Under the pieces are notes generated by a model. The model saw nothing but the letters and a program-made list of their open reading frames with translations. It searched no databases and was not told where the DNA came from. Below, one piece after another: positions 1 through 64,000 of a DNA stretch of 64,000 nucleotides (within the stretch, counting starts at the first letter, position 1; each line of letters starts with the position of its first letter). The DNA comes from Oscillospiraceae bacterium (GTDB lineage Bacteria > Bacillota > Clostridia > Oscillospirales > SIG627). The stretch is taken from assembly GCA_015063985.1 (NCBI GenBank), contig SVTC01000001.1:108311-172310 (forward strand), written 5' to 3'. The position numbers and the translations under genes were made by a program.

Positions 1-2
1 TC

Positions 3-473
3 TATACTCTTATCGATGACGCGGTGGCGAGAGTTATCCGCAGTAAGGGTGGATTTATCTGGGCGCTTAAGAATTATGACGGCGACGTAATGAGCGATAT
101 GATCTCCACAGCCTTCGGTTCTCTGGCTATGATGACCTCTGTTCTTGTTTCTCCCGACGGAAATTACGAATACGAGGCTGCTCACGGAACAGTAACCAGA
201 CATTATTACAGATACCTTAAGGGTGAGGAGACCTCCACAAATCCCATGGCGACTATTTTTGCTTGGAGCGGTGCCTTGAAAAAGCGTGCCGAGCTTGACG
301 GTCTCGATGAGCTTTATGCCTTTGGTGAAAAGCTTGAAAAGGCGAGCCTTGCCACTCTTGAGGAGGGTATAATGACCAAGGATCTTGTAAATCTTTGCGA
401 GGGTGAGACACAGTGCGTCAACACTGCGGGCTTTATTGCCGCTATAAGAGAAAGGCTTGAAAGGCTTCTTTAA
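3..473 (+). CDS. icd: Isocitrate dehydrogenase (NADP-dependent), C-terminal part; gene starts before window
   Basis: Open frame from the window edge; motifs [54 protein letters not shown] typical of IDH. Confidence 0.9.
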
Positions 474-480
474 AGAATCA

Positions 481-517
481 AACGGTATGACCGATTTTCG
501 GTCATACCGTTTTTTAA
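481..517 (+). terminator. Rho-independent terminator after icd
   Basis: AACGGTATGACCGA-ttt-TCGGTCATACCGTTTTTT inverted repeat plus T run. Confidence 0.85.
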
Positions 518-544
518 CCCGGATGCGGGAAAATCTCTTCGTTT

Positions 545-575
545 AAAAAACGCCCCCAAATCCGGGGGCGCGTCT
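545..575 (-). terminator. Terminator downstream of the 587..1639 minus-strand gene
   Basis: CGCCCCC/GGGGGCG stem with T run on the minus strand. Confidence 0.7.
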
Positions 576-586
576 TCTTAATGAGC

Positions 587-1639
587 TTAGTGTATTATTT
601 TTACAAAGGTGTGGGTATTATCCTTTTTGTTTATCAAAAACACCTGATCGGAGGCAAACTGGGCATCGGCTATTTCCTCGTCTATTACTGTTACACTGTT
701 TGTTTCGAACTTTACAACAGCCCATTTGATCGCAGAGCCGTTAGTGTAGCTGAAAATAGCATATTGTCCGCTTGTGGTTATGCTTTGAAGCTCGGCATTG
801 GGATAAAGAGCGGGATCAAGGCTTATTTTTTGCGTTGCGCCGCTGATCACGTTAAAGGCGCTGAGTTGGGTGTTGCCGTCCTTCTCGGAATTGGAAAACA
901 GCCATATTCTGCTTTTAAGCTCTCCCGAAAAGCCGTCGGGGATCTTTTCGCATTGGTTTATCTTTCCGCTTGAACAATCAAGGATAAAGTTCAGCTTAAC
1001 TCCGTCCTTTTCTCCCTCAAACCAAAGGTGTATGCCGTTTATAAACCTTACAAAACGAGGAGAGCTGATGCCGCTTAAGGGGTATTCCTTAACGTCCTCG
1101 GGGGAGAGAGAATCGGGCTTGAGCTTTATCACGGTGGCTGTGCCGTCGGAGATCTTGGCGCAATAGCTTCCGTTGCTGCTTATGCCCTGGATATCCTCGG
1201 CGAACTCATCGTAGAGGGAGCTGTTGGAGAAAAGGGGAACTGCGTTTTTTATGCTTATGTCGGCAAGGTATTTTTTGCCTTGGAAGAGTAAAATGAAGCG
1301 GTTATCGGTGTTGGCGGCGTAGAAAAGCTCGTAGCCCTCTCCGATGGGAAACACGGCATTGTTGTAAAGGTAGTAATCAACTTTTACCTCTTGAGAGTCG
1401 ATGGTTGTGCTAAAGCTTTTCTTGGGGGAATATAAGATACCACCTGCCGCGAGAGCGTATTTTCCGTCGCCTTCATTATCTATAGGTGTAAAAAAGAGCT
1501 CGCTCTGACTGTAATGACCCTTTCCTTGATCCAAATTGTAGAAGGTGGTGTTTTCGTAGCCTTGAATAAGTGACCACAGAAAACCGCTTACCACCAGCGC
1601 TACGACTATACACAGAGTGCCCAATAGTTTTCTTTTCAT
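587..1639 (-). CDS. Hypothetical protein with N-terminal membrane anchor/signal
   Basis: ORF; MKRKLLGTLCIVVALVVSGFLWSL hydrophobic N-terminus; start trimmed to the internal Met. Confidence 0.6.
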   Translation of the reverse strand: MKRKLLGTLCIVVALVVSGFLWSLIQGYENTTFYNLDQGKGHYSQSELFFTPIDNEGDGKYALAAGGILYSPKKSFSTTIDSQEVKVDYYLYNNAVFPIGEGYELFYAANTDNRFILLFQGKKYLADISIKNAVPLFSNSSLYDEFAEDIQGISSNGSYCAKISDGTATVIKLKPDSLSPEDVKEYPLSGISSPRFVRFINGIHLWFEGEKDGVKLNFILDCSSGKINQCEKIPDGFSGELKSRIWLFSNSEKDGNTQLSAFNVISGATQKISLDPALYPNAELQSITTSGQYAIFSYTNGSAIKWAVVKFETNSVTVIDEEIADAQFASDQVFLINKKDNTHTFVKIIH

Positions 1640-1731
1640 TGTTTTCTCCCGCAAAAAATGATATCGTCTATTATTATACAATTATTTTCCGATATTGTAA
1701 AGACAGGTCATAAAAAGTTTTCTTTTAAAGA

Positions 1732-1764
1732 AAAAACGGTACGCAGACCGTACCGTTTTCGATA
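1732..1764. terminator. Bidirectional terminator-like hairpin
   Basis: AAAACGGTACG..CCGTACCGTTTT inverted repeat at the 3' end of ferritin. Confidence 0.65.
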
Positions 1765-1769
1765 TTGTA

Positions 1770-2279
1770 TTAAAGAACAAGAGAGGGAGCGTTATAGATC
1801 CTTGCGGCAAGCTCCTGGTTGAGCATATAGAGGCTCTTGGGATCGGAGCCGAAGAGCTCCATTTTGGTGATAAGATCGTTTGCATTGGTCTCTTCTTCGC
1901 CCTGCTCCTTTACAAACCAATCCAAAAACTGCATTGTGCGGAAATCCTTTTCCTCATAAGCGGCGGCGTATATGTCGTTGATAAGAGAGGTCACGTATTT
2001 CTCGTGCTCAAGACCTGCGTTGAGGACGTCCATATGGCAGTTTAATTCCTTATCGGGCTTCGGGATGGCTTCCAGGGTGACCTTCTGATTTTCATTCTGG
2101 AGATACTGATAGAAGAGCATTGCATGGTCGCGCTCCTCCTGAGCCTGGATCTTGTACCAGTTTGCAAAGCCGTCAAGACCTACATCCTCAAAATAGTTTG
2201 AAAAATCAAGGTAAAGGTAGGCGGAATAAAACTCTTTGTTGATCTGTTGGTTTAAAAGCTCGTGTACTTTTGCGTTCAT
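1770..2279 (-). CDS. ftnA: Ferritin (non-heme)
   Basis: MNAKVHELLNQQINKEFYSAYLYLDFSNYFEDVGLDGFANWYKIQAQEERDHAMLF ferritin signature; RBS before the trimmed Met. Confidence 0.9.
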   Translation of the reverse strand: MNAKVHELLNQQINKEFYSAYLYLDFSNYFEDVGLDGFANWYKIQAQEERDHAMLFYQYLQNENQKVTLEAIPKPDKELNCHMDVLNAGLEHEKYVTSLINDIYAAAYEEKDFRTMQFLDWFVKEQGEEETNANDLITKMELFGSDPKSLYMLNQELAARIYNAPSLVL

Positions 2280-2364
2280 TTCTTTTCTCCTTTTTTCTTT
2301 TTCTTGTATTATAGCATTTTCAAAGGAAAATTTCAAGAATAAACCGATCAAAAATGAAAAATTT

Positions 2365-4050
2365 TCAGTCTATAGAGGTATCTATCTTAAAGCGGATTAT
2401 CTTCCTTAAGGTGTTTTTGTAAAACTCTTCCTTTCTGATTTTTATCACGGTGATCTTTTTGTAGCTTGGGGCAGTCTTGTTGTACTCGTTTATAAAGGGG
2501 CGAAGGTAGCTTTGGAAGTCCTCGATGCCGTTGGTTGTGCAATAATCTCTGTCAGGGAATATTTCGGCGGTAATGGCGTTATGGGCAACACCTCTTTTGC
2601 TTATTCCCTCGTAGACTACTACCTCCAGAATGCCCGGGATAGCGCATAATGCGGTCTCTATCTCCTCGGGGTACACGTTTTTTCCGTTGGGGAGAATAAT
2701 AAGGTTTTTCTTTCTTCCGGTTATGTACAGAACTCCGTCACTGTCAAGTCTGCCGTAGTCACCGGTTTTAAAATATCCGTCGCGGTCAAAGGCCTGAAGT
2801 GTTGCTTCTTCGTCGTTTAAGTAGCCCAGCATCACGTTGTCGCCCTTTACAAGGATCTCGCCCTCTCCGTCGGCGTTGGGATCGGAGATCCTTACGTCAT
2901 TTACCTCAAGCACGTGCCCGACGCTGTTTTTTCTCGGATCGCGGGAGCGGTTTACCGATACTATGGGAGAGCATTCGGTTATACCGTAGCCGTTTAACAC
3001 TCTTATTCCTATAGCCTCGAAAAACTCCAGCATTTCTTCGTTTATTGGGGCGCCTCCGCAGACTATGGTCTTGATCTTGCCGCCAAAGGCCACACGGACT
3101 GAATTAAAGAGGGTTTTCCTCAGATTTATTCCCAGCTTCTTCGAGGCTTTGGAGAATTTCAGCATTTTTTCAAAAAGCTCTTCCTTGTTGCCGTCTTTTA
3201 TCTTTGAACGTATTCTGCGGTAGAAGGTCTCAAGGTAAAGGGGAACCAGAACTATGTGCTCGGGCTTTTGCTCGATCAACTCTCGGGTAATATATCTAAG
3301 TCCGGAGGAAATGTATACCTCCGCTCCGACCATCATATGCCCCACAAAGGTTACCGATGAGCCGTAGGTGTGGTGTGGAGGCAGTACCCCTAAGGTCTTT
3401 TCGCCGAAATCTATGTAGGGTACCACACATTCCAGATCTCTTAAAATTCCCTTTTGGCTGAGCATAACGCCTTTGCCCTTTCCTGTGGTGCCGCTGGTGA
3501 ATACCAGAAGACTCATTCTGTCAACGTCGGGCTCGTGATCATAGTAAGCCTCGCTCATTGCGGAAAACTTAAGTCCGCCCTCTGCGATCAGTGAGGGAAT
3601 GGACATAGGCTCGGAGCCGTCTGTCGTAATGAGAGGGACGGATAATTTGGAGGATATGAATTCCCCCTTTTGCTTTATATCGCTGTCGCAGATCACGGCA
3701 GCGCAGCCTGCGGTGCCGACGGTGTGGCAAAGCTCCTCCTGATTCCATTCTCTGTCCAGAGGTACTAATACAACGTTTACGCTTAATGCGGCAAAATAGC
3801 TGACTGCCCAGTAGTAGCTGAGCCTTCCGATTATAGCAACGGGCTTATATTTATACTTTTTTTCAATGAGCATTCCCGCAAGATCTCTTATATCCTCGCC
3901 AAGCTTTGCAAAGCTTGTTTTTACAGTTTGCTTTGTCAGGGGATCCTTAAAGGAATAGGCAGTCCGTTCGGCATATTGGACTGAAGCATATTCCACCAAA
4001 GCTTTTATGCTCGGAAAATGAGGCTTATCTCTTAAAATCGTTTTTTTCAT
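2365..4050 (-). CDS. AMP-dependent synthetase/ligase (long-chain acyl-CoA synthetase-like)
   Basis: LLVFTSGTTGKGKGV AMP-binding motif, NGYGITECSP, TGDYGRLDSDGVLYITGRKKNLI. Confidence 0.85.
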   Translation of the reverse strand: MKKTILRDKPHFPSIKALVEYASVQYAERTAYSFKDPLTKQTVKTSFAKLGEDIRDLAGMLIEKKYKYKPVAIIGRLSYYWAVSYFAALSVNVVLVPLDREWNQEELCHTVGTAGCAAVICDSDIKQKGEFISSKLSVPLITTDGSEPMSIPSLIAEGGLKFSAMSEAYYDHEPDVDRMSLLVFTSGTTGKGKGVMLSQKGILRDLECVVPYIDFGEKTLGVLPPHHTYGSSVTFVGHMMVGAEVYISSGLRYITRELIEQKPEHIVLVPLYLETFYRRIRSKIKDGNKEELFEKMLKFSKASKKLGINLRKTLFNSVRVAFGGKIKTIVCGGAPINEEMLEFFEAIGIRVLNGYGITECSPIVSVNRSRDPRKNSVGHVLEVNDVRISDPNADGEGEILVKGDNVMLGYLNDEEATLQAFDRDGYFKTGDYGRLDSDGVLYITGRKKNLIILPNGKNVYPEEIETALCAIPGILEVVVYEGISKRGVAHNAITAEIFPDRDYCTTNGIEDFQSYLRPFINEYNKTAPSYKKITVIKIRKEEFYKNTLRKIIRFKIDTSID

Positions 4051-4114
4051 TATAGCTCCTTAAATAATCTTAGCACACTGTGTGCTGAAATTATAACACA
4101 AAAACCCCTTTCTG

Positions 4115-5002
4115 TCAAGGGGTCGTGTTTGGGGTAAGTGATCTATACTGTTCAAGAAGCTTTTGATTAAGCAGGTGTACCGTCAGTGAGGCGCTGAAGG
4201 CTTCTTCTCTTCGGCAAAACTTCAGACACACAAAGTAATCGGTTCCTTTTTCGTCCTTTGCAAGGGAAAAATGCTTAAAACGGGAGGCGGCACGGTATTC
4301 ACCGCATCTTATCATACCGTCTGCAATGGGATGCTCGATAAGGGAAGCGTCAGTGTCTGCAAGGGCTTGCTTTTGGGATCTGTACGTTTTTTTCAGCTCC
4401 TTTACAAAGAGGCTGGGAGGCGTAACCCTGCCGAAAAGCTCGGGGTAGTCGGTCAGACCTTTTTTCATATCCAAATGCTTTAAGAGCTTTGCCGTACCCA
4501 TAGCATCACCCAAGGCATCGTGGGCATCCTCCAGGCTTTCGCCTACCTTTTCCAGGGCGAAGCTCAATGAAAATTGACGGTTCTCCCTTGTGATCTGGTC
4601 GTCAAATATCAGCTGAAGGTTGAAGCAGGTCTTCAAAAGCTCCTTTGGCATTTTGTTAACTATAAGATTATCTCTGAACATCCCTTCGTCATCGGGACCC
4701 CAGGTGAAGATCATGTGATCGCTTCCGCACCACTTGATAAAATCCGCGGCGACCTTATCAAAGCCCTCGCTTTTTGAAAGATCCGAGGAGCTGATCCCCG
4801 TGAGTCTTTTGACGTGGCTATGCATTTTTTTGTAAAATCTGGGACGTATATAGCTTTTAAAGCTCTCTGTAACCCTGAAGCATTCATCGAGCTTTACCGC
4901 ACCGATCTGGACTATCTCTCCCTTCAGCTTTAATGGCTTTTGGAGAGTGAGGGAGGCGGTGGGTGCTTGATTCCACTCAAGATCCATTACTATGTAATTC
5001 AT
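4115..5002 (-). CDS. DEDDh-family 3'-5' exonuclease domain protein
   Basis: MNYIVMDLEWNQ, EIVQIGAVKLD, AHDALGDAMGTAKLL exonuclease III motifs. Confidence 0.8.
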   Translation of the reverse strand: MNYIVMDLEWNQAPTASLTLQKPLKLKGEIVQIGAVKLDECFRVTESFKSYIRPRFYKKMHSHVKRLTGISSSDLSKSEGFDKVAADFIKWCGSDHMIFTWGPDDEGMFRDNLIVNKMPKELLKTCFNLQLIFDDQITRENRQFSLSFALEKVGESLEDAHDALGDAMGTAKLLKHLDMKKGLTDYPELFGRVTPPSLFVKELKKTYRSQKQALADTDASLIEHPIADGMIRCGEYRAASRFKHFSLAKDEKGTDYFVCLKFCRREEAFSASLTVHLLNQKLLEQYRSLTPNTTP

Positions 5003-5080
5003 TTTGGCTCCGAATATTGAAATGATAACCCAATAATTATATCAAAATATGTGATTTTTGTAAATAGCTACGCAGAAAAA

Positions 5081-5127
5081 AGGGGAGCCCCGCTCTGTTT
5101 TTTCGAGGCCTTTCGCGGAGCTCCTTT
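5081..5127. terminator. Terminator-like hairpin
   Basis: GGAGCCCCGC...GCGGAGCTCCTTTTTTT near-perfect inverted repeat. Confidence 0.55.
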
Positions 5128-5132
5128 TTTTG

Positions 5133-5402
5133 TTATTCCCCGCAGCAGTTGTCTTTTTCGGGGATCGCTTTGGGCTTTGAGAAAAAGCACTTTAAGGACA
5201 TTGCCGTTGCGGCGGCGGTGAGAAGCATTGCTGTCATCACTGCCATTGCCCCAAGAAGATTAAAGGAAAAATTGATCTGACAGTTTTTGCAAATATCTTT
5301 ATCCTTATTCTTTATACAGGTCTCGGAAATGAGTTTTTGACTCACTACGATGTTCTTCATATCCTTAATGCAGTTCATTGCATCTTTTATTGAAAATTTC
5401 AT
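5133..5402 (-). CDS. Small Cys-containing membrane protein, hypothetical
   Basis: AAGGAGG RBS then ATG at 5402; one hydrophobic segment (LLGAMAVMTAMLLTAAATA), CKNC and terminal CCGE. Confidence 0.5.
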   Translation of the reverse strand: MKFSIKDAMNCIKDMKNIVVSQKLISETCIKNKDKDICKNCQINFSFNLLGAMAVMTAMLLTAAATAMSLKCFFSKPKAIPEKDNCCGE

Positions 5403-5556
5403 AACCATCCTCCTTTTTTGTTATTATTACCTGAAAGTAAAAAGTAAACCGCGTTTAAAAGATTTTGTTAAATATTTTTTTTGCTTCTATGATTTGACAA
5501 AATCCTTTTTTAAGTGGTGGTACAATGGCGTCACATCACTTTTAAGGAGAAGCAAA

Positions 5557-7989
5557 ATGAAGGACGAAAAACATACTTCACCCATCGTTACCGATTACCC
5601 GACGAGATTTAAGGTAAAAAGAAGAGTAAAAATTGAAAAAACCAGGTCTGTAAAGCCGCTTTTCGAAAGAATAATGGAGTCGCTTTTCGGCAAGGAGAGC
5701 ATCAGCGAGCGGCTGGAAAAACAAGATCCACTCACTTCAAGAGAAAGGATCATTCGTGCATTGGCTCTTGTCGGATTGTTTTTTGTATTTTTTTCCGTCA
5801 GCCTGTGCCATCTGAGCTTTTCCAGCTATCCGGTGGGCTTTGGCTTGATATGCGCTATAGGAATTTCAAAGAGCAGATTTAATGCGGAGCCGAGCCTTTT
5901 GTGTGCAGTTGGTATACTTGCGGTATTGTGCTCTTGTATTTTTGTTGATGGGTATCCTCTTTTGCATTTTGCCCTTTGCTGTGCGGCCTTTCTTATCAGG
6001 CTTATCATAACCAAGGGGGAGCTTAATGAAAACGTCACCTCTCGATGCGTGATGGCTACCTTTTGTGCCGCAGTGTGCGGCTTTGCCGTATGTGTTATGA
6101 ACGGCTTTGAGCTTACGGCAGTGTTTATGATGGTCACGGTGGCAGTTCTTTCGCCGGTGGTCTGCTATTTGCTTTGCGGCTTTTTCCCTCGGGAGGAGGC
6201 GGTGGAGGATAAGCTTCACAAAGAGTGCGCTCTGCTTTGTCTTGCGGCACTGAGCGTATATTCATTAAAGGAAATCGAGTTTGCGGGGTTAAGCTTATAT
6301 TTTATAATCAGTCTTTACCTTGTTTTTGCGGTGGCCAAAACCAAAGGACCTCTCTACGGTGCGGTTACGGGTATGGCCTTGGGGCTTTTTTGCAACGGCA
6401 GCATACACGGTGCCATCTTGGGGCTTTCGGGGTTTTTCTCGGGGCTTTTCTTTTCGGGCTTTCAGCTCCCCGCCATGCTTATGGGCTTTGCTGTCAGCGG
6501 AGGATACTGCATTTTTTCTGCCGGCTTCGGGGAATTTGCGGCGATAAGCGAGGATTATCTTATATGCATAGTCGCGTTTTATTTTACCAAGGGGCTGTTT
6601 TCCGATTCCGAGATCAAGGGCGAGCTTTATCCTATGGATACGGTGCGCAGGCAAGAGCTTTGCGAATGTGCAAACCTCCATATAAAGAAGCTTTCTGAGG
6701 CGTTTAAAAGCATTTCCGAGGTTTTTTACACAGTATCCGAGGCAAAAAACGTACCCGATATCACCTCTGCCACGGAGGTCGTCAGTACCCAGTGCAGTAG
6801 GATCTGCTCCAAGTGTAAGCTGTCGGCGGATTGCTGGGGAAAAAGATACTCCGAGACTCGCGATATGACCCTGAAGCTCTCCAGGTTGCTTTTGGATAAG
6901 GGGGTATTGAGCGATGAGGATATGCCGTCCTATTTCACCTCAAAATGCACGGCGACCAACGAGCTTATGGAGGCGATAAACTTAAGCTACCGAAAGCTCT
7001 GCTCAAAATGCTTTGATGAAAACAGAACAAGGCTCCTTGCAGGGGAATACTGCACCGTTTCAAAGCTTTTGGGGAGCTCTGCTACCGAGCTTGCCGGAGA
7101 AATGGGGCTTTGCCCCGATCTTGAACAAAGAGCAAAAAAGCTTCTTCGCCGTTTGGGGATAGAGTATTCGGCGGTGTGCGTGTTCGGAAGAAGATCAATG
7201 CGCATTGACGTTTACGGAGTAAGACCCTCGGCAATAAAGCTGGGCGCGACGGATATAAAAGCTGCCTTTGAAAATGAGTTTTCTTGCTCCTTTGACGAGC
7301 CCGAATACATCCTTCCCGGTCAAAGAGCGGTCTTAAGGATGCGCAGAAAGCGCAAGATTGTGTTGGAATGTGCCAAGGCGTGCAGAGCAAAAAGCTCGGA
7401 AAGCATCAGCGGAGATACAACGGGCTTCTTTGAGGCGGAGGGAGACAGATTCTATTCAATGCTCTGCGACGGTATGGGAAGCGGTCCCGATGCGGCGGCG
7501 ACCTCCCGTTTGGCACAGATCTTTATTGAAAAGATACTTCGCCAGGCATTACCCGAAACAGAGACTCTGCAAATGCTCAACGGCTTTTTATTGAGTCAGA
7601 CCAAGGAAAGCTTTACAACTGTAGATCTTCTTGAGGTGGATATGATCACGGGAGGCGGAAGCTTTGTTAAGGCGGGGGCGGCACCCAGTTTTGTGGTCAG
7701 GGGAGATAACGTATTTAAGATCGCGTCAAGAACGCCGCCCGCAGGTATTTTATCAGGCATCAGCGCAGAAAAGACCTGCCTTGATCTAAGGGAAAATGAT
7801 TACGTTATTATGCTCAGTGACGGCGTATGCTTCGATAGTGAGAGTGAGGCTCGTATCTGCTCTGTAGCCGCTGCAGCAAAAGGTGACAATCCCTCAAAGC
7901 TTGCCTGCGAGATCCTTCAAAGAGTGGCGGGGGAGGAAAAGGCGGCGGACGATATGACGGTTTTCGTGATCCTTGTAAAGGCTGCATGA
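5557..7989 (+). CDS. spoIIE: Stage II sporulation protein E-like PP2C phosphatase, multi-TM
   Basis: N-terminal TM block, C-terminal PP2C (FYSMLCDGMGSGPDAAATSRLAQIFIEKIL ... DDMTVFVILVKAA); ATG with aaggagaa RBS. Confidence 0.88.
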   Translation: MKDEKHTSPIVTDYPTRFKVKRRVKIEKTRSVKPLFERIMESLFGKESISERLEKQDPLTSRERIIRALALVGLFFVFFSVSLCHLSFSSYPVGFGLICAIGISKSRFNAEPSLLCAVGILAVLCSCIFVDGYPLLHFALCCAAFLIRLIITKGELNENVTSRCVMATFCAAVCGFAVCVMNGFELTAVFMMVTVAVLSPVVCYLLCGFFPREEAVEDKLHKECALLCLAALSVYSLKEIEFAGLSLYFIISLYLVFAVAKTKGPLYGAVTGMALGLFCNGSIHGAILGLSGFFSGLFFSGFQLPAMLMGFAVSGGYCIFSAGFGEFAAISEDYLICIVAFYFTKGLFSDSEIKGELYPMDTVRRQELCECANLHIKKLSEAFKSISEVFYTVSEAKNVPDITSATEVVSTQCSRICSKCKLSADCWGKRYSETRDMTLKLSRLLLDKGVLSDEDMPSYFTSKCTATNELMEAINLSYRKLCSKCFDENRTRLLAGEYCTVSKLLGSSATELAGEMGLCPDLEQRAKKLLRRLGIEYSAVCVFGRRSMRIDVYGVRPSAIKLGATDIKAAFENEFSCSFDEPEYILPGQRAVLRMRRKRKIVLECAKACRAKSSESISGDTTGFFEAEGDRFYSMLCDGMGSGPDAAATSRLAQIFIEKILRQALPETETLQMLNGFLLSQTKESFTTVDLLEVDMITGGGSFVKAGAAPSFVVRGDNVFKIASRTPPAGILSGISAEKTCLDLRENDYVIMLSDGVCFDSESEARICSVAAAAKGDNPSKLACEILQRVAGEEKAADDMTVFVILVKAA

Positions 7990-8019
7990 AAAAGGGCGCT
8001 GTATTACACAGCCCCTTTT
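7987..8019. terminator. Bidirectional terminator between convergent spoIIE and GH2 gene
   Basis: AAAAGGGCGCTGT-atta-CACAGCCCCTTTT. Confidence 0.75.
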
Positions 8020-8030
8020 AACGTGGTCGG

Positions 8031-10355
8031 TCAAAAGCCTTCAAAGCTATCGAAGAAGCCCGCTTTTTTCATATTCTCAATATATTTTTCATAGCTGAGT
8101 CCCTGATATATTGCGGGGGTGTAGTGATTCTCGCCTGTTTCATCTCCCGTCCAGGTAATGTGGTAAAAGCCGTCCTTTACGTCGGGCAGGGAGGAAATGG
8201 TAAGATTTGAATTTGCTTTTACCGTGCATTGGGAGCTTAGTGTTTGGCCGCTGCTGAGCTCTGTTACGGTGTATTCGACCCGTACGTCGCTTTGAGTATC
8301 GTTCACGGCGACAAGCTTCAGCTTTTGATCTTGAGGCTCGTCGCACATAATACAGAAGGGCTTTTGAGAGCGCTTTACGTAGCTGTAGGCAAGCTTCTTT
8401 ATACCGTAGTAGTCAACTACGGCATCGGATATCTGAGGCCAACCGTCGATGAGATTCCACCAAAGAATGCCTGTTTTCTTCCATTTTGCAATACGGAATC
8501 TTTCAATAAAGAACTTTTTTGCCTCGGCTTGGGATATCTGGCTCTGCCTTGCAAAGCCGTCAATGTCATCGCAGGCGCTTCCGAAGAGCCTTTGCACCTG
8601 GCTGTACATCAAGGGAACTCTGTAAGCATAAGGGGAATCCGAGTTGGCTTCTGCAGATGCACTGTGGATGATCCACTGAGGATCAAGCTCATTTTTCTTT
8701 GCGGAAAAGCCGTTTATCTTATCCTTGTCAATGAATCGCTCAAGGGATCGGGGAGAATTACAGCCGTGGTAACCTGTTTCAGATGCAAAATGACACGGAG
8801 TCTTGGTGTAAAAATCACCCTTGAAGAAATCTCGCGGCCCCCAAAGGTGGTTTTCGGCGGGAGCAAGCTTGTTTTTTACAACTGTTTCGTCAAGATACGG
8901 AGAGCTTGGCAGATAGGGGCGTGTGAAATCCTCTTGCTTTAATACGTTGGGGATAGTATGCCTTGTTCCCGGATATCGGTTTGGATCGTTTTGATAGACT
9001 GTCCGTCCATTCAGCTTTATCTTTTGCTGTGAGAAGCAGTCGCATTCGTTATCCCCTGCCCAAATAACAAGACTGGGGTGATTCCTGAATCTCTTGACGA
9101 TTTGAATCGCCTCTTGCTCCAAGGCGGAAAGAAAGCTTTTGTCCTCGGGGTATTTTCCGCAGCCCATGGCAAAATCCTGCCATATCATAATGCCGTGGCT
9201 GTCGCAATAATCGTACACGGCTTTATCTGGATAGATGCCGCCGCCCCACATTCTCAGCATATTGCATCCCAGATCCTCTGCCATTTCCAATGCGCGAAGA
9301 TCATATGCCTTGTTTCGGCTGGGAAAGGCATCGGTGGGTACCCAATTGGTTCCCAAACAGAATATCTTTTGTCCGTTTACGGAAAAGACGAATTCTCCGT
9401 CGTCGCCGGCGTGGCTCGTCCGTAAAAGCTCTGTTATTCTTATGCCTACCTTGACAGTCTTTTCATCAAGGATCTTTTCCTTCAGCTTAAGAGTGACTGT
9501 GAGCTTATAGAGATTGGGTTCGCCGTAGTTTTTCGGCATCCAGAGCTTTGGGTCGTCAAGTCTGAGCTTTATGCGAGAGAAGACCGAAAAAAGCTGTTGG
9601 GAGGCGGTGACCCTTTGCTCGTCGTTTTCCAGGCTTACGCAAAGGGAGTAGTCCTGAAGAATATCTCCCGTTATATGAAGATCGGTTACTATCTGATTAA
9701 CGGCATAGGAGTCGTTTAGCTCGCAGGTGTAAAAGAAAATATCTTCAATGCGATCCTTGGGCAGATATGAAAGATACACATCTCTCCAAATTCCCGCCGA
9801 CACTATGCGCGGGAAAATGTCCCAGCCGTAAGAGTAGGCGGCTTTTCTTACTTTTATTGATTCGAAATTATATTTTAATGCACTGCAATCAGCTCCGAGT
9901 CGGAGCTGACGGGAATGTATCATGACAGGGATGACGTGAACCAAAAGACTGTGCCGTGCGGTTTTGTTTTCCAAAGGGATGCTATATTCCAGAAACATAT
10001 TATCGGTTTTTTTGCAAAGCTTGCCGTCTATATATATTTCGCTTACAGTGTCGATACCGTCAAAGTTTAGGAAAACGTCGCAGTTTTCTTGCTCTTGTAC
10101 TTCAAATTCGGTGCAGTACCAAAGATGGCGGTTTTCCAGCCTTTGGGTTTCTATGGAGTTTGTGCCGTAATACGGATCGTTTAAAAGTCCTGCTTTTTGC
10201 ATGTCAAGCTCAAGGTTTCCGGGGACTGTAGCGTCGAGCACTGTAAAATCGCCGCTTAATGCTTCCTCTGGGGTAGTGGGGGAGAAGCCCTTATCCTTTA
10301 CGGAATGATTGGGAGCAATGACTACCTTCCAATTCTTCACTTCGGTCCTGAACAT
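8031..10355 (-). CDS. Glycoside hydrolase family 2, beta-mannosidase-like
   Basis: LWYCTEFEVQ, LGCNMLRMWGGGIYPDKAVYDYCDSHGIMIWQDFAMGCGKYP, NHPSLVIWAGDNECD. Confidence 0.85.
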   Translation of the reverse strand: MFRTEVKNWKVVIAPNHSVKDKGFSPTTPEEALSGDFTVLDATVPGNLELDMQKAGLLNDPYYGTNSIETQRLENRHLWYCTEFEVQEQENCDVFLNFDGIDTVSEIYIDGKLCKKTDNMFLEYSIPLENKTARHSLLVHVIPVMIHSRQLRLGADCSALKYNFESIKVRKAAYSYGWDIFPRIVSAGIWRDVYLSYLPKDRIEDIFFYTCELNDSYAVNQIVTDLHITGDILQDYSLCVSLENDEQRVTASQQLFSVFSRIKLRLDDPKLWMPKNYGEPNLYKLTVTLKLKEKILDEKTVKVGIRITELLRTSHAGDDGEFVFSVNGQKIFCLGTNWVPTDAFPSRNKAYDLRALEMAEDLGCNMLRMWGGGIYPDKAVYDYCDSHGIMIWQDFAMGCGKYPEDKSFLSALEQEAIQIVKRFRNHPSLVIWAGDNECDCFSQQKIKLNGRTVYQNDPNRYPGTRHTIPNVLKQEDFTRPYLPSSPYLDETVVKNKLAPAENHLWGPRDFFKGDFYTKTPCHFASETGYHGCNSPRSLERFIDKDKINGFSAKKNELDPQWIIHSASAEANSDSPYAYRVPLMYSQVQRLFGSACDDIDGFARQSQISQAEAKKFFIERFRIAKWKKTGILWWNLIDGWPQISDAVVDYYGIKKLAYSYVKRSQKPFCIMCDEPQDQKLKLVAVNDTQSDVRVEYTVTELSSGQTLSSQCTVKANSNLTISSLPDVKDGFYHITWTGDETGENHYTPAIYQGLSYEKYIENMKKAGFFDSFEGF

Positions 10356-10487
10356 AATTATCACCTCAATATGATTATATCATCAAACTAAGCCCAAAGC
10401 ATTGCGTTTTTATTTTTAAATCATCAAAAAACAACGAAAACTATTGAAAAACACGGATTATTGTGTATAATTACTTTGGGTGATAAT

Positions 10488-11231
10488 ATGAACTTTGAGA
10501 AAAAAGAAATGATAGATCTTCAGTGCGGCTTTAGCTGTGATATGAGGACGGTAAAAAAATTTCCTTTGCACGGACACGATTATTATGAAATGGAGATTAC
10601 CGTAGAGGGCGAAAGCATGGCAACGGTGAACGGGCAGAGCGTTCCTCTTCGTAAGGGGACGCTTTGCTGTATGGCACCCGGTGATATCCATGCAATAACG
10701 GGCGAGGGTGAGATGGTTACCCTAAACCTCAGCTTTGACGGCAGGCTTTGGGATCCATTGGCAAATATTAAGCTTCCCTTTATATGCGAGCTCGGAGAGG
10801 AGAGTCTGTTTCTTGCAAAGGAACTATTCACCTTGCTTGAAGGGGTAACCGACGGCTTTTTGCGTCGAACTCTCGCAGAGGCGCTTTTGACACTTTGCAC
10901 AAGGGGCGCGGCTCAGTACAGCTTCGAGGATCCCGTGGGCAAGGCAAAGGCGTATCTGGTCAGACATTTCAGAGAAAATCCTTCTCTCAAGCTTTGCGCA
11001 CAGCAGGTCGGATTAAGCTCCAATTATCTTGCCCTTTGCTTTAAGAAAAAATACGGTTTGAGCTTCAAGGAATGTCTTACCGGATATAAGCTTCGTTGCG
11101 CAAAGACCTTTCTTGAAAACGGCGCAAGCGTTACTCAGGCTTGCTTTGACTCGGGCTTTGAATCGCTTTCCGCTTTTTACACCGCTTTTAAAAAGGAAAA
11201 CGGAGTGGCCCCTTCGAGATGGAAGGGATAA
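10488..11231 (+). CDS. AraC family transcriptional regulator
   Basis: Cupin-like N-terminus, C-terminal HTH (LKLCAQQVGLSSNYLALCFKKKYGLSFKECLTGYKLRCAKTFL); divergent from the GH2 gene. Confidence 0.85.
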   Translation: MNFEKKEMIDLQCGFSCDMRTVKKFPLHGHDYYEMEITVEGESMATVNGQSVPLRKGTLCCMAPGDIHAITGEGEMVTLNLSFDGRLWDPLANIKLPFICELGEESLFLAKELFTLLEGVTDGFLRRTLAEALLTLCTRGAAQYSFEDPVGKAKAYLVRHFRENPSLKLCAQQVGLSSNYLALCFKKKYGLSFKECLTGYKLRCAKTFLENGASVTQACFDSGFESLSAFYTAFKKENGVAPSRWKG

Positions 11232-11327
11232 TAATGAAATGTTTTTTATATTGAACAAAAAATGCGGCTATGATTTGTTTGATATTTACAAAAAGTAAAA
11301 ATATGAAAATAAAAAACCTTAAAATTG

Positions 11328-11356
11328 TTTACAAAATATAAACTATAGTGTATAAT
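11328..11356 (+). promoter_or_regulatory. Sigma-A-type promoter for large surface protein
   Basis: TTTACA - 17 nt - TATAAT. Confidence 0.6.
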
Positions 11357-11410
11357 ATTAACTACAAAAGTCCCTGAGTGGACTCAATATAACTAAAGGA
11401 GAAAAAAATC

Positions 11411-14400
11411 ATGAAGAAACTGTTAAGTGTAGTGCTGGCAGTGCTTATGGTAATGTCCCTTGCGACATACGCAGTTAGCGCAGCTATCACTCCCACCGAC
11501 GGTTGGTACAGGTCCTATGTTGGCGATGTGCTTGCAATAACCTCTGCGGAAGATTTTATTGCATTCCTTTCCACTGCTCAGGACTTTGCCGGCAAAACAG
11601 TAGTTCTCGCTAATGACATTACTCTGAATACGGGTGATGCCGCATCCTGGGAATCTGCTGCTCCCGAAAACTCTATTCCCGAAAAGGGCTCCTTCAGAGG
11701 TGTCTTTGACGGACAGGGTCACACCATCAGCGGTTTTTACGGCAACAATATCTTTGCTACCTTGGGCGGCACCGTTAAAAACCTCAAGGTCGTTAATTCC
11801 TACCTCAGCGGCGACGGTGCTGCTATTGTAGGTCAGGTCAACGCTCAGTCTACCATCAAGAATTGCTACTTTGACCTTGTGGTCAGAGGTACAAGCAGTA
11901 ACTGTGCCGGCATAGTCGGTCAGATGGTTGCAGATCTCACTATCGAGAACGTATGGCTCGATGGCGATGTCGTCAGCACAGGTGCTTACTCCAGCGGATT
12001 TGTAGGCAATCAGGAATCTAACGATCTGGTTATCACCGATAGCTACAACACCGCAAACGTTACCGCAAACGGTCAGCATACAGCAGGCTTCTCGGCAGCT
12101 GTTTATGCAGGTACTCTTACGATGACAAACTGCGTCAATGCAGGTACTATCATCAATAAGAGCGGCGACGTTACCACTCCTGCAGGTGCTCTTACCTTCA
12201 CAGTAGGTTCCAGCTCTGCTCCCGGAACTCTCACTACAACAAAGTGCTACGTTCTTAAGGGCAGCGCACTTCCCGACACTCTCTTTACCAGAAGTGCTTC
12301 CGTTGTTAACGGCGGAACAACCGGTAACGATACCGGCGTTGTTGCAAACGTTGCAAGCGTATACGAGGCTGCAGACCTTGGTACCGTAGCTGCAGATCTT
12401 GGCAGCAAGTGGTCTGTAAGTGATGGCAAGCTTGTTCTTGATATCCCCGCTGACAGCGATGTTATCATTATAAAAGATTGGGCAGGCCTCACCGCATGGG
12501 CAGCAGACACTTCCGACAATGCAGGAAAGACAGTAGTTCTTGCTGCGGATATCACCGCTCCCGCAGATGCAACCTGGACCGCAAAGTCTACCTTTGCAGG
12601 TACATTTGAAGGCAACGGCAAGACCATCAGCGGTCTTAATGGCGCTCAGGGTCTCATCGCTAAGATGACCGCAGGCGAGATCAAGAATCTCTCTATTGAT
12701 GCAACCATCAGCTCCACCGCAGGCGCTGTCGCTATTTTCGTTGGCAAGATGGAAGGCGACATTAAGCTTACCAACTGCTATGCAGGCGGTAGCGTTACCA
12801 GCACAACCAACAACGTTGCTGCATTCATCGGCGACGGTACCAAGCAGTACACTGCGACCATTACCGGATGCTGGAACGATGCTGACGTAAACACAGGTGC
12901 AAGATATGCTTCCGGTTTCGTTGGAAACCAGGAATCCTGCACAGTTGTTATCACTGATTCTCTTAACACCGGTTCCGTAAACGGCGATGCAACTAACGGT
13001 AACCAGGCAGGCTTCTCCGAGTCCGTTTACAACGGCAAGCTCACCATTACCAACGCTCTTAACCTTGGAACTATCACCTATGACAAGGCTGCTCCCAAAA
13101 CAGGCTTTGCATTCACCAGAACTCTCCGTAGGGGCTCTGTAACAGTTCTCACCAACTGCTTCAACCTCACCGGAGCTGCCGATTCCAATACCTATGAGCT
13201 TCAGGCAGCCGATGCTACTAACGCTAACGCTACACTCAACGGTAAGGATCTCAATGCAACCGCAGATGAGCTTGCAGCTATCGTAACCGATATCACCGAT
13301 GCAGATTATGCAGCTACTCTCACCGCTCTCGGTGCAAACTGGGATAAGTATTGGCTCGATCACGAGAAATTTATTCCCGTTCCCGCAGAATTTGCAAACG
13401 ATAATCCCGGCAACCCCAACGAGATCCAGATCTCTTCTTGGGCAGAGCTCGTAGCATGGGCATCCTCCACCGATGACAACTACGGCAAGACTGTCGTTCT
13501 TACAAAAGACATCGTTGCTGAAGCAGATTGGGCTCCCAAGGCCGTTTTCTGTGGCGACTTTGACGGTAAGGGATACTCTATCAGCGGTCTTAAGGGCACT
13601 GCATTCATCAATAAGATGAACGGCGGCTCCATTAAGAACCTCAGCCTTCTTAACGGCGAATTTACCACTGCATCCTTCGTATGCGAAGTAAGAGAAACCA
13701 CTTCATTTGAAAATCTTTACTCCAACTGTACAATTAAGTTCAGTGGAGCTTCCAGAGGCGGTCTTATTGCTATGATCAGTGATACCACCAGTGTTTCCAC
13801 CATCAACAACTGCTGGTACGACGGTGAGATCATTCACACCGTAGCAGCACCCGAAGGAAACGACGGCAGATACGTAGGCGGTATCATCGGTAACTGCAAT
13901 GCCGCTCCCAAGATCACCGTTACCAACTGTCTCAACACTGCAGACATTACCTCCAATTCTACTAACGACAATCCTTACGTCGGCGGTATAGTAGCTTCCA
14001 ACTACAACGGTGCAACCGCTATCTCTAACTGCGTAAACCTCGGAAAGGTAACTGTTGCAAGCAAGGGGCACGCTATTTTCCGTAACGCTCACAAGCTCAA
14101 CGAGGGCTGCAGCGTAGAGGTTAAGAACTGCTTCTATCTTGAAGGCAGCGCAGTGATCGGCGCAAGCGCAGAGCATGCCGAGAACACTGCTGTTACCTAT
14201 AAGGCAGAGGCAACAGCTATCAAGGCAACTGATTACGAAACAACTCTCACCGCTCTCGGTGCGGATTGGGGCAAGTATTGGGTAGACTTTGAGAGCTACA
14301 TCCCCGTTCCTGCTGTATTTGCAAACGTACAGCCCACCGATCCCAACGCATATATGATCAGCACTAAGGCAGAGCTCCTCGAGTGGGCAGCTAACCCCAA

Positions 14401-15610
14401 CGCTGACAAGTATGCAGGAAAGACCATTACTCTCGGTGCTGATATCGTTCTTAACGACGGTAAGGCTTCCGAGTGGTTTGAGGGTGAAGTTCCCGCTGAA
14501 AAGTGGAGCTCTGTTGAAGGCTTCTCCGGCAAGTTCAACGGAAACGGCTTCTCTATCAGCGGTATCTACGATGACGTGGCTCCCGCAGGCTTCTTCGGAA
14601 AGGTTCTCAGCGGCGCAGAGATTAAGAATCTCAGCATTCTCAACTCCTACTTCAAGGGTACTTCTCACGTAGGTTCTCTTGCAGCTGATCTTGAAAACGT
14701 TACAGTTGAAAACGTTTATAGCGATGCTTACGTTGTTACCGAAAACAGCGCAGGCGGTATCATAGGCGGACTTGCAGCTGATAAGAATGGCAAGGTTACC
14801 GCAACGATCACCTCTTGTTGGTTCGACGGTACCGTATCCGCAAGCGGTCTCTATGCTTCCGGTATCCTCGGCAACCAGGAATCCAACCATGCAGTTCTTA
14901 CCGACTGTCTTAACACCGGTTCTGTCAGTGCTAACAGCAATACCGCAGGTATCTCCACCGCAGTATACGAGGGCTCCATCGTCGCAACCCGTTGCGTAAA
15001 CCTCGGATCTGTTAAGCAGGGAGACAAGCTGGGTCAGGCTATTGCATTTACCATTGGTTCTTCTGCTAACCCCGCATCCAAGGAATGTGTATTCACCGAT
15101 TGCTTCGGCTTGAAGGGCGCATCCGATCTTAATCCTGCTGACGTTAGAAATGACTCTGTAGTAAAGGGCACCGTTAAGGGCCTTGAAGCAACCAACGATC
15201 TCGAGAAGCTTGTTCCTCTCAGCGGTTACTGGAAGATGGAGGGAGAGATCCCCGTTCCCGTATACTTCGCAGGTGACAATGCTACCGATATCCCTGCTGA
15301 GGCTCCTTCCTCCAGCAGCTCCTCTGTAGCAGCATCTTCCTCCAGCGCAGCAGCATCCAGCTCCTCTTCTGTAGCAGCTTCCTCCTCCAGTGTGGCAGCA
15401 TCCAGCAGCAGTGTAGCTCCTTCTGTAAGCGCATCCGCAAGTGCAAGTGCAAGCGCATCTGCAAGTGCAAGTGCATCCGCTTCCACTGCAGCACCCACCT
15501 CCACTGCAGTAATCACCGCTGACAGCGCGTTCACCGTGCTCATGGTCGTTGCGGTTATCCTCAGTGCAGGCGCATTCGCAGTAATTTCTAAGGCTCGCTC
15601 CAGAGCTTAA
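11411..15610 (+). CDS. Large secreted surface protein: four tandem beta-helix/GLUG-like modules, Ser/Ala-rich stalk, C-terminal TM anchor
   Basis: Signal peptide MKKLLSVVLAVLMVMSLATYAVSA; recurrent NQES..V.TD..NT.SV and GKTVVL..DI motifs; SSSS/ASAS tail; C-terminal hydrophobic segment ending VISKARSRA. Confidence 0.85.
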   Translation: MKKLLSVVLAVLMVMSLATYAVSAAITPTDGWYRSYVGDVLAITSAEDFIAFLSTAQDFAGKTVVLANDITLNTGDAASWESAAPENSIPEKGSFRGVFDGQGHTISGFYGNNIFATLGGTVKNLKVVNSYLSGDGAAIVGQVNAQSTIKNCYFDLVVRGTSSNCAGIVGQMVADLTIENVWLDGDVVSTGAYSSGFVGNQESNDLVITDSYNTANVTANGQHTAGFSAAVYAGTLTMTNCVNAGTIINKSGDVTTPAGALTFTVGSSSAPGTLTTTKCYVLKGSALPDTLFTRSASVVNGGTTGNDTGVVANVASVYEAADLGTVAADLGSKWSVSDGKLVLDIPADSDVIIIKDWAGLTAWAADTSDNAGKTVVLAADITAPADATWTAKSTFAGTFEGNGKTISGLNGAQGLIAKMTAGEIKNLSIDATISSTAGAVAIFVGKMEGDIKLTNCYAGGSVTSTTNNVAAFIGDGTKQYTATITGCWNDADVNTGARYASGFVGNQESCTVVITDSLNTGSVNGDATNGNQAGFSESVYNGKLTITNALNLGTITYDKAAPKTGFAFTRTLRRGSVTVLTNCFNLTGAADSNTYELQAADATNANATLNGKDLNATADELAAIVTDITDADYAATLTALGANWDKYWLDHEKFIPVPAEFANDNPGNPNEIQISSWAELVAWASSTDDNYGKTVVLTKDIVAEADWAPKAVFCGDFDGKGYSISGLKGTAFINKMNGGSIKNLSLLNGEFTTASFVCEVRETTSFENLYSNCTIKFSGASRGGLIAMISDTTSVSTINNCWYDGEIIHTVAAPEGNDGRYVGGIIGNCNAAPKITVTNCLNTADITSNSTNDNPYVGGIVASNYNGATAISNCVNLGKVTVASKGHAIFRNAHKLNEGCSVEVKNCFYLEGSAVIGASAEHAENTAVTYKAEATAIKATDYETTLTALGADWGKYWVDFESYIPVPAVFANVQPTDPNAYMISTKAELLEWAANPNADKYAGKTITLGADIVLNDGKASEWFEGEVPAEKWSSVEGFSGKFNGNGFSISGIYDDVAPAGFFGKVLSGAEIKNLSILNSYFKGTSHVGSLAADLENVTVENVYSDAYVVTENSAGGIIGGLAADKNGKVTATITSCWFDGTVSASGLYASGILGNQESNHAVLTDCLNTGSVSANSNTAGISTAVYEGSIVATRCVNLGSVKQGDKLGQAIAFTIGSSANPASKECVFTDCFGLKGASDLNPADVRNDSVVKGTVKGLEATNDLEKLVPLSGYWKMEGEIPVPVYFAGDNATDIPAEAPSSSSSSVAASSSSAAASSSSSVAASSSSVAASSSSVAPSVSASASASASASASASASASTAAPTSTAVITADSAFTVLMVVAVILSAGAFAVISKARSRA
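15304..15500 (+). repeat. Low-complexity Ser/Ala codon repeat (stalk region)
   Basis: Encodes SSSSSVAASSSSAAASSSSSV...SASASASASASASASAS. Confidence 0.85.
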
Positions 15611-15623
15611 GACTTAACAGTTT

Positions 15624-15661
15624 CAAAAGAGCGCACCCCTCGGGGTGCGCTCTTACTTTTT
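15624..15661 (+). terminator. Terminator after surface protein
   Basis: GAGCGCACCCC-tcg-GGGTGCGCTC followed by a T-rich stretch. Confidence 0.8.
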
Positions 15662-15680
15662 TGAAAAAAGGTGGAACCAC

Positions 15681-15780
15681 TTACTTTTTTGAAAAAAAGT
15701 AAGCAAAAAACTTTTAATTTCGATAGAGTCTCTACAAACAAAGCGGTCGATGCTTTACTATGTGTAAATTTACCTGTAGT
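15681..15780 (+). repeat. Copy of a ~100-nt dispersed repeat (other copies at 55990-56166, opposite strand)
   Basis: CTTTTTTGAAAAAAAGTAAGCAAAAAACTTTTAATTTCGAT...CGGTCGATG.TTTACT shared with the reverse complement of 56067-56166. Confidence 0.7.
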
Positions 15781-15865
15781 TTTGAAAAATGTGGTGCTAA
15801 ATGCTTTTATTATCGATTAAAATCAATATAAATAAGTCGTTTTCTCGGATAACGCAACACTTCTA

Positions 15866-15894
15866 TTGACTCATTCGGAAACTTGTGTTATACT
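15866..15894 (+). promoter_or_regulatory. Strong sigma-A-type promoter with no obvious CDS downstream
   Basis: TTGACT - 17 nt - TATACT; straddled by dyad CTCGGATA...TATCCGAG. Confidence 0.65.
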
Positions 15895-15899
15895 ATCCG

Positions 15900-16052
15900 A
15901 GCCGAGTATTTCAGCGGCGGCGGTAGATGACATCTTTTTATGTGTACTACCAACGCTTCTCTGCTTGACAGAGTGCCGAGTTAAAGGCAAGCCGCCGATT
16001 GCTCGGTTCTTTATACATAAAAAAGCCTTCCTATTTCAGGAAGGCTTAATTT
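15900..16052 (+). ncRNA. Candidate orphan structured RNA (multi-stem) between promoter and terminator hairpin
   Basis: Closing stem AGCCGAGT/GCTCGGTT, CGGCGGC/GCCGCCG, hairpins GGTAG/CTACC, CTCTG/CAGAG, TGCC/GGCA, then AAGCCTTCC/GGAAGGCTT hairpin. Confidence 0.45.
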
Positions 16053-16055
16053 ATT
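16018..16055 (-). terminator. Terminator of the nucleotide biosynthesis run (after fhs)
   Basis: AAGCCTTCC-tgaaata-GGAAGGCTTTTTTA read on the minus strand. Confidence 0.8.
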
Positions 16056-16065
16056 ATTCTGAGGA

Positions 16066-17742
16066 TTAAAACAGACCTGTTATCTTTCCGTTTTCGTCCA
16101 CGTCGATTCTCTCAGCGGCGGGAGATTTGGGAAGACCCGGCATGGTCATTATATCACCGGTAAGCACTACTACAAATCCGGCACCTGCGCTTACCCTTAC
16201 CGATTTCACGGTGACAGTGAAATCCTCGGGAGCACCAAGCTTTGTGGGATCGTCAGAGAAGGAATATTGAGTCTTTGCAACGCATATAGGAAGCTTATCA
16301 AAGCCCAGAGCCTTAAGCTCGTTTATCTGCTTTTGTGCGGCGGGAAGAATAGAAACTGCCTTACCGCCGTAGATCTTTTGAGTCAAAGCAAGTATCTTAT
16401 CCTCAATGGACTGATCCAGCTCATAGCTAAAGGTGAAGTCGCCCTTTTCCTCTTCGCAAAGACGAACTACCTCTCTTGCGAGAGCTTCGCCGCCCTTGGA
16501 GCCTTCTGCCCACACGGTGCTGAGAACGGTATTGACGCCCAACTCACGGCATTTCTCAATAATGAAGCTGATCTCATTATCGGTGTCGGTGGGGAAGCGG
16601 TTGACCGCGACCACGCAAGGAAGCTTATAAACTGTGGTAATGTTCTTGACGTGTCTGAGAAGGTTGGGAATACCTTTCTCAAGGGCATTAAGATCCTCTG
16701 TACCCAACTCTGTCTTTGCAAGACCTCCGTGCATCTTAAGGGCTCTGACGGTTGCCACTACCACAACTGCATCGGGAACAAGTCCCGCCATTCTGCATTT
16801 GATATCCAGGAACTTTTCTGCACCCAGATCTGCACCGAAGCCTGCCTCGGTAACGGTGTAATCGCCCATCTTAAGAGCGAGCTTTGTAGCCATTACGGAG
16901 TTACATCCGTGGGCTATATTTGCAAAGGGGCCGCCGTGTACAAAGGCGGGAGTGCCTTCAAGAGTCTGCACCAGATTAGGCTTGATAGCATCCTTCAAAA
17001 GCGCTGTCATTGCTCCCTGTGCCTTAAGCTGTGCGCAGGTGATGGGCTCGCCACTGTAGCTATATGCCACTATGATCCTGCCCAAACGTTCCTTAAGATC
17101 TGTTATAGAGCTTGCAAGGCACAAAACTGCCATGATCTCGCTGGCAACGGTAATATCAAAACCGTCCTCGCGAGGCATACCGTTGGCTTTTCCGCCCAAT
17201 CCGTCGATAACAAATCTTAACTGACGGTCGTTCATATCAACGCATCTTTTCCAGGTGATCCTTCTGGGATCTACGTTGAGAAGATTGCCCTGCTGGATAT
17301 GATTGTCCAGCATTGCGGCAAGAAGATTGTTTGCCGCGCCTATAGCGTGAAAATCTCCCGTGAAGTGAAGGTTGATATCCTCCATGGGAACTACCTGAGC
17401 ATATCCGCCGCCGGCAGCACCGCCCTTTACTCCGAACACAGGACCCAGGCTGGGCTCTCTGAGAGCCACTGTAACCTTCTTGCCTATCCTCTTCAAGCCG
17501 TCAGCCAGACCGATGGTGGTCGTGGTCTTGCCCTCACCCGCAGGGGTGGGGGTAATGGCAGTGACCAGGATAAGCTTTCCGTTTTCGTTTTTTGAGCTAT
17601 CGATCAATGCTGGATCGATCTTAGCCTTGTATTTTCCGTACTGTTCAACGTATTTCTCCTCAACTCCCGCAAGGCTCGCTATCTCTGTGATAGGCTTCAT
17701 TTTGCAAGCTTGAGCAATTTCGATATCAGACAAATAAGCCAT
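16066..17742 (-). CDS. fhs: Formate--tetrahydrofolate ligase
   Basis: [61 protein letters not shown]. Confidence 0.97.
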
Positions 17743-17753
17743 AATATCTCTCC

Positions 17754-20700
17754 TTATTTAAAATACTTTACAGCCGCCTCGAACATTCTTATGTCATAGC
17801 AGCCGTTGACGTTTTTGTAAAGACCCTTTCCGATCCTTTCACTATGTCCCATCTTTCCGAAGACTCTTCCGTCGGGAGAGGTGATTCCTTCGATGGCAAA
17901 CATGCTTCCGTTGGGGTTGAACTGAATCTCGTTGGAGGCATTGTTGTCAAAGTCAACGTATTGTGTAGCGATCTGACCGTTGGCGGCAAGCTCTCTGATA
18001 AGCTTCTCATCAGCAATGAAACGGCCTTCTCCGTGGGAAATGGGAACGTTAACAACGTCGCCGACGTTCATCAGGCTGAGCCAGGGGCTCTTGTTGGAGG
18101 CGATCCTGGTTCTGACTATCTTGGACTGATGGCGGCTGATGGTGTTAAAGGTGAGGGTGGGACAGCTTTCATCGGTGTCGATGATCTTTCCGTAGGGAAC
18201 AAGACCAAGCTTTATGAGTGCCTGGAAGCCGTTGCAAATACCGCACATCAAGCCGTCGCGCTTATCCAGAAGCTCGCTTACGCCCTGCTTAACTGCCTCG
18301 TTACGGAAGAATGCGGTGATAAACTTTCCGCTTCCGTCGGGCTCGTCACCGCCGGAAAAGCCTCCGGGGATAAATACCATCTGAGCATTTTTCAGTGCAG
18401 AGGCGAAATCCTCAACACTCTTTGCGATTCCTGCGGCGGTAAGGTTGTTTATAACCATTATCTTTGCCTCGGCACCTGCATCGCACACTGCCTTTGCAGA
18501 GTCGTATTCACAGTTTGTACCGGGAAATGCAGGGATAAGGACCAGAGGCTTTGCATTCTTTACTGCGGGAGCGGGATAGCTTTCTGCCTTATAGGAGAAG
18601 TTCTCCAGGGGAGTGGTGGCATCGGCTATATTGCAGGAATAAACGCTTTCCAGCTTATCCTCGTAGATCTTTGCTATCTTTTCTGCGGAGATCTCTTCGC
18701 CGCCCATAGTAAACTTCAGCTCATTGGTGACCTTACCGAGCTTCTTCACTCCGCAGAGTCTGCCGGTAGCTTCAACTACAAAGCTTCCGTAGCTGTATCC
18801 GAAGAGCTCGTCGAGATCAAGCTTTTCAAAGCTGAATCCGAAGCCGTTTCCGAGACACATCTTCAATACTGCTTCCGCAACACCTCCGATGCCGGGGGTA
18901 TAGCAGGAGATTATCTTGCCCTGTCTCTGCAGGTCGGTGATCTTTTTGAAGTTCTTCAAAAGGCTTTCCGTCTTGGGAAGGTGGTTCTCATCATATTCGG
19001 TGGTGATGAGATAAACGTTACTGTTGGCATTTTTGAACTCGGGGCTCATTGCGTCGTCGCACTTGCCGGTGGTAACCGCAAAGCTTACAAGAGTGGGGGG
19101 GACGTCCAGCTTTTCAAAGCTTCCGCTCATGGAGTCTTTTCCACCTATAGAGCCGATCTTGAGGTCCTTCTGTGCCTTAAATGCACCGAGAAGAGCCGCA
19201 AGGGGCTTGCCCCAGCGCTTGGGATCCTTACCGGGACGCTCGAAATATTCCTGGAAGGTAAGGTACACGTCGTTAAAGTCCGCGCCGGATGCAATAAGCT
19301 TACAAACGGATTCAACAACTGCCAGATATGCACCGTGGTAGGGGCTCTTTTCCGTGATGAAGGGGTTGTATCCCCAAGACATAAAGGAGCAATCGTCGGT
19401 GTGTTGCTTTTCTACGCTGATCTTGTTTACCATTGCCTGAATGGGAGTAAGCTGGTGCTTTCCTCCGAAGGGCATAAGAACGGTTCCTGCGCCGATGGTA
19501 GAGTCGAACCTCTCGCTCAGACCTCTCTTGGAGCAAACGTTCAGATCGTCGGAGAGCTTTTCCATATTCTCGGTAAAGCTTCCGCTTATCTCCTTCTTGT
19601 AGCATTGTGCCTTGGCTACGCTGATATCGATGTGCTTGTCGGCACCGTTGGAGTTGAGAAAGTCTCTCTTGATATCAACGATCTTCTTGCCGTTCCAGAG
19701 CATAGTAAGTCTGGGATCCTCGGTAACGGTTGCCACCTGGGTAGCCCTGAGGTTTTCCTCCTCGGCAAGTTTGAGGAAAGCGTCAACGTTTTCCTTCTCT
19801 ATAACAACTGCCATTCTTTCCTGGCTTTCGCTGATGGCAAGCTCGGTGCCGTCAAGGCCCTCATATTTTTTGGGAACGGCATTAAGGTCTATCAAAAGTC
19901 CGTCCGCAAGCTCGCCAATGGCAACGCTTACTCCGCCTGCGCCGAAATCGTTACAGCGCTTGATCATAGATGTAGCGGCGGGATTTCTGAAAAGTCTCTG
20001 GAGCTTTCTCTCCTCGGGGGCGTTACCCTTTTGAACCTCAGCACCGCAGGTTTCAAGGCTTTGAGCGGTGTGGCTCTTGGAGGATCCGGTTGCGCCGCCA
20101 CATCCGTCTCTGCCTGTTGCGCCGCCCAAAAGGATAACAACGTCGCCTGCCTCGGGGCGCTCTCTTCTTACGTTGGCAGCGGGAGCTGCGGCGATCACCG
20201 CACCGATCTCCATTCTCTTTGCGGCATAGCCGGGATGGTATATCTCATCAACAATGCCCGTTGCCAGACCGATCTGGTTACCGTAGGAGGAATAACCTGC
20301 GGCGGCAGTGGTGACGATCTTTCTCTGAGGAAGCTTGCCCTTGATGGTCTGGCTGACGGGGAGCAGGGGATCTGCGGCGCCCGTTACACGCATTGCGGCG
20401 TAAACGTAGCTTCTGCCGCTGAGAGGATCGCGGATAGCGCCTCCGATGCAGGTCGCAGCACCGCCAAAGGGCTCGATCTCGGTGGGATGGTTGTGAGTTT
20501 CATTCTTGAAGAGGAGCAGCCAAGGCTCCTTCTTGCCGTCTACTTCTATCTCGATTTTCACGGTGCAGGCATTGATCTCTTCGGATTCATCAAGCTTTTT
20601 CAGAAGTCCGATGCTCTTAAGATGCTTTACCGCAACCGTTGCAAGATCCATCAGGCAGATGCTCTTGTGAGATCTTCCCAGTGCTTCTCTTGTTGCAAGG

Positions 20701-21443
20701 TAATCCTCATAGGTCTTCTGCAGAAGCTCATCCTCAAAGCTTGCACTGTCGATCTTGGTAAGGAAGGTGGTATGACGGCAGTGGTCCGACCAATAGGTGT
20801 CGATCATTCTAATCTCGGTAATGGTGGGATCTCTGTCCTCGGAGATAAAGTATTTCTGGCAGAAGGCGATATCGTCCTTATCCATTGCCAGAGAGTATTC
20901 CTTTACAAAAGCCTCAAGACCTGCTTCGTCCAGCTTGATAAAGCCGTCGAGAGTCTTTACCTCTGTGGGGATGGTGTACTTGGTTTCAAGGGTGTCGGGC
21001 ATTTCCAAAGCCGCCTCGCGCGCTTCGACGGGGTTGATCACGTATTTTTTGATCTCGTTAAGCTCATCGTTGGTGATGTCGCCGTAGAGCGCGTAGATCT
21101 TGGCGGTCTTGATAAGGGGTCTCTCGCCCTGAGAAATTATCTGAATACACTGGGCGGCACTGTCCGCTCTCTGATCAAACTGACCGGGGAGATACTCTAC
21201 CGCAAATATTTTTGCATTGCAATCGGAGAAGCTCTCGGAAACCACGTCAAGCTGGGGCTCGCTGAAAACAGTCTTTATAGCGTAGTCGAAAAGCTCCTTT
21301 GTGATGTTCTCGGCATCGTATCTGTTGAGCAATCTTACGTCCTTAAGGCTTTCGATCCCAAGAAGGTTGCGAATATCGCCCAAAAGTGCGTTTGCTTCGT
21401 GAGCAAGATGCTTTTTCTTTTCCACAAATACTCTGTATACCAT
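17754..21443 (-). CDS. purL: Phosphoribosylformylglycinamidine synthase (single-chain)
   Basis: [13 protein letters not shown]-like, [33 protein letters not shown]-terminal GATase [13 protein letters not shown]. Confidence 0.96.
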
Positions 21444-21445
21444 TC

Positions 21446-22714
21446 TTATTTCTCCTTTGCTCTCAAAGCCGCTTTGCCGATATCGCGGCGGTAATATGCG
21501 TTTTCAAAGGAAACCCTTTCGACCTTGCCGTAGGCTTGGGCGATGGCATCCTCAAGTGTGTCGCTGACTGCGGTAACTCCCAGAACTCTTCCTCCGTCGG
21601 TTACTGTTTTGCCGTCCTTTATGGCAGCGCCCGCAACGTATACACTGTCCGCAACCGAGTCGCAAATGCTTATCTCAAAGCCTTTTTTATAGCTTTCGGG
21701 ATAGCCGTCGGATGCCATTATGACACAGCAGGCATTTTTGTCGGAAAACTTCACCTTTGATGCATCCAGGGTCTCGTTGGTGACGCTTTCCATTATTTCA
21801 AGAAGGTCGCTTTCCAATAAGGGGAGAACTACCTGGGTTTCGGGATCGCCGAAACGGCAGTTGTATTCTATTACCTTGGGCCCCTTGGGAGTAAGCATCA
21901 GGCCGAAATACAGACATCCCTTAAAGGGTCTGCCCTCGGCATTCATTGCCTTTATTGTGGGAAGGAATATCTTTTCCATACATTCCTTTGCCACTTCGTC
22001 GGTATAGTAGGGGTTGGGAGCAACGGTTCCCATTCCGCCGGTGTTAAGACCGGTATCATTATCTCTTGCTCTCTTATGATCCATCGATGAGATCATGGGA
22101 ACAACGGTCTTGGAATCTGTAAAGGAGAGCACACTGACCTCGGGACCGGTTAAAAATTCCTCAATGACGATCTTGTCTCCGCTTTTGCCGAATTTTTTGT
22201 TTTCCATTATTTCCTTGACCGCATCCTCGGCTTCGTTTCTTGTGGTTGCGATTATAACACCCTTACCAAGAGCAAGTCCGTCTGCCTTTATAACGGTGGG
22301 GATGGGAGCGGTCTTTAAATATTCCAACGCCTTTGCGGCATCGTCAAAGACCTCGTATTCAGCGGTGGGGATGCCGTATTTTTTCATAAGATCCTTGCTG
22401 AATACCTTACTGCCTTCGATTATTGCGGCATTCTTTCTGGGACCGAAGCAGGGAATACCGACCTCTTCCAGAGCATCCACCGCGCCGAGGACCAGGGGAT
22501 CGTCCGGGGCAACAACTGCATAGTCGATAGCGTTGTTCTTTGCAAATTCAACTATTTTTTCAATATCCTTTGCTCCTATATCAACGCAGGTCGCGTCCTT
22601 TGCAATGCCTCCGTTTCCGGGAAGCGCAAAGATCTGAGAGACCTTACTGCTCATACGGAGCTTTTTGATTATTGCGTGTTCGCGGCCACCGCCGCCAACT
22701 ACCATTATCTTCAT
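21446..22714 (-). CDS. purD: Phosphoribosylamine--glycine ligase
   Basis: MKIMVVGGGGREHAI; ATP-grasp; YNCRFGDPETQ. Confidence 0.97.
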   Translation of the reverse strand: MKIMVVGGGGREHAIIKKLRMSSKVSQIFALPGNGGIAKDATCVDIGAKDIEKIVEFAKNNAIDYAVVAPDDPLVLGAVDALEEVGIPCFGPRKNAAIIEGSKVFSKDLMKKYGIPTAEYEVFDDAAKALEYLKTAPIPTVIKADGLALGKGVIIATTRNEAEDAVKEIMENKKFGKSGDKIVIEEFLTGPEVSVLSFTDSKTVVPMISSMDHKRARDNDTGLNTGGMGTVAPNPYYTDEVAKECMEKIFLPTIKAMNAEGRPFKGCLYFGLMLTPKGPKVIEYNCRFGDPETQVVLPLLESDLLEIMESVTNETLDASKVKFSDKNACCVIMASDGYPESYKKGFEISICDSVADSVYVAGAAIKDGKTVTDGGRVLGVTAVSDTLEDAIAQAYGKVERVSFENAYYRRDIGKAALRAKEK

Positions 22715-22736
22715 TTTTTGTCAATCCTCCGAAAGA

Positions 22737-23939
22737 TCAATGATGGAACAAGCGCATACCGGTGAATGCCATAACCATTCCGTACTTGTTACAGCAGTCG
22801 ATAACGGCGTCATCGCGGATGGAGCCGCCGGGTTGAGCAATGTATTTTACACCGCTCTTATATGCTCGCTGGATGTTGTCGAAGAAGGGGAAGAATGCAT
22901 CGGAGCCGAGAGCGACGTCCTGCTGAGCATCCAAAAATGCCTTCTGTTCCTCATCGGTAAATGCCTCGGGCTGAGATGAGAAATATTTCTGCCATACGCC
23001 GTCAGCGCAAACGTCTTCCTCATTGCGGTTGATATAACCGTCGATAACGTTATCTCTGTCTGCTCTGCCCAGGGTGGGAAGGAAGGGGAGGTTAAGCACC
23101 TTTTCGTGCTGTCTCAAGAACCAGGTGTCGGCCTTGGTGCCTGCAAGTCTGGTGCAGTGGATCCTTGACTGCTGACCTGCGCCTACACCTATAGCCTGAC
23201 CGTCTACAGCGTAGCAAACGGAGTTGGATTGGGTGTACTTTAAGGTTATCAAGGCAACGATAAGGTCTCTTGCGGCACTTTCGGGAAGGTCTTTGTTTTC
23301 CGTAACGATGTTTTGGAGAAGAGAAGAATCGATCTTGAAGTTGTTTCTGCCCTGCTCGAAGGTGATACCGAAAACGTCCTTGTGCTCGATCTCTTCGGGA
23401 ACGTAGTCAGGATCTATCTTGACTATGTTGTATGCGCCCTTTCTCTTGGATTTGAGTATCTCAAGAGCCTCGGGCTCGTAGCCGGGAGCGATAACTCCGT
23501 CGGATACCTCTCTTTTGATAAGAAGTGCTGTGGTGACGTCACAAACGTCGCTGAGAGCTACCCAGTCACCGAAGGAGCACATTCTGTCGGTTCCTCTTGC
23601 TCTTGCGTAAGCACAAGCCAGAGGAGACGCATCGAGTCCCTCGATATCGTCAACGAAGCAAGCCTTCTTAAGAGTATCGGAAAGAGGAATTCCTACTGCC
23701 GCGGAGGTGGGGCTTACGTGCTTGAAGCTGGTTACTGAGGGCAATCCGGTTGCTTCCTTGAGCTCCTTAACAAGCTGCCAGGAGTTGAAGGCATCCAAAA
23801 AGTTGATGTATCCGGGTCTTCCGCAAAGGATCTCCACGGGAAGCTCGGCTGAGTTCTTCATAAATATTCTTGCAGGCTTTTGGTTGGGATTGCAACCGTA
23901 TTTAAGCTGAAATTCGTTCATTTTAATCTCCTTAATCAA
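22737..23939 (-). CDS. purH: Stand-alone AICAR formyltransferase (PurH C-terminal-domain type, no cyclohydrolase domain)
   Basis: LKYGCNPNQKPA, VTSFKHVSPTSAAVGIPL, GVKYIAQPGGSIRDD, FTGMRLFHH. Confidence 0.9.
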   Translation of the reverse strand: MIKEIKMNEFQLKYGCNPNQKPARIFMKNSAELPVEILCGRPGYINFLDAFNSWQLVKELKEATGLPSVTSFKHVSPTSAAVGIPLSDTLKKACFVDDIEGLDASPLACAYARARGTDRMCSFGDWVALSDVCDVTTALLIKREVSDGVIAPGYEPEALEILKSKRKGAYNIVKIDPDYVPEEIEHKDVFGITFEQGRNNFKIDSSLLQNIVTENKDLPESAARDLIVALITLKYTQSNSVCYAVDGQAIGVGAGQQSRIHCTRLAGTKADTWFLRQHEKVLNLPFLPTLGRADRDNVIDGYINRNEEDVCADGVWQKYFSSQPEAFTDEEQKAFLDAQQDVALGSDAFFPFFDNIQRAYKSGVKYIAQPGGSIRDDAVIDCCNKYGMVMAFTGMRLFHH

Positions 23940-23940
23940 A

Positions 23941-24657
23941 TCAGACGTTTTTATTTACGATCCTGGTCTCGGTCTCGCCGGATGCAATGTCGATATAGCG
24001 GACAAAGAGTGAGACCTTGTTGTCGTTGTTCAGATTGCTCCAGATCAGATCGGTGAGCTCGTCAATGCCGCAATCGGGAAGCTCGAGGGTCTTGGGCTCG
24101 CCTTCAAAGGAGGGCAGGGGATCTCCGTCACTGTTGTATGTGTGAATGAACTTTGCCCTTCCGCAAACGGGATCGGAGTACGCATAGGTAAAGCGCTCGC
24201 AGGAGCTGTCGTCTCCGTCGGCACTCTTGAGAATGGACATAGCAAAATTCATCTTGTCCCCTTCGCGTCTGATGATTCCGGAAATACGGGGAGTGAAGTT
24301 GGGCTTGTCATCCTCGAACTCTCTGGTACGCAGGGCCTGCTCGAAGGTCATTTGTTTATCCATAAGGTTGTAGATGGTATCTGTTTGGTCGCCGTTGGTA
24401 ACGATGGTCTTGTTACCCAGTACTCTTACGGGATAGTAGATTATCAGATGAGGATCCACCATCTTTGATTCGTCAAATGCCTTTGTGCGCATTGCATCGC
24501 CTTCCAAAACGAAAACACGGTTGCGGCTGTTGACGCTTCTTCCCATAATGAAATATGCGGTTATCGCCTTTTTGCCGTCGACGGATCTTCCTATAATAAT
24601 ACCTCTGCCGTGATAAGCCAGAGAGTTAAGCTCTTTTTCAATGCTTTGGATCTTCAT
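23941..24657 (-). CDS. purO: IMP cyclohydrolase, PurO-like family
   Basis: LAYHGRGIIIGRSVDGKKAITAYFIMGRSVNSRNRVF...; adjacent to the AICARFT that lacks a cyclohydrolase domain. Confidence 0.8.
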   Translation of the reverse strand: MKIQSIEKELNSLAYHGRGIIIGRSVDGKKAITAYFIMGRSVNSRNRVFVLEGDAMRTKAFDESKMVDPHLIIYYPVRVLGNKTIVTNGDQTDTIYNLMDKQMTFEQALRTREFEDDKPNFTPRISGIIRREGDKMNFAMSILKSADGDDSSCERFTYAYSDPVCGRAKFIHTYNSDGDPLPSFEGEPKTLELPDCGIDELTDLIWSNLNNDNKVSLFVRYIDIASGETETRIVNKNV

Positions 24658-24659
24658 CT

Positions 24660-25301
24660 TTATTCTCCTTTTATATATACTTTGTTGTTTTCCACCGTCA
24701 GCCTTCCTTCACAGAAGAGTCTGACCGCTTGCGGAAGTATTTTCCACTCTGCCTCTTCCATTATGCGCTTTTGCAGGCTTTCGGGGCTGTCATCCTGAAG
24801 CACCTCTACGGCTTTTTGTAAAACGATGGGGCCTGCATCGCATTCGGGTGTTACTATATGAACGGTAGCACCGGAGACCTTCACGCCCTTGGCAAGAGCT
24901 GCCTCGTGGACGTGGAGACCGTAATATCCCTTTCCGCAAAAAGAAGGGATCAACGCGGGATGAACGTTTAGTATGCGGTTGGGGAAGGCCTTGTATACCT
25001 GTTCGTCGAAGATGGTCAAAAATCCTGCAAGGACAACAAGGTCTGTCTTTGCTTTGATAAGAGCCTCGGTCAGTGCTTTAGAGTATTCTTCAATACTGCC
25101 GTAGTCTTTTCTGGGAAGCACAATGCTCGGTATGTCGTTTGACCTTGCTCTCTCCAGAGCATAAACCTCGCTTTTTGAGGAAATAACCGTCGTTATTCTT
25201 CCGGGCCCCAGCAAGCCGTTGTGCTGAGCATCTATAAGGGCCTGGAGGTTTGTTCCTCCGCCGGATACCAGTACGGATATATTAACCTGCTTTTGAATCA
25301 T
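24660..25301 (-). CDS. purN: Phosphoribosylglycinamide formyltransferase
   Basis: SVLVSGGGTNLQALIDA, RILNVHPALIPSFCGKGYYG, GATVHIVTPECDAGPIV. Confidence 0.96.
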   Translation of the reverse strand: MIQKQVNISVLVSGGGTNLQALIDAQHNGLLGPGRITTVISSKSEVYALERARSNDIPSIVLPRKDYGSIEEYSKALTEALIKAKTDLVVLAGFLTIFDEQVYKAFPNRILNVHPALIPSFCGKGYYGLHVHEAALAKGVKVSGATVHIVTPECDAGPIVLQKAVEVLQDDSPESLQKRIMEEAEWKILPQAVRLFCEGRLTVENNKVYIKGE

Positions 25302-25319
25302 TGCATTATCCTTTCCCCT

Positions 25320-26375
25320 TCAGACTATACGTATCTTTTCGCCGTCTTCGCCTGCTTTTTCGATCTCACCGATCACGTATGCGTCCTCGCCGTGAGCCTT
25401 CAATATCTCAAGCGCTGTATCCAGTTGGCTTGCGGGAACGGTTATGCTCATACCAACGCCCATATTATAGGTGTTGAACATATCTCTTTCGGGGATATTT
25501 CCGGTCTTTGCGATGAGTTTGAAAATGGGGAGGATCTTTATTGCGCTTTTGTTTATCTTAGCGCAGAGTCCGTCGGGAATGCTTCTGGGAATATTCTCAT
25601 AGAAGCCGCCGCCGGTGATGTGGCTGATTCCCTTGATGTCTACCTTTTCCAAAAGAGCAAGAACGGATTTAACGTAGATCTTCGTGGGAGTAAGAAGAGT
25701 CTCGCCAATGCTCTTTCCGCCCAGCTCGTCGCAGGGAGTGTAAAGAGAGGGGGGATTGTTGTCTATATCAAAAACCTTTCTGCAAAGGGAGAAGCCGTTG
25801 GAGTGAACTCCTGTGGAGGCGAGTCCTATGACCACGTCGCCGACTTGAGTGCGGGTATTGTCAAGCACCTTTTTCTTGTCGACTATACCGACAGAAAAGC
25901 CTGCAAGGTCATAATCCTCAACGGGCATCATACCGGGATGCTCAGCGGTCTCGCCTCCGATAAGAGCCGCACCGGACTGAACACAGCCCTCTGCGACACC
26001 TGCAACAATGGAGGCGATCTTTTCGGGGACGTTCTTTCCGCAGGCAATGTAATCCAAAAAGAACAGAGGCTTTGCACCTACGCAGATTATGTCGTTAACG
26101 CACATTGCGACCGCATCTATGCCGATGGTGTCGTGCTTGTCCATAAGTATTGCCATTTTTACCTTTGTTCCGCAACCGTCGGTGCCGGAAACCAAAACGG
26201 GCTCTTCCATTCCGATCAGATTCAGACCAAAGCAGCCTCCGAATCCGCCGACGTCATCCAGACAGCCCTCGTTACGGGTACGGGCAACGTGCTTTTTCAT
26301 AAGCTCGACGGCCTTGTAGCCTGCTGTAATATCAACGCCTGCAGCGGCGTAGCTTTCAGATCTTGAATTTTTCAT
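25320..26375 (-). CDS. purM: Phosphoribosylformylglycinamidine cyclo-ligase
   Basis: YAAAGVDITAGYKAVELMK, LVSGTDGCGTKVKMA, GISHITGGGFYENIPR. Confidence 0.96.
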   Translation of the reverse strand: MKNSRSESYAAAGVDITAGYKAVELMKKHVARTRNEGCLDDVGGFGGCFGLNLIGMEEPVLVSGTDGCGTKVKMAILMDKHDTIGIDAVAMCVNDIICVGAKPLFFLDYIACGKNVPEKIASIVAGVAEGCVQSGAALIGGETAEHPGMMPVEDYDLAGFSVGIVDKKKVLDNTRTQVGDVVIGLASTGVHSNGFSLCRKVFDIDNNPPSLYTPCDELGGKSIGETLLTPTKIYVKSVLALLEKVDIKGISHITGGGFYENIPRSIPDGLCAKINKSAIKILPIFKLIAKTGNIPERDMFNTYNMGVGMSITVPASQLDTALEILKAHGEDAYVIGEIEKAGEDGEKIRIV

Positions 26376-26380
26376 TTAGA

Positions 26381-27805
26381 TTATTCCTTTCCGTTCCAAC
26401 AATATGTGCAAAGCTTTGATGGGTCAATGCCGATAGCATCTATTATTCCGCTCAGTGACTGAAAATCCAGGGAAGCAAAGTTGAATTTTTCGCAAATTGC
26501 ATTTCGCAGATTCTTTCCTCTTTCGGTGCTTGAGTCGGAATACTCTTCTGCGTGGTTAAAGCCCTCCTCGCCTTCAAGCTCCATAATGATCCTTCTGGCA
26601 ATGAGCTCCATTTCATTTCTGGAGCTGGAGAAGTTCAGATATTTGCAGTTAAACATGACCGGAGGACAAGCCGAGCGCATATGGACTGACTTTGCGCCGT
26701 TTTCGTAGAGAAAATCGACCGTTTCCTTAAGCTGTGTTCCTCTGACTATACTGTCGTCCACGAAAAGCAGATCCTTATCCTGGATAAGCTCGTGAACGGG
26801 GATAAGCTTCATTTTTGCCACCTTTTGGCGGTCTGTCTGTGTTGGGGGCATAAAGCTTCTCGGCCACGTGGGGGTGTATTTAATAAACGGTCTTGCGAAG
26901 GGTAGATGAGTTTCGTTGGCGTATCCGATGGCGTGGGGTGTTCCGGAATCGGGAACTCCGCAAACGTAGTCGATGTTTTGTTCCTTTGTGAGCTTATCGT
27001 TTTTTGCCATTATTCTGCCGTTTTTGTAGCGCATCATCTCTACGTTTACTCCCTCGTAGCTGCTGGTGGGGTAACCGTAGTAAGCCCAAAGAAACGCACA
27101 TATCTTCATCTGATCGTTGCCGGTGCTGAGAACTGTCAGCTTATCTGTTGTCAGCTTTACTATCTGACCGGGGCCGAGATTACACAGCTCTTCGTATCCT
27201 AATTTAATAATGGGATAAGATTCGAAGCTTACACAGTGTCCCTCGTTGTTTCTACCTATGGCAATGGGAGTCCTTCCCAGCTTGTCTCTTGCCGCAATGA
27301 TGGAGCCGTCGTCGCAAAGTATCAAAAGGCTTAAACTGCCCTTGATAACGCTTTGACAGAAGCTGATTCCGTCAACAAAGTTTGATTTTGTGTCAATTAA
27401 TGCGGCGGCAAGCTCGGTGGAGTTTACCTTTCCGCCTGTCATGGCGTCGAAGTGACCACCTCTTGAGTTTGAAAGATAAAGGTCTATAAGCTCATCGCTG
27501 TTTTTAATAACGCCGACGGTGCAAATTGCATAGGTTCCCAAGGCCGATCTGATAAGAAGGGGCTGGGGATCGGTATCGCTGATACAGCCGATGGCAGAGG
27601 TTCCGCTCATTTCCTCGAAAATATGCTCGAATTTTGTTCTGAACGGAGAGTTTTCAATATTATGGATCTTTCTCTGAAGTCCGATCTCATTATCATAAGC
27701 GGCAAGTCCGCCGCGACGTGTTCCCAGGTGGGAGTGATAATCCACACCGAAAAATACGTCAGCAAGACAGTCTCTCTTTGAGACTGCGCCGAAAAATCCT
27801 CCCAT
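26381..27805 (-). CDS. purF: Amidophosphoribosyltransferase-like protein lacking the N-terminal Cys nucleophile
   Basis: GATase-II-like N-terminus MGGFFGAVS (not MCG..), RDKLGRTPIAIG, PRTase DLLFVDDSIVRGTQ, C-terminal LCTYCWNGKE. Confidence 0.88.
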   Translation of the reverse strand: MGGFFGAVSKRDCLADVFFGVDYHSHLGTRRGGLAAYDNEIGLQRKIHNIENSPFRTKFEHIFEEMSGTSAIGCISDTDPQPLLIRSALGTYAICTVGVIKNSDELIDLYLSNSRGGHFDAMTGGKVNSTELAAALIDTKSNFVDGISFCQSVIKGSLSLLILCDDGSIIAARDKLGRTPIAIGRNNEGHCVSFESYPIIKLGYEELCNLGPGQIVKLTTDKLTVLSTGNDQMKICAFLWAYYGYPTSSYEGVNVEMMRYKNGRIMAKNDKLTKEQNIDYVCGVPDSGTPHAIGYANETHLPFARPFIKYTPTWPRSFMPPTQTDRQKVAKMKLIPVHELIQDKDLLFVDDSIVRGTQLKETVDFLYENGAKSVHMRSACPPVMFNCKYLNFSSSRNEMELIARRIIMELEGEEGFNHAEEYSDSSTERGKNLRNAICEKFNFASLDFQSLSGIIDAIGIDPSKLCTYCWNGKE

Positions 27806-27820
27806 ATACAGATCCTTTCT

Positions 27821-28318
27821 TTATGCTTCGAGAAGCTTTTTTGCAAGCTCTGCATCCTTTTGAAGGACTTTTTTGCTGTCTGCTTTTCTCTTTTCGTCAA
27901 GCTTTTTTGCAAGCTCGGCATCGGTTACGGCGATGATCTGTGCCGCAAGAAGCGCTGCGTTGACCGCTCCGTTTACCGCCACGGTCGCCACGGGAATGCC
28001 CGAAGGCATCTGGACGGTGCTCAGAAGTGCATCCAGACCGTCAAGCCTTGCACCGTCGCAGGGGATACCTATGACGGGAAGGGTGGTGTTTGCGGCAATG
28101 GCACCTGCAAGATGAGCAGCCATTCCTGCGGCGGCAATTATTGCCGCAAAGCCGTTCTCCCTTGCATTAAGTGCAAAATCTCTTGCCTCAATGGGGGTGC
28201 GGTGAGCGGAATATATGTGCGCTTCGTAGGGTATATCGAGGCCTTCCAGAGTATCTATAGCTTTCTTTACAATGGGCAGATCGCTGTCACTGCCCATTAC
28301 GATTCCGACTTTTTTCAT
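27821..28318 (-). CDS. purE: 5-(carboxyamino)imidazole ribonucleotide mutase
   Basis: [44 protein letters not shown]. Confidence 0.96.
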
Positions 28319-28343
28319 TGTAACTCTTTTCTCCGTGTATAAT

Positions 28344-29849
28344 TTATTTTATGCTGATGCTCTTTTCCTTCTGGATAACGTCGTGAGCGCCGCCTTCAAC
28401 GATACTTGTAGCACTGACCAAAGTCAGCTTTGCCTTGTCCTGAAGCTCGGGAATGCTCAGAGCACCGCAGTTGCACATTGTGGACTTGACCTTGCTTAAG
28501 GAAAGCGCAACGTTGTCCTTAAGGCTTCCCGCATAGGGAACGTAGCTGTCAACGCCTTCCTCGAAGGAAAGCTTCTTGTCTCCGCCGAGATCGTAGCGCA
28601 TCCAGTTACGTGCACGGTTGGAGCCTTCGCCCCAATATTCCTTGTAGTAGGTTCCGCCGATGTTGACCTTATTTGTGGGGCTTTCGTCAAATCTTGCGAA
28701 ATAACGTCCGAGCATAACAAAGTCCGCGCCCATTGCCAGAGCAAGGGTAATGTGGTGATCGTAAACGATACCGCCGTCACTGCAGATGGGAACGTAGATT
28801 CCCGTTTCCTTGAAATATTCGTCTCTTGCCTTTGCCACCTCGATAAGAGCGGTCGCCTGACCTCTTCCGATGCCCTTGGTTTCTCTTGTTATACAGATGC
28901 TTCCGCCGCCGATGCCTACCTTAATGAAGTCCGCACCGCACTCTGCAAGGAATCTGAAGCCATCTGCGTCTACAACGTTTCCTGCGCCGACCTTTACACT
29001 GTCGCCGTATTTTGCTCTGATCCATTCTATGGTAAGCTTCTGCCACTCGCTGAAGCCCTCGGAGCTGTCGATACAAAGCACGTCTGCTCCGGCTTCAACC
29101 AATGCGGGTACACGCTCGGCATAGTCTCTGGTATTGATTCCTGCGCCTACAACGTATCTCTTGGAAGCGTCCAGGAGCTCATTGGGGTTTTGCTTGTGGG
29201 TGTCGTAGTCTTTCCTGAATACAAAATACAAAAGCTTGTTGTCGTTATCAATAATAGGAAGAGAATTGAGCTTGTTGTCCCAGATGATATCATTGGCTTC
29301 CTTGAGAGTGGTGCCTTCCTTGGCACAGATGAGCTTGTCGAAGGGAGTCATAAACTCGCTGACCTTTGTATCGAGGCTCATTCTGCTGACTCTGTAGTCA
29401 CGGCCGGTAACGATACCCAAAAGAGTACCGTCGCTTGTACCGTCGCTTGTTACCGCAACAGTGGAGTGGCCTGTCTTTTCCTTAAGTGCAACCACCTCTG
29501 CAAGGGTGGAATCGGGGCTTACGTTGGAATCGCTCTTGACAAAGCCTGCCTTGTAGCTTTTTGCTCTTGCTACCATAGCGGCTTCATCTTCGATGGTCTG
29601 TGAACCGTATATAAAGCTTACGCCGCCCTCGGTTGCCAAAGCAACCGCAAGTCTGTCGCCGGAGACGGATTGCATGATGGCACTTACCATTGGAATGTTC
29701 ATTTCAATTGCGGACTTTTCGCCCTTTTTGAATTTTACCAATGGCGTCTTAAGGCTTACGTTGGCAGGAATACAGCTGCTTGAGGAATAACCCGGGATAA
29801 GCAGATATTCGTTAAATGTATGGGAAGGTTCATTGATAAAGGTTGCCAT
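28344..29849 (-). CDS. guaB: IMP dehydrogenase with CBS domains
   Basis: [67 protein letters not shown]. Confidence 0.95.
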
Positions 29850-29850
29850 T

Positions 29851-30945
29851 TTATTTTTCCTCCTTTTTAGTGGCTTTGTGGTCACAGTAAATACAGCGGT
29901 ATACCGCTTTGTCGTCTGAAAGCTTGAATTTTTGGGGCAGCTCCTGCTCGGTGGTGCTTATACATCTGGGATTTGCACAGTAAAGATCCTCGACCGTCTC
30001 ACCTTCGCAGCAGGTGTCGGCAGAATCGGATCGGTTTTCGGTGAGAAGCTTGAGCATAAGAGCCATTCTCATAAGCTTTCCGTTCATTACCTGCTTGAAG
30101 TAGCAGGCTCTGGGATCCTTGTCTACTGCCACGGAGATCTCGTTGACTCTGGGGAGAGGATGGAGTATGCAAAGATCGCTCTTTGCAAGCTCGAGCTTTT
30201 TGGTATCCAGCACGTAGCTATCCTTTAATCTTAAATATTCTTCGTAATCGGCAAATCTTTCCTGCTGTATACGGGTCATATAGAGTATGTCAAGATCGTT
30301 AAGTGAATCCTCAAGAGAATCGGTCTGTACAAAGTCCATATTCTTTGCCTCAAGCACCTCTCTTCTCACGTAACCGGGAAGCTTGAGCTCCTCGGGGGAG
30401 ATGAGCACTATGCTGATATTCTCGTATCTTGAAAGTGCGCTGAGAAGGGAATGGACCGTTCTGCCGTACTTAAGATCTCCGCAGAAGCCTACCTTAAGGT
30501 TGGAAAGTCTGCCCTTCTCGCGGTAGATGGTAAGAAGATCCGCAAGAGTCTGGGTGGGGTGGCAGTGTCCGCCGTCGCCCGCATTGATAACGGGGATCGA
30601 TGCGTTGATGCTTGCCACGTAGGGAGCACCCTCCTTGGGGTGGCGTATGGCGGCGATGTCGGCATAGCAGCTGATGACCTTTGCCGTGTCTGCCATACTT
30701 TCGCCCTTGGAGGCGGAGGAGCTGTCGGCGCTGGAAAAGCCGATAACGCTGCCGCCAAGTTCAAGCATTGCCGCCTCAAAGCTCAGTCTTGTTCTTGTGC
30801 TGGGCTCGAAGAAAAGGGTGGCAAGCTTTTTGTTTTTCAGTTTGTTCTGGTATTTTTCGGGATTTTCGGAAATGTCGCAGGCAGTTTTAAGAAGCTGATC
30901 TATCTCCTCCACCGAAAGCTCGGGTATATCTATAAGGCTTCTCAT
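29851..30945 (-). CDS. pyrB: Aspartate carbamoyltransferase catalytic chain fused to PyrI-like zinc domain
   Basis: [33 protein letters not shown]-terminal YCANPRCIS...YRCIYC (CX4C...CX2C). Confidence 0.93.
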
Positions 30946-31598
30946 TGCTTTGCTCCATTTACTTCAAGATATTTCTTGATCCTGTCTACGTTTTCCTTGT
31001 TGGCTTCGTCCTCGGAGAGGTATTCGATAATATCGTAAACGTCTACAACGGAGTATACGGGGAAGCCGTACTCGTCTTCAAGCTCTGCCATAGCACTCTT
31101 TTCGGTTTTGCCTTTTTCTTTTCTGTCTACCATTACGAACACTGCGGCGATCCTTGTGCCTTCAAGATGCTTTAGGTTTGCCATGCTTTCTCTTATGGCA
31201 GTGCCAGCGGTGATAACGTCTTCAACAATGACTATCTCTTCACCTTCCTTGGGTACGTATCCGACGAATACGCCGCCCTCGCCGTGATCCTTTTCTTCCT
31301 TTCTGTTGAAGAAGAAGGGAACGTCAAGCCCGTTGGAGGAAAGAGCGATGGATGCGGCTACGGCTATCGGGATGCCCTTGTATGCGGGGCCGTAGAGCAC
31401 GGAGCGCTTGTTGCCTACCTTTTCAAGGTAGCTCTTTGCATAGAACTGTCCCAGCTTTGCAATGTTGTCGCCGGTCTTGATCTCACCTGCATTGATGAAA
31501 TAGGGGATCTTTCTTCCGCTTTTTGCGGTGAAATCACCAAACTTCAATACTCCTGCCGATTGCAGGAATTGGATAAATTCTCTCTTGTAGCTTACCAT
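30942..31598 (-). CDS. pyrE: Orotate phosphoribosyltransferase
   Basis: [38 protein letters not shown]. Confidence 0.95.
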
Positions 31599-31611
31599 TG
31601 GTATTCTCCTT

Positions 31612-32310
31612 TCAGTCAACGAATTCTTTTACACATCTGTCATAAGCCGCAACGGGATCCTCGGCGGCGGTAATGGGTCTTCCGACAACGATGTAGTCGG
31701 AGCCGATCTTCTTGGCGTCTGCGGGAGTCATTACTCTCTTCTGGTCGCCGACGTCTCCGTCTGCAAAGCGTACTCCGGGGGTAACTGTAATAAAGCTGTT
31801 TCCGCAGGCTTCGTGGACCTTTCCTGCCTCAAGGGGAGAGCAAACGACACCGTCAAGTCCGGCCTTGGCTGCGTTCTTTGCATAGTGGAGAACTACCTTG
31901 TCGATGGGCTCCTTAATGAGAAGGTCCTGCTCCATGCTTTCCTGATCTGTGCTTGTGAGCTGGGTCACCGCTATGAGAAGGGGTCTTGTTCCGTCGGGAC
32001 GGGTCAGACCTTCAATAGCAGCTTCCATCATTCTTACCGTGCCCGAAGCGTGGAGGTTTGTAATATCAACACCCATTTCGGAAAGCACCTTCATGGATTT
32101 CTTTACAGTGTTGGGGATGTCGTGGAGCTTAAGATCGAGAAAGATCTTGTGTCCGCGTTCCTTAAGCTTTTTTACTATCTCGGGACCCGCACTGTAGAAA
32201 AGCTCCATTCCTATCTTTACAAAGGGTCTTTTTTCTCCGAAGCGATCAAGAAATTCAAAAACCTTGTCAGCGCCTGAAAAATCACAAGCGATAATCACAT
32301 CTTTTCCCAT
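31612..32310 (-). CDS. pyrF: Orotidine 5'-phosphate decarboxylase
   Basis: [46 protein letters not shown]. Confidence 0.95.
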
Positions 32311-33221
32311 AGTTGTGCTCCTTTTATTATTTCTTCAAGTGTATTGATACCCAAGCGATCCATTGTCTCGGGAAGATCTTCTATTATTTTTTTGCAAATA
32401 AAGGGGTCTATCAGATTGGCGGCGCCGATCTGCACTGCGCTTGCGCCTGCCATCATCATTTCGATAACGTCCTCTGCCGAGGATACGCCTCCCATTCCGA
32501 CGACGGGGATATTAACCGCGTGGGCTACCTGCCATACCATCCTAACCGCTACGGGGAAGATGGCACTGCCGGAGAAGCCGCCCATATTGTTTGCGATCAC
32601 GGGACGTCTTTTCCTTAGGTCTATTCTCATGCCCAGCATTGTGTTTATAAGGCTGATGCCGTCCGCACCTGCCTCTTCGCAGGCCTTGGCAATGGAAATG
32701 ATATCAGTGACGTTGGGGCTGAGTTTTATGATCACGGGCTTGGTGGTGACCTTCTTTACCGCTCTTGTGACCTCTGCCGCCGCCTCGGGAGAGGTGCCGA
32801 AGCTCATTCCTCCTCCGTGGACGTTGGGACAGCTTACGTTTACCTCGAGCCAACCGACTTGAGGGCAGGAATCAAGCCTTTGGCAGGTGTAGGCATAGTC
32901 CTCAACGGAAAAGCCTGAGACGTTTGCCATAACGGGCTTTGAGAATATTTTCGCAAGGTTGGGAAGCTCCTCCTCGATCACCTTTTCCACACCGGGATTC
33001 TGCAGTCCCACTGCATTTATCATACCCGAGCTGCACTCGGCTATTCTCGGTGTGGGATTGCCGTATCTGGGATCCTTGGTGGTTCCCTTGAAGGAGAAGG
33101 TTCCCAGGATGTTTATATCGTAAAGCTCTGCAAATTCTCTGCCGTATCCAAAGGTTCCGCTGGCGGGAATGACGGGATTGGAGAGGGAGATCCCACACAG
33201 ACTTGTCTTTAAGCGTTCCAT
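32295..33221 (-). CDS. pyrD: Dihydroorotate dehydrogenase catalytic subunit
   Basis: [49 protein letters not shown]. Confidence 0.95.
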
Positions 33222-33937
33222 AAGATCTCCTCCTTTTTCAATACGGGACCGTCCTTGCAGATCCTCTTGTAGCCGGTAACGGTCTTGCAGGTGCATCCCA
33301 TACAAGCTCCGAAGCCGCATCCCATTCTTTCCTCGAAGCTGAACTGACCGTCCTTGCAGTGAGAAAACACGGCCTTGAGCATAGGCTCGGGACCGCAGGA
33401 GAAAACGTAGTCCGCATTTTCGGGCATAGCATCGGTGACGAAGCCCTTCACTCCGTAGGAGCCGTCCACGGTGGTGACTGCGACGTCAACTCCTAACTTT
33501 TTGAAATCATCCTCGCAGAAGATCTCGCTCTTTTGGTTAAAGCCCAGTATTACCCGAGGGCTTTTGCCTTCCTTTATAAGGGTCTTCGCCAAAAGATACA
33601 GGGGAGGTACTCCCACGCCTCCGCCAACAAGGCAGGGACTCTGCCCGGAGAGGGAGGTGTCGTATCCGTTGCCCAGACCGGTCAGAACGTCCAGCACACC
33701 GGAGCTTGTTTTGGAAAGCTGAGCGGTGCCCTTTCCGACTACCTTATATATGACCGTAACCGAGTTAAGGTCGGCGTCGTATACGGAGATGGGGCGTCTG
33801 AGAAAGAGTCCGTCGAGCTTTATATTGATAAACTGTCCCGGCGCGGTGATGTGAGAGCAATCGCCCGTAAGCTTCATTTTCCACACACTGTCTGTTATTC
33901 GATGATTTTCTTTAATCTGAAGATATACCTGTTCCAT
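33209..33937 (-). CDS. pyrK: Dihydroorotate dehydrogenase electron transfer subunit
   Basis: GQFINIKLDGLFLRRPISVYD, FEERMGCGFGACMGCTCKT. Confidence 0.94.
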   Translation of the reverse strand: MEQVYLQIKENHRITDSVWKMKLTGDCSHITAPGQFINIKLDGLFLRRPISVYDADLNSVTVIYKVVGKGTAQLSKTSSGVLDVLTGLGNGYDTSLSGQSPCLVGGGVGVPPLYLLAKTLIKEGKSPRVILGFNQKSEIFCEDDFKKLGVDVAVTTVDGSYGVKGFVTDAMPENADYVFSCGPEPMLKAVFSHCKDGQFSFEERMGCGFGACMGCTCKTVTGYKRICKDGPVLKKEEILWNA

Positions 33938-33948
33938 TAGTAAGCACC

Positions 33949-36900
33949 TTAAGAGTCTATAGTGGAAATCGTCAAAGTGGTCTCTTCAAGAACGTCAAGA
34001 AGGACCTTTACCGTATCAAGGGCTGTGAAGATGGTAACGTTGTTATCGGTGGCACAGCGGCGTATCTCGTAGCCGTCGCTGGTGTGACCTGCGCTTGCAT
34101 AGGTTCCGGTGTTGATAACGTAGGCGATGTGACCCTGGCGGAGAGCCTCGGGGATCTCGTCGCTTCCGTCGCCGATCTTTTGCAGAACGTGGGTACGGAT
34201 ACCGTTCTCCTTAAGAAATCTTGCGGTTCCTTCGGTTGCCTGAATATTGAATCCCAGATTGTAGAAGCGACGGATAAGGGGAAGTGCTTCGTTCTTGTCC
34301 TTGTCTGCGATGGTGGCGAGAACCGTTCCGTAGTTCTGCAGGTGCATTCCCGATGCCTGCAGAGCCTTGTAAAGCGCACGGTTAAGCTTGTCGTCATATC
34401 CGATGGCTTCGCCGGTGGACTTCATTTCGGGAGAGAGGTAAGCGTCAAGTCCGCTGATCTTGTTGAAGCTGAACACGGGAACCTTGACGTACCAACGGTC
34501 CTTTTCGTCCGGGTAAATGTCGAAGATGCCCTGCTCCTTAAGAGATTTTCCGAGAATTACCTCTGTGGCTATATCCGCAAGGGAATAACCCGTAGCCTTG
34601 GAAAGGAAGGGGACTGTTCTGGAGGATCTGGGGTTTACCTCGATAATGAATACGTTTTCGTCGCTGTCCACGATGAACTGGATGTTGTAAAGTCCGATTA
34701 TTCCGATTCCGAGTCCCAGCTTCTTTGCATACTGAAGTATGGTGCCCTTGACCTTGTCGGATATGCTGAAGGTGGGGTATACGCTTATGGAGTCGCCGCT
34801 GTGTATACCGGTACGCTCGACCAGCTCCATTATGCCGGGAACGAATACGTTTCTTCCGTCGCAAATAGCGTCGACCTCTACCTCTTTACCCTGAATGTAT
34901 TTGTCAACGAGCACGGGCTTGTCCTCGTCGATCTCAACGGCGGTCTTGAGATAGTGTCTGAGCTGTTCCTCGTTGAATACTATCTGCATTGCTCTTCCGC
35001 CCAGAACGAAGCTGGGTCTGACAAGAACGGGGTAGCCGATCTCTGTAGCGGTCCTTATACCGTCCTCGATTTTGGTTACAGCCTTTCCGCGGGGCTGAGG
35101 AATGTTGAGCTGCTGGAGCATTTTTTCAAAGATGTCACGGTTTTCCGCTCTCTCTATTGCCGCACAGTCGGTTCCGATTATCTTGACTCCTCTGTCCATA
35201 AGAGGCTGAGCCAGATTGATGGCGGTCTGTCCGCCCAAGGATGCCACAACTCCGTCGGGCTTCTCAAAGTGGATTATGTTCATAACGTCTTCGGGAGTCA
35301 AGGGCTCAAAATAGAGCTTGTCTGCAGTGGTATAATCCGTGGAGACGGTTTCGGGGTTGTTGTTTATGATTATAGCCTCGTAACCGGAGTTTTTAATGGT
35401 GGTCACGGCGTGTACGGTGGAGTAGTCGAATTCTACACCCTGACCTATTCTGATGGGACCTGCGCCGAGAACGACTATCTTCTTTTTGTCGGTGAGGACA
35501 GATGCATTCTCATCGCTGTAGGAGCTGTAGAAGTAGGGGATGTAGGCGTTGGTATGGCAGGTATCCACCATTTTGTAAACGGGGAAAATATCTTCCTTGA
35601 CACGGAGATTGAATATATCTATCTCGCTCTTGCCCCAAAGAAGTGCTATCTCACTGTCTGAGAAGCCCATCTTCTTGGCGGATCTGAGAAGGCTGAGGTC
35701 GCCGGGATTTGCTCGCAATATCTCCTCGGTGGCGATTATCTTCTTAATAGATTCCAAAAAGTAGGGGGTGATCTTGGTCAGATCGTAAAGCTCGCTGATG
35801 GTGGCGCCCTTTCTCATAAGAGCGGCAACTGCGAATATTCCGTCGTGTCTGAACTGAGCAAGGTAGGATTTAAGCTCGTCCGCACTCATTGCCTCAAACT
35901 TTGAAAGACGGAAGTGGTTTGCGCCGATCTCAAGGGAGCGTACTGACTTGAGCAGACATTCCTCAAGGTTGGAGCCTATGCCCATAACCTCGCCCGTTGC
36001 CTTCATCTGTGTTCCCAGAGTGTTGGGAGCGGTATCGAATTTATCAAAGGGGAAGCGGGGGAGCTTGGCAACTATATAATCAAGCCTGGGCTCGAATGCC
36101 GCGTTGGTGTTGGCGATGGCGATCTCCTCCAGAGTCATACCCACCGCTATCTTTGCGGTGACTCGTGCTATGGGATATCCGCTGGCCTTGGATGCCAATG
36201 CGGAGCTTCTGCTGACTCGGGGATTTACCTCAATGAGGTAATACTCGCTTGTCTGGGGGTGAAGTGCGAACTGAACGTTACAGCCGCCCTCTATCTTAAG
36301 CTCCTTGATGAGCTTTATGGCGCTGTCGTTGAGCATCTTCAGATCGTGATCGTTAAGGGTGAGTATGGGAGCGACCACCAGTGAGTCGCCGGTGTGTACG
36401 CCGACGGGGTCGATGTTTTCCATTCCGCAGATGGTGATGGCGTGATCGTTGCCGTCTCGCATGACCTCAAATTCGATCTCCTTGTAGCCCTTTACGCTTT
36501 TTTCTATAAGCACCTGATGAACGGGGGAGAGCTTGAAGGCGTTGAGACCTATGGAGATGAGCTCCTCCTCGTTGTTTGCGAATCCGCCGCCGGTTCCGCC
36601 GAGGGTAAATGCCGGTCTGAGAACGACGGGATATCCGATCCTTGCCGCGGCCGCCTTTGCCTCTTCCAGATTATATGTGATCTCGGAGGGAATGGTGGGC
36701 TCTCCTATGGACTGACACAGCTCTTTGAAGAGCTCTCTGTCCTCGGCTCTTTCAATGCTTTCGCTCTTTGTGCCCAGAAGCTCTACGTTGCATTCCTTGA
36801 GGATGCCCTTTTTCTCAAGCTGCATTACCAGGTTCAGACCGGTCTGTCCGCCGATTCCGGGAAGAATGGCGTCGGGACGCTCGTACCTGAGGATCTTTGC

Positions 36901-37122
36901 GATGTATTCCAATGTAAGGGGCTCCATATATACCTTGTCGGCAATGGTGGTGTCCGTCATGATGGTTGCGGGGTTGGAGTTGCAAAGCACTACCTCGTAG
37001 CCCTCTTCTCTCAATGCAAGGCAGGCCTGGGTTCCCGCATAGTCGAATTCTGCCGCTTGGCCGATTATGATGGGACCGGAGCCAATGATTAGGATTTTTT
37101 TGATGTCTGTTCTTTTTGCCAT
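33949..37122 (-). CDS. carB: Carbamoyl-phosphate synthase large chain
   Basis: KKILIIGSGPIIIGQAAEFDYAGTQAC; two ATP-grasp halves; C-terminal MGS-like domain. Confidence 0.98.
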   Translation of the reverse strand: MAKRTDIKKILIIGSGPIIIGQAAEFDYAGTQACLALREEGYEVVLCNSNPATIMTDTTIADKVYMEPLTLEYIAKILRYERPDAILPGIGGQTGLNLVMQLEKKGILKECNVELLGTKSESIERAEDRELFKELCQSIGEPTIPSEITYNLEEAKAAAARIGYPVVLRPAFTLGGTGGGFANNEEELISIGLNAFKLSPVHQVLIEKSVKGYKEIEFEVMRDGNDHAITICGMENIDPVGVHTGDSLVVAPILTLNDHDLKMLNDSAIKLIKELKIEGGCNVQFALHPQTSEYYLIEVNPRVSRSSALASKASGYPIARVTAKIAVGMTLEEIAIANTNAAFEPRLDYIVAKLPRFPFDKFDTAPNTLGTQMKATGEVMGIGSNLEECLLKSVRSLEIGANHFRLSKFEAMSADELKSYLAQFRHDGIFAVAALMRKGATISELYDLTKITPYFLESIKKIIATEEILRANPGDLSLLRSAKKMGFSDSEIALLWGKSEIDIFNLRVKEDIFPVYKMVDTCHTNAYIPYFYSSYSDENASVLTDKKKIVVLGAGPIRIGQGVEFDYSTVHAVTTIKNSGYEAIIINNNPETVSTDYTTADKLYFEPLTPEDVMNIIHFEKPDGVVASLGGQTAINLAQPLMDRGVKIIGTDCAAIERAENRDIFEKMLQQLNIPQPRGKAVTKIEDGIRTATEIGYPVLVRPSFVLGGRAMQIVFNEEQLRHYLKTAVEIDEDKPVLVDKYIQGKEVEVDAICDGRNVFVPGIMELVERTGIHSGDSISVYPTFSISDKVKGTILQYAKKLGLGIGIIGLYNIQFIVDSDENVFIIEVNPRSSRTVPFLSKATGYSLADIATEVILGKSLKEQGIFDIYPDEKDRWYVKVPVFSFNKISGLDAYLSPEMKSTGEAIGYDDKLNRALYKALQASGMHLQNYGTVLATIADKDKNEALPLIRRFYNLGFNIQATEGTARFLKENGIRTHVLQKIGDGSDEIPEALRQGHIAYVINTGTYASAGHTSDGYEIRRCATDNNVTIFTALDTVKVLLDVLEETTLTISTIDS

Positions 37123-37163
37123 AGAAATCGCCTCCTGAACGATCGTTTATCTTAAATCTTTTT

Positions 37164-38372
37164 TTACGCTTTGTGAACGGTTCTTCCGCCGCAGAGGGTG
37201 AGTATTGCTTTTCCGTAAAGCCTTTCGCCCTCGAAGGGGGTCGCCCTTCCCATGCTTTGGAATTTCTGCGGGTCTACCTTGATCTGTGCATTAAGATCCC
37301 ACACGCAAAGATCCTCTTTGGAAAGAGGGATACCGAATCTCTTTCGGGGATTTATCGCCATAAGCTCTACAAGCTTTTCCGTGGTGATAATGCCGGTCTT
37401 TACAAAATGTGTGTACATAAGGGGAAAGCAGGTCTCGAGCCCGACTATTCCGAACACGCTCTTTTCAAGCCCGCGGGATTTTTCCTCCGCGCTGTGGGGG
37501 GCGTGGTCGGTGGCTATCATATCCACCGTTCCGTCGCAGATCCCCTTGATCAGCTCGTCTCTGTCCTCGGCGGATCTTAAAGGCGGGTTCATTTTGAATC
37601 TTCCGTCCTCCTTGAGATCCTCGTCGGTGAGGATGAGGTAATGGGGTGCGGTCTCGCAGGTGATGTCCAGACCCTCTTTTTTTGCTTCTCTGATGGCGCG
37701 TATGCTTTCTGCCGCCGAAACGTGACATACGTGGTATTTAACGCCCGTTTCTCTTAAGAGCTCTATGTCTCTTTTTATTTGGGCGTATTCGCTTTCGCTG
37801 CTGATGCCGCGATGTCCGTGGCGCTGACAGTAGCTGCCCTTGTGGATGTAGCCGCCCTCAAGAAGACTCTCGTCCTCGCAATGGGCAACTATCATTTTCC
37901 CCAGCGCCTTTGCCTTTTTCATTGCACTTAGCATCATTTCAGTGCTCTGTATGCCTTTGCCGTCGTCGCTGAATGCTATGCAGTGGGGAGCGAGAGCTTC
38001 CATATCTGAAAGCTTTTCTCCCTTTTGAGCCACCGTGATGGAGGCGTATGGGTATGTGTTTATAACAGAATCAAGATCTATTATCTGCTGCTGGAGCTTT
38101 ATGTTTTCCTCCGAATCGGGCACCGGATTTAAGTTGGGCATAGAGCAGATGGCGGTAAAGCCGCCTGCTGCCGCAGCCCTTGTGCCGGTGTAAACGGTTT
38201 CTTTATAAGAAAAACCCGGCTGACGCAAATGCACGTGTACATCGCAAAAGCCGGGTAAAACTGCATATTCCGTGCCTTCTGAGGGGCAGAGAGAAGAAAG
38301 ACGGGTCAATACTCCGTCGGAAAGCTCTACAGATACGGGATGAAACTGTGTTTTCAACTTTGTTGCACTCAT
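37164..38372 (-). CDS. pyrC: Dihydroorotase
   Basis: PGFCDVHVHLRQPGFSYKETV, DMIATDHAPHS. Confidence 0.96.
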   Translation of the reverse strand: MSATKLKTQFHPVSVELSDGVLTRLSSLCPSEGTEYAVLPGFCDVHVHLRQPGFSYKETVYTGTRAAAAGGFTAICSMPNLNPVPDSEENIKLQQQIIDLDSVINTYPYASITVAQKGEKLSDMEALAPHCIAFSDDGKGIQSTEMMLSAMKKAKALGKMIVAHCEDESLLEGGYIHKGSYCQRHGHRGISSESEYAQIKRDIELLRETGVKYHVCHVSAAESIRAIREAKKEGLDITCETAPHYLILTDEDLKEDGRFKMNPPLRSAEDRDELIKGICDGTVDMIATDHAPHSAEEKSRGLEKSVFGIVGLETCFPLMYTHFVKTGIITTEKLVELMAINPRKRFGIPLSKEDLCVWDLNAQIKVDPQKFQSMGRATPFEGERLYGKAILTLCGGRTVHKA

Positions 38373-38401
38373 ACTCTTTTCCTTTCCACGGTTTTGATAA
38401 C

Positions 38402-38561
38402 AAAAAATCTTGCCGAAGTATGGCAAGACAGCACGAAAAACCGGATACGAGTCTTGTCGTACCGAAGTGTTTTTTTCTATTACTTAATCTTGCCGATATC
38501 TCTGTACCGTTCCTTAAAGATCAACATAGTTAAGTATATCACAAAAGCCCTTGTTTGTCAA
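38402..38561 (-). promoter_or_regulatory. pyr operon promoter and PyrR-type attenuator leader
   Basis: TTGACA-17-TATACT promoter; hairpin CGGTA-CAGAGA-TATCG; antiterminator CAAGAC/GTCTTG overlapping terminator TCTTGCC-atacttc-GGCAAGATTTTTT. Confidence 0.75.
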
Positions 38562-38697
38562 CCGAAAATGCGTCAAAAACCTTCCTTATTTTATTATTTT
38601 TATATAATATTCGACTTGTGTTTTTCTTTTGGATGTGGTACAATATCTCCCGTGGCATTTTGTTTTGCCCTGTAATCTTATTCGTGAAGGTGTCTTA

Positions 38698-39420
38698 ATG
38701 AATCGTTCCCAAAAAACAAGAGAGTACGTTTCGGGATTAAAAAATGCCTCCTTTGTGGGAGTGGGATATTTTGCCGTGAGCTTCGGCTTCGGCGCTCTTG
38801 CCGCTTCCAAGGGGGTGAGTGTGTGGGGAGCCACCTTGATATCCCTTGTAAATCTAACAAGCGCAGGGCAGTTTGCCGGTCTTACCGTTATTGTGGCTCT
38901 GGGAAGCCTGTGGGAGCTTATCCTCACTCAGCTTGTTATCAACAGCCGCTATATGCTTATGAGCCTTGCTCTTACCCAAAGGCTGGATAAAAGCTTTACC
39001 GCTCCAAAGAGGATGGTCATGGCGTTTTTCAATACCGATGAGATCTTTGCTCTTTCAATGCAAAGGCAGTCGCCGCTGACCTTCCCTTATATGCTGGGGC
39101 TCGGTACCTTGCCGATAATCGGTTGGAGTGCGGGTACCTTGTGCGGCGCTCTTGCGGGTACTCTTTTGCCCGCCTTTGTCAGGGATTCTCTGTCGGTGAG
39201 CCTGTATGCCATGTTCGTTGCTATCGTACTGCCCGATGCAAGAAGCCATAGGGGAGTGCTGATTTGCGTTTTGATATCCGCTCTTTTGTCCTGCGGATTT
39301 GAATTTTTGCCCTTGCTTTCGTCCGTGTCCGACGGAGTTGCCATAGTATTGTGTACCGTTATTGCCGCCGCGGTATGCGCGGCGCTTTTCCCGGTAAAGC
39401 AAGAAAGGGAGGACGACTGA
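38698..39420 (+). CDS. azlC: AzlC family branched-chain amino acid exporter subunit
   Basis: AFVGVGYFAVSFGFGALA-like opening, INSRYMLMSLALTQRL; followed by AzlD. Confidence 0.88.
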   Translation: MNRSQKTREYVSGLKNASFVGVGYFAVSFGFGALAASKGVSVWGATLISLVNLTSAGQFAGLTVIVALGSLWELILTQLVINSRYMLMSLALTQRLDKSFTAPKRMVMAFFNTDEIFALSMQRQSPLTFPYMLGLGTLPIIGWSAGTLCGALAGTLLPAFVRDSLSVSLYAMFVAIVLPDARSHRGVLICVLISALLSCGFEFLPLLSSVSDGVAIVLCTVIAAAVCAALFPVKQEREDD

Positions 39421-39734
39421 TGTATTTTTATATTTGCGTTGCCGTAATGGCTGTGACCACCTATCTTATCCGTATGCTCCCCCTTACCCTTTTCAGAAAA
39501 AAGATCACAAATCCCTTTGTAAATTCCTTTCTTTACTACGTCCCCTGCGCCTGCCTTACGGCAATGACCGTTCCCGCCATCTTCTTTGCGACGGGGCATA
39601 TTGTAAGCGGCGCGGTGGGTCTTGTGTGCGCGGTAATATTGGCATTTTGCGGCTTGAAGCTTCCCGCTGTTGCGGCCGTAAGCTGTACTGCGGTCCTGAT
39701 ATGCGAGCTTTGCTTTTTGGGAGTGGGAATATAG
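39420..39734 (+). CDS. azlD: AzlD family branched-chain amino acid transport protein
   Basis: ~105 aa, hydrophobic, overlaps azlC stop (TGATG); TYLIRMLPLTLF, FLYYVPCACLTAMTVPAI. Confidence 0.85.
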   Translation: MYFYICVAVMAVTTYLIRMLPLTLFRKKITNPFVNSFLYYVPCACLTAMTVPAIFFATGHIVSGAVGLVCAVILAFCGLKLPAVAAVSCTAVLICELCFLGVGI

Positions 39735-39797
39735 GCTTTTAGAGAAAGTTTTTGCTTTGTGGCGAGAAAAAAGAATAACAATACCGAAAAAAACATA

Positions 39798-39826
39798 TTG
39801 ACTTTATCAATTTACTGTGATATAAT
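39798..39826 (+). promoter_or_regulatory. Promoter of aromatic amino acid operon
   Basis: TTGACT-17-TATAAT. Confidence 0.8.
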
Positions 39827-39859
39827 GTCAACATCAAAAAATCACGGGAGGCAGCAATA

Positions 39860-39937
39860 ATGAAGAATAACAAGTTTTATTATTTCTTTTATTACTTTAA
39901 AAAGGGCTGCCCGTTATCTGTGATCTCCAAGGCTTAA
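39860..39937 (+). CDS. Phe/Tyr-rich leader peptide MKNNKFYYFFYYFKKGCPLSVISKA
   Basis: GGGAGG RBS, 25 codons with FYYFFYYF run, followed by antiterminator/terminator structures. Confidence 0.85.
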   Translation: MKNNKFYYFFYYFKKGCPLSVISKA

Positions 39938-40010
39938 GTGCCTTGGCATAAATAGAACGGACAGTCCGCATTGGTCGTGGTTTTAAAAACCCGAAATGCG
40001 GACTTTTTGT
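39903..40010 (+). promoter_or_regulatory. Transcription attenuator of the DAHP synthase operon
   Basis: CCAAGGC/GCCTTGG; GGGCTGCCCGTT pairing with AACGGACAGTCC (antiterminator); AGTCCGCATT/AATGCGGACTTTTT terminator. Confidence 0.85.
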
Positions 40011-40049
40011 TTTCTTGATACTTATTTTCCATGCAAGAAGGTGCAAAAA

Positions 40050-41078
40050 ATGGCAATGAATTTCCACAGAAAGCTTCCTATCCCTCAGGAGGTAAAAAAA
40101 GAATACCCCTTGACCGAGAAAATGGAAAAGGTCAAGGCAGAGCGAGATGAAAGCATAAAGGCAGTCTTCGACGGAAGCTCTGACAAGTTTATTTTGATAA
40201 TCGGCCCCTGCTCCGCAGATCACAGAGAGCCCGTGCTGGAGTATATTTCCCGTCTGCGCAGGGTCCAGGAGCAGGTTGCGGACAAAATAATAATGATCCC
40301 CCGTATCTATACCAATAAGCCCAGAACCACGGGTCACGGCTATAAGGGGATGCTCCACCAGCCCGACCCGGAGGCAAAGCCCGATATGTACAAGGGCATA
40401 GTTGCCATCCGCGAGCTTCATATGAGCGCCTTGAGAGATTATGATTTTTCCTGCGCCGATGAAATGCTCTACCCCGAGAACCACCGTTATCTGTCAGATC
40501 TGCTTTCCTACGTTGCCATCGGAGCGCGCTCGGTGGAGAATCAGCAGCACAGACTTGTTGCCAGCGGTATTGAAAGCCCCGTCGGAATGAAAAATCCCAC
40601 CGGCGGTGACCTTAGTGTTATGATGAACTCCATCGTGGCGGCGCAGTCCGGTCACACCTTTCTTTACAGAGGCTGGGAGGTGACCAGCGACGGCAATCCC
40701 TACGTTCACTCGATTTTACGCGGTTATCTTGATTACTCGGGCAGAAGCGTTTCCAACTACCACTACGAGGATCTTTTAAGAGTAGAGGAGCTTTACGAGG
40801 CTTCAAATCTTACCAATCCATCCATAATCGTGGATACAAATCACAACAACTCGGGCAAAAAATATCTTGAACAGATACGCATTGCAAAGGATATAGTTCA
40901 CAGCCGCAATCAGAACGGAGATATCAAGCGCCTTGTAAAGGGGCTTATGATAGAAAGCTATCTTGAGGACGGAGCACAGTCCGCCGGAGAGCACGTCTTC
41001 GGAAAATCCATCACAGATCCGTGTCTCGGCTGGGAAAAGACCGAAAAACTCATATTCGATATCGCGGATAAGCTTTAA
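40050..41078 (+). CDS. aroF: 3-deoxy-7-phosphoheptulonate synthase (AroF/G/H type)
   Basis: FILIIGPCSADHREPVLEY, PRTTGHGYKGMLHQP, GIESPVGMKNPTGGDL, VDTNHNNSGKK. Confidence 0.95.
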   Translation: MAMNFHRKLPIPQEVKKEYPLTEKMEKVKAERDESIKAVFDGSSDKFILIIGPCSADHREPVLEYISRLRRVQEQVADKIIMIPRIYTNKPRTTGHGYKGMLHQPDPEAKPDMYKGIVAIRELHMSALRDYDFSCADEMLYPENHRYLSDLLSYVAIGARSVENQQHRLVASGIESPVGMKNPTGGDLSVMMNSIVAAQSGHTFLYRGWEVTSDGNPYVHSILRGYLDYSGRSVSNYHYEDLLRVEELYEASNLTNPSIIVDTNHNNSGKKYLEQIRIAKDIVHSRNQNGDIKRLVKGLMIESYLEDGAQSAGEHVFGKSITDPCLGWEKTEKLIFDIADKL

Positions 41079-41099
41079 ATAAGGCAAGGGTGAAAAAAG

Positions 41100-42188
41100 A
41101 TGGCTAATAAGTTGGAAGAAGCAAGAAAGATAATCAACGAGGTAGACAGCAAAATGGCTGAGCTTTTCGTACAGAGAATGAGAGCCGCCGAAATGGTCTA
41201 CGAGCACAAAAAGGAATTCGGACTGCCTATTCTGGATCAAAAAAGAGAGGACGCGGTCATTGAGAAGAATTCCGCTTTGATCGAAGACGAGGTAATAAGG
41301 GGATATTACATTGATTATCTCAAGCATCTTATGAGTGTATCACGTGCCTATCAGTACCGTATGCAAAGCGGCCTGAAGGTCGCCTACAGCGGAGTGGAGG
41401 GTGCCTTTGCTCACATTGCCGCAAAAAGGATCTTTCCCGAGGCAAATTGCATATCCTGCAGTGATTTTAATGCGGCGTACAAGGCAGTGGCGAACGGTGA
41501 TTGCGACCTCGCGGTGCTCCCCATCGAAAACAGCTATGCGGGAGAGGTGGGGCAGACTATGGATCTGGTTTTCTCCGGCAGCCTTCACATCAACGGAATC
41601 TATGAATTGGAGATCCATCAGAACCTTCTCGGGCTTCCCGAGGCAAGGGTTGAGGACATAAAAAGGGTAACGAGCCATTCACAGGCGCTGAGTCAGTGCC
41701 ACGATTATTTAGAGCTGCGCGGCTTTAAAACCGAGGAAGCCACGAACACCGCACTTGCGGCAAAGGCAGTGGCGGAATTGGGGGATATATCCTACGGTGC
41801 CATAGCCAGTGCCGAGACCGCAGAGCTTTACGGCTTGAAGATCATTGAAGCCAACATTAATAAAAGCGGTGAGAACACCACGCGTTTTGCGGTGCTCTCC
41901 AAGGTGGGTGCTGATTCTCCCGCGCTTTCCAGCACGGTCCTCATGCTTACCGTAAAGCACGAGGCAGGCTCTCTTGCCAATGCGATAAGCATAATCGCTC
42001 AGCACGGCTATAATATGACCGCACTGAGGAGCAGACCTATGAAAAAGCATTCCTGGCAATATTATTTCTACATAGAAATAGACGGAACGGTAAAAAGCGA
42101 TAAGGGACAAAAAATGATAGCCGAATTAGGCAAGGTATGCGACACTCTTAAGGTTGCTGGAAGCTTTGCCCCTCACACGGAGATATAA
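41100..42188 (+). CDS. pheA: Chorismate mutase/prephenate dehydratase P-protein
   Basis: N-terminal CM helix MANKLEEARKIINEVDSKMAELF; AYSGVEGAFAHIAAKRIFP; NTTRFAVLS; C-terminal ACT SRPMKKHSWQYYFYIEIDG. Confidence 0.94.
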   Translation: MANKLEEARKIINEVDSKMAELFVQRMRAAEMVYEHKKEFGLPILDQKREDAVIEKNSALIEDEVIRGYYIDYLKHLMSVSRAYQYRMQSGLKVAYSGVEGAFAHIAAKRIFPEANCISCSDFNAAYKAVANGDCDLAVLPIENSYAGEVGQTMDLVFSGSLHINGIYELEIHQNLLGLPEARVEDIKRVTSHSQALSQCHDYLELRGFKTEEATNTALAAKAVAELGDISYGAIASAETAELYGLKIIEANINKSGENTTRFAVLSKVGADSPALSSTVLMLTVKHEAGSLANAISIIAQHGYNMTALRSRPMKKHSWQYYFYIEIDGTVKSDKGQKMIAELGKVCDTLKVAGSFAPHTEI

Positions 42189-42198
42189 GGAAAAAGTT

Positions 42199-43212
42199 AT
42201 GAAGATACATTTGAATTTAGGCGAGGCAAGCTACGATATAGTTGTTGAAAGAGGTGTCCTTGCAAGAGCCGGCGAGGAGCTCGATCTTTCCCGACGTGTC
42301 CTTGTGGTGACGGATAGCGGCGTGCCCGTCCAATATGCGAGAACAGTTGCCGATCAGTGCAAAAAGGCGATCATATGCACGGTGGAGCAGGGAGAGGGCT
42401 CAAAAAGCCTCGAGGGCTTCGGCAAGCTTCTTGAGGTGATGCTGCAAAACGGCTTTTCCAGAAGGGATTGCGTTGTAGCGGTAGGCGGAGGAGTTGTAGG
42501 CGATCTTTCGGGCTTTGCCGCCTCGGTATATATGCGGGGAATAGATTTTTACAATATCCCCACCACTCTTCTTTCCCAGATAGATTCCTCCATCGGAGGC
42601 AAGACCGCCATAAATCTCGGCGGAGTAAAAAACATCGTAGGTGCCTTTTATCAGCCGAAAAAGGTGCTTATAGATCCCGAGCTTTTATCATCTCTTCCTG
42701 CAAGACAGATCTCCAACGGTCTTGCCGAGGCGGTGAAGATGTCACTTACCTCCGACAGTGAGCTTTTTGATATCTTCGAAAACGAGGATATTGAAAGCAA
42801 TCTGGACCGTATCATAATACGCTCTCTGAACATAAAGAAAAACGTGGTGGAGCAGGACGAAAAGGAGGCGGGGCTGAGACGGATACTCAACTTCGGCCAC
42901 ACCGTCGGTCACGGCATTGAAAGCAGTGAGGGCAACAGCCGTCTGTATCACGGCGAATGCGTTGCCTTGGGTATGATCCCAATGTGCGGCGAGGATATCA
43001 GACCAAGGCTTATAGAGGTCTTGAAAAAATGCGGACTTTACAGAGAAATAGAATACGATTGGGACAAGATAACCAAAGCCGCCTTCCACGATAAAAAGGC
43101 AGACGGTGATATGGTTACCGTGACAACTGTAAAAAAAATAGGCAGCTTTGAGATGAAAAAGGTAAAATGTCTTGAAGTAATAGAAATGTCAAGGGCTTGC
43201 CTGAAAGGTTGA
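42199..43212 (+). CDS. aroB: 3-dehydroquinate synthase
   Basis: VAVGGGVVGDLSGFAASVYMRGIDFYNIPTTLLSQIDSSIGGKTAINLG. Confidence 0.97.
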   Translation: MKIHLNLGEASYDIVVERGVLARAGEELDLSRRVLVVTDSGVPVQYARTVADQCKKAIICTVEQGEGSKSLEGFGKLLEVMLQNGFSRRDCVVAVGGGVVGDLSGFAASVYMRGIDFYNIPTTLLSQIDSSIGGKTAINLGGVKNIVGAFYQPKKVLIDPELLSSLPARQISNGLAEAVKMSLTSDSELFDIFENEDIESNLDRIIIRSLNIKKNVVEQDEKEAGLRRILNFGHTVGHGIESSEGNSRLYHGECVALGMIPMCGEDIRPRLIEVLKKCGLYREIEYDWDKITKAAFHDKKADGDMVTVTTVKKIGSFEMKKVKCLEVIEMSRACLKG

Positions 43213-43216
43213 AGAA

Positions 43217-44305
43217 ATGAAAAACACCTTCGGAAACAGCGTGGCGGTTACAATATTCGGAGAAAGCCACGGAGAATATATCGGCGCCGTTATCGACGGA
43301 CTTGCACCGGGAATAAAGGTTGACAGAGAATATATCGCTCATATGCTCACTCTGCGCCGTCCCGACGGAAAAATATCCACACCCCGAAAGGAAAAGGATG
43401 AATTCAAAATAATAAGCGGAGTGGTGGAGGATACCACCACGGGAACTCCCGTGACTCTGCTTATCCCCAATGAAAACGTAAAGAGCGGTGATTACTCCGA
43501 AATGAGGACCGTTGCACGCCCTTCTCACGCCGACTACACCGCAGAGTGTAAGTATCACGGCTATCAGGACTCCAGGGGGGGCGGACATTTCAGCGGACGC
43601 ATCACCGCGGCTCTGGTTGCCGCAGGAGCGATATGTAAATTCGCTCTGGAGCAAAAGGGCATCCGTATAGGCAGCCACGTGAAAAAATGTGCGGGAGTAG
43701 AGGATCGGGACTTTCAGGATCTTCTTTGGGATATAGAAACTCTTAACCAAAAGACCTTTGCGGTGCTTAACGAGGAGAAGGGCGAAAAAATGCGAAAGGC
43801 CATTCTTGAAGCGGCATCGGAGGGGGACAGTGTCGGCGGAGTAGTCGAGACCGCCGTTGTGGGTATGCCCCAAGGCGTTGGAGAGCCCTGGTTTGATTCG
43901 TTGGAGAGCGTGCTTTCCCATATGCTTTTCTCCATTCCCGCGGTCAAGGGAGTTGAATTCGGCGCAGGCTTTAAGATCAGCGATATGCGCGGAAGTCAGG
44001 CGAACGATCCGATGGGAATAGCGGGAGACAGAGTATACACCGTTACAAATAACAACGGAGGAATAAACGGTGGTATTACCAACGGTATGCCAATTGTATT
44101 CCGCACTGCAATAAAGCCCACGCCAACCATATTCAAGCCTCAGAGCACGGTGGATTTCAAAACAATGACCGAGAGGGTTCTTGAGCCCAAGGGAAGACAC
44201 GATCCCGCAATAGTACACCGCGCAAGAGTGGTGCAGGATGCGGCGACGGCTATAGCTTTGTGCGATGCTTTGGCAATGCGCTTCGGTACGGATTGGCTAA
44301 AATAA
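43217..44305 (+). CDS. aroC: Chorismate synthase
   Basis: VTIFGESHGEYIGAVIDGLAPG, RPSHADYTAECKYHGYQDSRGGGHFSGR. Confidence 0.97.
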   Translation: MKNTFGNSVAVTIFGESHGEYIGAVIDGLAPGIKVDREYIAHMLTLRRPDGKISTPRKEKDEFKIISGVVEDTTTGTPVTLLIPNENVKSGDYSEMRTVARPSHADYTAECKYHGYQDSRGGGHFSGRITAALVAAGAICKFALEQKGIRIGSHVKKCAGVEDRDFQDLLWDIETLNQKTFAVLNEEKGEKMRKAILEAASEGDSVGGVVETAVVGMPQGVGEPWFDSLESVLSHMLFSIPAVKGVEFGAGFKISDMRGSQANDPMGIAGDRVYTVTNNNGGINGGITNGMPIVFRTAIKPTPTIFKPQSTVDFKTMTERVLEPKGRHDPAIVHRARVVQDAATAIALCDALAMRFGTDWLK

Positions 44306-44324
44306 GTTTTACAGGTAACAGCAA

Positions 44325-45572
44325 ATGAAACACTACGGTTGTATAGGAAAAAAGCTTACCCATAGCTTCTCAAAGGAGATCCATAAGGAGCTTGCGGATT
44401 ACGAATATAAGCTCATTGAGCTTGGAGAGGATGAGATCGGGCCTTTTTTTGAGAAAAGGGATTTTGAAGCCATCAACGTTACCATACCCTATAAGCAAAG
44501 GGTGATCCCGTATCTTGATAAGGTTAGCGATATAGCAAGGCGCATAGGAGCGGTAAACACCATAGTCAATAAAAAGGGCTCTCTTTACGGCTATAATACG
44601 GACTATTACGGAATGAAGGCTCTTATAGAAAGGGTCGGTCTGGTGCTCGAGGGAAAAAAGGTGCTGGTGCTCGGTACGGGCGGAACGAGCAAGACTGCCC
44701 GTGTGGTAGCCGCTGATATGGGAGCCGAAAGCGTACTTACCGTCAGCAGAAAAAAGACCGATGAATATATCAGCTATGACGATGCTCGGGCTATCCACAA
44801 CGACGCCGAGATAATAATCAACACCACTCCGTCGGGAATGTATCCCGACGTTGATTCCAAGCCCATTGATATTGCTCCCTTTTTTAAGCTTGAGGGTGTG
44901 ATAGATGCAGTATACAACCCGCTCTGCACAAATCTTGTGCTGGATGCAAGAAAGAGAGGCATTAAGGCCGAGGGCGGTCTTTATATGCTGGTAATGCAGG
45001 CAGTGGTTGCGGTTGAAAGGTTTTTGGATATCAAGATAGAAAAAAGCAGAGCCGACAGTGTATTTGCATCTGTTTTTGCCTCAAAGGAAAACCTGGTATT
45101 AACGGGAATGCCCGGAAGCGGAAAAAGCACGGTGGGAGCTCTGATCAATATAGAGGGATTTGAGCTTATTGATACTGACAGAGAAATCGAAAAGCGTTGC
45201 GGATGCAGTATAAAGGAGCTTATAGCCGCAAAGGGCGAGGTGTGTTTTCGCGATCTTGAAACGGAGGTCATCAGGGACGTATCCTCGAAAACGGGAAGGA
45301 TAATCTCCACCGGCGGCGGTGCCATACTAAGGGAGGAAAACGTAAGAAGCCTCAAGCAAAACGGAAAGCTTTTTTTTATAGATGCCGAGCTTTCAAGGCT
45401 TAAGGCAAGTGATGACAGACCTCTTTCCGATACGGCGGATAAGCTGACAAGGCTTTACAACGAAAGAATAGATATATACAAAGCCACCTCCGACGTAAGG
45501 GTCCCCGATCTTGCCACTGCTGCTAAAGAGGCGGAATACATTTTACAAAAGCGAATGGAGCTGATACCGTGA
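44325..45572 (+). CDS. Bifunctional shikimate dehydrogenase (AroE)-shikimate kinase (AroK) fusion
   Basis: AroE: KLTHSFSKEIHKEL, NVTIPYKQRVIPYLD, VLGTGGTSKTARV; AroK: LTGMPGSGKSTVGALI, IDTDREIEKRCGCSI, IISTGGGAILRE. Confidence 0.92.
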   Translation: MKHYGCIGKKLTHSFSKEIHKELADYEYKLIELGEDEIGPFFEKRDFEAINVTIPYKQRVIPYLDKVSDIARRIGAVNTIVNKKGSLYGYNTDYYGMKALIERVGLVLEGKKVLVLGTGGTSKTARVVAADMGAESVLTVSRKKTDEYISYDDARAIHNDAEIIINTTPSGMYPDVDSKPIDIAPFFKLEGVIDAVYNPLCTNLVLDARKRGIKAEGGLYMLVMQAVVAVERFLDIKIEKSRADSVFASVFASKENLVLTGMPGSGKSTVGALINIEGFELIDTDREIEKRCGCSIKELIAAKGEVCFRDLETEVIRDVSSKTGRIISTGGGAILREENVRSLKQNGKLFFIDAELSRLKASDDRPLSDTADKLTRLYNERIDIYKATSDVRVPDLATAAKEAEYILQKRMELIP

Positions 45573-45997
45573 AAATATTTGTTATCAACGGGCCCAATCT
45601 GAATATGCTGGGCATAAGAGAGCCCGATCACTACGGGAAAGAGACCTACAGCGATCTTGTGGAAATGATAAAGGAGCATTGCCGCCAAAAGGGTATCGAG
45701 GCGGAGATTTATCAGTCCAATCACGAGGGCGATCTTGTGGACAAGATACAAGCCGCTTACAATAATGCCGACGGCATAGTTATAAATCCGGGCGCCTATA
45801 CCCATACCAGTATCGCTATTTTGGATGCGGTGAAATCCGTTAATATTCCGACCGTAGAGGTGCATATCTCAAGGGTGGAGGAGCGTGAGGATTTCCGTCA
45901 GATAAGCTATATAAGGCTTGCTTGCGTAAAGACCATAACCGGTCACGGATTGAAGGGATATCTTGAGGCAATTGATTTTCTGGCCGAGGATAAATAA
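45569..45997 (+). CDS. aroQ: Type II 3-dehydroquinate dehydratase
   Basis: FVINGPNLNMLGIREPDHYG, YQSNHEGDLVDKIQ, INPGAYTHTSIAILDA. Confidence 0.97.
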   Translation: MKIFVINGPNLNMLGIREPDHYGKETYSDLVEMIKEHCRQKGIEAEIYQSNHEGDLVDKIQAAYNNADGIVINPGAYTHTSIAILDAVKSVNIPTVEVHISRVEEREDFRQISYIRLACVKTITGHGLKGYLEAIDFLAEDK

Positions 45998-47200
45998 ATG
46001 ATAGCAAACATCTCACCTTTTAAGCTTAAGGGCTCGGTGGATGCCCCGCCCTCGAAAAGCATGGCGCACAGATACCTTATCGGTGCGGCGCTCTCGGGGC
46101 AAAAATGCACCCTTTCCGGAATTGATTACAGCGAGGATTTTCTTGCAACGGCAGACTGTCTTGCCGCGCTTGGCGTTAAAATAACAAAGAACGAGGACTC
46201 GGTTGAGATAGATCCCAAGGGCTTTATGAAGGTAAAAGCCCCGATCCTGGAGTGCAGAGAAAGCGGCAGCACCTTCAGATTCTTTATTCCTTTGGCGCTT
46301 TGCCTGGGTGAAAGAGTGGTGCTGCACGGCAGTGAAAGGCTTCTTGCAAGACCCCTTGACGTTTATGAAAGGATCTGCCTTGACGAGGGCTTTTACTTTA
46401 AAAAAGGTAGTAATACCTTTACTGTTTGCGGATATCTTAAGCATACCGACTTCAAGGTTCGGGGAGATATAAGCAGCCAGTTTATAACGGGACTGATCTT
46501 TGCCTTGGTCTATCTTGGCAAGGGAGGTGCGGTGGAGATAATCCCTCCCTTCGAGAGCAGATCTTATATCGACCTTACCATATCGGCACTTGCCTCCTTC
46601 GGTGCCAATGTGAAATTTACAGATCCATACAGAATAGAGATCACCCCGTCAAGGCTTGGAGCTTTCTCGGGCAGGATCGAGGGTGATTGCTCAAATGCGG
46701 CGTTTTTGGAAGCCTTCAATCATCTTGGCTCTGAGGTGAAAATAGGTAACTTAAAGCCGGACACCCTTCAGGGCGACAGGGTTTACTCCGAAAATTTTAA
46801 GCTTATCTCAGAGGGGATGCCCACCGTCGACGTGTCTGACTGTCCCGACCTTGCCCCCGTTATGTTTGCCCTTGCCGCAATGAAAAACGGTGCGGTCTTT
46901 ACGGGAACCGATCGCTTGAAGTCAAAGGAGAGCGACCGCGGAGCCGCAATGCACGAGGAGCTTAAAAGACTTGGCGGCGGACTTGTTTTCGGAGATAATT
47001 CAATAACAGTGCCAAAGCAGACTCTGTCCTATAAGGGAGAGCCCATCGACGGACACAACGATCACCGTATCGTAATGGCTATGTCGGTCATACTTTCTCA
47101 AACGGGCGGTGTGATAAACGGGGCGGAGGCTATAAAAAAGAGCTACCCCGGATTTTTTAGTGATATAATCGCTCTCGGAGCAAAGGTGGAATTAAAATGA
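45998..47200 (+). CDS. aroA: 3-phosphoshikimate 1-carboxyvinyltransferase
   Basis: DAPPSKSMAHRYLIGAALS, ESGSTFRFFIPLAL, LKSKESDRGAAMHEELKRLGG, DGHNDHRIVMAM. Confidence 0.96.
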   Translation: MIANISPFKLKGSVDAPPSKSMAHRYLIGAALSGQKCTLSGIDYSEDFLATADCLAALGVKITKNEDSVEIDPKGFMKVKAPILECRESGSTFRFFIPLALCLGERVVLHGSERLLARPLDVYERICLDEGFYFKKGSNTFTVCGYLKHTDFKVRGDISSQFITGLIFALVYLGKGGAVEIIPPFESRSYIDLTISALASFGANVKFTDPYRIEITPSRLGAFSGRIEGDCSNAAFLEAFNHLGSEVKIGNLKPDTLQGDRVYSENFKLISEGMPTVDVSDCPDLAPVMFALAAMKNGAVFTGTDRLKSKESDRGAAMHEELKRLGGGLVFGDNSITVPKQTLSYKGEPIDGHNDHRIVMAMSVILSQTGGVINGAEAIKKSYPGFFSDIIALGAKVELK

Positions 47201-48054
47201 TTGTAGACGTTAGTAAAAAAATTCTTATAGTCGGCCTGGGACTTTTGGGCGGAAGCTATGCCAAGGTGTTAAAGCGCTTTGGATTCCATATAAGCGCCAT
47301 TACTCTGGAGCAAAGCTCTATAGACTATGCCTTGAGGGAGGGCCTTATAGACGAAGGCTCTGTAAGTATTGACGAAAGGCTTGTAAAAGAGGCGGATCTT
47401 GTTATTTTCGCTCTCTACCCCCACGTTTTCGTGGAATGGATAGAAAAGAATCAGCATCTTTTTAAAAGCGGTGCACTTATAACCGATGTGACCGGTGTTA
47501 AGGGCAGCATAGTATATAAGATCCAGGAAATGCTTCGCGAGGACGTGGAGTTTATTGCAGCCCATCCTATGGCGGGAAGGGAGGTCTCGGGCGTGGAAAA
47601 CAGCACCGATAAAATGTTTGTCGGCGCAAACTACATAGTGACCCCCACCGAGAAAAACACTCCCGAGGCTGTAAGCACCTGTATGGAGCTGGGGAGACTG
47701 TTGGGCTTTTCCAACGTTACCACCCTTTCTCCCGAGGAGCACGATGAAATGATCGGCTTTCTCTCTCAGCTTACGCATTGCATCGCCATTACTCTGATGA
47801 CCTGCAACGATAAGGAGAATATGGAAAGATTCACCGGTGACTCCTTCAGGGATCTTACCAGGATCGCAAGGATCAACGATCTTATGTGGAGCGAGCTTTT
47901 CGTTGCAAATAAGCCTGCTCTTGTTGAACAGATGGATCTTTTCATAAATAAGTTCAACGATCTTAAAAGAATGCTGGAGCAAGAGGATATAGAGGGTATG
48001 AGGCAGATGATGCGCCATTCTACCCAAAGACGTGCTCTTTTCGATAAGAAGTAA
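47197..48054 (+). CDS. tyrA: Prephenate dehydrogenase
   Basis: ILIVGLGLLGGSYAKVLKRFG, TDVTGVKGSIV, FIAAHPMAGREVSGVENS. Confidence 0.95.
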   Translation: MIVDVSKKILIVGLGLLGGSYAKVLKRFGFHISAITLEQSSIDYALREGLIDEGSVSIDERLVKEADLVIFALYPHVFVEWIEKNQHLFKSGALITDVTGVKGSIVYKIQEMLREDVEFIAAHPMAGREVSGVENSTDKMFVGANYIVTPTEKNTPEAVSTCMELGRLLGFSNVTTLSPEEHDEMIGFLSQLTHCIAITLMTCNDKENMERFTGDSFRDLTRIARINDLMWSELFVANKPALVEQMDLFINKFNDLKRMLEQEDIEGMRQMMRHSTQRRALFDKK

Positions 48055-48067
48055 CGGAGGCCGAAAA

Positions 48068-48535
48068 ATGATAAGAATGGCACTGGAAAAGGATATACCA
48101 AAGCTTGGAGATCTTCTTGAGCAGGTGGATCTTGTCCATCACAGGGGCAGACCCGATATATTCAAGGTCGGCAGAAAATATTCCGATAGCGAGCTTTTTG
48201 AGCTTTTAAAGGACGGTAGCCGCCCCATACTTGTTTCCGTGGATGAAAATGATGTTGTTATGGGCTACTGCTTTTGCATTTATCAGCAGCATTTTAACAA
48301 CTCTGTTCTTACCGATATAAAGACCTTGTATATCGACGACCTTTGCGTTGATGAAAAAATGCGGGGAAGGCACGTCGGTAAGGAGCTTTACGAGGCGGCG
48401 GTGGAGCTTGCAAAAAAAAGCGGCTGCTATAACCTTACACTCAATGTTTGGAGCTGTAACCCCTCCGCTATGGGCTTCTATGAGGCACAAGGACTCCTGC
48501 CCCAGAAGGTGGGTATGGAGCTGATATTGAAATAA
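48068..48535 (+). CDS. GNAT family N-acetyltransferase
   Basis: LYIDDLCVDEKMRGRHVGKELYEAAVELAKKSGCYNLTLNVWSCNPSAMGFYEAQG. Confidence 0.9.
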   Translation: MIRMALEKDIPKLGDLLEQVDLVHHRGRPDIFKVGRKYSDSELFELLKDGSRPILVSVDENDVVMGYCFCIYQQHFNNSVLTDIKTLYIDDLCVDEKMRGRHVGKELYEAAVELAKKSGCYNLTLNVWSCNPSAMGFYEAQGLLPQKVGMELILK

Positions 48536-48549
48536 AAAAAGCGCTCGAA

Positions 48550-48706
48550 GAGGCACACTCCGTAAAGAAGTGTGCCTCAGTTATATTCGCCTATCGGCGA
48601 GTGATATTGCTTCGCAGTGGTATTTGGACTAAGTCCAAGTGATATTCGCTTCGCGAGTTTTATGGCGAATATAATATCACTGTGAGACCTGTCTCACAAT
48701 ATCACT
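48550..48706. repeat. Modular hairpin array, GTGATATT/AATATCAC spacer family
   Basis: GTGATATT at 48601 and 48639, GTGGTATT at 48617, AATATCAC at 48673 and 48698, each separated by a short hairpin; outer TTATATTCGC/GCGAATATAA. Confidence 0.8.
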
Positions 48707-48756
48707 TATTATTTTTATCTTTGAGATAGGTGTAATTTTAAAGTATGTAACCCACT

Positions 48757-48790
48757 ATGACACTTTCAAACCGAAAGTGTCATATTTTAT
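48757..48790. terminator. Terminator-like perfect hairpin
   Basis: ATGACACTTTC-aaacc-GAAAGTGTCATATTTT. Confidence 0.6.
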
Positions 48791-48802
48791 ATAAAAAGAA
48801 AA

Positions 48803-48848
48803 TTGGGAGAACACTTCTTTACGAAGCGTCTCCCAAGGGAGCTTTTTT
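48803..48848. terminator. Hairpin at 3' end of folC
   Basis: TTGGGAGA...TCTCCCAA stem. Confidence 0.5.
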
Positions 48849-50119
48849 CAGTGTTTTTTCAGTGAGTCTATTACCTCGGAATACATATACAGCGAGCCTA
48901 AGCAAAGCAGGGCTCGGTTTTCTTTTTTTGCCTCCGAAACGGCTTTTTTTACCGCCTCGTCCACGGTATCGAAGCCTTCGGCGCATATATCGTTTTCTCT
49001 GAAGACCTTTGCGTACTCCTCTGCCTTGAGGCTTCGGGGGTTGTCGGGAGTGATGCAGAACACCTTTGAGGCTATGCCGCTTATTTTTTTTGCCATGTAG
49101 CGATAGTCCTTGTCTGCCATAACGCCCGTTAAGACCAGGAGCTTTTCGTTTTTAAAGTAGAGCTTGGTGCTTTCCACGGCGGCATCTATTCCCTGGGGAT
49201 TGTGACCACCGTCACAGATCACGATTGGGGAGTCCTGCACCTTCTCGTATCTTGCGTGCCATACCGTTGAGGCTATTCCATCCTTTACGGCACTGTTGGA
49301 AATATCAAATCCTTTGACCTTGAGCAGCTTTATTGCGGCAAGGACGTTTTCAAGATTGTTCACCTGATAGCTTCCGAGAAGGGGGAGAGTTATTTCGCCA
49401 AGCTCCTCGGACCTTAAGGTGGTATGGCTGAGCTCAAAGGAGATAGGCGTAAGCTCGCTTCTGTTGGGAATATGCATCCTTGCATTTTCCGCTTTTGCCT
49501 TTTCTCTTATGACTCCTTCGGCTTCGGGGCTGTCTCCGCACCAGAGCAGATCACAGCCTTCTTTTATGATTCCCGCTTTTTCTGCGGCGATCTTTTCCTC
49601 GGTGTCGCCCAAAAAGGCAGCGTGATCTATGGCAATGCCCGTTATTACTCCGAGAAGGGGAGAGGGGATGACGTTGGTGGAGTCCAGCCTTCCGCCCATT
49701 CCGCACTCCAGCACCACTACGTCGCATTCCTCTTGGCTGAAATAGTCCATCGCAAGAGCGGTGATGAGCTCGAATTCCGTGGGATGGTCCTCCATCTTCT
49801 CGGCGAGAGGACGTATTTTTTCGGTGAGTGCGGCAAGGGTATCGTCGGGAATATCATTTCCGTTTATCTTCATTCTTTCGTTGAAGCGCAGAATATAGGG
49901 AGAGGTGTACGTGCCAACCTTGTACCCCGCTTTTGTGAGCACGGAGGAGAGCATAGAGCAAAAGGAGCCCTTTCCGTTTGTGCCCGCCACGTGTATGAAC
50001 CTCAGCTTGCTCTGAGGGTCACCCAAGGCCTTTAAAAGCTCACGGGTCCTGGAAAGCCCGGGCTTCGAGCCCTGCCAACAGTTTTTGTGGATGTACTCCA
50101 AGGCTTGTAGGTAGTTCAT
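48848..50119 (-). CDS. folC: Folylpolyglutamate synthase/dihydrofolate synthase
   Basis: FIHVAGTNGKGSFCSMLSSVLTKAGYKVGTYTSPYI, VVLECGMGGRLDSTNVI, DGGHNPQGIDA. Confidence 0.95.
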   Translation of the reverse strand: MNYLQALEYIHKNCWQGSKPGLSRTRELLKALGDPQSKLRFIHVAGTNGKGSFCSMLSSVLTKAGYKVGTYTSPYILRFNERMKINGNDIPDDTLAALTEKIRPLAEKMEDHPTEFELITALAMDYFSQEECDVVVLECGMGGRLDSTNVIPSPLLGVITGIAIDHAAFLGDTEEKIAAEKAGIIKEGCDLLWCGDSPEAEGVIREKAKAENARMHIPNRSELTPISFELSHTTLRSEELGEITLPLLGSYQVNNLENVLAAIKLLKVKGFDISNSAVKDGIASTVWHARYEKVQDSPIVICDGGHNPQGIDAAVESTKLYFKNEKLLVLTGVMADKDYRYMAKKISGIASKVFCITPDNPRSLKAEEYAKVFRENDICAEGFDTVDEAVKKAVSEAKKENRALLCLGSLYMYSEVIDSLKKH

Positions 50120-50652
50120 TTTTTCTCCTTTGCGGTGATTTTTCCAAGCTCTTTTGTGAAGGCTTTGTTCTTGCCGAGAAAATATAACACTCCCGCCTCC
50201 GCAACGGCGGTGATAAGATATATTCCCGCTCTTAAAAGCAATGTGGCAAAAAAGGGCGAGCCGTAGAATATTACTATTCCCAGAGTCTTGAGCGCCACAG
50301 AGCCGATCAGGTGCCCTGCAAGGACTGCAAATACAGCCTTTGCCGCGGCGTGGTCCTTTGCACATTTTGCCGCTATTCCGCCGCAAAGCCCCACCGCTGC
50401 GGCTCCTAAGGTTATCAATGGGTTTATGGCATAGCCCACAAGAATGCATCCCACAAGGTCTGCCACGGTCGCTACCGCGGCGGCGGGGATGGGTCCTAAG
50501 TATATGGCGGCAATAAGTATCGGCAGATTCTCAAAGCTTATTCTGAAGCTTTGGGTTATGTTGATAGCCAGATACTTGCCCAGAATAATGCTCAGTGCCG
50601 CCAAAAGGGCACAAATGCTGATGTATATCAGCCCTTTTAAATTTTTGCTCAT
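50116..50652 (-). CDS. folT: Folate ECF transporter S component
   Basis: ~178 aa, multi-TM; FRISFENLPILIAAIYLGPIPAAAVATVADLVGCIL; next to folC and downstream of a THF riboswitch-like leader. Confidence 0.85.
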   Translation of the reverse strand: MSKNLKGLIYISICALLAALSIILGKYLAINITQSFRISFENLPILIAAIYLGPIPAAAVATVADLVGCILVGYAINPLITLGAAAVGLCGGIAAKCAKDHAAAKAVFAVLAGHLIGSVALKTLGIVIFYGSPFFATLLLRAGIYLITAVAEAGVLYFLGKNKAFTKELGKITAKEKK

Positions 50653-50716
50653 AAATATAAAAACCTCCTTTGCAGATGATCTACGGCCGCAAAAGAGGAC
50701 AAAAGTTCCTTATGTG

Positions 50717-50813
50717 GCAGCGGGATGCGAAGCCTCGACCGCAAGAATACTTTTCGTCCGCCCGTCAACTCCCCGTACGAGGCGGCACTTAACGCCGATG
50801 CTTCTACTCTGCT
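50717..50813 (-). promoter_or_regulatory. THF riboswitch-like leader of folT-folC
   Basis: Minus strand: GCAGAGTAGAAGCATCGGCGTTAAGTGCCGCC...CGGTCGAGGCTTCGCATCCCGCTGC resembles the THF riboswitch consensus (GAGUAGA...GCGUUAAGUG...GCAUCCGCUC). Confidence 0.8.
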
Positions 50814-50935
50814 TATGAACGTATTCATATTTTACCACTGTTGTTGAAAAAAATCAATAGCTTTGAAAAAAATCGGTTGATATATTCCTCAGCTTGTGGT
50901 AAAATGATCATATAAACCTTTCGGAGGACTAAAAT

Positions 50936-51736
50936 ATGAAAATTCAAAAGAGAGCACCCATAGGACTTTTCGAGAAAAAGGACGGCTTTATCTGTGATAT
51001 GGACGGTGTTATATATCACGGCGACAGACTTCTTGACGGCGTAAAGGAATTTGTGGACAGACTCAACAGCGAGAATAAAAAGTTTTTGTTTCTTACCAAT
51101 TCCAGCGAAAGATCTCCCCGTGAGCTTCAGCAGAAGCTGGATAGAATGGGGCTTCAGGTGGATGAGAGCCATTTTTATACCTCCGCTCTTGCCACTGCCG
51201 CTTTTCTGAAAAGCCAGAGCCCCGGATGCAGTGCTTACGTTATCGGTGAGCCCGGTCTTGTTTACGCTCTTTACGATGCCGGTATTACTATGAACGATTG
51301 CGATCCCGATTACGTGGTGGTGGGCGAGACCCGTACCTATAACTATGAAAAGGTTGAGCACGCGGTAAGACTTGTGCTTAAGGGCGCAAAGCTTATCGGA
51401 ACAAACTCCGACCTTACGGGCCCCACCAAAAGCGGTATAGCTCCCGCCTGCAGGGCTCTTACCGCTCCCATTGAGCTTGCCACGGGTAAGCAGGCGTATT
51501 TTATCGGTAAGCCCAATCCTCTCATAATGCGTCACGCAATGGAAAAGCTGGGCTGCTCCAGCTCCAATACGGTTATTGTGGGAGACAGAATGGATACCGA
51601 TATAGTCGCGGGCATTCAGACTCAGATCGATACGGTGCTTGTGCTTTCCGGCGTTACCGATATGAATAACATCCACGATTTTCCTTACGTTCCCAAATAT
51701 ATAGTTGACGGCGTTGGAGATATTGCCAAGAGCTGA
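50936..51736 (+). CDS. HAD-IIA family hydrolase (NagD-like)
   Basis: DGFICDMDGVIYHGDRLLDGVKEFVDRL, FLTNSSERSPRELQQKLDRMG, VIVGDRMDTDIVAGIQTQIDTVLVLSGVT. Confidence 0.9.
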   Translation: MKIQKRAPIGLFEKKDGFICDMDGVIYHGDRLLDGVKEFVDRLNSENKKFLFLTNSSERSPRELQQKLDRMGLQVDESHFYTSALATAAFLKSQSPGCSAYVIGEPGLVYALYDAGITMNDCDPDYVVVGETRTYNYEKVEHAVRLVLKGAKLIGTNSDLTGPTKSGIAPACRALTAPIELATGKQAYFIGKPNPLIMRHAMEKLGCSSSNTVIVGDRMDTDIVAGIQTQIDTVLVLSGVTDMNNIHDFPYVPKYIVDGVGDIAKS

Positions 51737-52884
51737 TGTATTCCGTTATTCTTTTCGTTATATACCTTTCCTTTATTGCATTGGGTCTGCCCGATTCGCT
51801 TCTGGGTAATTCCTGGCAGGTGATGTATCTTGATATAAACGCGCCCTTCGAGCTTGCGGGTGCGGTAAGCATGATCATCACCGCGGGTACTGTGATCTCG
51901 GCACTGTTTTCTCCAAAGCTCACCTTAAAGCTCGGTACGGGAAGGGTAAACCTCATAAGCATATTTATCAGCAGTCTTTCGCTGGCTTTGTTTTCCGTTG
52001 TGAGGGATCCCGTAAGTCTTTGCCTTGTTGCTGTTCCTTACGGTCTTGGTGCGGGCGCGGTGGATTCCGCTCTCAATAACTACGTTGCTACTCACTTCAG
52101 CTCACGGCATATGAATTGGCTCCATTGCTTCTGGGGCGTCGGCGCTTGCATCAGCCCTTATATTATGTTTATGGCTCTGGGGTACTTCGGCTCCTGGAGG
52201 CTTGGCTACGCCGTTGTGGCAGTGCTTACCCTTTTGGTTTGCGCGGCGGTGCTTTTTACACTGTCTAAATGGGATGACGGCGATCGGGCGCAGGTGAGCC
52301 CCGATTCCTCGGGCTCTCTTTTGAAGGCCTTGAGGATAAAGGGTATTTGGCTGAGCCTCGGCGTGTTCTTTTGCTATTGCGCCTTTGAGACCACTGCGGG
52401 ACTTTGGATAGCAAGCTATCTTGGCAGAGTCCACGGAATATCCGAGGACCTATGTAGCGCACTTGCGGGCTTTTTCTACGTGGGCATCACTCTTTCGCGC
52501 CTGGTCTGCGGCTTTGTTTCCGACAGACTTGGGGATAAAAGGATAACTCTTATAGGCTCGGGCGTTATGCTTTTAGGCTCCTTTATGTTCTTGTTCTCTC
52601 AGCCGTGGCTTTTCGTTACCGCTCTTGCCGTTACGGGCTTTGGCGGATCTCCCTTGTATCCCTGTCTGGTTCATTCAGCGGAGGAAAACTTCGGCTCATC
52701 CTGCTCTGCCGCGGTAACGGGCTTGCAAATGGCATTTGCTTACGTCGGCAGTACGCTCAGTCCTTTCCTCTTTAAGCTGCTTCTTCCGGTTGATGCTTTG
52801 GGCGTCTGGCTTTTTGTGCTGTGTGTCCTTTGCTTTGCCTGTACGGTGCTTTTGTGGAATAAAGAAAGGCTTCGCTTTACATAA
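51736..52884 (+). CDS. MFS transporter
   Basis: 12-TM-like hydrophobic protein; LSFIALGLPDSLLGNSWQVMY, RLVCGFVSDRLGDKRITLIG; ATG overlaps preceding stop. Confidence 0.85.
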   Translation: MYSVILFVIYLSFIALGLPDSLLGNSWQVMYLDINAPFELAGAVSMIITAGTVISALFSPKLTLKLGTGRVNLISIFISSLSLALFSVVRDPVSLCLVAVPYGLGAGAVDSALNNYVATHFSSRHMNWLHCFWGVGACISPYIMFMALGYFGSWRLGYAVVAVLTLLVCAAVLFTLSKWDDGDRAQVSPDSSGSLLKALRIKGIWLSLGVFFCYCAFETTAGLWIASYLGRVHGISEDLCSALAGFFYVGITLSRLVCGFVSDRLGDKRITLIGSGVMLLGSFMFLFSQPWLFVTALAVTGFGGSPLYPCLVHSAEENFGSSCSAAVTGLQMAFAYVGSTLSPFLFKLLLPVDALGVWLFVLCVLCFACTVLLWNKERLRFT

Positions 52885-53055
52885 CTCTTCGGAGCTTAAA
52901 GCTTTAGCTTGACGGTGGCTTGATTAAATTTATTCGCGTCAAATAATCCCCGTCGAAATACACAAAAAACACATCTTTTGTTTATTCAAGTCGCCGAAAA
53001 TTGTAATCTTGACCATTTTAGGAAGCATTTTTCAGAAAAAAATTGAAAAAAACTA

Positions 53056-53084
53056 TAGACAAAAAATAAAAAATGTGTTACGAT
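53056..53084 (+). promoter_or_regulatory. Promoter of the 498-aa surface protein
   Basis: TAGACA-17-TACGAT followed by a ~100-nt leader with three hairpins. Confidence 0.55.
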
Positions 53085-53188
53085 ATGTAAGCGGTCGGGA
53101 GGCACCCCGATTGCTCCGCATTTATGCGGCCCAAATTCGTATTAGTTTTTTAACTAATAAATAAAAAATTTTTAAGGAGAAAAACACA

Positions 53189-54685
53189 ATGAAGAAAATC
53201 TTAAGTGCACTTTTGGTTTTCACCATGGTGGTTGCAACCTTCGCTTTCACCACATCCGCTGCTTACTCCGGCACTCCCGCTGAGCAGTTCTGGACCAAGA
53301 AGCAGATGACGATCGAAGTTGACACCGCTGAAAAGCTTGTTGCTGTTTTCGCAGCAATGAGCGACAAGGCTGAGTTTGCTAAGAAGACTATCAAGCTCAC
53401 CGCAGACATCGTTCTTAACGATGCATCTCTTGACGACATGAAGGCTAACAAGGCCGGCCTCTTCAACTGGGCTGACGTAGTTAATTACGACTACAGCTTC
53501 GGTGGCATCTTCGACGGTAACGGTCACTCCATCTCCGGTCTCTACTATGAGAACCGCGGTAAGGGTCCCCACGGTAACATCGAGTTCGGCGACAATGCTA
53601 ACGATTACGTTAACACTGCACTCTTCCCCAAGCTTGAAGCTAACGCTGTTATCAAGAACCTCAGACTTACCAACTCCTACGTAGCAGGCGCATACAACAC
53701 TGCATTCCTCGTTGGTACTGCAGGCGGTAACAACACGTACGAGAACATCCAGATCGACAACTCCTACCTCCTCGGTACTTACAAGCAGACTGCTGATCCT
53801 TCTACAGACGTTCTCGAAAAAGCAGGTCTTTATGAGAAGCATTCTAACACCGGTGCTATCATGGGTAACTGCGCAAACGCTAACTACTACACCAAGAACG
53901 TTGTAGTTCAGGGTACCGTTGCAGGCGGCGGACGTTTCGTTGGCGGCTTCTACGGTAACATGCAGAAGGCTCACATCGAGACCTCCAACTCTGGCTTCAT
54001 CGGCGTTTACGAGTCCTTCTATGAGACCTTCTATCCCAACGGCGTTAACCTCCACAAGGAGAACTCCGGCGGAATTCTCGGACGTTGCTCCGACGGTCTC
54101 AATGCTGAAAAGGGTTGTATCTTCACCAACTGCTTCTTCATCGGCGACTTCAAGGCTAACGCTAAGTCCACCACCTCCGGTCTCGTTGCAGGTCGTGCAG
54201 ATATCATGACCATCGAGAACTTCTGGGCAAACGAGGATGCTTACACCTACTTCGGCGGTACCGACAAGACCAAGGATACCAACGATTACGCTAAGTGTAA
54301 CACCGAAAAGAAGTCCAAGCTCACCGGCAAGGAAGCTGCTGACATCATCGGTCTTGATTCCTCCGTATGGTACTCCATGGACGGCATCGGTCCCATGCTT
54401 GTTCTCTTCAAGCAGGCTGCAGCTGAGGAAGTAACCACCGCTGTTAAGACTGAGGTCCAGATCAAGCCCGAGCCTTCCAAGCCCGCTGACACCTCCAAGG
54501 TTGAGGATGACAAGCCCGCTGACACCTCCAAGGTTGAGGACAACAAGCCCGCTGACACCAGCTCCAAGAAGCCCACTTCTTCCAAGAAGCCTTCTACTAA
54601 CACCGGCGATATCACTGTTTACATGATCGCAGCCGTTGTTATCAGTGCAGCAGCAGCAGTTGTTATCTCTAAGACCAGAGCATAA
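53189..54685 (+). CDS. Secreted surface protein, single-module relative of 11411..15610
   Basis: Signal peptide MKKILSALLVFTMVVATFAFTTSA; ...KKTIKLTADIVLND...; PADTSKVED repeats; C-terminal NTGDITVYMIAAVVISAAAAVVISKTRA. Confidence 0.85.
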   Translation: MKKILSALLVFTMVVATFAFTTSAAYSGTPAEQFWTKKQMTIEVDTAEKLVAVFAAMSDKAEFAKKTIKLTADIVLNDASLDDMKANKAGLFNWADVVNYDYSFGGIFDGNGHSISGLYYENRGKGPHGNIEFGDNANDYVNTALFPKLEANAVIKNLRLTNSYVAGAYNTAFLVGTAGGNNTYENIQIDNSYLLGTYKQTADPSTDVLEKAGLYEKHSNTGAIMGNCANANYYTKNVVVQGTVAGGGRFVGGFYGNMQKAHIETSNSGFIGVYESFYETFYPNGVNLHKENSGGILGRCSDGLNAEKGCIFTNCFFIGDFKANAKSTTSGLVAGRADIMTIENFWANEDAYTYFGGTDKTKDTNDYAKCNTEKKSKLTGKEAADIIGLDSSVWYSMDGIGPMLVLFKQAAAEEVTTAVKTEVQIKPEPSKPADTSKVEDDKPADTSKVEDNKPADTSSKKPTSSKKPSTNTGDITVYMIAAVVISAAAAVVISKTRA

Positions 54686-54699
54686 TTAACTTCTAACTA

Positions 54700-54735
54700 A
54701 CAAAAAGAGTCAACCGTAAGGTTGGCTCTTTTTTC
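54700..54735 (+). terminator. Terminator after surface protein
   Basis: AAGAGTCAACC-gtaa-GGTTGGCTCTTTTTT. Confidence 0.85.
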
Positions 54736-54831
54736 TTGCTCTTTGAATTCAAATTGTGTTTTGGCTCTTATTTATACTATCTTGATTTTAGAAAGATACC
54801 CCATCGCGGTTTCGTGAAGTTATCACAACCC

Positions 54832-54971
54832 CAAGGCTCCCACTTCGGGGGAGCTGTCAGCGAAGCTGACTGAGAGGGCGAAAAACTAAAGAAGTGCTCA
54901 AACTCGAAAATTGCAAAATAAACTAGCCCTCTCCGACGCCGATGGCGCCACCTCTCCCAAAGGGCGAGGCT
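54832..54971. repeat. Palindromic-arm element copy 1 (short, non-coding core)
   Basis: CAAGGCTCCCACTTCGGGGGAGCTGTCAGCGAAGCTGACTGAGAGGG ... GCCCTCTCCG.CGCCGATGGCGCCACCTCTCCCAAAGGGCGAGGCT. Confidence 0.85.
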
Positions 54972-55050
54972 AAAGATAGTAGTATATAATTATACCATTG
55001 TCAGCATAAAATTGCAAGATTGGTCTCTGTAAGCAATGTAAGTACAACTC

Positions 55051-55191
55051 CAAGGCTCCCACTTCGGGGGAGCTGTCAGCGAAGCTGACTGAGAGGGCAA
55101 AAAACTAAAGAAGTGCTCAAACTTCAAAACTGCAAAATAAAGCAGCCCCTCTCCGTCGCCGATGGCGCCACCTCTCCCAAAGGGCGAGGCT
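55051..55191. repeat. Palindromic-arm element copy 2 (short, non-coding core)
   Basis: Same arms and ~50-nt core as copy 1; flanking 80-nt linker also conserved. Confidence 0.85.
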
Positions 55192-55277
55192 AAAGATAGT
55201 TATATAAAATTATACCATTGTCAGCATAAAATTGCAAGATTGATATAATACCTCTGTAAGCAATGTAAGCACAACTC

Positions 55278-55753
55278 CAAGGCTCCCACTTTGGGGGAGC
55301 TGTCAGCGAAGCTGACTGAGAGGGTTTTAGACAAGCTTTGATAATCTTTCTTTAATCTTTTTGTCGATAGAATCACATACTTCGTTAAAGTTGCTGTCAA
55401 TATCTCTATTTGAAAATCGAATAACTTCTAATTGGTATTGCTCAAGTGTTTTGGTTCTTATTTTGTCATACTCCATTCCTTTATCGGTATAGTGTTGAGA
55501 ACCATCAATTTCGATTACAAGTTTGGCTTTGTGGCAATAAAAATCAGAAATATAGTTATCAATTATTCTTTGTTTATATATCTTCATTGGATAATACCGT
55601 AGATAATCATACCATAGTCTTTTTTCTTGAGGTGTCATATTACGGCGTAATATTCTTGCGATATTTAATAGAGTATGGTTCTTTTTAATTCTTTCTTTAT
55701 TCATTTGGCCCTCTCCGTCGCCGATGGCGCCACCTCTCCCAAAGGGCGAGGCT
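55278..55753. mobile_element. Palindromic-arm element copy 3 carrying DUF559-like endonuclease gene
   Basis: Same left arm (55278-55324) and right arm (55708-55753) as copies 1/2, enclosing ORF 55327..55704. Confidence 0.65.
55327..55704 (-). CDS. DUF559-like (Vsr/PD-(D/E)XK-type) endonuclease domain protein
   Basis: MTPQEKRLWYDYLRYYPMKIYKQRIIDNYISDFYCHKAKLVIEIDGSQHYTDKGMEYDKIRTKTLEQYQLEVIRFSN matches DUF559 pattern; GGAGAGGG SD lies inside the right arm. Confidence 0.85.
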   Translation of the reverse strand: MNKERIKKNHTLLNIARILRRNMTPQEKRLWYDYLRYYPMKIYKQRIIDNYISDFYCHKAKLVIEIDGSQHYTDKGMEYDKIRTKTLEQYQLEVIRFSNRDIDSNFNEVCDSIDKKIKERLSKLV

Positions 55754-55840
55754 AAAGATAGTTATATAAAAATTATACCATTGTCAGCAAAAAATTGCAA
55801 GATTGATATAGTACCTCTGTAAGCAATGTAAGTACAACTC

Positions 55841-55956
55841 CAAGGCTCCCACTTCGGGGGAGCTGTCAGCGAAGCTGACTGAGAGGGCAAAAAACTAAAG
55901 AAGTGCTTAAACTCCAAAATTGCAAAATAAACTAGCCCTCTCCGTCGCCGATGGCG
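55841..55956. repeat. Palindromic-arm element copy 4 (right arm truncated)
   Basis: Left arm and core intact; right arm ends at GCCGATGGCG then diverges. Confidence 0.8.
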
Positions 55957-55989
55957 TCTCATCGATTATCAAAAAACGATGGGCTTAGT

Positions 55990-56166
55990 GAAAGAAACCC
56001 ATCGTTTACTGTGTGTTGCAAAATCTATCGACATTAAAAGTATTTTGCCTTCTTTTTTTCAAAAAGGTACAGATATAACAACGCAAAGTAACCCATCGAC
56101 CGATATGTTCGCTCTAACCGTCACCGACATTAAAAGTTTTTTGCCTACTTTTTTTCAAAAAGGTGG
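55990..56166 (-). repeat. Two tandem copies of the ~100-nt ACTTTTTTTCAAAAAGGT-containing dispersed repeat
   Basis: ACATTAAAAGTATTTTGCCTTCTTTTTTTCAAAAAGGTAC and ACATTAAAAGTTTTTTGCCTACTTTTTTTCAAAAAGGTGG; third copy inverted at 15681-15780. Confidence 0.7.
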
Positions 56167-56173
56167 AAAAAAA

Positions 56174-57418
56174 TCAAGCTAAAACCCGTTCAAGAGCCGT
56201 CATAACTCCGATCTTGCCGCTTTCGTAGGTAAGACCGCCCTGCATAAATACAACGTAAGGCTCTCTTGCGGGTGCATCTGCACTTAGCTCAATGCTTGCG
56301 CCGCTTACGAAGGTGCCTGCAGCCATAATAACCTGATCGTCGTAGCCGGGCATATCCCAGAACTCGGGTGTTACAAAGCTGTCGATGGGACTTCCCGCCT
56401 GGATCCCTTGGCAGAACCTTTCTATTGCTTCCTTGCTTCCAAGGTCGAATGCCTGGATTATATCAAGCCTTGTTTCACTGTAATGGGGCAGTGGCTTAAA
56501 GCCTGCCTTTTCAAAGAGGGCGGCGGCGAACACCGCGGTCTTTAGTGCCTGGCTGACAACGTGGGGGGCAAAGAATAAGCCCTTGTACATATTCTCGTTT
56601 TGTCCCAAGGTGGCACCGCATTCAAGGCCCGTTCCTGGGCAGGTAAATCTGTAGGAGCAAAGCTCTATGGCTTTTTTTGAGCCTGCGAGGTATCCTCCGC
56701 TTTGAGCTATACCGCCGCCTGCATTTTTTATAAGAGAGCCCACACAGAGGTCTGCACCGTAATAGCAGGGCTCGTGCTCCTCGCAAAATTCGCCGTAGCA
56801 GTTGTCGACGAATACAAAAACGTCATTCTTAACGCTTTTTGCCGCCTTTACAAGCTCGCCTATCTCTGCGTTTGTGATGGTTCTTCTTGAGGAATAACCT
56901 CTGCTCTTCTGGACGTAAACTACCTTTGTGGCGGAATTTATAGCATTCTTTACTGCTTCAAGGTCTATAGTCTCTTCCTTTGTCAGATCAACCTGGCGGT
57001 ATTTTACACCGAAATCACTAAGGCTGCCGTCGCCTGTGGTCTTGGATATTCCTATTACCTTGTCAAGGGTGTCGTAGGGCTTTCCTGCCACACTGAGAAG
57101 CTCGTCTCCGGGGCGCAAAAGTCCGAATAGACCTATGGTCAGTGCGTGGGTGCCGCTGACAATATTGTGCCTTGCAAATGCCGCTTCGGCTTCGAATACC
57201 TGAGCGTATACAAGATCCAAAATCTCCCTGCCTCTGTCGTTGTAGCCGTAGCCGGTGCTTGAGCCGAGACATTCGGCACTGACACGGTTGTCGCTGAATG
57301 CCTTGAGGACCTTGTATTGGTTTTTAAAGGCTACGTCCTCAATATATTTAAATTGTTCCTTTATTTCTTCCTCTGCTATTTTTGCAAGCTCGAGAGTTCT
57401 TTGTGAGAAGTTTGTCAT
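56174..57418 (-). CDS. Methionine gamma-lyase family / aluminum-resistance-like PLP enzyme
   Basis: SSTGYGYNDRGREILDLVYAQVFEAEAAFARHNIVSGTHALTIGLFGLLRPGDELLSV; lysine in GSLIKNAGGG. Confidence 0.85.
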   Translation of the reverse strand: MTNFSQRTLELAKIAEEEIKEQFKYIEDVAFKNQYKVLKAFSDNRVSAECLGSSTGYGYNDRGREILDLVYAQVFEAEAAFARHNIVSGTHALTIGLFGLLRPGDELLSVAGKPYDTLDKVIGISKTTGDGSLSDFGVKYRQVDLTKEETIDLEAVKNAINSATKVVYVQKSRGYSSRRTITNAEIGELVKAAKSVKNDVFVFVDNCYGEFCEEHEPCYYGADLCVGSLIKNAGGGIAQSGGYLAGSKKAIELCSYRFTCPGTGLECGATLGQNENMYKGLFFAPHVVSQALKTAVFAAALFEKAGFKPLPHYSETRLDIIQAFDLGSKEAIERFCQGIQAGSPIDSFVTPEFWDMPGYDDQVIMAAGTFVSGASIELSADAPAREPYVVFMQGGLTYESGKIGVMTALERVLA

Positions 57419-57476
57419 AGATAGTCCTCTTAAAAACAGAAATAATTATAGCCGCCGTAATACGACGGCTTTTTTA

Positions 57477-58160
57477 TCAGCTCAGTGAGCTTATGATGCT
57501 CATTATCTTTCTGAGGATGGGGGAGAGCTCTGCACCGAAGGCGTATGCCAGAAGTGCGATTATTGCTCCGATAAGGGCAATGCAGACAAGCCAAAGAAAG
57601 TATGCTCTTGCAAAGCGCCTGCGGTTAAGGTTTTTGCATCCGCCCAATGCCCAGAATAAGAACAGAGCCAGGACTGCGGCACCGGGAATTGCAATAATTG
57701 ATACACTGAACACCGTGCCGCCCAAAGCGATCCATAAAAAGCAGGCAATGGCGGAAATCACGGGAACCATTCCAAGAAGAAGCTCGGTAAGCTGCCTCCA
57801 GATGCTTTCGGGCCCCAAAAGCTCAAAGGCTTCATCGTCGCTGAGCTGATCGGAAAGTCTCTTTTTGCGGGACTTTTCTGCTTTCAGCTCGCCGCTTTCT
57901 TCTTTGGGATTTTTATCTGCGGGAACGGGGCTTGTTTCAACGGGGAGCACAGAGGTTTCTTCGGGAGTAACAATATCACTTTCGGAAGTCTCGGTGTCTT
58001 TGTCTTCTTCGGGGATCACCAATGGCTTTATCCCCTTTGTGGCTTCATCCTCGGTGGGGATAGGCTCGCCCGGCTTTTCGGACTTAGTTTCCTCGGTATT
58101 TACTTTAGTTTCTTCGTTTTTTGTATTTATTTTTGCTTTGTTCTTTTTTGATTTCTTCAT
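57477..58160 (-). CDS. Hypothetical protein: acidic/low-complexity N-terminus with C-terminal TM segments
   Basis: E/K/T/P-rich first ~110 aa then hydrophobic segments. Confidence 0.6.
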   Translation of the reverse strand: MKKSKKNKAKINTKNEETKVNTEETKSEKPGEPIPTEDEATKGIKPLVIPEEDKDTETSESDIVTPEETSVLPVETSPVPADKNPKEESGELKAEKSRKKRLSDQLSDDEAFELLGPESIWRQLTELLLGMVPVISAIACFLWIALGGTVFSVSIIAIPGAAVLALFLFWALGGCKNLNRRRFARAYFLWLVCIALIGAIIALLAYAFGAELSPILRKIMSIISSLS

Positions 58161-58241
58161 CAGTTTCCTCCGAGTTGGAAATTCAAATTATATTATACCC
58201 TTTTTTTGTAAATCAGTCAAGGGCTAAATTGAAAAAGGGCT

Positions 58242-59051
58242 TTAATGACTGCGGTCTGTGCTGGGGATGTGGCCGAAAATGCTTTTGTAGGTCTTGCTGA
58301 AATATGAAAATGAGCTGAAGCCGGAAAGCTCGGCCGCCTCGCTGACGGTGTATTTTCCGGAGATGAGAAGCTTTTTGGCGTGGTTGCATCTTAAGATCTT
58401 TAAGTATCCAACGATGCTTTCTCCCGTTGAGGCGGAAAAGCAGTGACAAAGATAGTATTTGTTGAAGCCTAAGCTTTTTGCAAGCTCATCTATGGAAAAG
58501 TTGCGGTCGAGGTTTTTGTTAAGATAGTTTATTACCATTGTAACTATCTGATTATTACCCGCTGACAGCTCCTTTTTGTCTATGCCTATGTGCCTTCGGA
58601 ATATTTTTGCGACTATGTCAGTGATGTGAGCCTTTGCCACGGACTTCCAGCAGATCTCCCGTTCTTTAAATTCATTATACAGAGAATCCAACAGATTACA
58701 AATGTCCTCATCGCGGAAGGTGATGCATCCCGATCTGAAATCTGCGGGGAGTCCCATAGAGCGAATGTGCTGCTTTCCTACAATGAGGCAGTAATACCGC
58801 CCGACGGTCTGGGTTCTGCTTACCATATGAAGACAAAAAGGATCAATAATAATAGTGTCGCCTTTTTTTATGTTGTGAGTGGTGCCGTTTATTATCACGT
58901 TGCAATCGTTTTCTATACAGGTCAGTATCTCCACGTTTTCCTGCCAGTGATAATAATCCTCTTTTCTGATGGGAGGAGCGGTGTCGAGGTGAAAAAAGAA
59001 TGGAAAATCAGCATCCTCGTAAAAATGCTCTTCGTATCTGAAGTCTTTCAT
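58242..59051 (-). CDS. AraC family transcriptional regulator
   Basis: Cupin N-terminus; HTH FSIDELAKSLGFNKYYLCHCFSASTGESIVGYLKILRCNHAKKLL. Confidence 0.88.
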   Translation of the reverse strand: MKDFRYEEHFYEDADFPFFFHLDTAPPIRKEDYYHWQENVEILTCIENDCNVIINGTTHNIKKGDTIIIDPFCLHMVSRTQTVGRYYCLIVGKQHIRSMGLPADFRSGCITFRDEDICNLLDSLYNEFKEREICWKSVAKAHITDIVAKIFRRHIGIDKKELSAGNNQIVTMVINYLNKNLDRNFSIDELAKSLGFNKYYLCHCFSASTGESIVGYLKILRCNHAKKLLISGKYTVSEAAELSGFSSFSYFSKTYKSIFGHIPSTDRSH

Positions 59052-59069
59052 GCTTGCCTTCTAAAAAAG

Positions 59070-59158
59070 CAATATTGTTATAAAATCAAACAATATTGTG
59101 TATTTGATTTTTCTTTGTTTTAGTATACAATACTATTGTAACAATGTCAATATTGTTA
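59070..59158. promoter_or_regulatory. Candidate operator cluster, three CAATATTGT(T/G) sites
   Basis: CAATATTGTTA at 59070, CAATATTGTG at 59091, CAATATTGTTA at 59148 between divergent genes. Confidence 0.55.
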
Positions 59159-59184
59159 TAGTATTTTTATTAGAGGAGCTAAAT

Positions 59185-59976
59185 ATGTATCCATTTTCAA
59201 TAGGTGTTATGCTCAACAGCTTCAAGCTGGAGACCGATCTTGCCCTTGATAAGGCGGTGGAGGTTGGAGCCTCGGGCTTGCAGGTCTATGCGACCAAGGG
59301 GGATTTTGCTCCCGAGAATATGACGGCAGATAACAGAAGGGCGTTTTTGACCAAGTGTAAGGATCGCGGCCTTGTTATCAGTGCTCTTTGCGGTGATCTG
59401 GGAAAGGGCTTTACAAATCCCGAGCTTAATCCCGAGCTTATTGAAAAATCCAAGAGGATAGTTGATCTTGCTCTTGATCTGGAAACCAATATCGTTACTA
59501 CTCATATCGGTAGAGTTCCCAACGACAAGAATGACCCCGTTTATTCAATAATGCAAAAGGCTTGCTTTGAGCTTGCCGCTTATGCAGACAGTGTGGGAGC
59601 TCACTTTGCGGTGGAGACGGGTCCCGAGCCCGCCGCGCTTTTGAAGGAGTTTCTGGATTCTCTGGGCTCTAAGGGTGTTTCCGTTAACTATGACCCCGCT
59701 AATCTTACGATGTGCGTGGATGACGATGCAGTCAAGGGTGTTGAGATACTTAAGGATTACATTGTACATACTCATGCAAAGGACGGTCTGAGAGGCAATT
59801 GTGCTCCCTACAGAGAGGTAGCTCTCGGTACCGGAGACGTGGATTTTAAGAATTACCTTGCCGCTCTTGATAAGATCGGCTACAAGGGCTTTTTGACCAT
59901 TGAAAGAGAATGCGGAGAGGATCCCGCAAAGGATATCAAGACTGCCGCAGATTATCTCAGAGAGCTTATAAAATAA
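59185..59976 (+). CDS. Sugar phosphate isomerase/epimerase (xylose isomerase-like TIM barrel)
   Basis: [75 protein letters not shown]. Confidence 0.85.
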
Positions 59977-59992
59977 TAAAGGAGAGAGAAAA

Positions 59993-61063
59993 ATGGAAAA
60001 GAAGATCAAGGTCGGCATTATTGGCGTCGGAGGTATTTCCTCGGTGCATATCAAGGGCTATCTTGCACTTGATAACGTTGAGCTCTACGCATTTTGTGAT
60101 ATCGATGAGGAAAAGCTCAAAAGAAAGGGCGAAAGATTTGGAGTAGAGAGGCTTTATACCGATTATAATAAAATGCTCAGTGAGCTTCCCGAGCTGGATG
60201 CGGTCAGCGTTTGCACCTGGAATGCCGCTCACGCACCCTGCACCATTGCCGCACTTAACGCAGGCAAGCACGTTATCTGCGAAAAGCCTATGGCAATGAA
60301 CGTTGAAGAGGCAATGGCAATGAAGGAGGCTGCCGAGAGAAACGGAAAGCTTCTCATGATAGGCTTTGTAAGACGTTTCGGCAACGATTGCACTGTTCTT
60401 AAGGACTTTGTAGATAACGGTGAGCTTGGCGATATCTATTACGCAAAGGCAAGCTATCTGAGAAGAAACGGTGCTCCCGGCGGATGGTTCGGCGACAAGG
60501 AGCGCTCCGGCGGCGGACCTATGATCGACCTTGGCGTTCACGTTATCGACCTTGTGCGCTATCTTATGGGCAGACCCAAGCCTGTCAGCGTATACGGTGC
60601 TACCTTTGATAAGCTGGGAGACTTCTCTCAGATCAAGGGTAAGAACGGCGCGTGGAAGTCCGAGACCAAAGGCGAGGAGATCTTCAACGTTGAGGATCTT
60701 GCCTGCGCGATGATCCGTTTTGATAACGGCGCTGTTTTGAATATTGATGCAAGCTTTACCCTTCATACCCAGAAGGGTGAGGATGGAATCTCACTCTTCG
60801 GTACCAAGGGCGGTGCAAAGCTGGATCCCGAATTGAAGATAGCAAAGGAGATCAACGGCTACCTTGTAAACGTTGGTCTTGATATCAAGACGGGTCTTGA
60901 TTTCGGCGGTCTTTTCGAGAACGAGATCAAGCATTTCGTTGACTGTATCACCAAGGGCGTTCCCTGCAGAGCACCTGCTGAGGACGGCGTTGAGCTTATG
61001 AAGATCCTCTGTGCGGTTTATGAGTCTGCAAGAATCGGTAAAGCAGTGGAGATCAATCAATAA
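59993..61063 (+). CDS. Gfo/Idh/MocA family oxidoreductase
   Basis: KVGIIGVGGISSVHIKGYLAL, HVICEKPMAMNVEEA, GPMIDLGVHVIDLVRYLMG. Confidence 0.93.
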   Translation: MEKKIKVGIIGVGGISSVHIKGYLALDNVELYAFCDIDEEKLKRKGERFGVERLYTDYNKMLSELPELDAVSVCTWNAAHAPCTIAALNAGKHVICEKPMAMNVEEAMAMKEAAERNGKLLMIGFVRRFGNDCTVLKDFVDNGELGDIYYAKASYLRRNGAPGGWFGDKERSGGGPMIDLGVHVIDLVRYLMGRPKPVSVYGATFDKLGDFSQIKGKNGAWKSETKGEEIFNVEDLACAMIRFDNGAVLNIDASFTLHTQKGEDGISLFGTKGGAKLDPELKIAKEINGYLVNVGLDIKTGLDFGGLFENEIKHFVDCITKGVPCRAPAEDGVELMKILCAVYESARIGKAVEINQ

Positions 61064-61068
61064 AATAC

Positions 61069-61100
61069 ATAAGGCGCTCCAAAGGGAGCGCCTTAGCTTT
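61069..61100. terminator. Bidirectional terminator
   Basis: AAGGCGCTCC-aaag-GGAGCGCCTT. Confidence 0.8.
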
Positions 61101-62205
61101 ATTTTATCTTACCTTTTTCAAGAACGTTTTTGTCACTGTCGGTAAATTCGAAGCTGATTGAATCGGAGGTGAATTTGAGAGCAGTGCCGTGATAATCATT
61201 GTGGCTTGCCATTGTGCCGCCGATAATAATGGGAAAATCCATTTTACCAAAGCCCGTATCCTTTCCGTCGGGATGGTAGAGGGTCTGGTGATCGTGGCCG
61301 CAGAGCATAAGATCGAGTCCCATTGCATTGAGCTCATCCAGCCATTGTGCATATATATCCTTTGCAAAAAGATTCCAGGAGCTGTATAGGGGGATGTGGC
61401 AAATGGCTATGCGGTGATCTATTCCCGGGGCAAGATATGGCTTTGTTTCATTGAGCTTTTTTAAAAACTCCGTTTGTTTTTTTCTGTAGGGCTCAAAGCA
61501 GATCATACCGCCGTACTCCACGTTGGAGTCGGGCTTGTCCTCGCCGCAGTCCAGAATTACTGCCCAAACGTTTGAGAAGCGCACTGTGTAGAAGAAGTCG
61601 CCGTCCTTGTTGGGGGTGTAGTCGATAAAATCAAGTGCCGCTTCGCCTCGGGTGTCGTGATTGCCTCTGCTGAAAACAATGGGAATACTGCCGTGTGCGG
61701 TCTTTTCGCAAAGCTCGTGGATCTTAGTGAGCATTTCAACGGAGCCGCTGTGATTGGGAATATCTCCGTTCATAATTATAAGATCCAGCTCATCACCGAA
61801 ATACTCGCAGGCGCGTGCAGGGGGAGTTATGCGGGTGTGGGTGTCGCAGAGATGGTATACGTTCAGATCCTTCTTTCCCGCGGGGCTTTTGAAGGAAAAG
61901 GTCTTGGACTGTATGGGAGAGGTTTTGGGAAAATAAGGAAGTCTTGCCGCCACTGCCGCAAAGCAGACGGTGTATTTTTGGCTTTTGTCCAGAACCTCGT
62001 GGGGCACAAGGATCTTGTGAACAAGCTTCTCGCTCTGAATAAGGCCTCCTACAGTCTTTTCCAGATATTCTTCTCCGTCGATCTCTACCCAGCCGATGCC
62101 CTTTTGCGGAGTAACAAAAATGATGTAATATCCTTCCTCGTATACGAATACGGCAGGATCAAAGGAAAAATCCGTGTTGTTATTGATTATAAAGCTGTCT
62201 TTCAT
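61099..62205 (-). CDS. Metallophosphoesterase
   Basis: YHLCDTHTR, LIIMNGDIPNHSG, IVFSRGNHDTRG, LMLCGHDHQT. Confidence 0.9.
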   Translation of the reverse strand: MKDSFIINNNTDFSFDPAVFVYEEGYYIIFVTPQKGIGWVEIDGEEYLEKTVGGLIQSEKLVHKILVPHEVLDKSQKYTVCFAAVAARLPYFPKTSPIQSKTFSFKSPAGKKDLNVYHLCDTHTRITPPARACEYFGDELDLIIMNGDIPNHSGSVEMLTKIHELCEKTAHGSIPIVFSRGNHDTRGEAALDFIDYTPNKDGDFFYTVRFSNVWAVILDCGEDKPDSNVEYGGMICFEPYRKKQTEFLKKLNETKPYLAPGIDHRIAICHIPLYSSWNLFAKDIYAQWLDELNAMGLDLMLCGHDHQTLYHPDGKDTGFGKMDFPIIIGGTMASHNDYHGTALKFTSDSISFEFTDSDKNVLEKGKIK

Positions 62206-62350
62206 GCCAATACCTCCGTTTTTTCTTGATTTTACCATAATGGCATATAAAAGTCAACGAAAAAATAAACAAAAAAAAGCCCTATTATTCACTCAGTATG
62301 TTGAAACATACAAATAATGAAAAAAATGCATTTAACTGCGCATAAACCTA

Positions 62351-62378
62351 TTGACAAATTCTGTAATGGGTGTATAAT
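62351..62378 (+). promoter_or_regulatory. argG promoter
   Basis: TTGACA-16-TATAAT, flanked by GCATAAA motifs. Confidence 0.7.
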
Positions 62379-62453
62379 ATACGCATAAACGATGTATATA
62401 AATAATATTTATGCATAAAGGAGGGGCGATGCGAGAGCGTCGCTGACAGAAAA

Positions 62454-63680
62454 ATGACAAAGAATGATATTAAAAAGGTAGTACTTGCATATTCCGGAGG
62501 CCTGGATACGTCTATTATTATTCCGTGGCTCAAGGAAAATTACAATAACTGTGAGGTTATCGCCGTCAGCGGTAACGTCGGTCAGGCAGACGAGCTTGAG
62601 GGTCTGGAGGAAAAGGCTATAAAGACCGGTGCAAGCAAGTGCTATATCGAGGATCTTACAGACGAGTTTGTGGATGAATACGTTATCCCCACCGTTAAGG
62701 CCGGAGCTCTTTACGAGGAGTATATGCTGGGTACCAGCTTTGCACGTCCCTGCATAGCAAAGAGAATAGTAGAGATCGCAAAGGCTGAGGGTGCTGATGC
62801 CATCTGCCACGGTTGCACGGGAAAGGGCAACGATCAGGTTCGTTTCGAGCTTACCATCAAGGCCTTTGCTCCCGATATGCACATAATCGCTCCCTGGCGT
62901 GAGTGGGATATCAAGAGCCGTGAGGAAGAGATAGACTATGCTGAAAAGCATAACGTTCCCCTTAAGATAAACCGCGAGACCAACTATTCCAAGGATAAGA
63001 ATCTGTGGCATCTCTCTCACGAGGGCTTGGATCTTGAGGATACCGGCAACGAGCCTCTCTACGAAAAGAAGGGCTTTTTGGAAATGGGTGTCAGCCCCAT
63101 CGATGCTCCCGACGTTCCCACCTACATCACACTTGACTTCGTTAAGGGCGTTCCCACTGCCTTCAACGGAACCGAGATGAGCGCAAAGGAGATCATCCTC
63201 GAGCTTAACAAGGTTGGCGGAGCAAACGGTATCGGTCTTCTTGACATTGTTGAAAACCGCCTTGTCGGTATGAAGTGCCGCGGTGTATACGAGACTCCCG
63301 GCGGAGCTATTCTCTATGCGGCTCACAACTATCTTGAGACTCTTTGCCTTGATAAGATGACCGCTCACAAGAAGCAGGAGCTTTCCGTATGCTTTGCAGA
63401 GCTTGTGTACAACGGTCAGTGGTTCACTCCTCTCAGGGAAGCACTCAGCGCCTTTGTTGACAAGACCCAGGAGAACGTTACCGGCAAGGTCAAGCTCAAG
63501 CTTTACAAGGGTAATATCATCAAAGCAGGTGCGTGGAGCGATTACTCACTCTACTCTGAGGAGATCGCAACCTTCGGCGAGGATCACGTTTACGATCAGA
63601 CCGATGCGACAGGATTTATTAACCTCTTCGGTCTTCCCATTAAGGTTCAGGCTCAGGTTAACGAAAAGAACGGAAAATAA
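62454..63680 (+). CDS. argG: Argininosuccinate synthase
   Basis: [57 protein letters not shown]. Confidence 0.97.
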
Positions 63681-63801
63681 AGAATATCGCCTCCCTAAGG
63701 GGTGATGTTCTTAGCGGAGATTTTATGCTTTGAGCAAAGTGCAAGCATCGCATTTGACTAGTCAAACGTAAATATGGGCTAAGCCCAAACCCTTATAACG
63801 A

Positions 63802-63855
63802 CAGAAAGAGATAACAAATCGGTTCGTAGCCGAAATGTTATCTCTTTTTCTGTTG
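63802..63855. terminator. Long terminator-like hairpin
   Basis: AAAGAGATAAC-aaaTCGGttcgtagCCGAaat-GTTATCTCTTTTT. Confidence 0.7.
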
Positions 63856-63860
63856 GTTTA

Positions 63861-64000
63861 ATGAAATCGTTGCGCGGCAACGATGAAATCTTCACTTCGT
63901 TCAGATGAAATCCAAGGACAAGTCCTCGGATGAAATCAAATCCGTCTAAATACAACCCTGCGAAGCGGGATTTCATCGCAAACGCGATTTCATCCACCGG
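63861..64000. repeat. Modular hairpin array, GATGAAATC/GATTTCATC spacer family (continues past window)
   Basis: (G)ATGAAATC at 63861, 63882, 63904, 63929 and inverted GATTTCATC at 63969, 63986, separated by short stems. Confidence 0.8.

Follow-up and report, generated by a model that had tools for sequence, protein, structure and literature searches.

Genes for DUF559 proteins, a common family of uncertain role, are paired across many bacterial phyla, E. coli included, with inverted DNA arms that are predicted to fold into intrastrand triplexes. The pairing is described here from a 64,000-nt stretch of an Oscillospiraceae genome (contig SVTC01000001.1, hereafter the window), in which one such gene lies between an upstream arm (LE) and a downstream arm (RE) of a tandem array. 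Gene and arms probably constitute a REPIN/RAYT-like two-component element that works with a Vsr-fold nuclease and triplex-forming ends.

The array in the window and its DUF559 gene

The array comprises four left arms, three complete right arms and one truncated right arm (Table 1), and the arm pattern is matched four times in the window against 0.48 matches expected, which is more than chance. A sequence-only reading of this DNA had described four tandem units spaced by 219, 227 and 563 nt, two hairpins in every arm and a conserved linker of ~80 nt, all of which were recovered; the linkers share 73-82 identical positions out of 85-86. Its further claim of an inverted right arm in all units holds for units 1-3, where that arm is complete, but not for unit 4, where it is cut off at ~55957. 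Every linker carries a promoter-like site on the minus strand, reading into the right arm. The tail of the LE arm of the gene-bearing unit, GGAGAGGG, mirrors the 3′ strand of hairpin 1 at 8/8 positions and, as read from the sequence, doubles as a Shine-Dalgarno element (55709-55716) 4 nt before the ATG. No Rfam family matched at the array locus.

Table 1. Arms, gene and promoter-like sites of the array (window positions; bit scores of arms from covariance model R1)
Feature	Position	Strand	Remarks
RE arm, short unit 1	54833..54881	+	56.2 bits
LE arm, short unit 1	54924..54972	-	41 bits
Promoter-like TTGCAA-17-TATAAT, linker 1-2	54989..55017	-	TG before second hexamer
RE arm, short unit 2	55052..55100	+	54.7 bits
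LE arm, short unit 2	55144..55192	-	46.5 bits
Promoter-like TTGCAA-17-TATAAT, linker 2-3	55209..55237	-	
RE arm, downstream of DUF559 gene	55279..55327	+	Abuts TAA stop; hairpin 1 GCTCCCAC-TTT-GGGGGAGC; hairpin 2 GTCAGC-GAA-GCTGAC; tail TGAGAGGG
DUF559 endonuclease gene, 125 aa	55327..55704	-	PF04480, 94.6 bits (cut-off 20.6)
LE arm, upstream of DUF559 gene	55706..55754	-	Right arm of unit 3; hairpin 1 CCTCGCCC-TTT-GGGAGAGG; hairpin 2; tail GGAGAGGG
Promoter-like TTGCAA-17-TATAAT, linker 3-4	55772..55800	-	Reads into LE arm and DUF559 gene
RE arm, short unit 4	55842..55890	+	54.7 bits
Truncated LE arm, short unit 4	55934..55957	-	Reduced to tail and part of hairpin 2; read from sequence

The ORF of unit 3, taken from its letters to be DUF559-like, matches the PF04480 model well above the cut-off. 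Residues D54, E65, D67 and H71 are invariant across 36 homologues, and the AlphaFold (AF2) model (pLDDT 92) has a Vsr/EDxHD-like fold with the conserved E-x-D and H; among solved folds, Foldseek ranks NGO0050 (3hrl) and the homing endonuclease I-Bth0305I (3r3p) as nearest and Vsr lower. In the protein's own clade (98% support), all detected arms end in GAGAGGG. A defence-system assignment was dropped, as PADLOC returned weak matches only, and a search for virus-borne copies found no close relative in viral contigs.

Two neighboring features were recorded. A second repeat, CGACATTAAAAGTWTTTTGCCTNCTTTTTTTCAAAAAGGT, occurs in two copies to the right of the array (56029-56081 and 56125-56177), and a similar stretch also adjoins an arm at G000 C10:71364. 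A THF riboswitch (RF01831, 80.8 bits) occupies 50716-50813 on the minus strand, apparently upstream of a membrane-protein ORF (50116-50652, minus strand).

Arms, cassettes and the stem-tail code

An order-level sample of 394 genomes, 120 of them with PF04480, was used to examine DUF559 genes elsewhere. Inverted matches scoring at least 14 were sought within 240 nt on either side of 81 DUF559 ORFs, with controls from the same loci. An inverted arm pair was found on both sides of 42/81 ORFs versus 1/1600 control positions, the former being an underestimate because the window's own diverged arm pair scores below the threshold. DUF559 genes elsewhere are thus framed by the same kind of arms, and the case named in the sequence-only reading as fatal to its proposal, that of no association with these arms, is excluded. 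Covariance model R1 placed inward-facing arms upstream of 54/77 Bacillota genes, downstream of 54/77 and on both sides of 45, versus 16 and 18 arms in the wrong orientations; these counts are partly by construction because R1 was trained on DUF559-adjacent arms. The inverted-match test (42/81) and the triplex-detector counts given below for YcjD-family genes (178 motifs) are independent of those training arms. Arms went undetected by the covariance model at 14/77 genes.

Arms occur in 107/120 genomes with DUF559 and in 105/274 without, phylogeny not being corrected for and arm numbers per genome in this sample, counted up to ~14, being lower bounds. Arm class follows the protein tree, with 14 class changes against a minimum of 27 after shuffling; co-variation of arm and protein phylogenies was one of the checks put forward in the sequence-only reading. 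The arms could instead be mobile repeats that belong to a different, unlinked transposase and gather beside DUF559 by happenstance. The many genomes that have arms but no DUF559 gene accord with this explanation, as do some short elements nested in longer repeats, but we judge it improbable given the strong enrichment of triplex motifs beside DUF559, the inward orientation of the arms, the stop codon and Shine-Dalgarno element inside them and the match between arm class and protein tree. One DUF559 clade (L024, L044, L050, L055) has differently ordered arms, CACCCTCTTT..AAAGAGGG beside a GC-rich hairpin, which may represent a third architecture.

The arm-ORF-arm unit spans ~450 nt. Boundaries were examined with BLAST alignments spanning the gene and both arms at 20 loci, where 61/80 between-locus alignments start no more than 7 nt from the outer LE edge, 57/80 stop equally close to the outer RE edge and 47 do both, the pairs not being independent. 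Longer alignments fall mostly inside clades of near relatives. Because homology between unrelated loci often ends at the outer arm edges, comparison of these sequences establishes arm-ORF-arm as a discrete cassette found in different contexts. Its ends are polar: in the commonest class, a C-G pair closes hairpin 1 of LE, followed by TGGC...CGGAGGG, and a G-C pair closes that of RE, followed by TGTC...CTGAGGG. In many copies, the RE arm extends into the ORF and supplies the C-terminus and stop, and in the YcjD family it encodes the common C-terminal PSP.

In every arm, the inner purine tail repeats the purine strand of hairpin 1 in mirror order. Stem 1 covaries, with 7/8 pairs changed on both sides and 98% of cells paired, and the tail follows a triplex code (G*GC, A or T*AT, T*CG) at 92% of positions, compared with 68% when shuffled. 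Compliance at 7/8 or more was observed for 86% of 77 stem/tail combinations versus 20% of shuffled ones, and a strong signal (z 15) arises for the mirror arrangement at offset 0 alone. Tallied over 50 distinct combinations, which are not independent because arms within a subfamily are related, pair 1 shows C-G with tail G (19/23), G-C with T (21/23) and T-A with A (1/1); pair 3, T-A with A (44/45) and C-G with G (4/4); pair 7, C-G with G (26/27) and T-A with A (22/22); and pair 8, C-G with G (29/30) and T-A with T (17/19). The triads of class II, purine-motif triplexes comprise G*GC, A*AT and T*AT (PMC4666352). In a triplex, T suits a C-G inversion. Purine-rich composition and shared subfamily ancestry might produce a tail-stem mirror as a by-product, and arms of one subfamily are indeed related; this account is nevertheless very hard to credit, since swapping tails between arms lowers compliance from 92% to 68%, offset 0 alone scores, and pair-1 changes among C-G, G-C and T-A go with tail G, T and A.

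The window arms are ordered as in class II, with a purine tail that lies 3′ of a pyrimidine-purine hairpin and mirrors that hairpin's purine strand, which suggests that they would fold as triplexes. They depart from the TM_ECO consensus, with its 3-nt second loop, by having the 16-nt hairpin 2 instead. The published triplex survey permitted second loops of only 1-6 nt (PMC4666352), so hairpin-connected arms would presumably have been missed. In two arms (L026:1984-2107 and L041:1858-1967), hairpin 2 is enlarged to ~60-100 nt with stem 1 and tail kept; neither the sequence nor the length of hairpin 2 seems constrained. The mirror relation of tail and stem, the end polarity and the architecture held in common with BoxC/PIT/TM repeats had all escaped the sequence-only reading.

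As purine-motif triplexes are reported not to form in RNA (PMC4666352), DNA would be the folding molecule. The same observation bears on the possibility that the arms are RNA leaders or terminators controlling DUF559 expression, for which it can be said that the LE arm would be transcribed as a leader with the Shine-Dalgarno element in its tail. PIT elements are reported to lack promoter and terminator activity (PMC4666352), and hundreds of copies have no gene to control, making this a doubtful explanation of low probability.

Gene-less elements and the BoxC/PIT repeats of E. coli

The window's genome contains 27 arms by the covariance model (a fixed-spacing pattern scan undercounts them by comparison) but one DUF559 gene. 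Most are facing pairs around short cores, spread over several contigs, and these carry the same two end types as the DUF559 cassette. The proposal that the short units form a dispersed MITE-like family was borne out to this extent, the pairs being REPIN-like; their derivation by simple deletion was not. Cores of the window's short units are 86-90% alike among themselves and do not resemble the ORF, so an internal-deletion origin is not supported, and several elements of this genome belong to arm classes other than that of its sole DUF559 gene. Short pairs in G000 C19, C42 and C7 (L086-L093) are nested in a longer repeat, gcccaccgaaacatttgacacttgc ... ccgctactgcgggattgctc, and this is a nested or compound element.

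BoxC/PIT repeats (TM_ECO) have been known since the 1990s, mark unstable loci and have had no known protein partner or origin, no mobility gene having been reported near them (PMC4666352). Strain MG1655 has 23 TM_ECO motifs, including five inverted pairs that always join one type A and one type B motif; triplexes of BoxC oligonucleotides have been obtained in vitro, and in vivo DMS footprinting did not support a stable chromosomal triplex (PMC4666352). YcjD of K-12 is a DUF559 protein, the ycjD stop codon lies inside a BoxC remnant, and TM_ECO no. 9 is located just downstream. DUF559 is thus a candidate for the long-missing partner of these repeats, and connecting the two provides each with a function that can be tested in E. 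coli K-12, which has ycjD and ~20 repeats.

A set of 80 YcjD relatives was assembled from Enterobacteriaceae, Xanthomonadales genera, Alphaproteobacteria, Melainabacteria, Methylomirabilota and Marinimicrobia, and triplex motifs were called by a sequence-free detector. A motif lies within 250 nt of the gene in 75/80 and was undetected at 5/80. The detector found 178 motifs in the 45 kb beside these genes versus 13 in 381 kb farther off (3.95 versus 0.034 per kb, 116-fold) and none in shuffled flanks; for Bacillota DUF559 genes, the figures are 120 in 43 kb versus 25 in 196 kb. Motifs beside ycjD relatives in Enterobacteriaceae conform to the TM_ECO consensus, and hairpin connectors in some arms of YcjD relatives provide a link to the Bacillota form. 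The gene occupies different contexts, between fabI and sapF in Escherichia and elsewhere in Enterobacter and Kluyvera; in Enterobacter and relatives, we take its neighbors to be hemW and yggN. Two relatives from Methylomirabilota and Melainabacteria MAGs (L166, L169) have an in-frame stop within the matched stretch. We give roughly even odds to the view that bacterial intrastrand-triplex repeats, both BoxC/PIT/TM and hairpin-connected Bacillota arms, form one non-autonomous superfamily whose autonomous member is the DUF559 cassette and whose ends are recognized through a single-stranded DNA triplex.

Presence of ycjD varies, with ~3334/5395 E. coli genomes carrying it. It is found in phylogroups A, B1 and C, with eefRABCD at that place in others (PMC12817139). 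The empty orthologous site looked for in the wake of the sequence-only reading was not found for E. coli ycjD, since strains lacking the gene carry the eef efflux operon between fabI and sapF. BoxC places per genome, counted with a combined BLAST query in a spread E. coli sample, had a median of 21 in ycjD+ strains (15-32, n=37) and 4 in ycjD- strains (1-20, n=23; p = 9e-10, Mann-Whitney, confounded by clonality and phylogroup). O157-like ycjD- strains retain 10-17 copies. The repeats are themselves polymorphic: the BoxC pair between hrpB and mrcB is, depending on the strain, present, represented by a solo hairpin or absent.

These counts also bear on a different role for DUF559, as a genome-maintenance nuclease, specific for structure, by which triplex repeats are trimmed or resolved, or as an autoregulated nuclease with the arms as operator, the repeats spreading otherwise. 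Such a role would suit the supply of the Shine-Dalgarno element and often the stop codon by the arms, the promoter-like site in every linker, and Caulobacter VsrA, a DUF559 protein that triggers the SOS response in methylase-free cells (PMC12907096); co-variation of arm class and protein would be needed for any recognition. We consider it unlikely, as cassette homology between unrelated loci often reaches no farther than the two outer arm edges, ycjD+ E. coli have more rather than fewer BoxC copies, and both end types are found in gene-less pairs too.

Proposed mechanism and relation to known systems

In the favored REPIN/RAYT-like reading, the minimal element would be a DUF559 gene (Vsr-fold, EDxHD-type) between inverted LE and RE arms. 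Each arm, when single-stranded, would form hairpin 1 and then a connector, which is hairpin 2 in Bacillota and 2-3 nt long in BoxC; the purine tail of the arm would lie as third strand in the major groove of hairpin 1 in a class II triplex. The nuclease may recognize folded arms of its own class in single-stranded DNA, for example the lagging-strand template, and nick at or beside them, after which host repair or replication would insert further cassettes and, in trans, further short elements, the role ascribed to RAYTs for REPINs. The tail of LE would double as ribosome-binding site, and the RE arm could provide the stop codon. Several points weigh against this reading and its putative mobile or homing-like mode: a Vsr-fold nuclease hydrolyzes DNA and cannot rejoin strands alone, the in vivo footprint gave a stable chromosomal triplex no support (PMC4666352), some DUF559 genes showed no arms, and arms occur in many genomes that lack DUF559.

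REPIN-RAYT systems offer the closest parallel in layout, with one gene between inverted palindromic ends, dispersed gene-less end pairs and one or few genes per genome; the dispersed inverted pairs and the gene flanked by the same ends are both found here. A RAYT is a Y1 HUH enzyme (TnpA_REP), and a REP end is a hairpin with a tetranucleotide, whereas the element described here has a Vsr-fold nuclease and an arm predicted to form a triplex. The window gene has matches to DUF559 and the Vsr fold alone and none to a Y1 HUH transposase, so that the element is not a REPIN-RAYT member, the defining enzyme being absent. I-Bth0305I and Vsr share the fold and similar catalytic residues with the window protein; to our knowledge, neither is framed by triplex arms. 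Vsr differs in repairing T:G mismatches and I-Bth0305I in being intron-encoded with extra DNA-binding regions (PMC3943268). A homing endonuclease gene would be expected to sit in its own cleavage target, an intron or an intein; what the compared loci show is homology that ends at the arm edges.

BoxC/PIT/TM_ECO repeats resemble the window family in their class II order of pyrimidine strand, purine strand and purine tail, in their inverted A-with-B pairs around a short core and in being intergenic and polymorphic between strains (PMC4666352). They differ from Bacillota arms in having a 3-nt second loop in place of a hairpin and in being reported without a mobility gene nearby (PMC4666352), for which DUF559 is proposed here as partner. 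If the reading is right, this kind of mobile element and its mode of end recognition have not been described before in the open-access full texts covered, and confirmed mobility would add to the prokaryotic elements a new class whose recognized end is a DNA triplex.

MITEs are comparable as short non-autonomous copies with the ends of a gene-bearing form, and IS200/IS605 elements as ones whose ends are read as single-stranded hairpins. Unlike both, the window element has no transposase, and no regular target-site duplication was found; outer direct repeats are present at 17/78 loci, many of them tandem arm copies. Two cassettes (L025 and L052) have long direct repeats outside their arms (56 and 67 nt) that resemble long target duplications or tandem-duplication scars.
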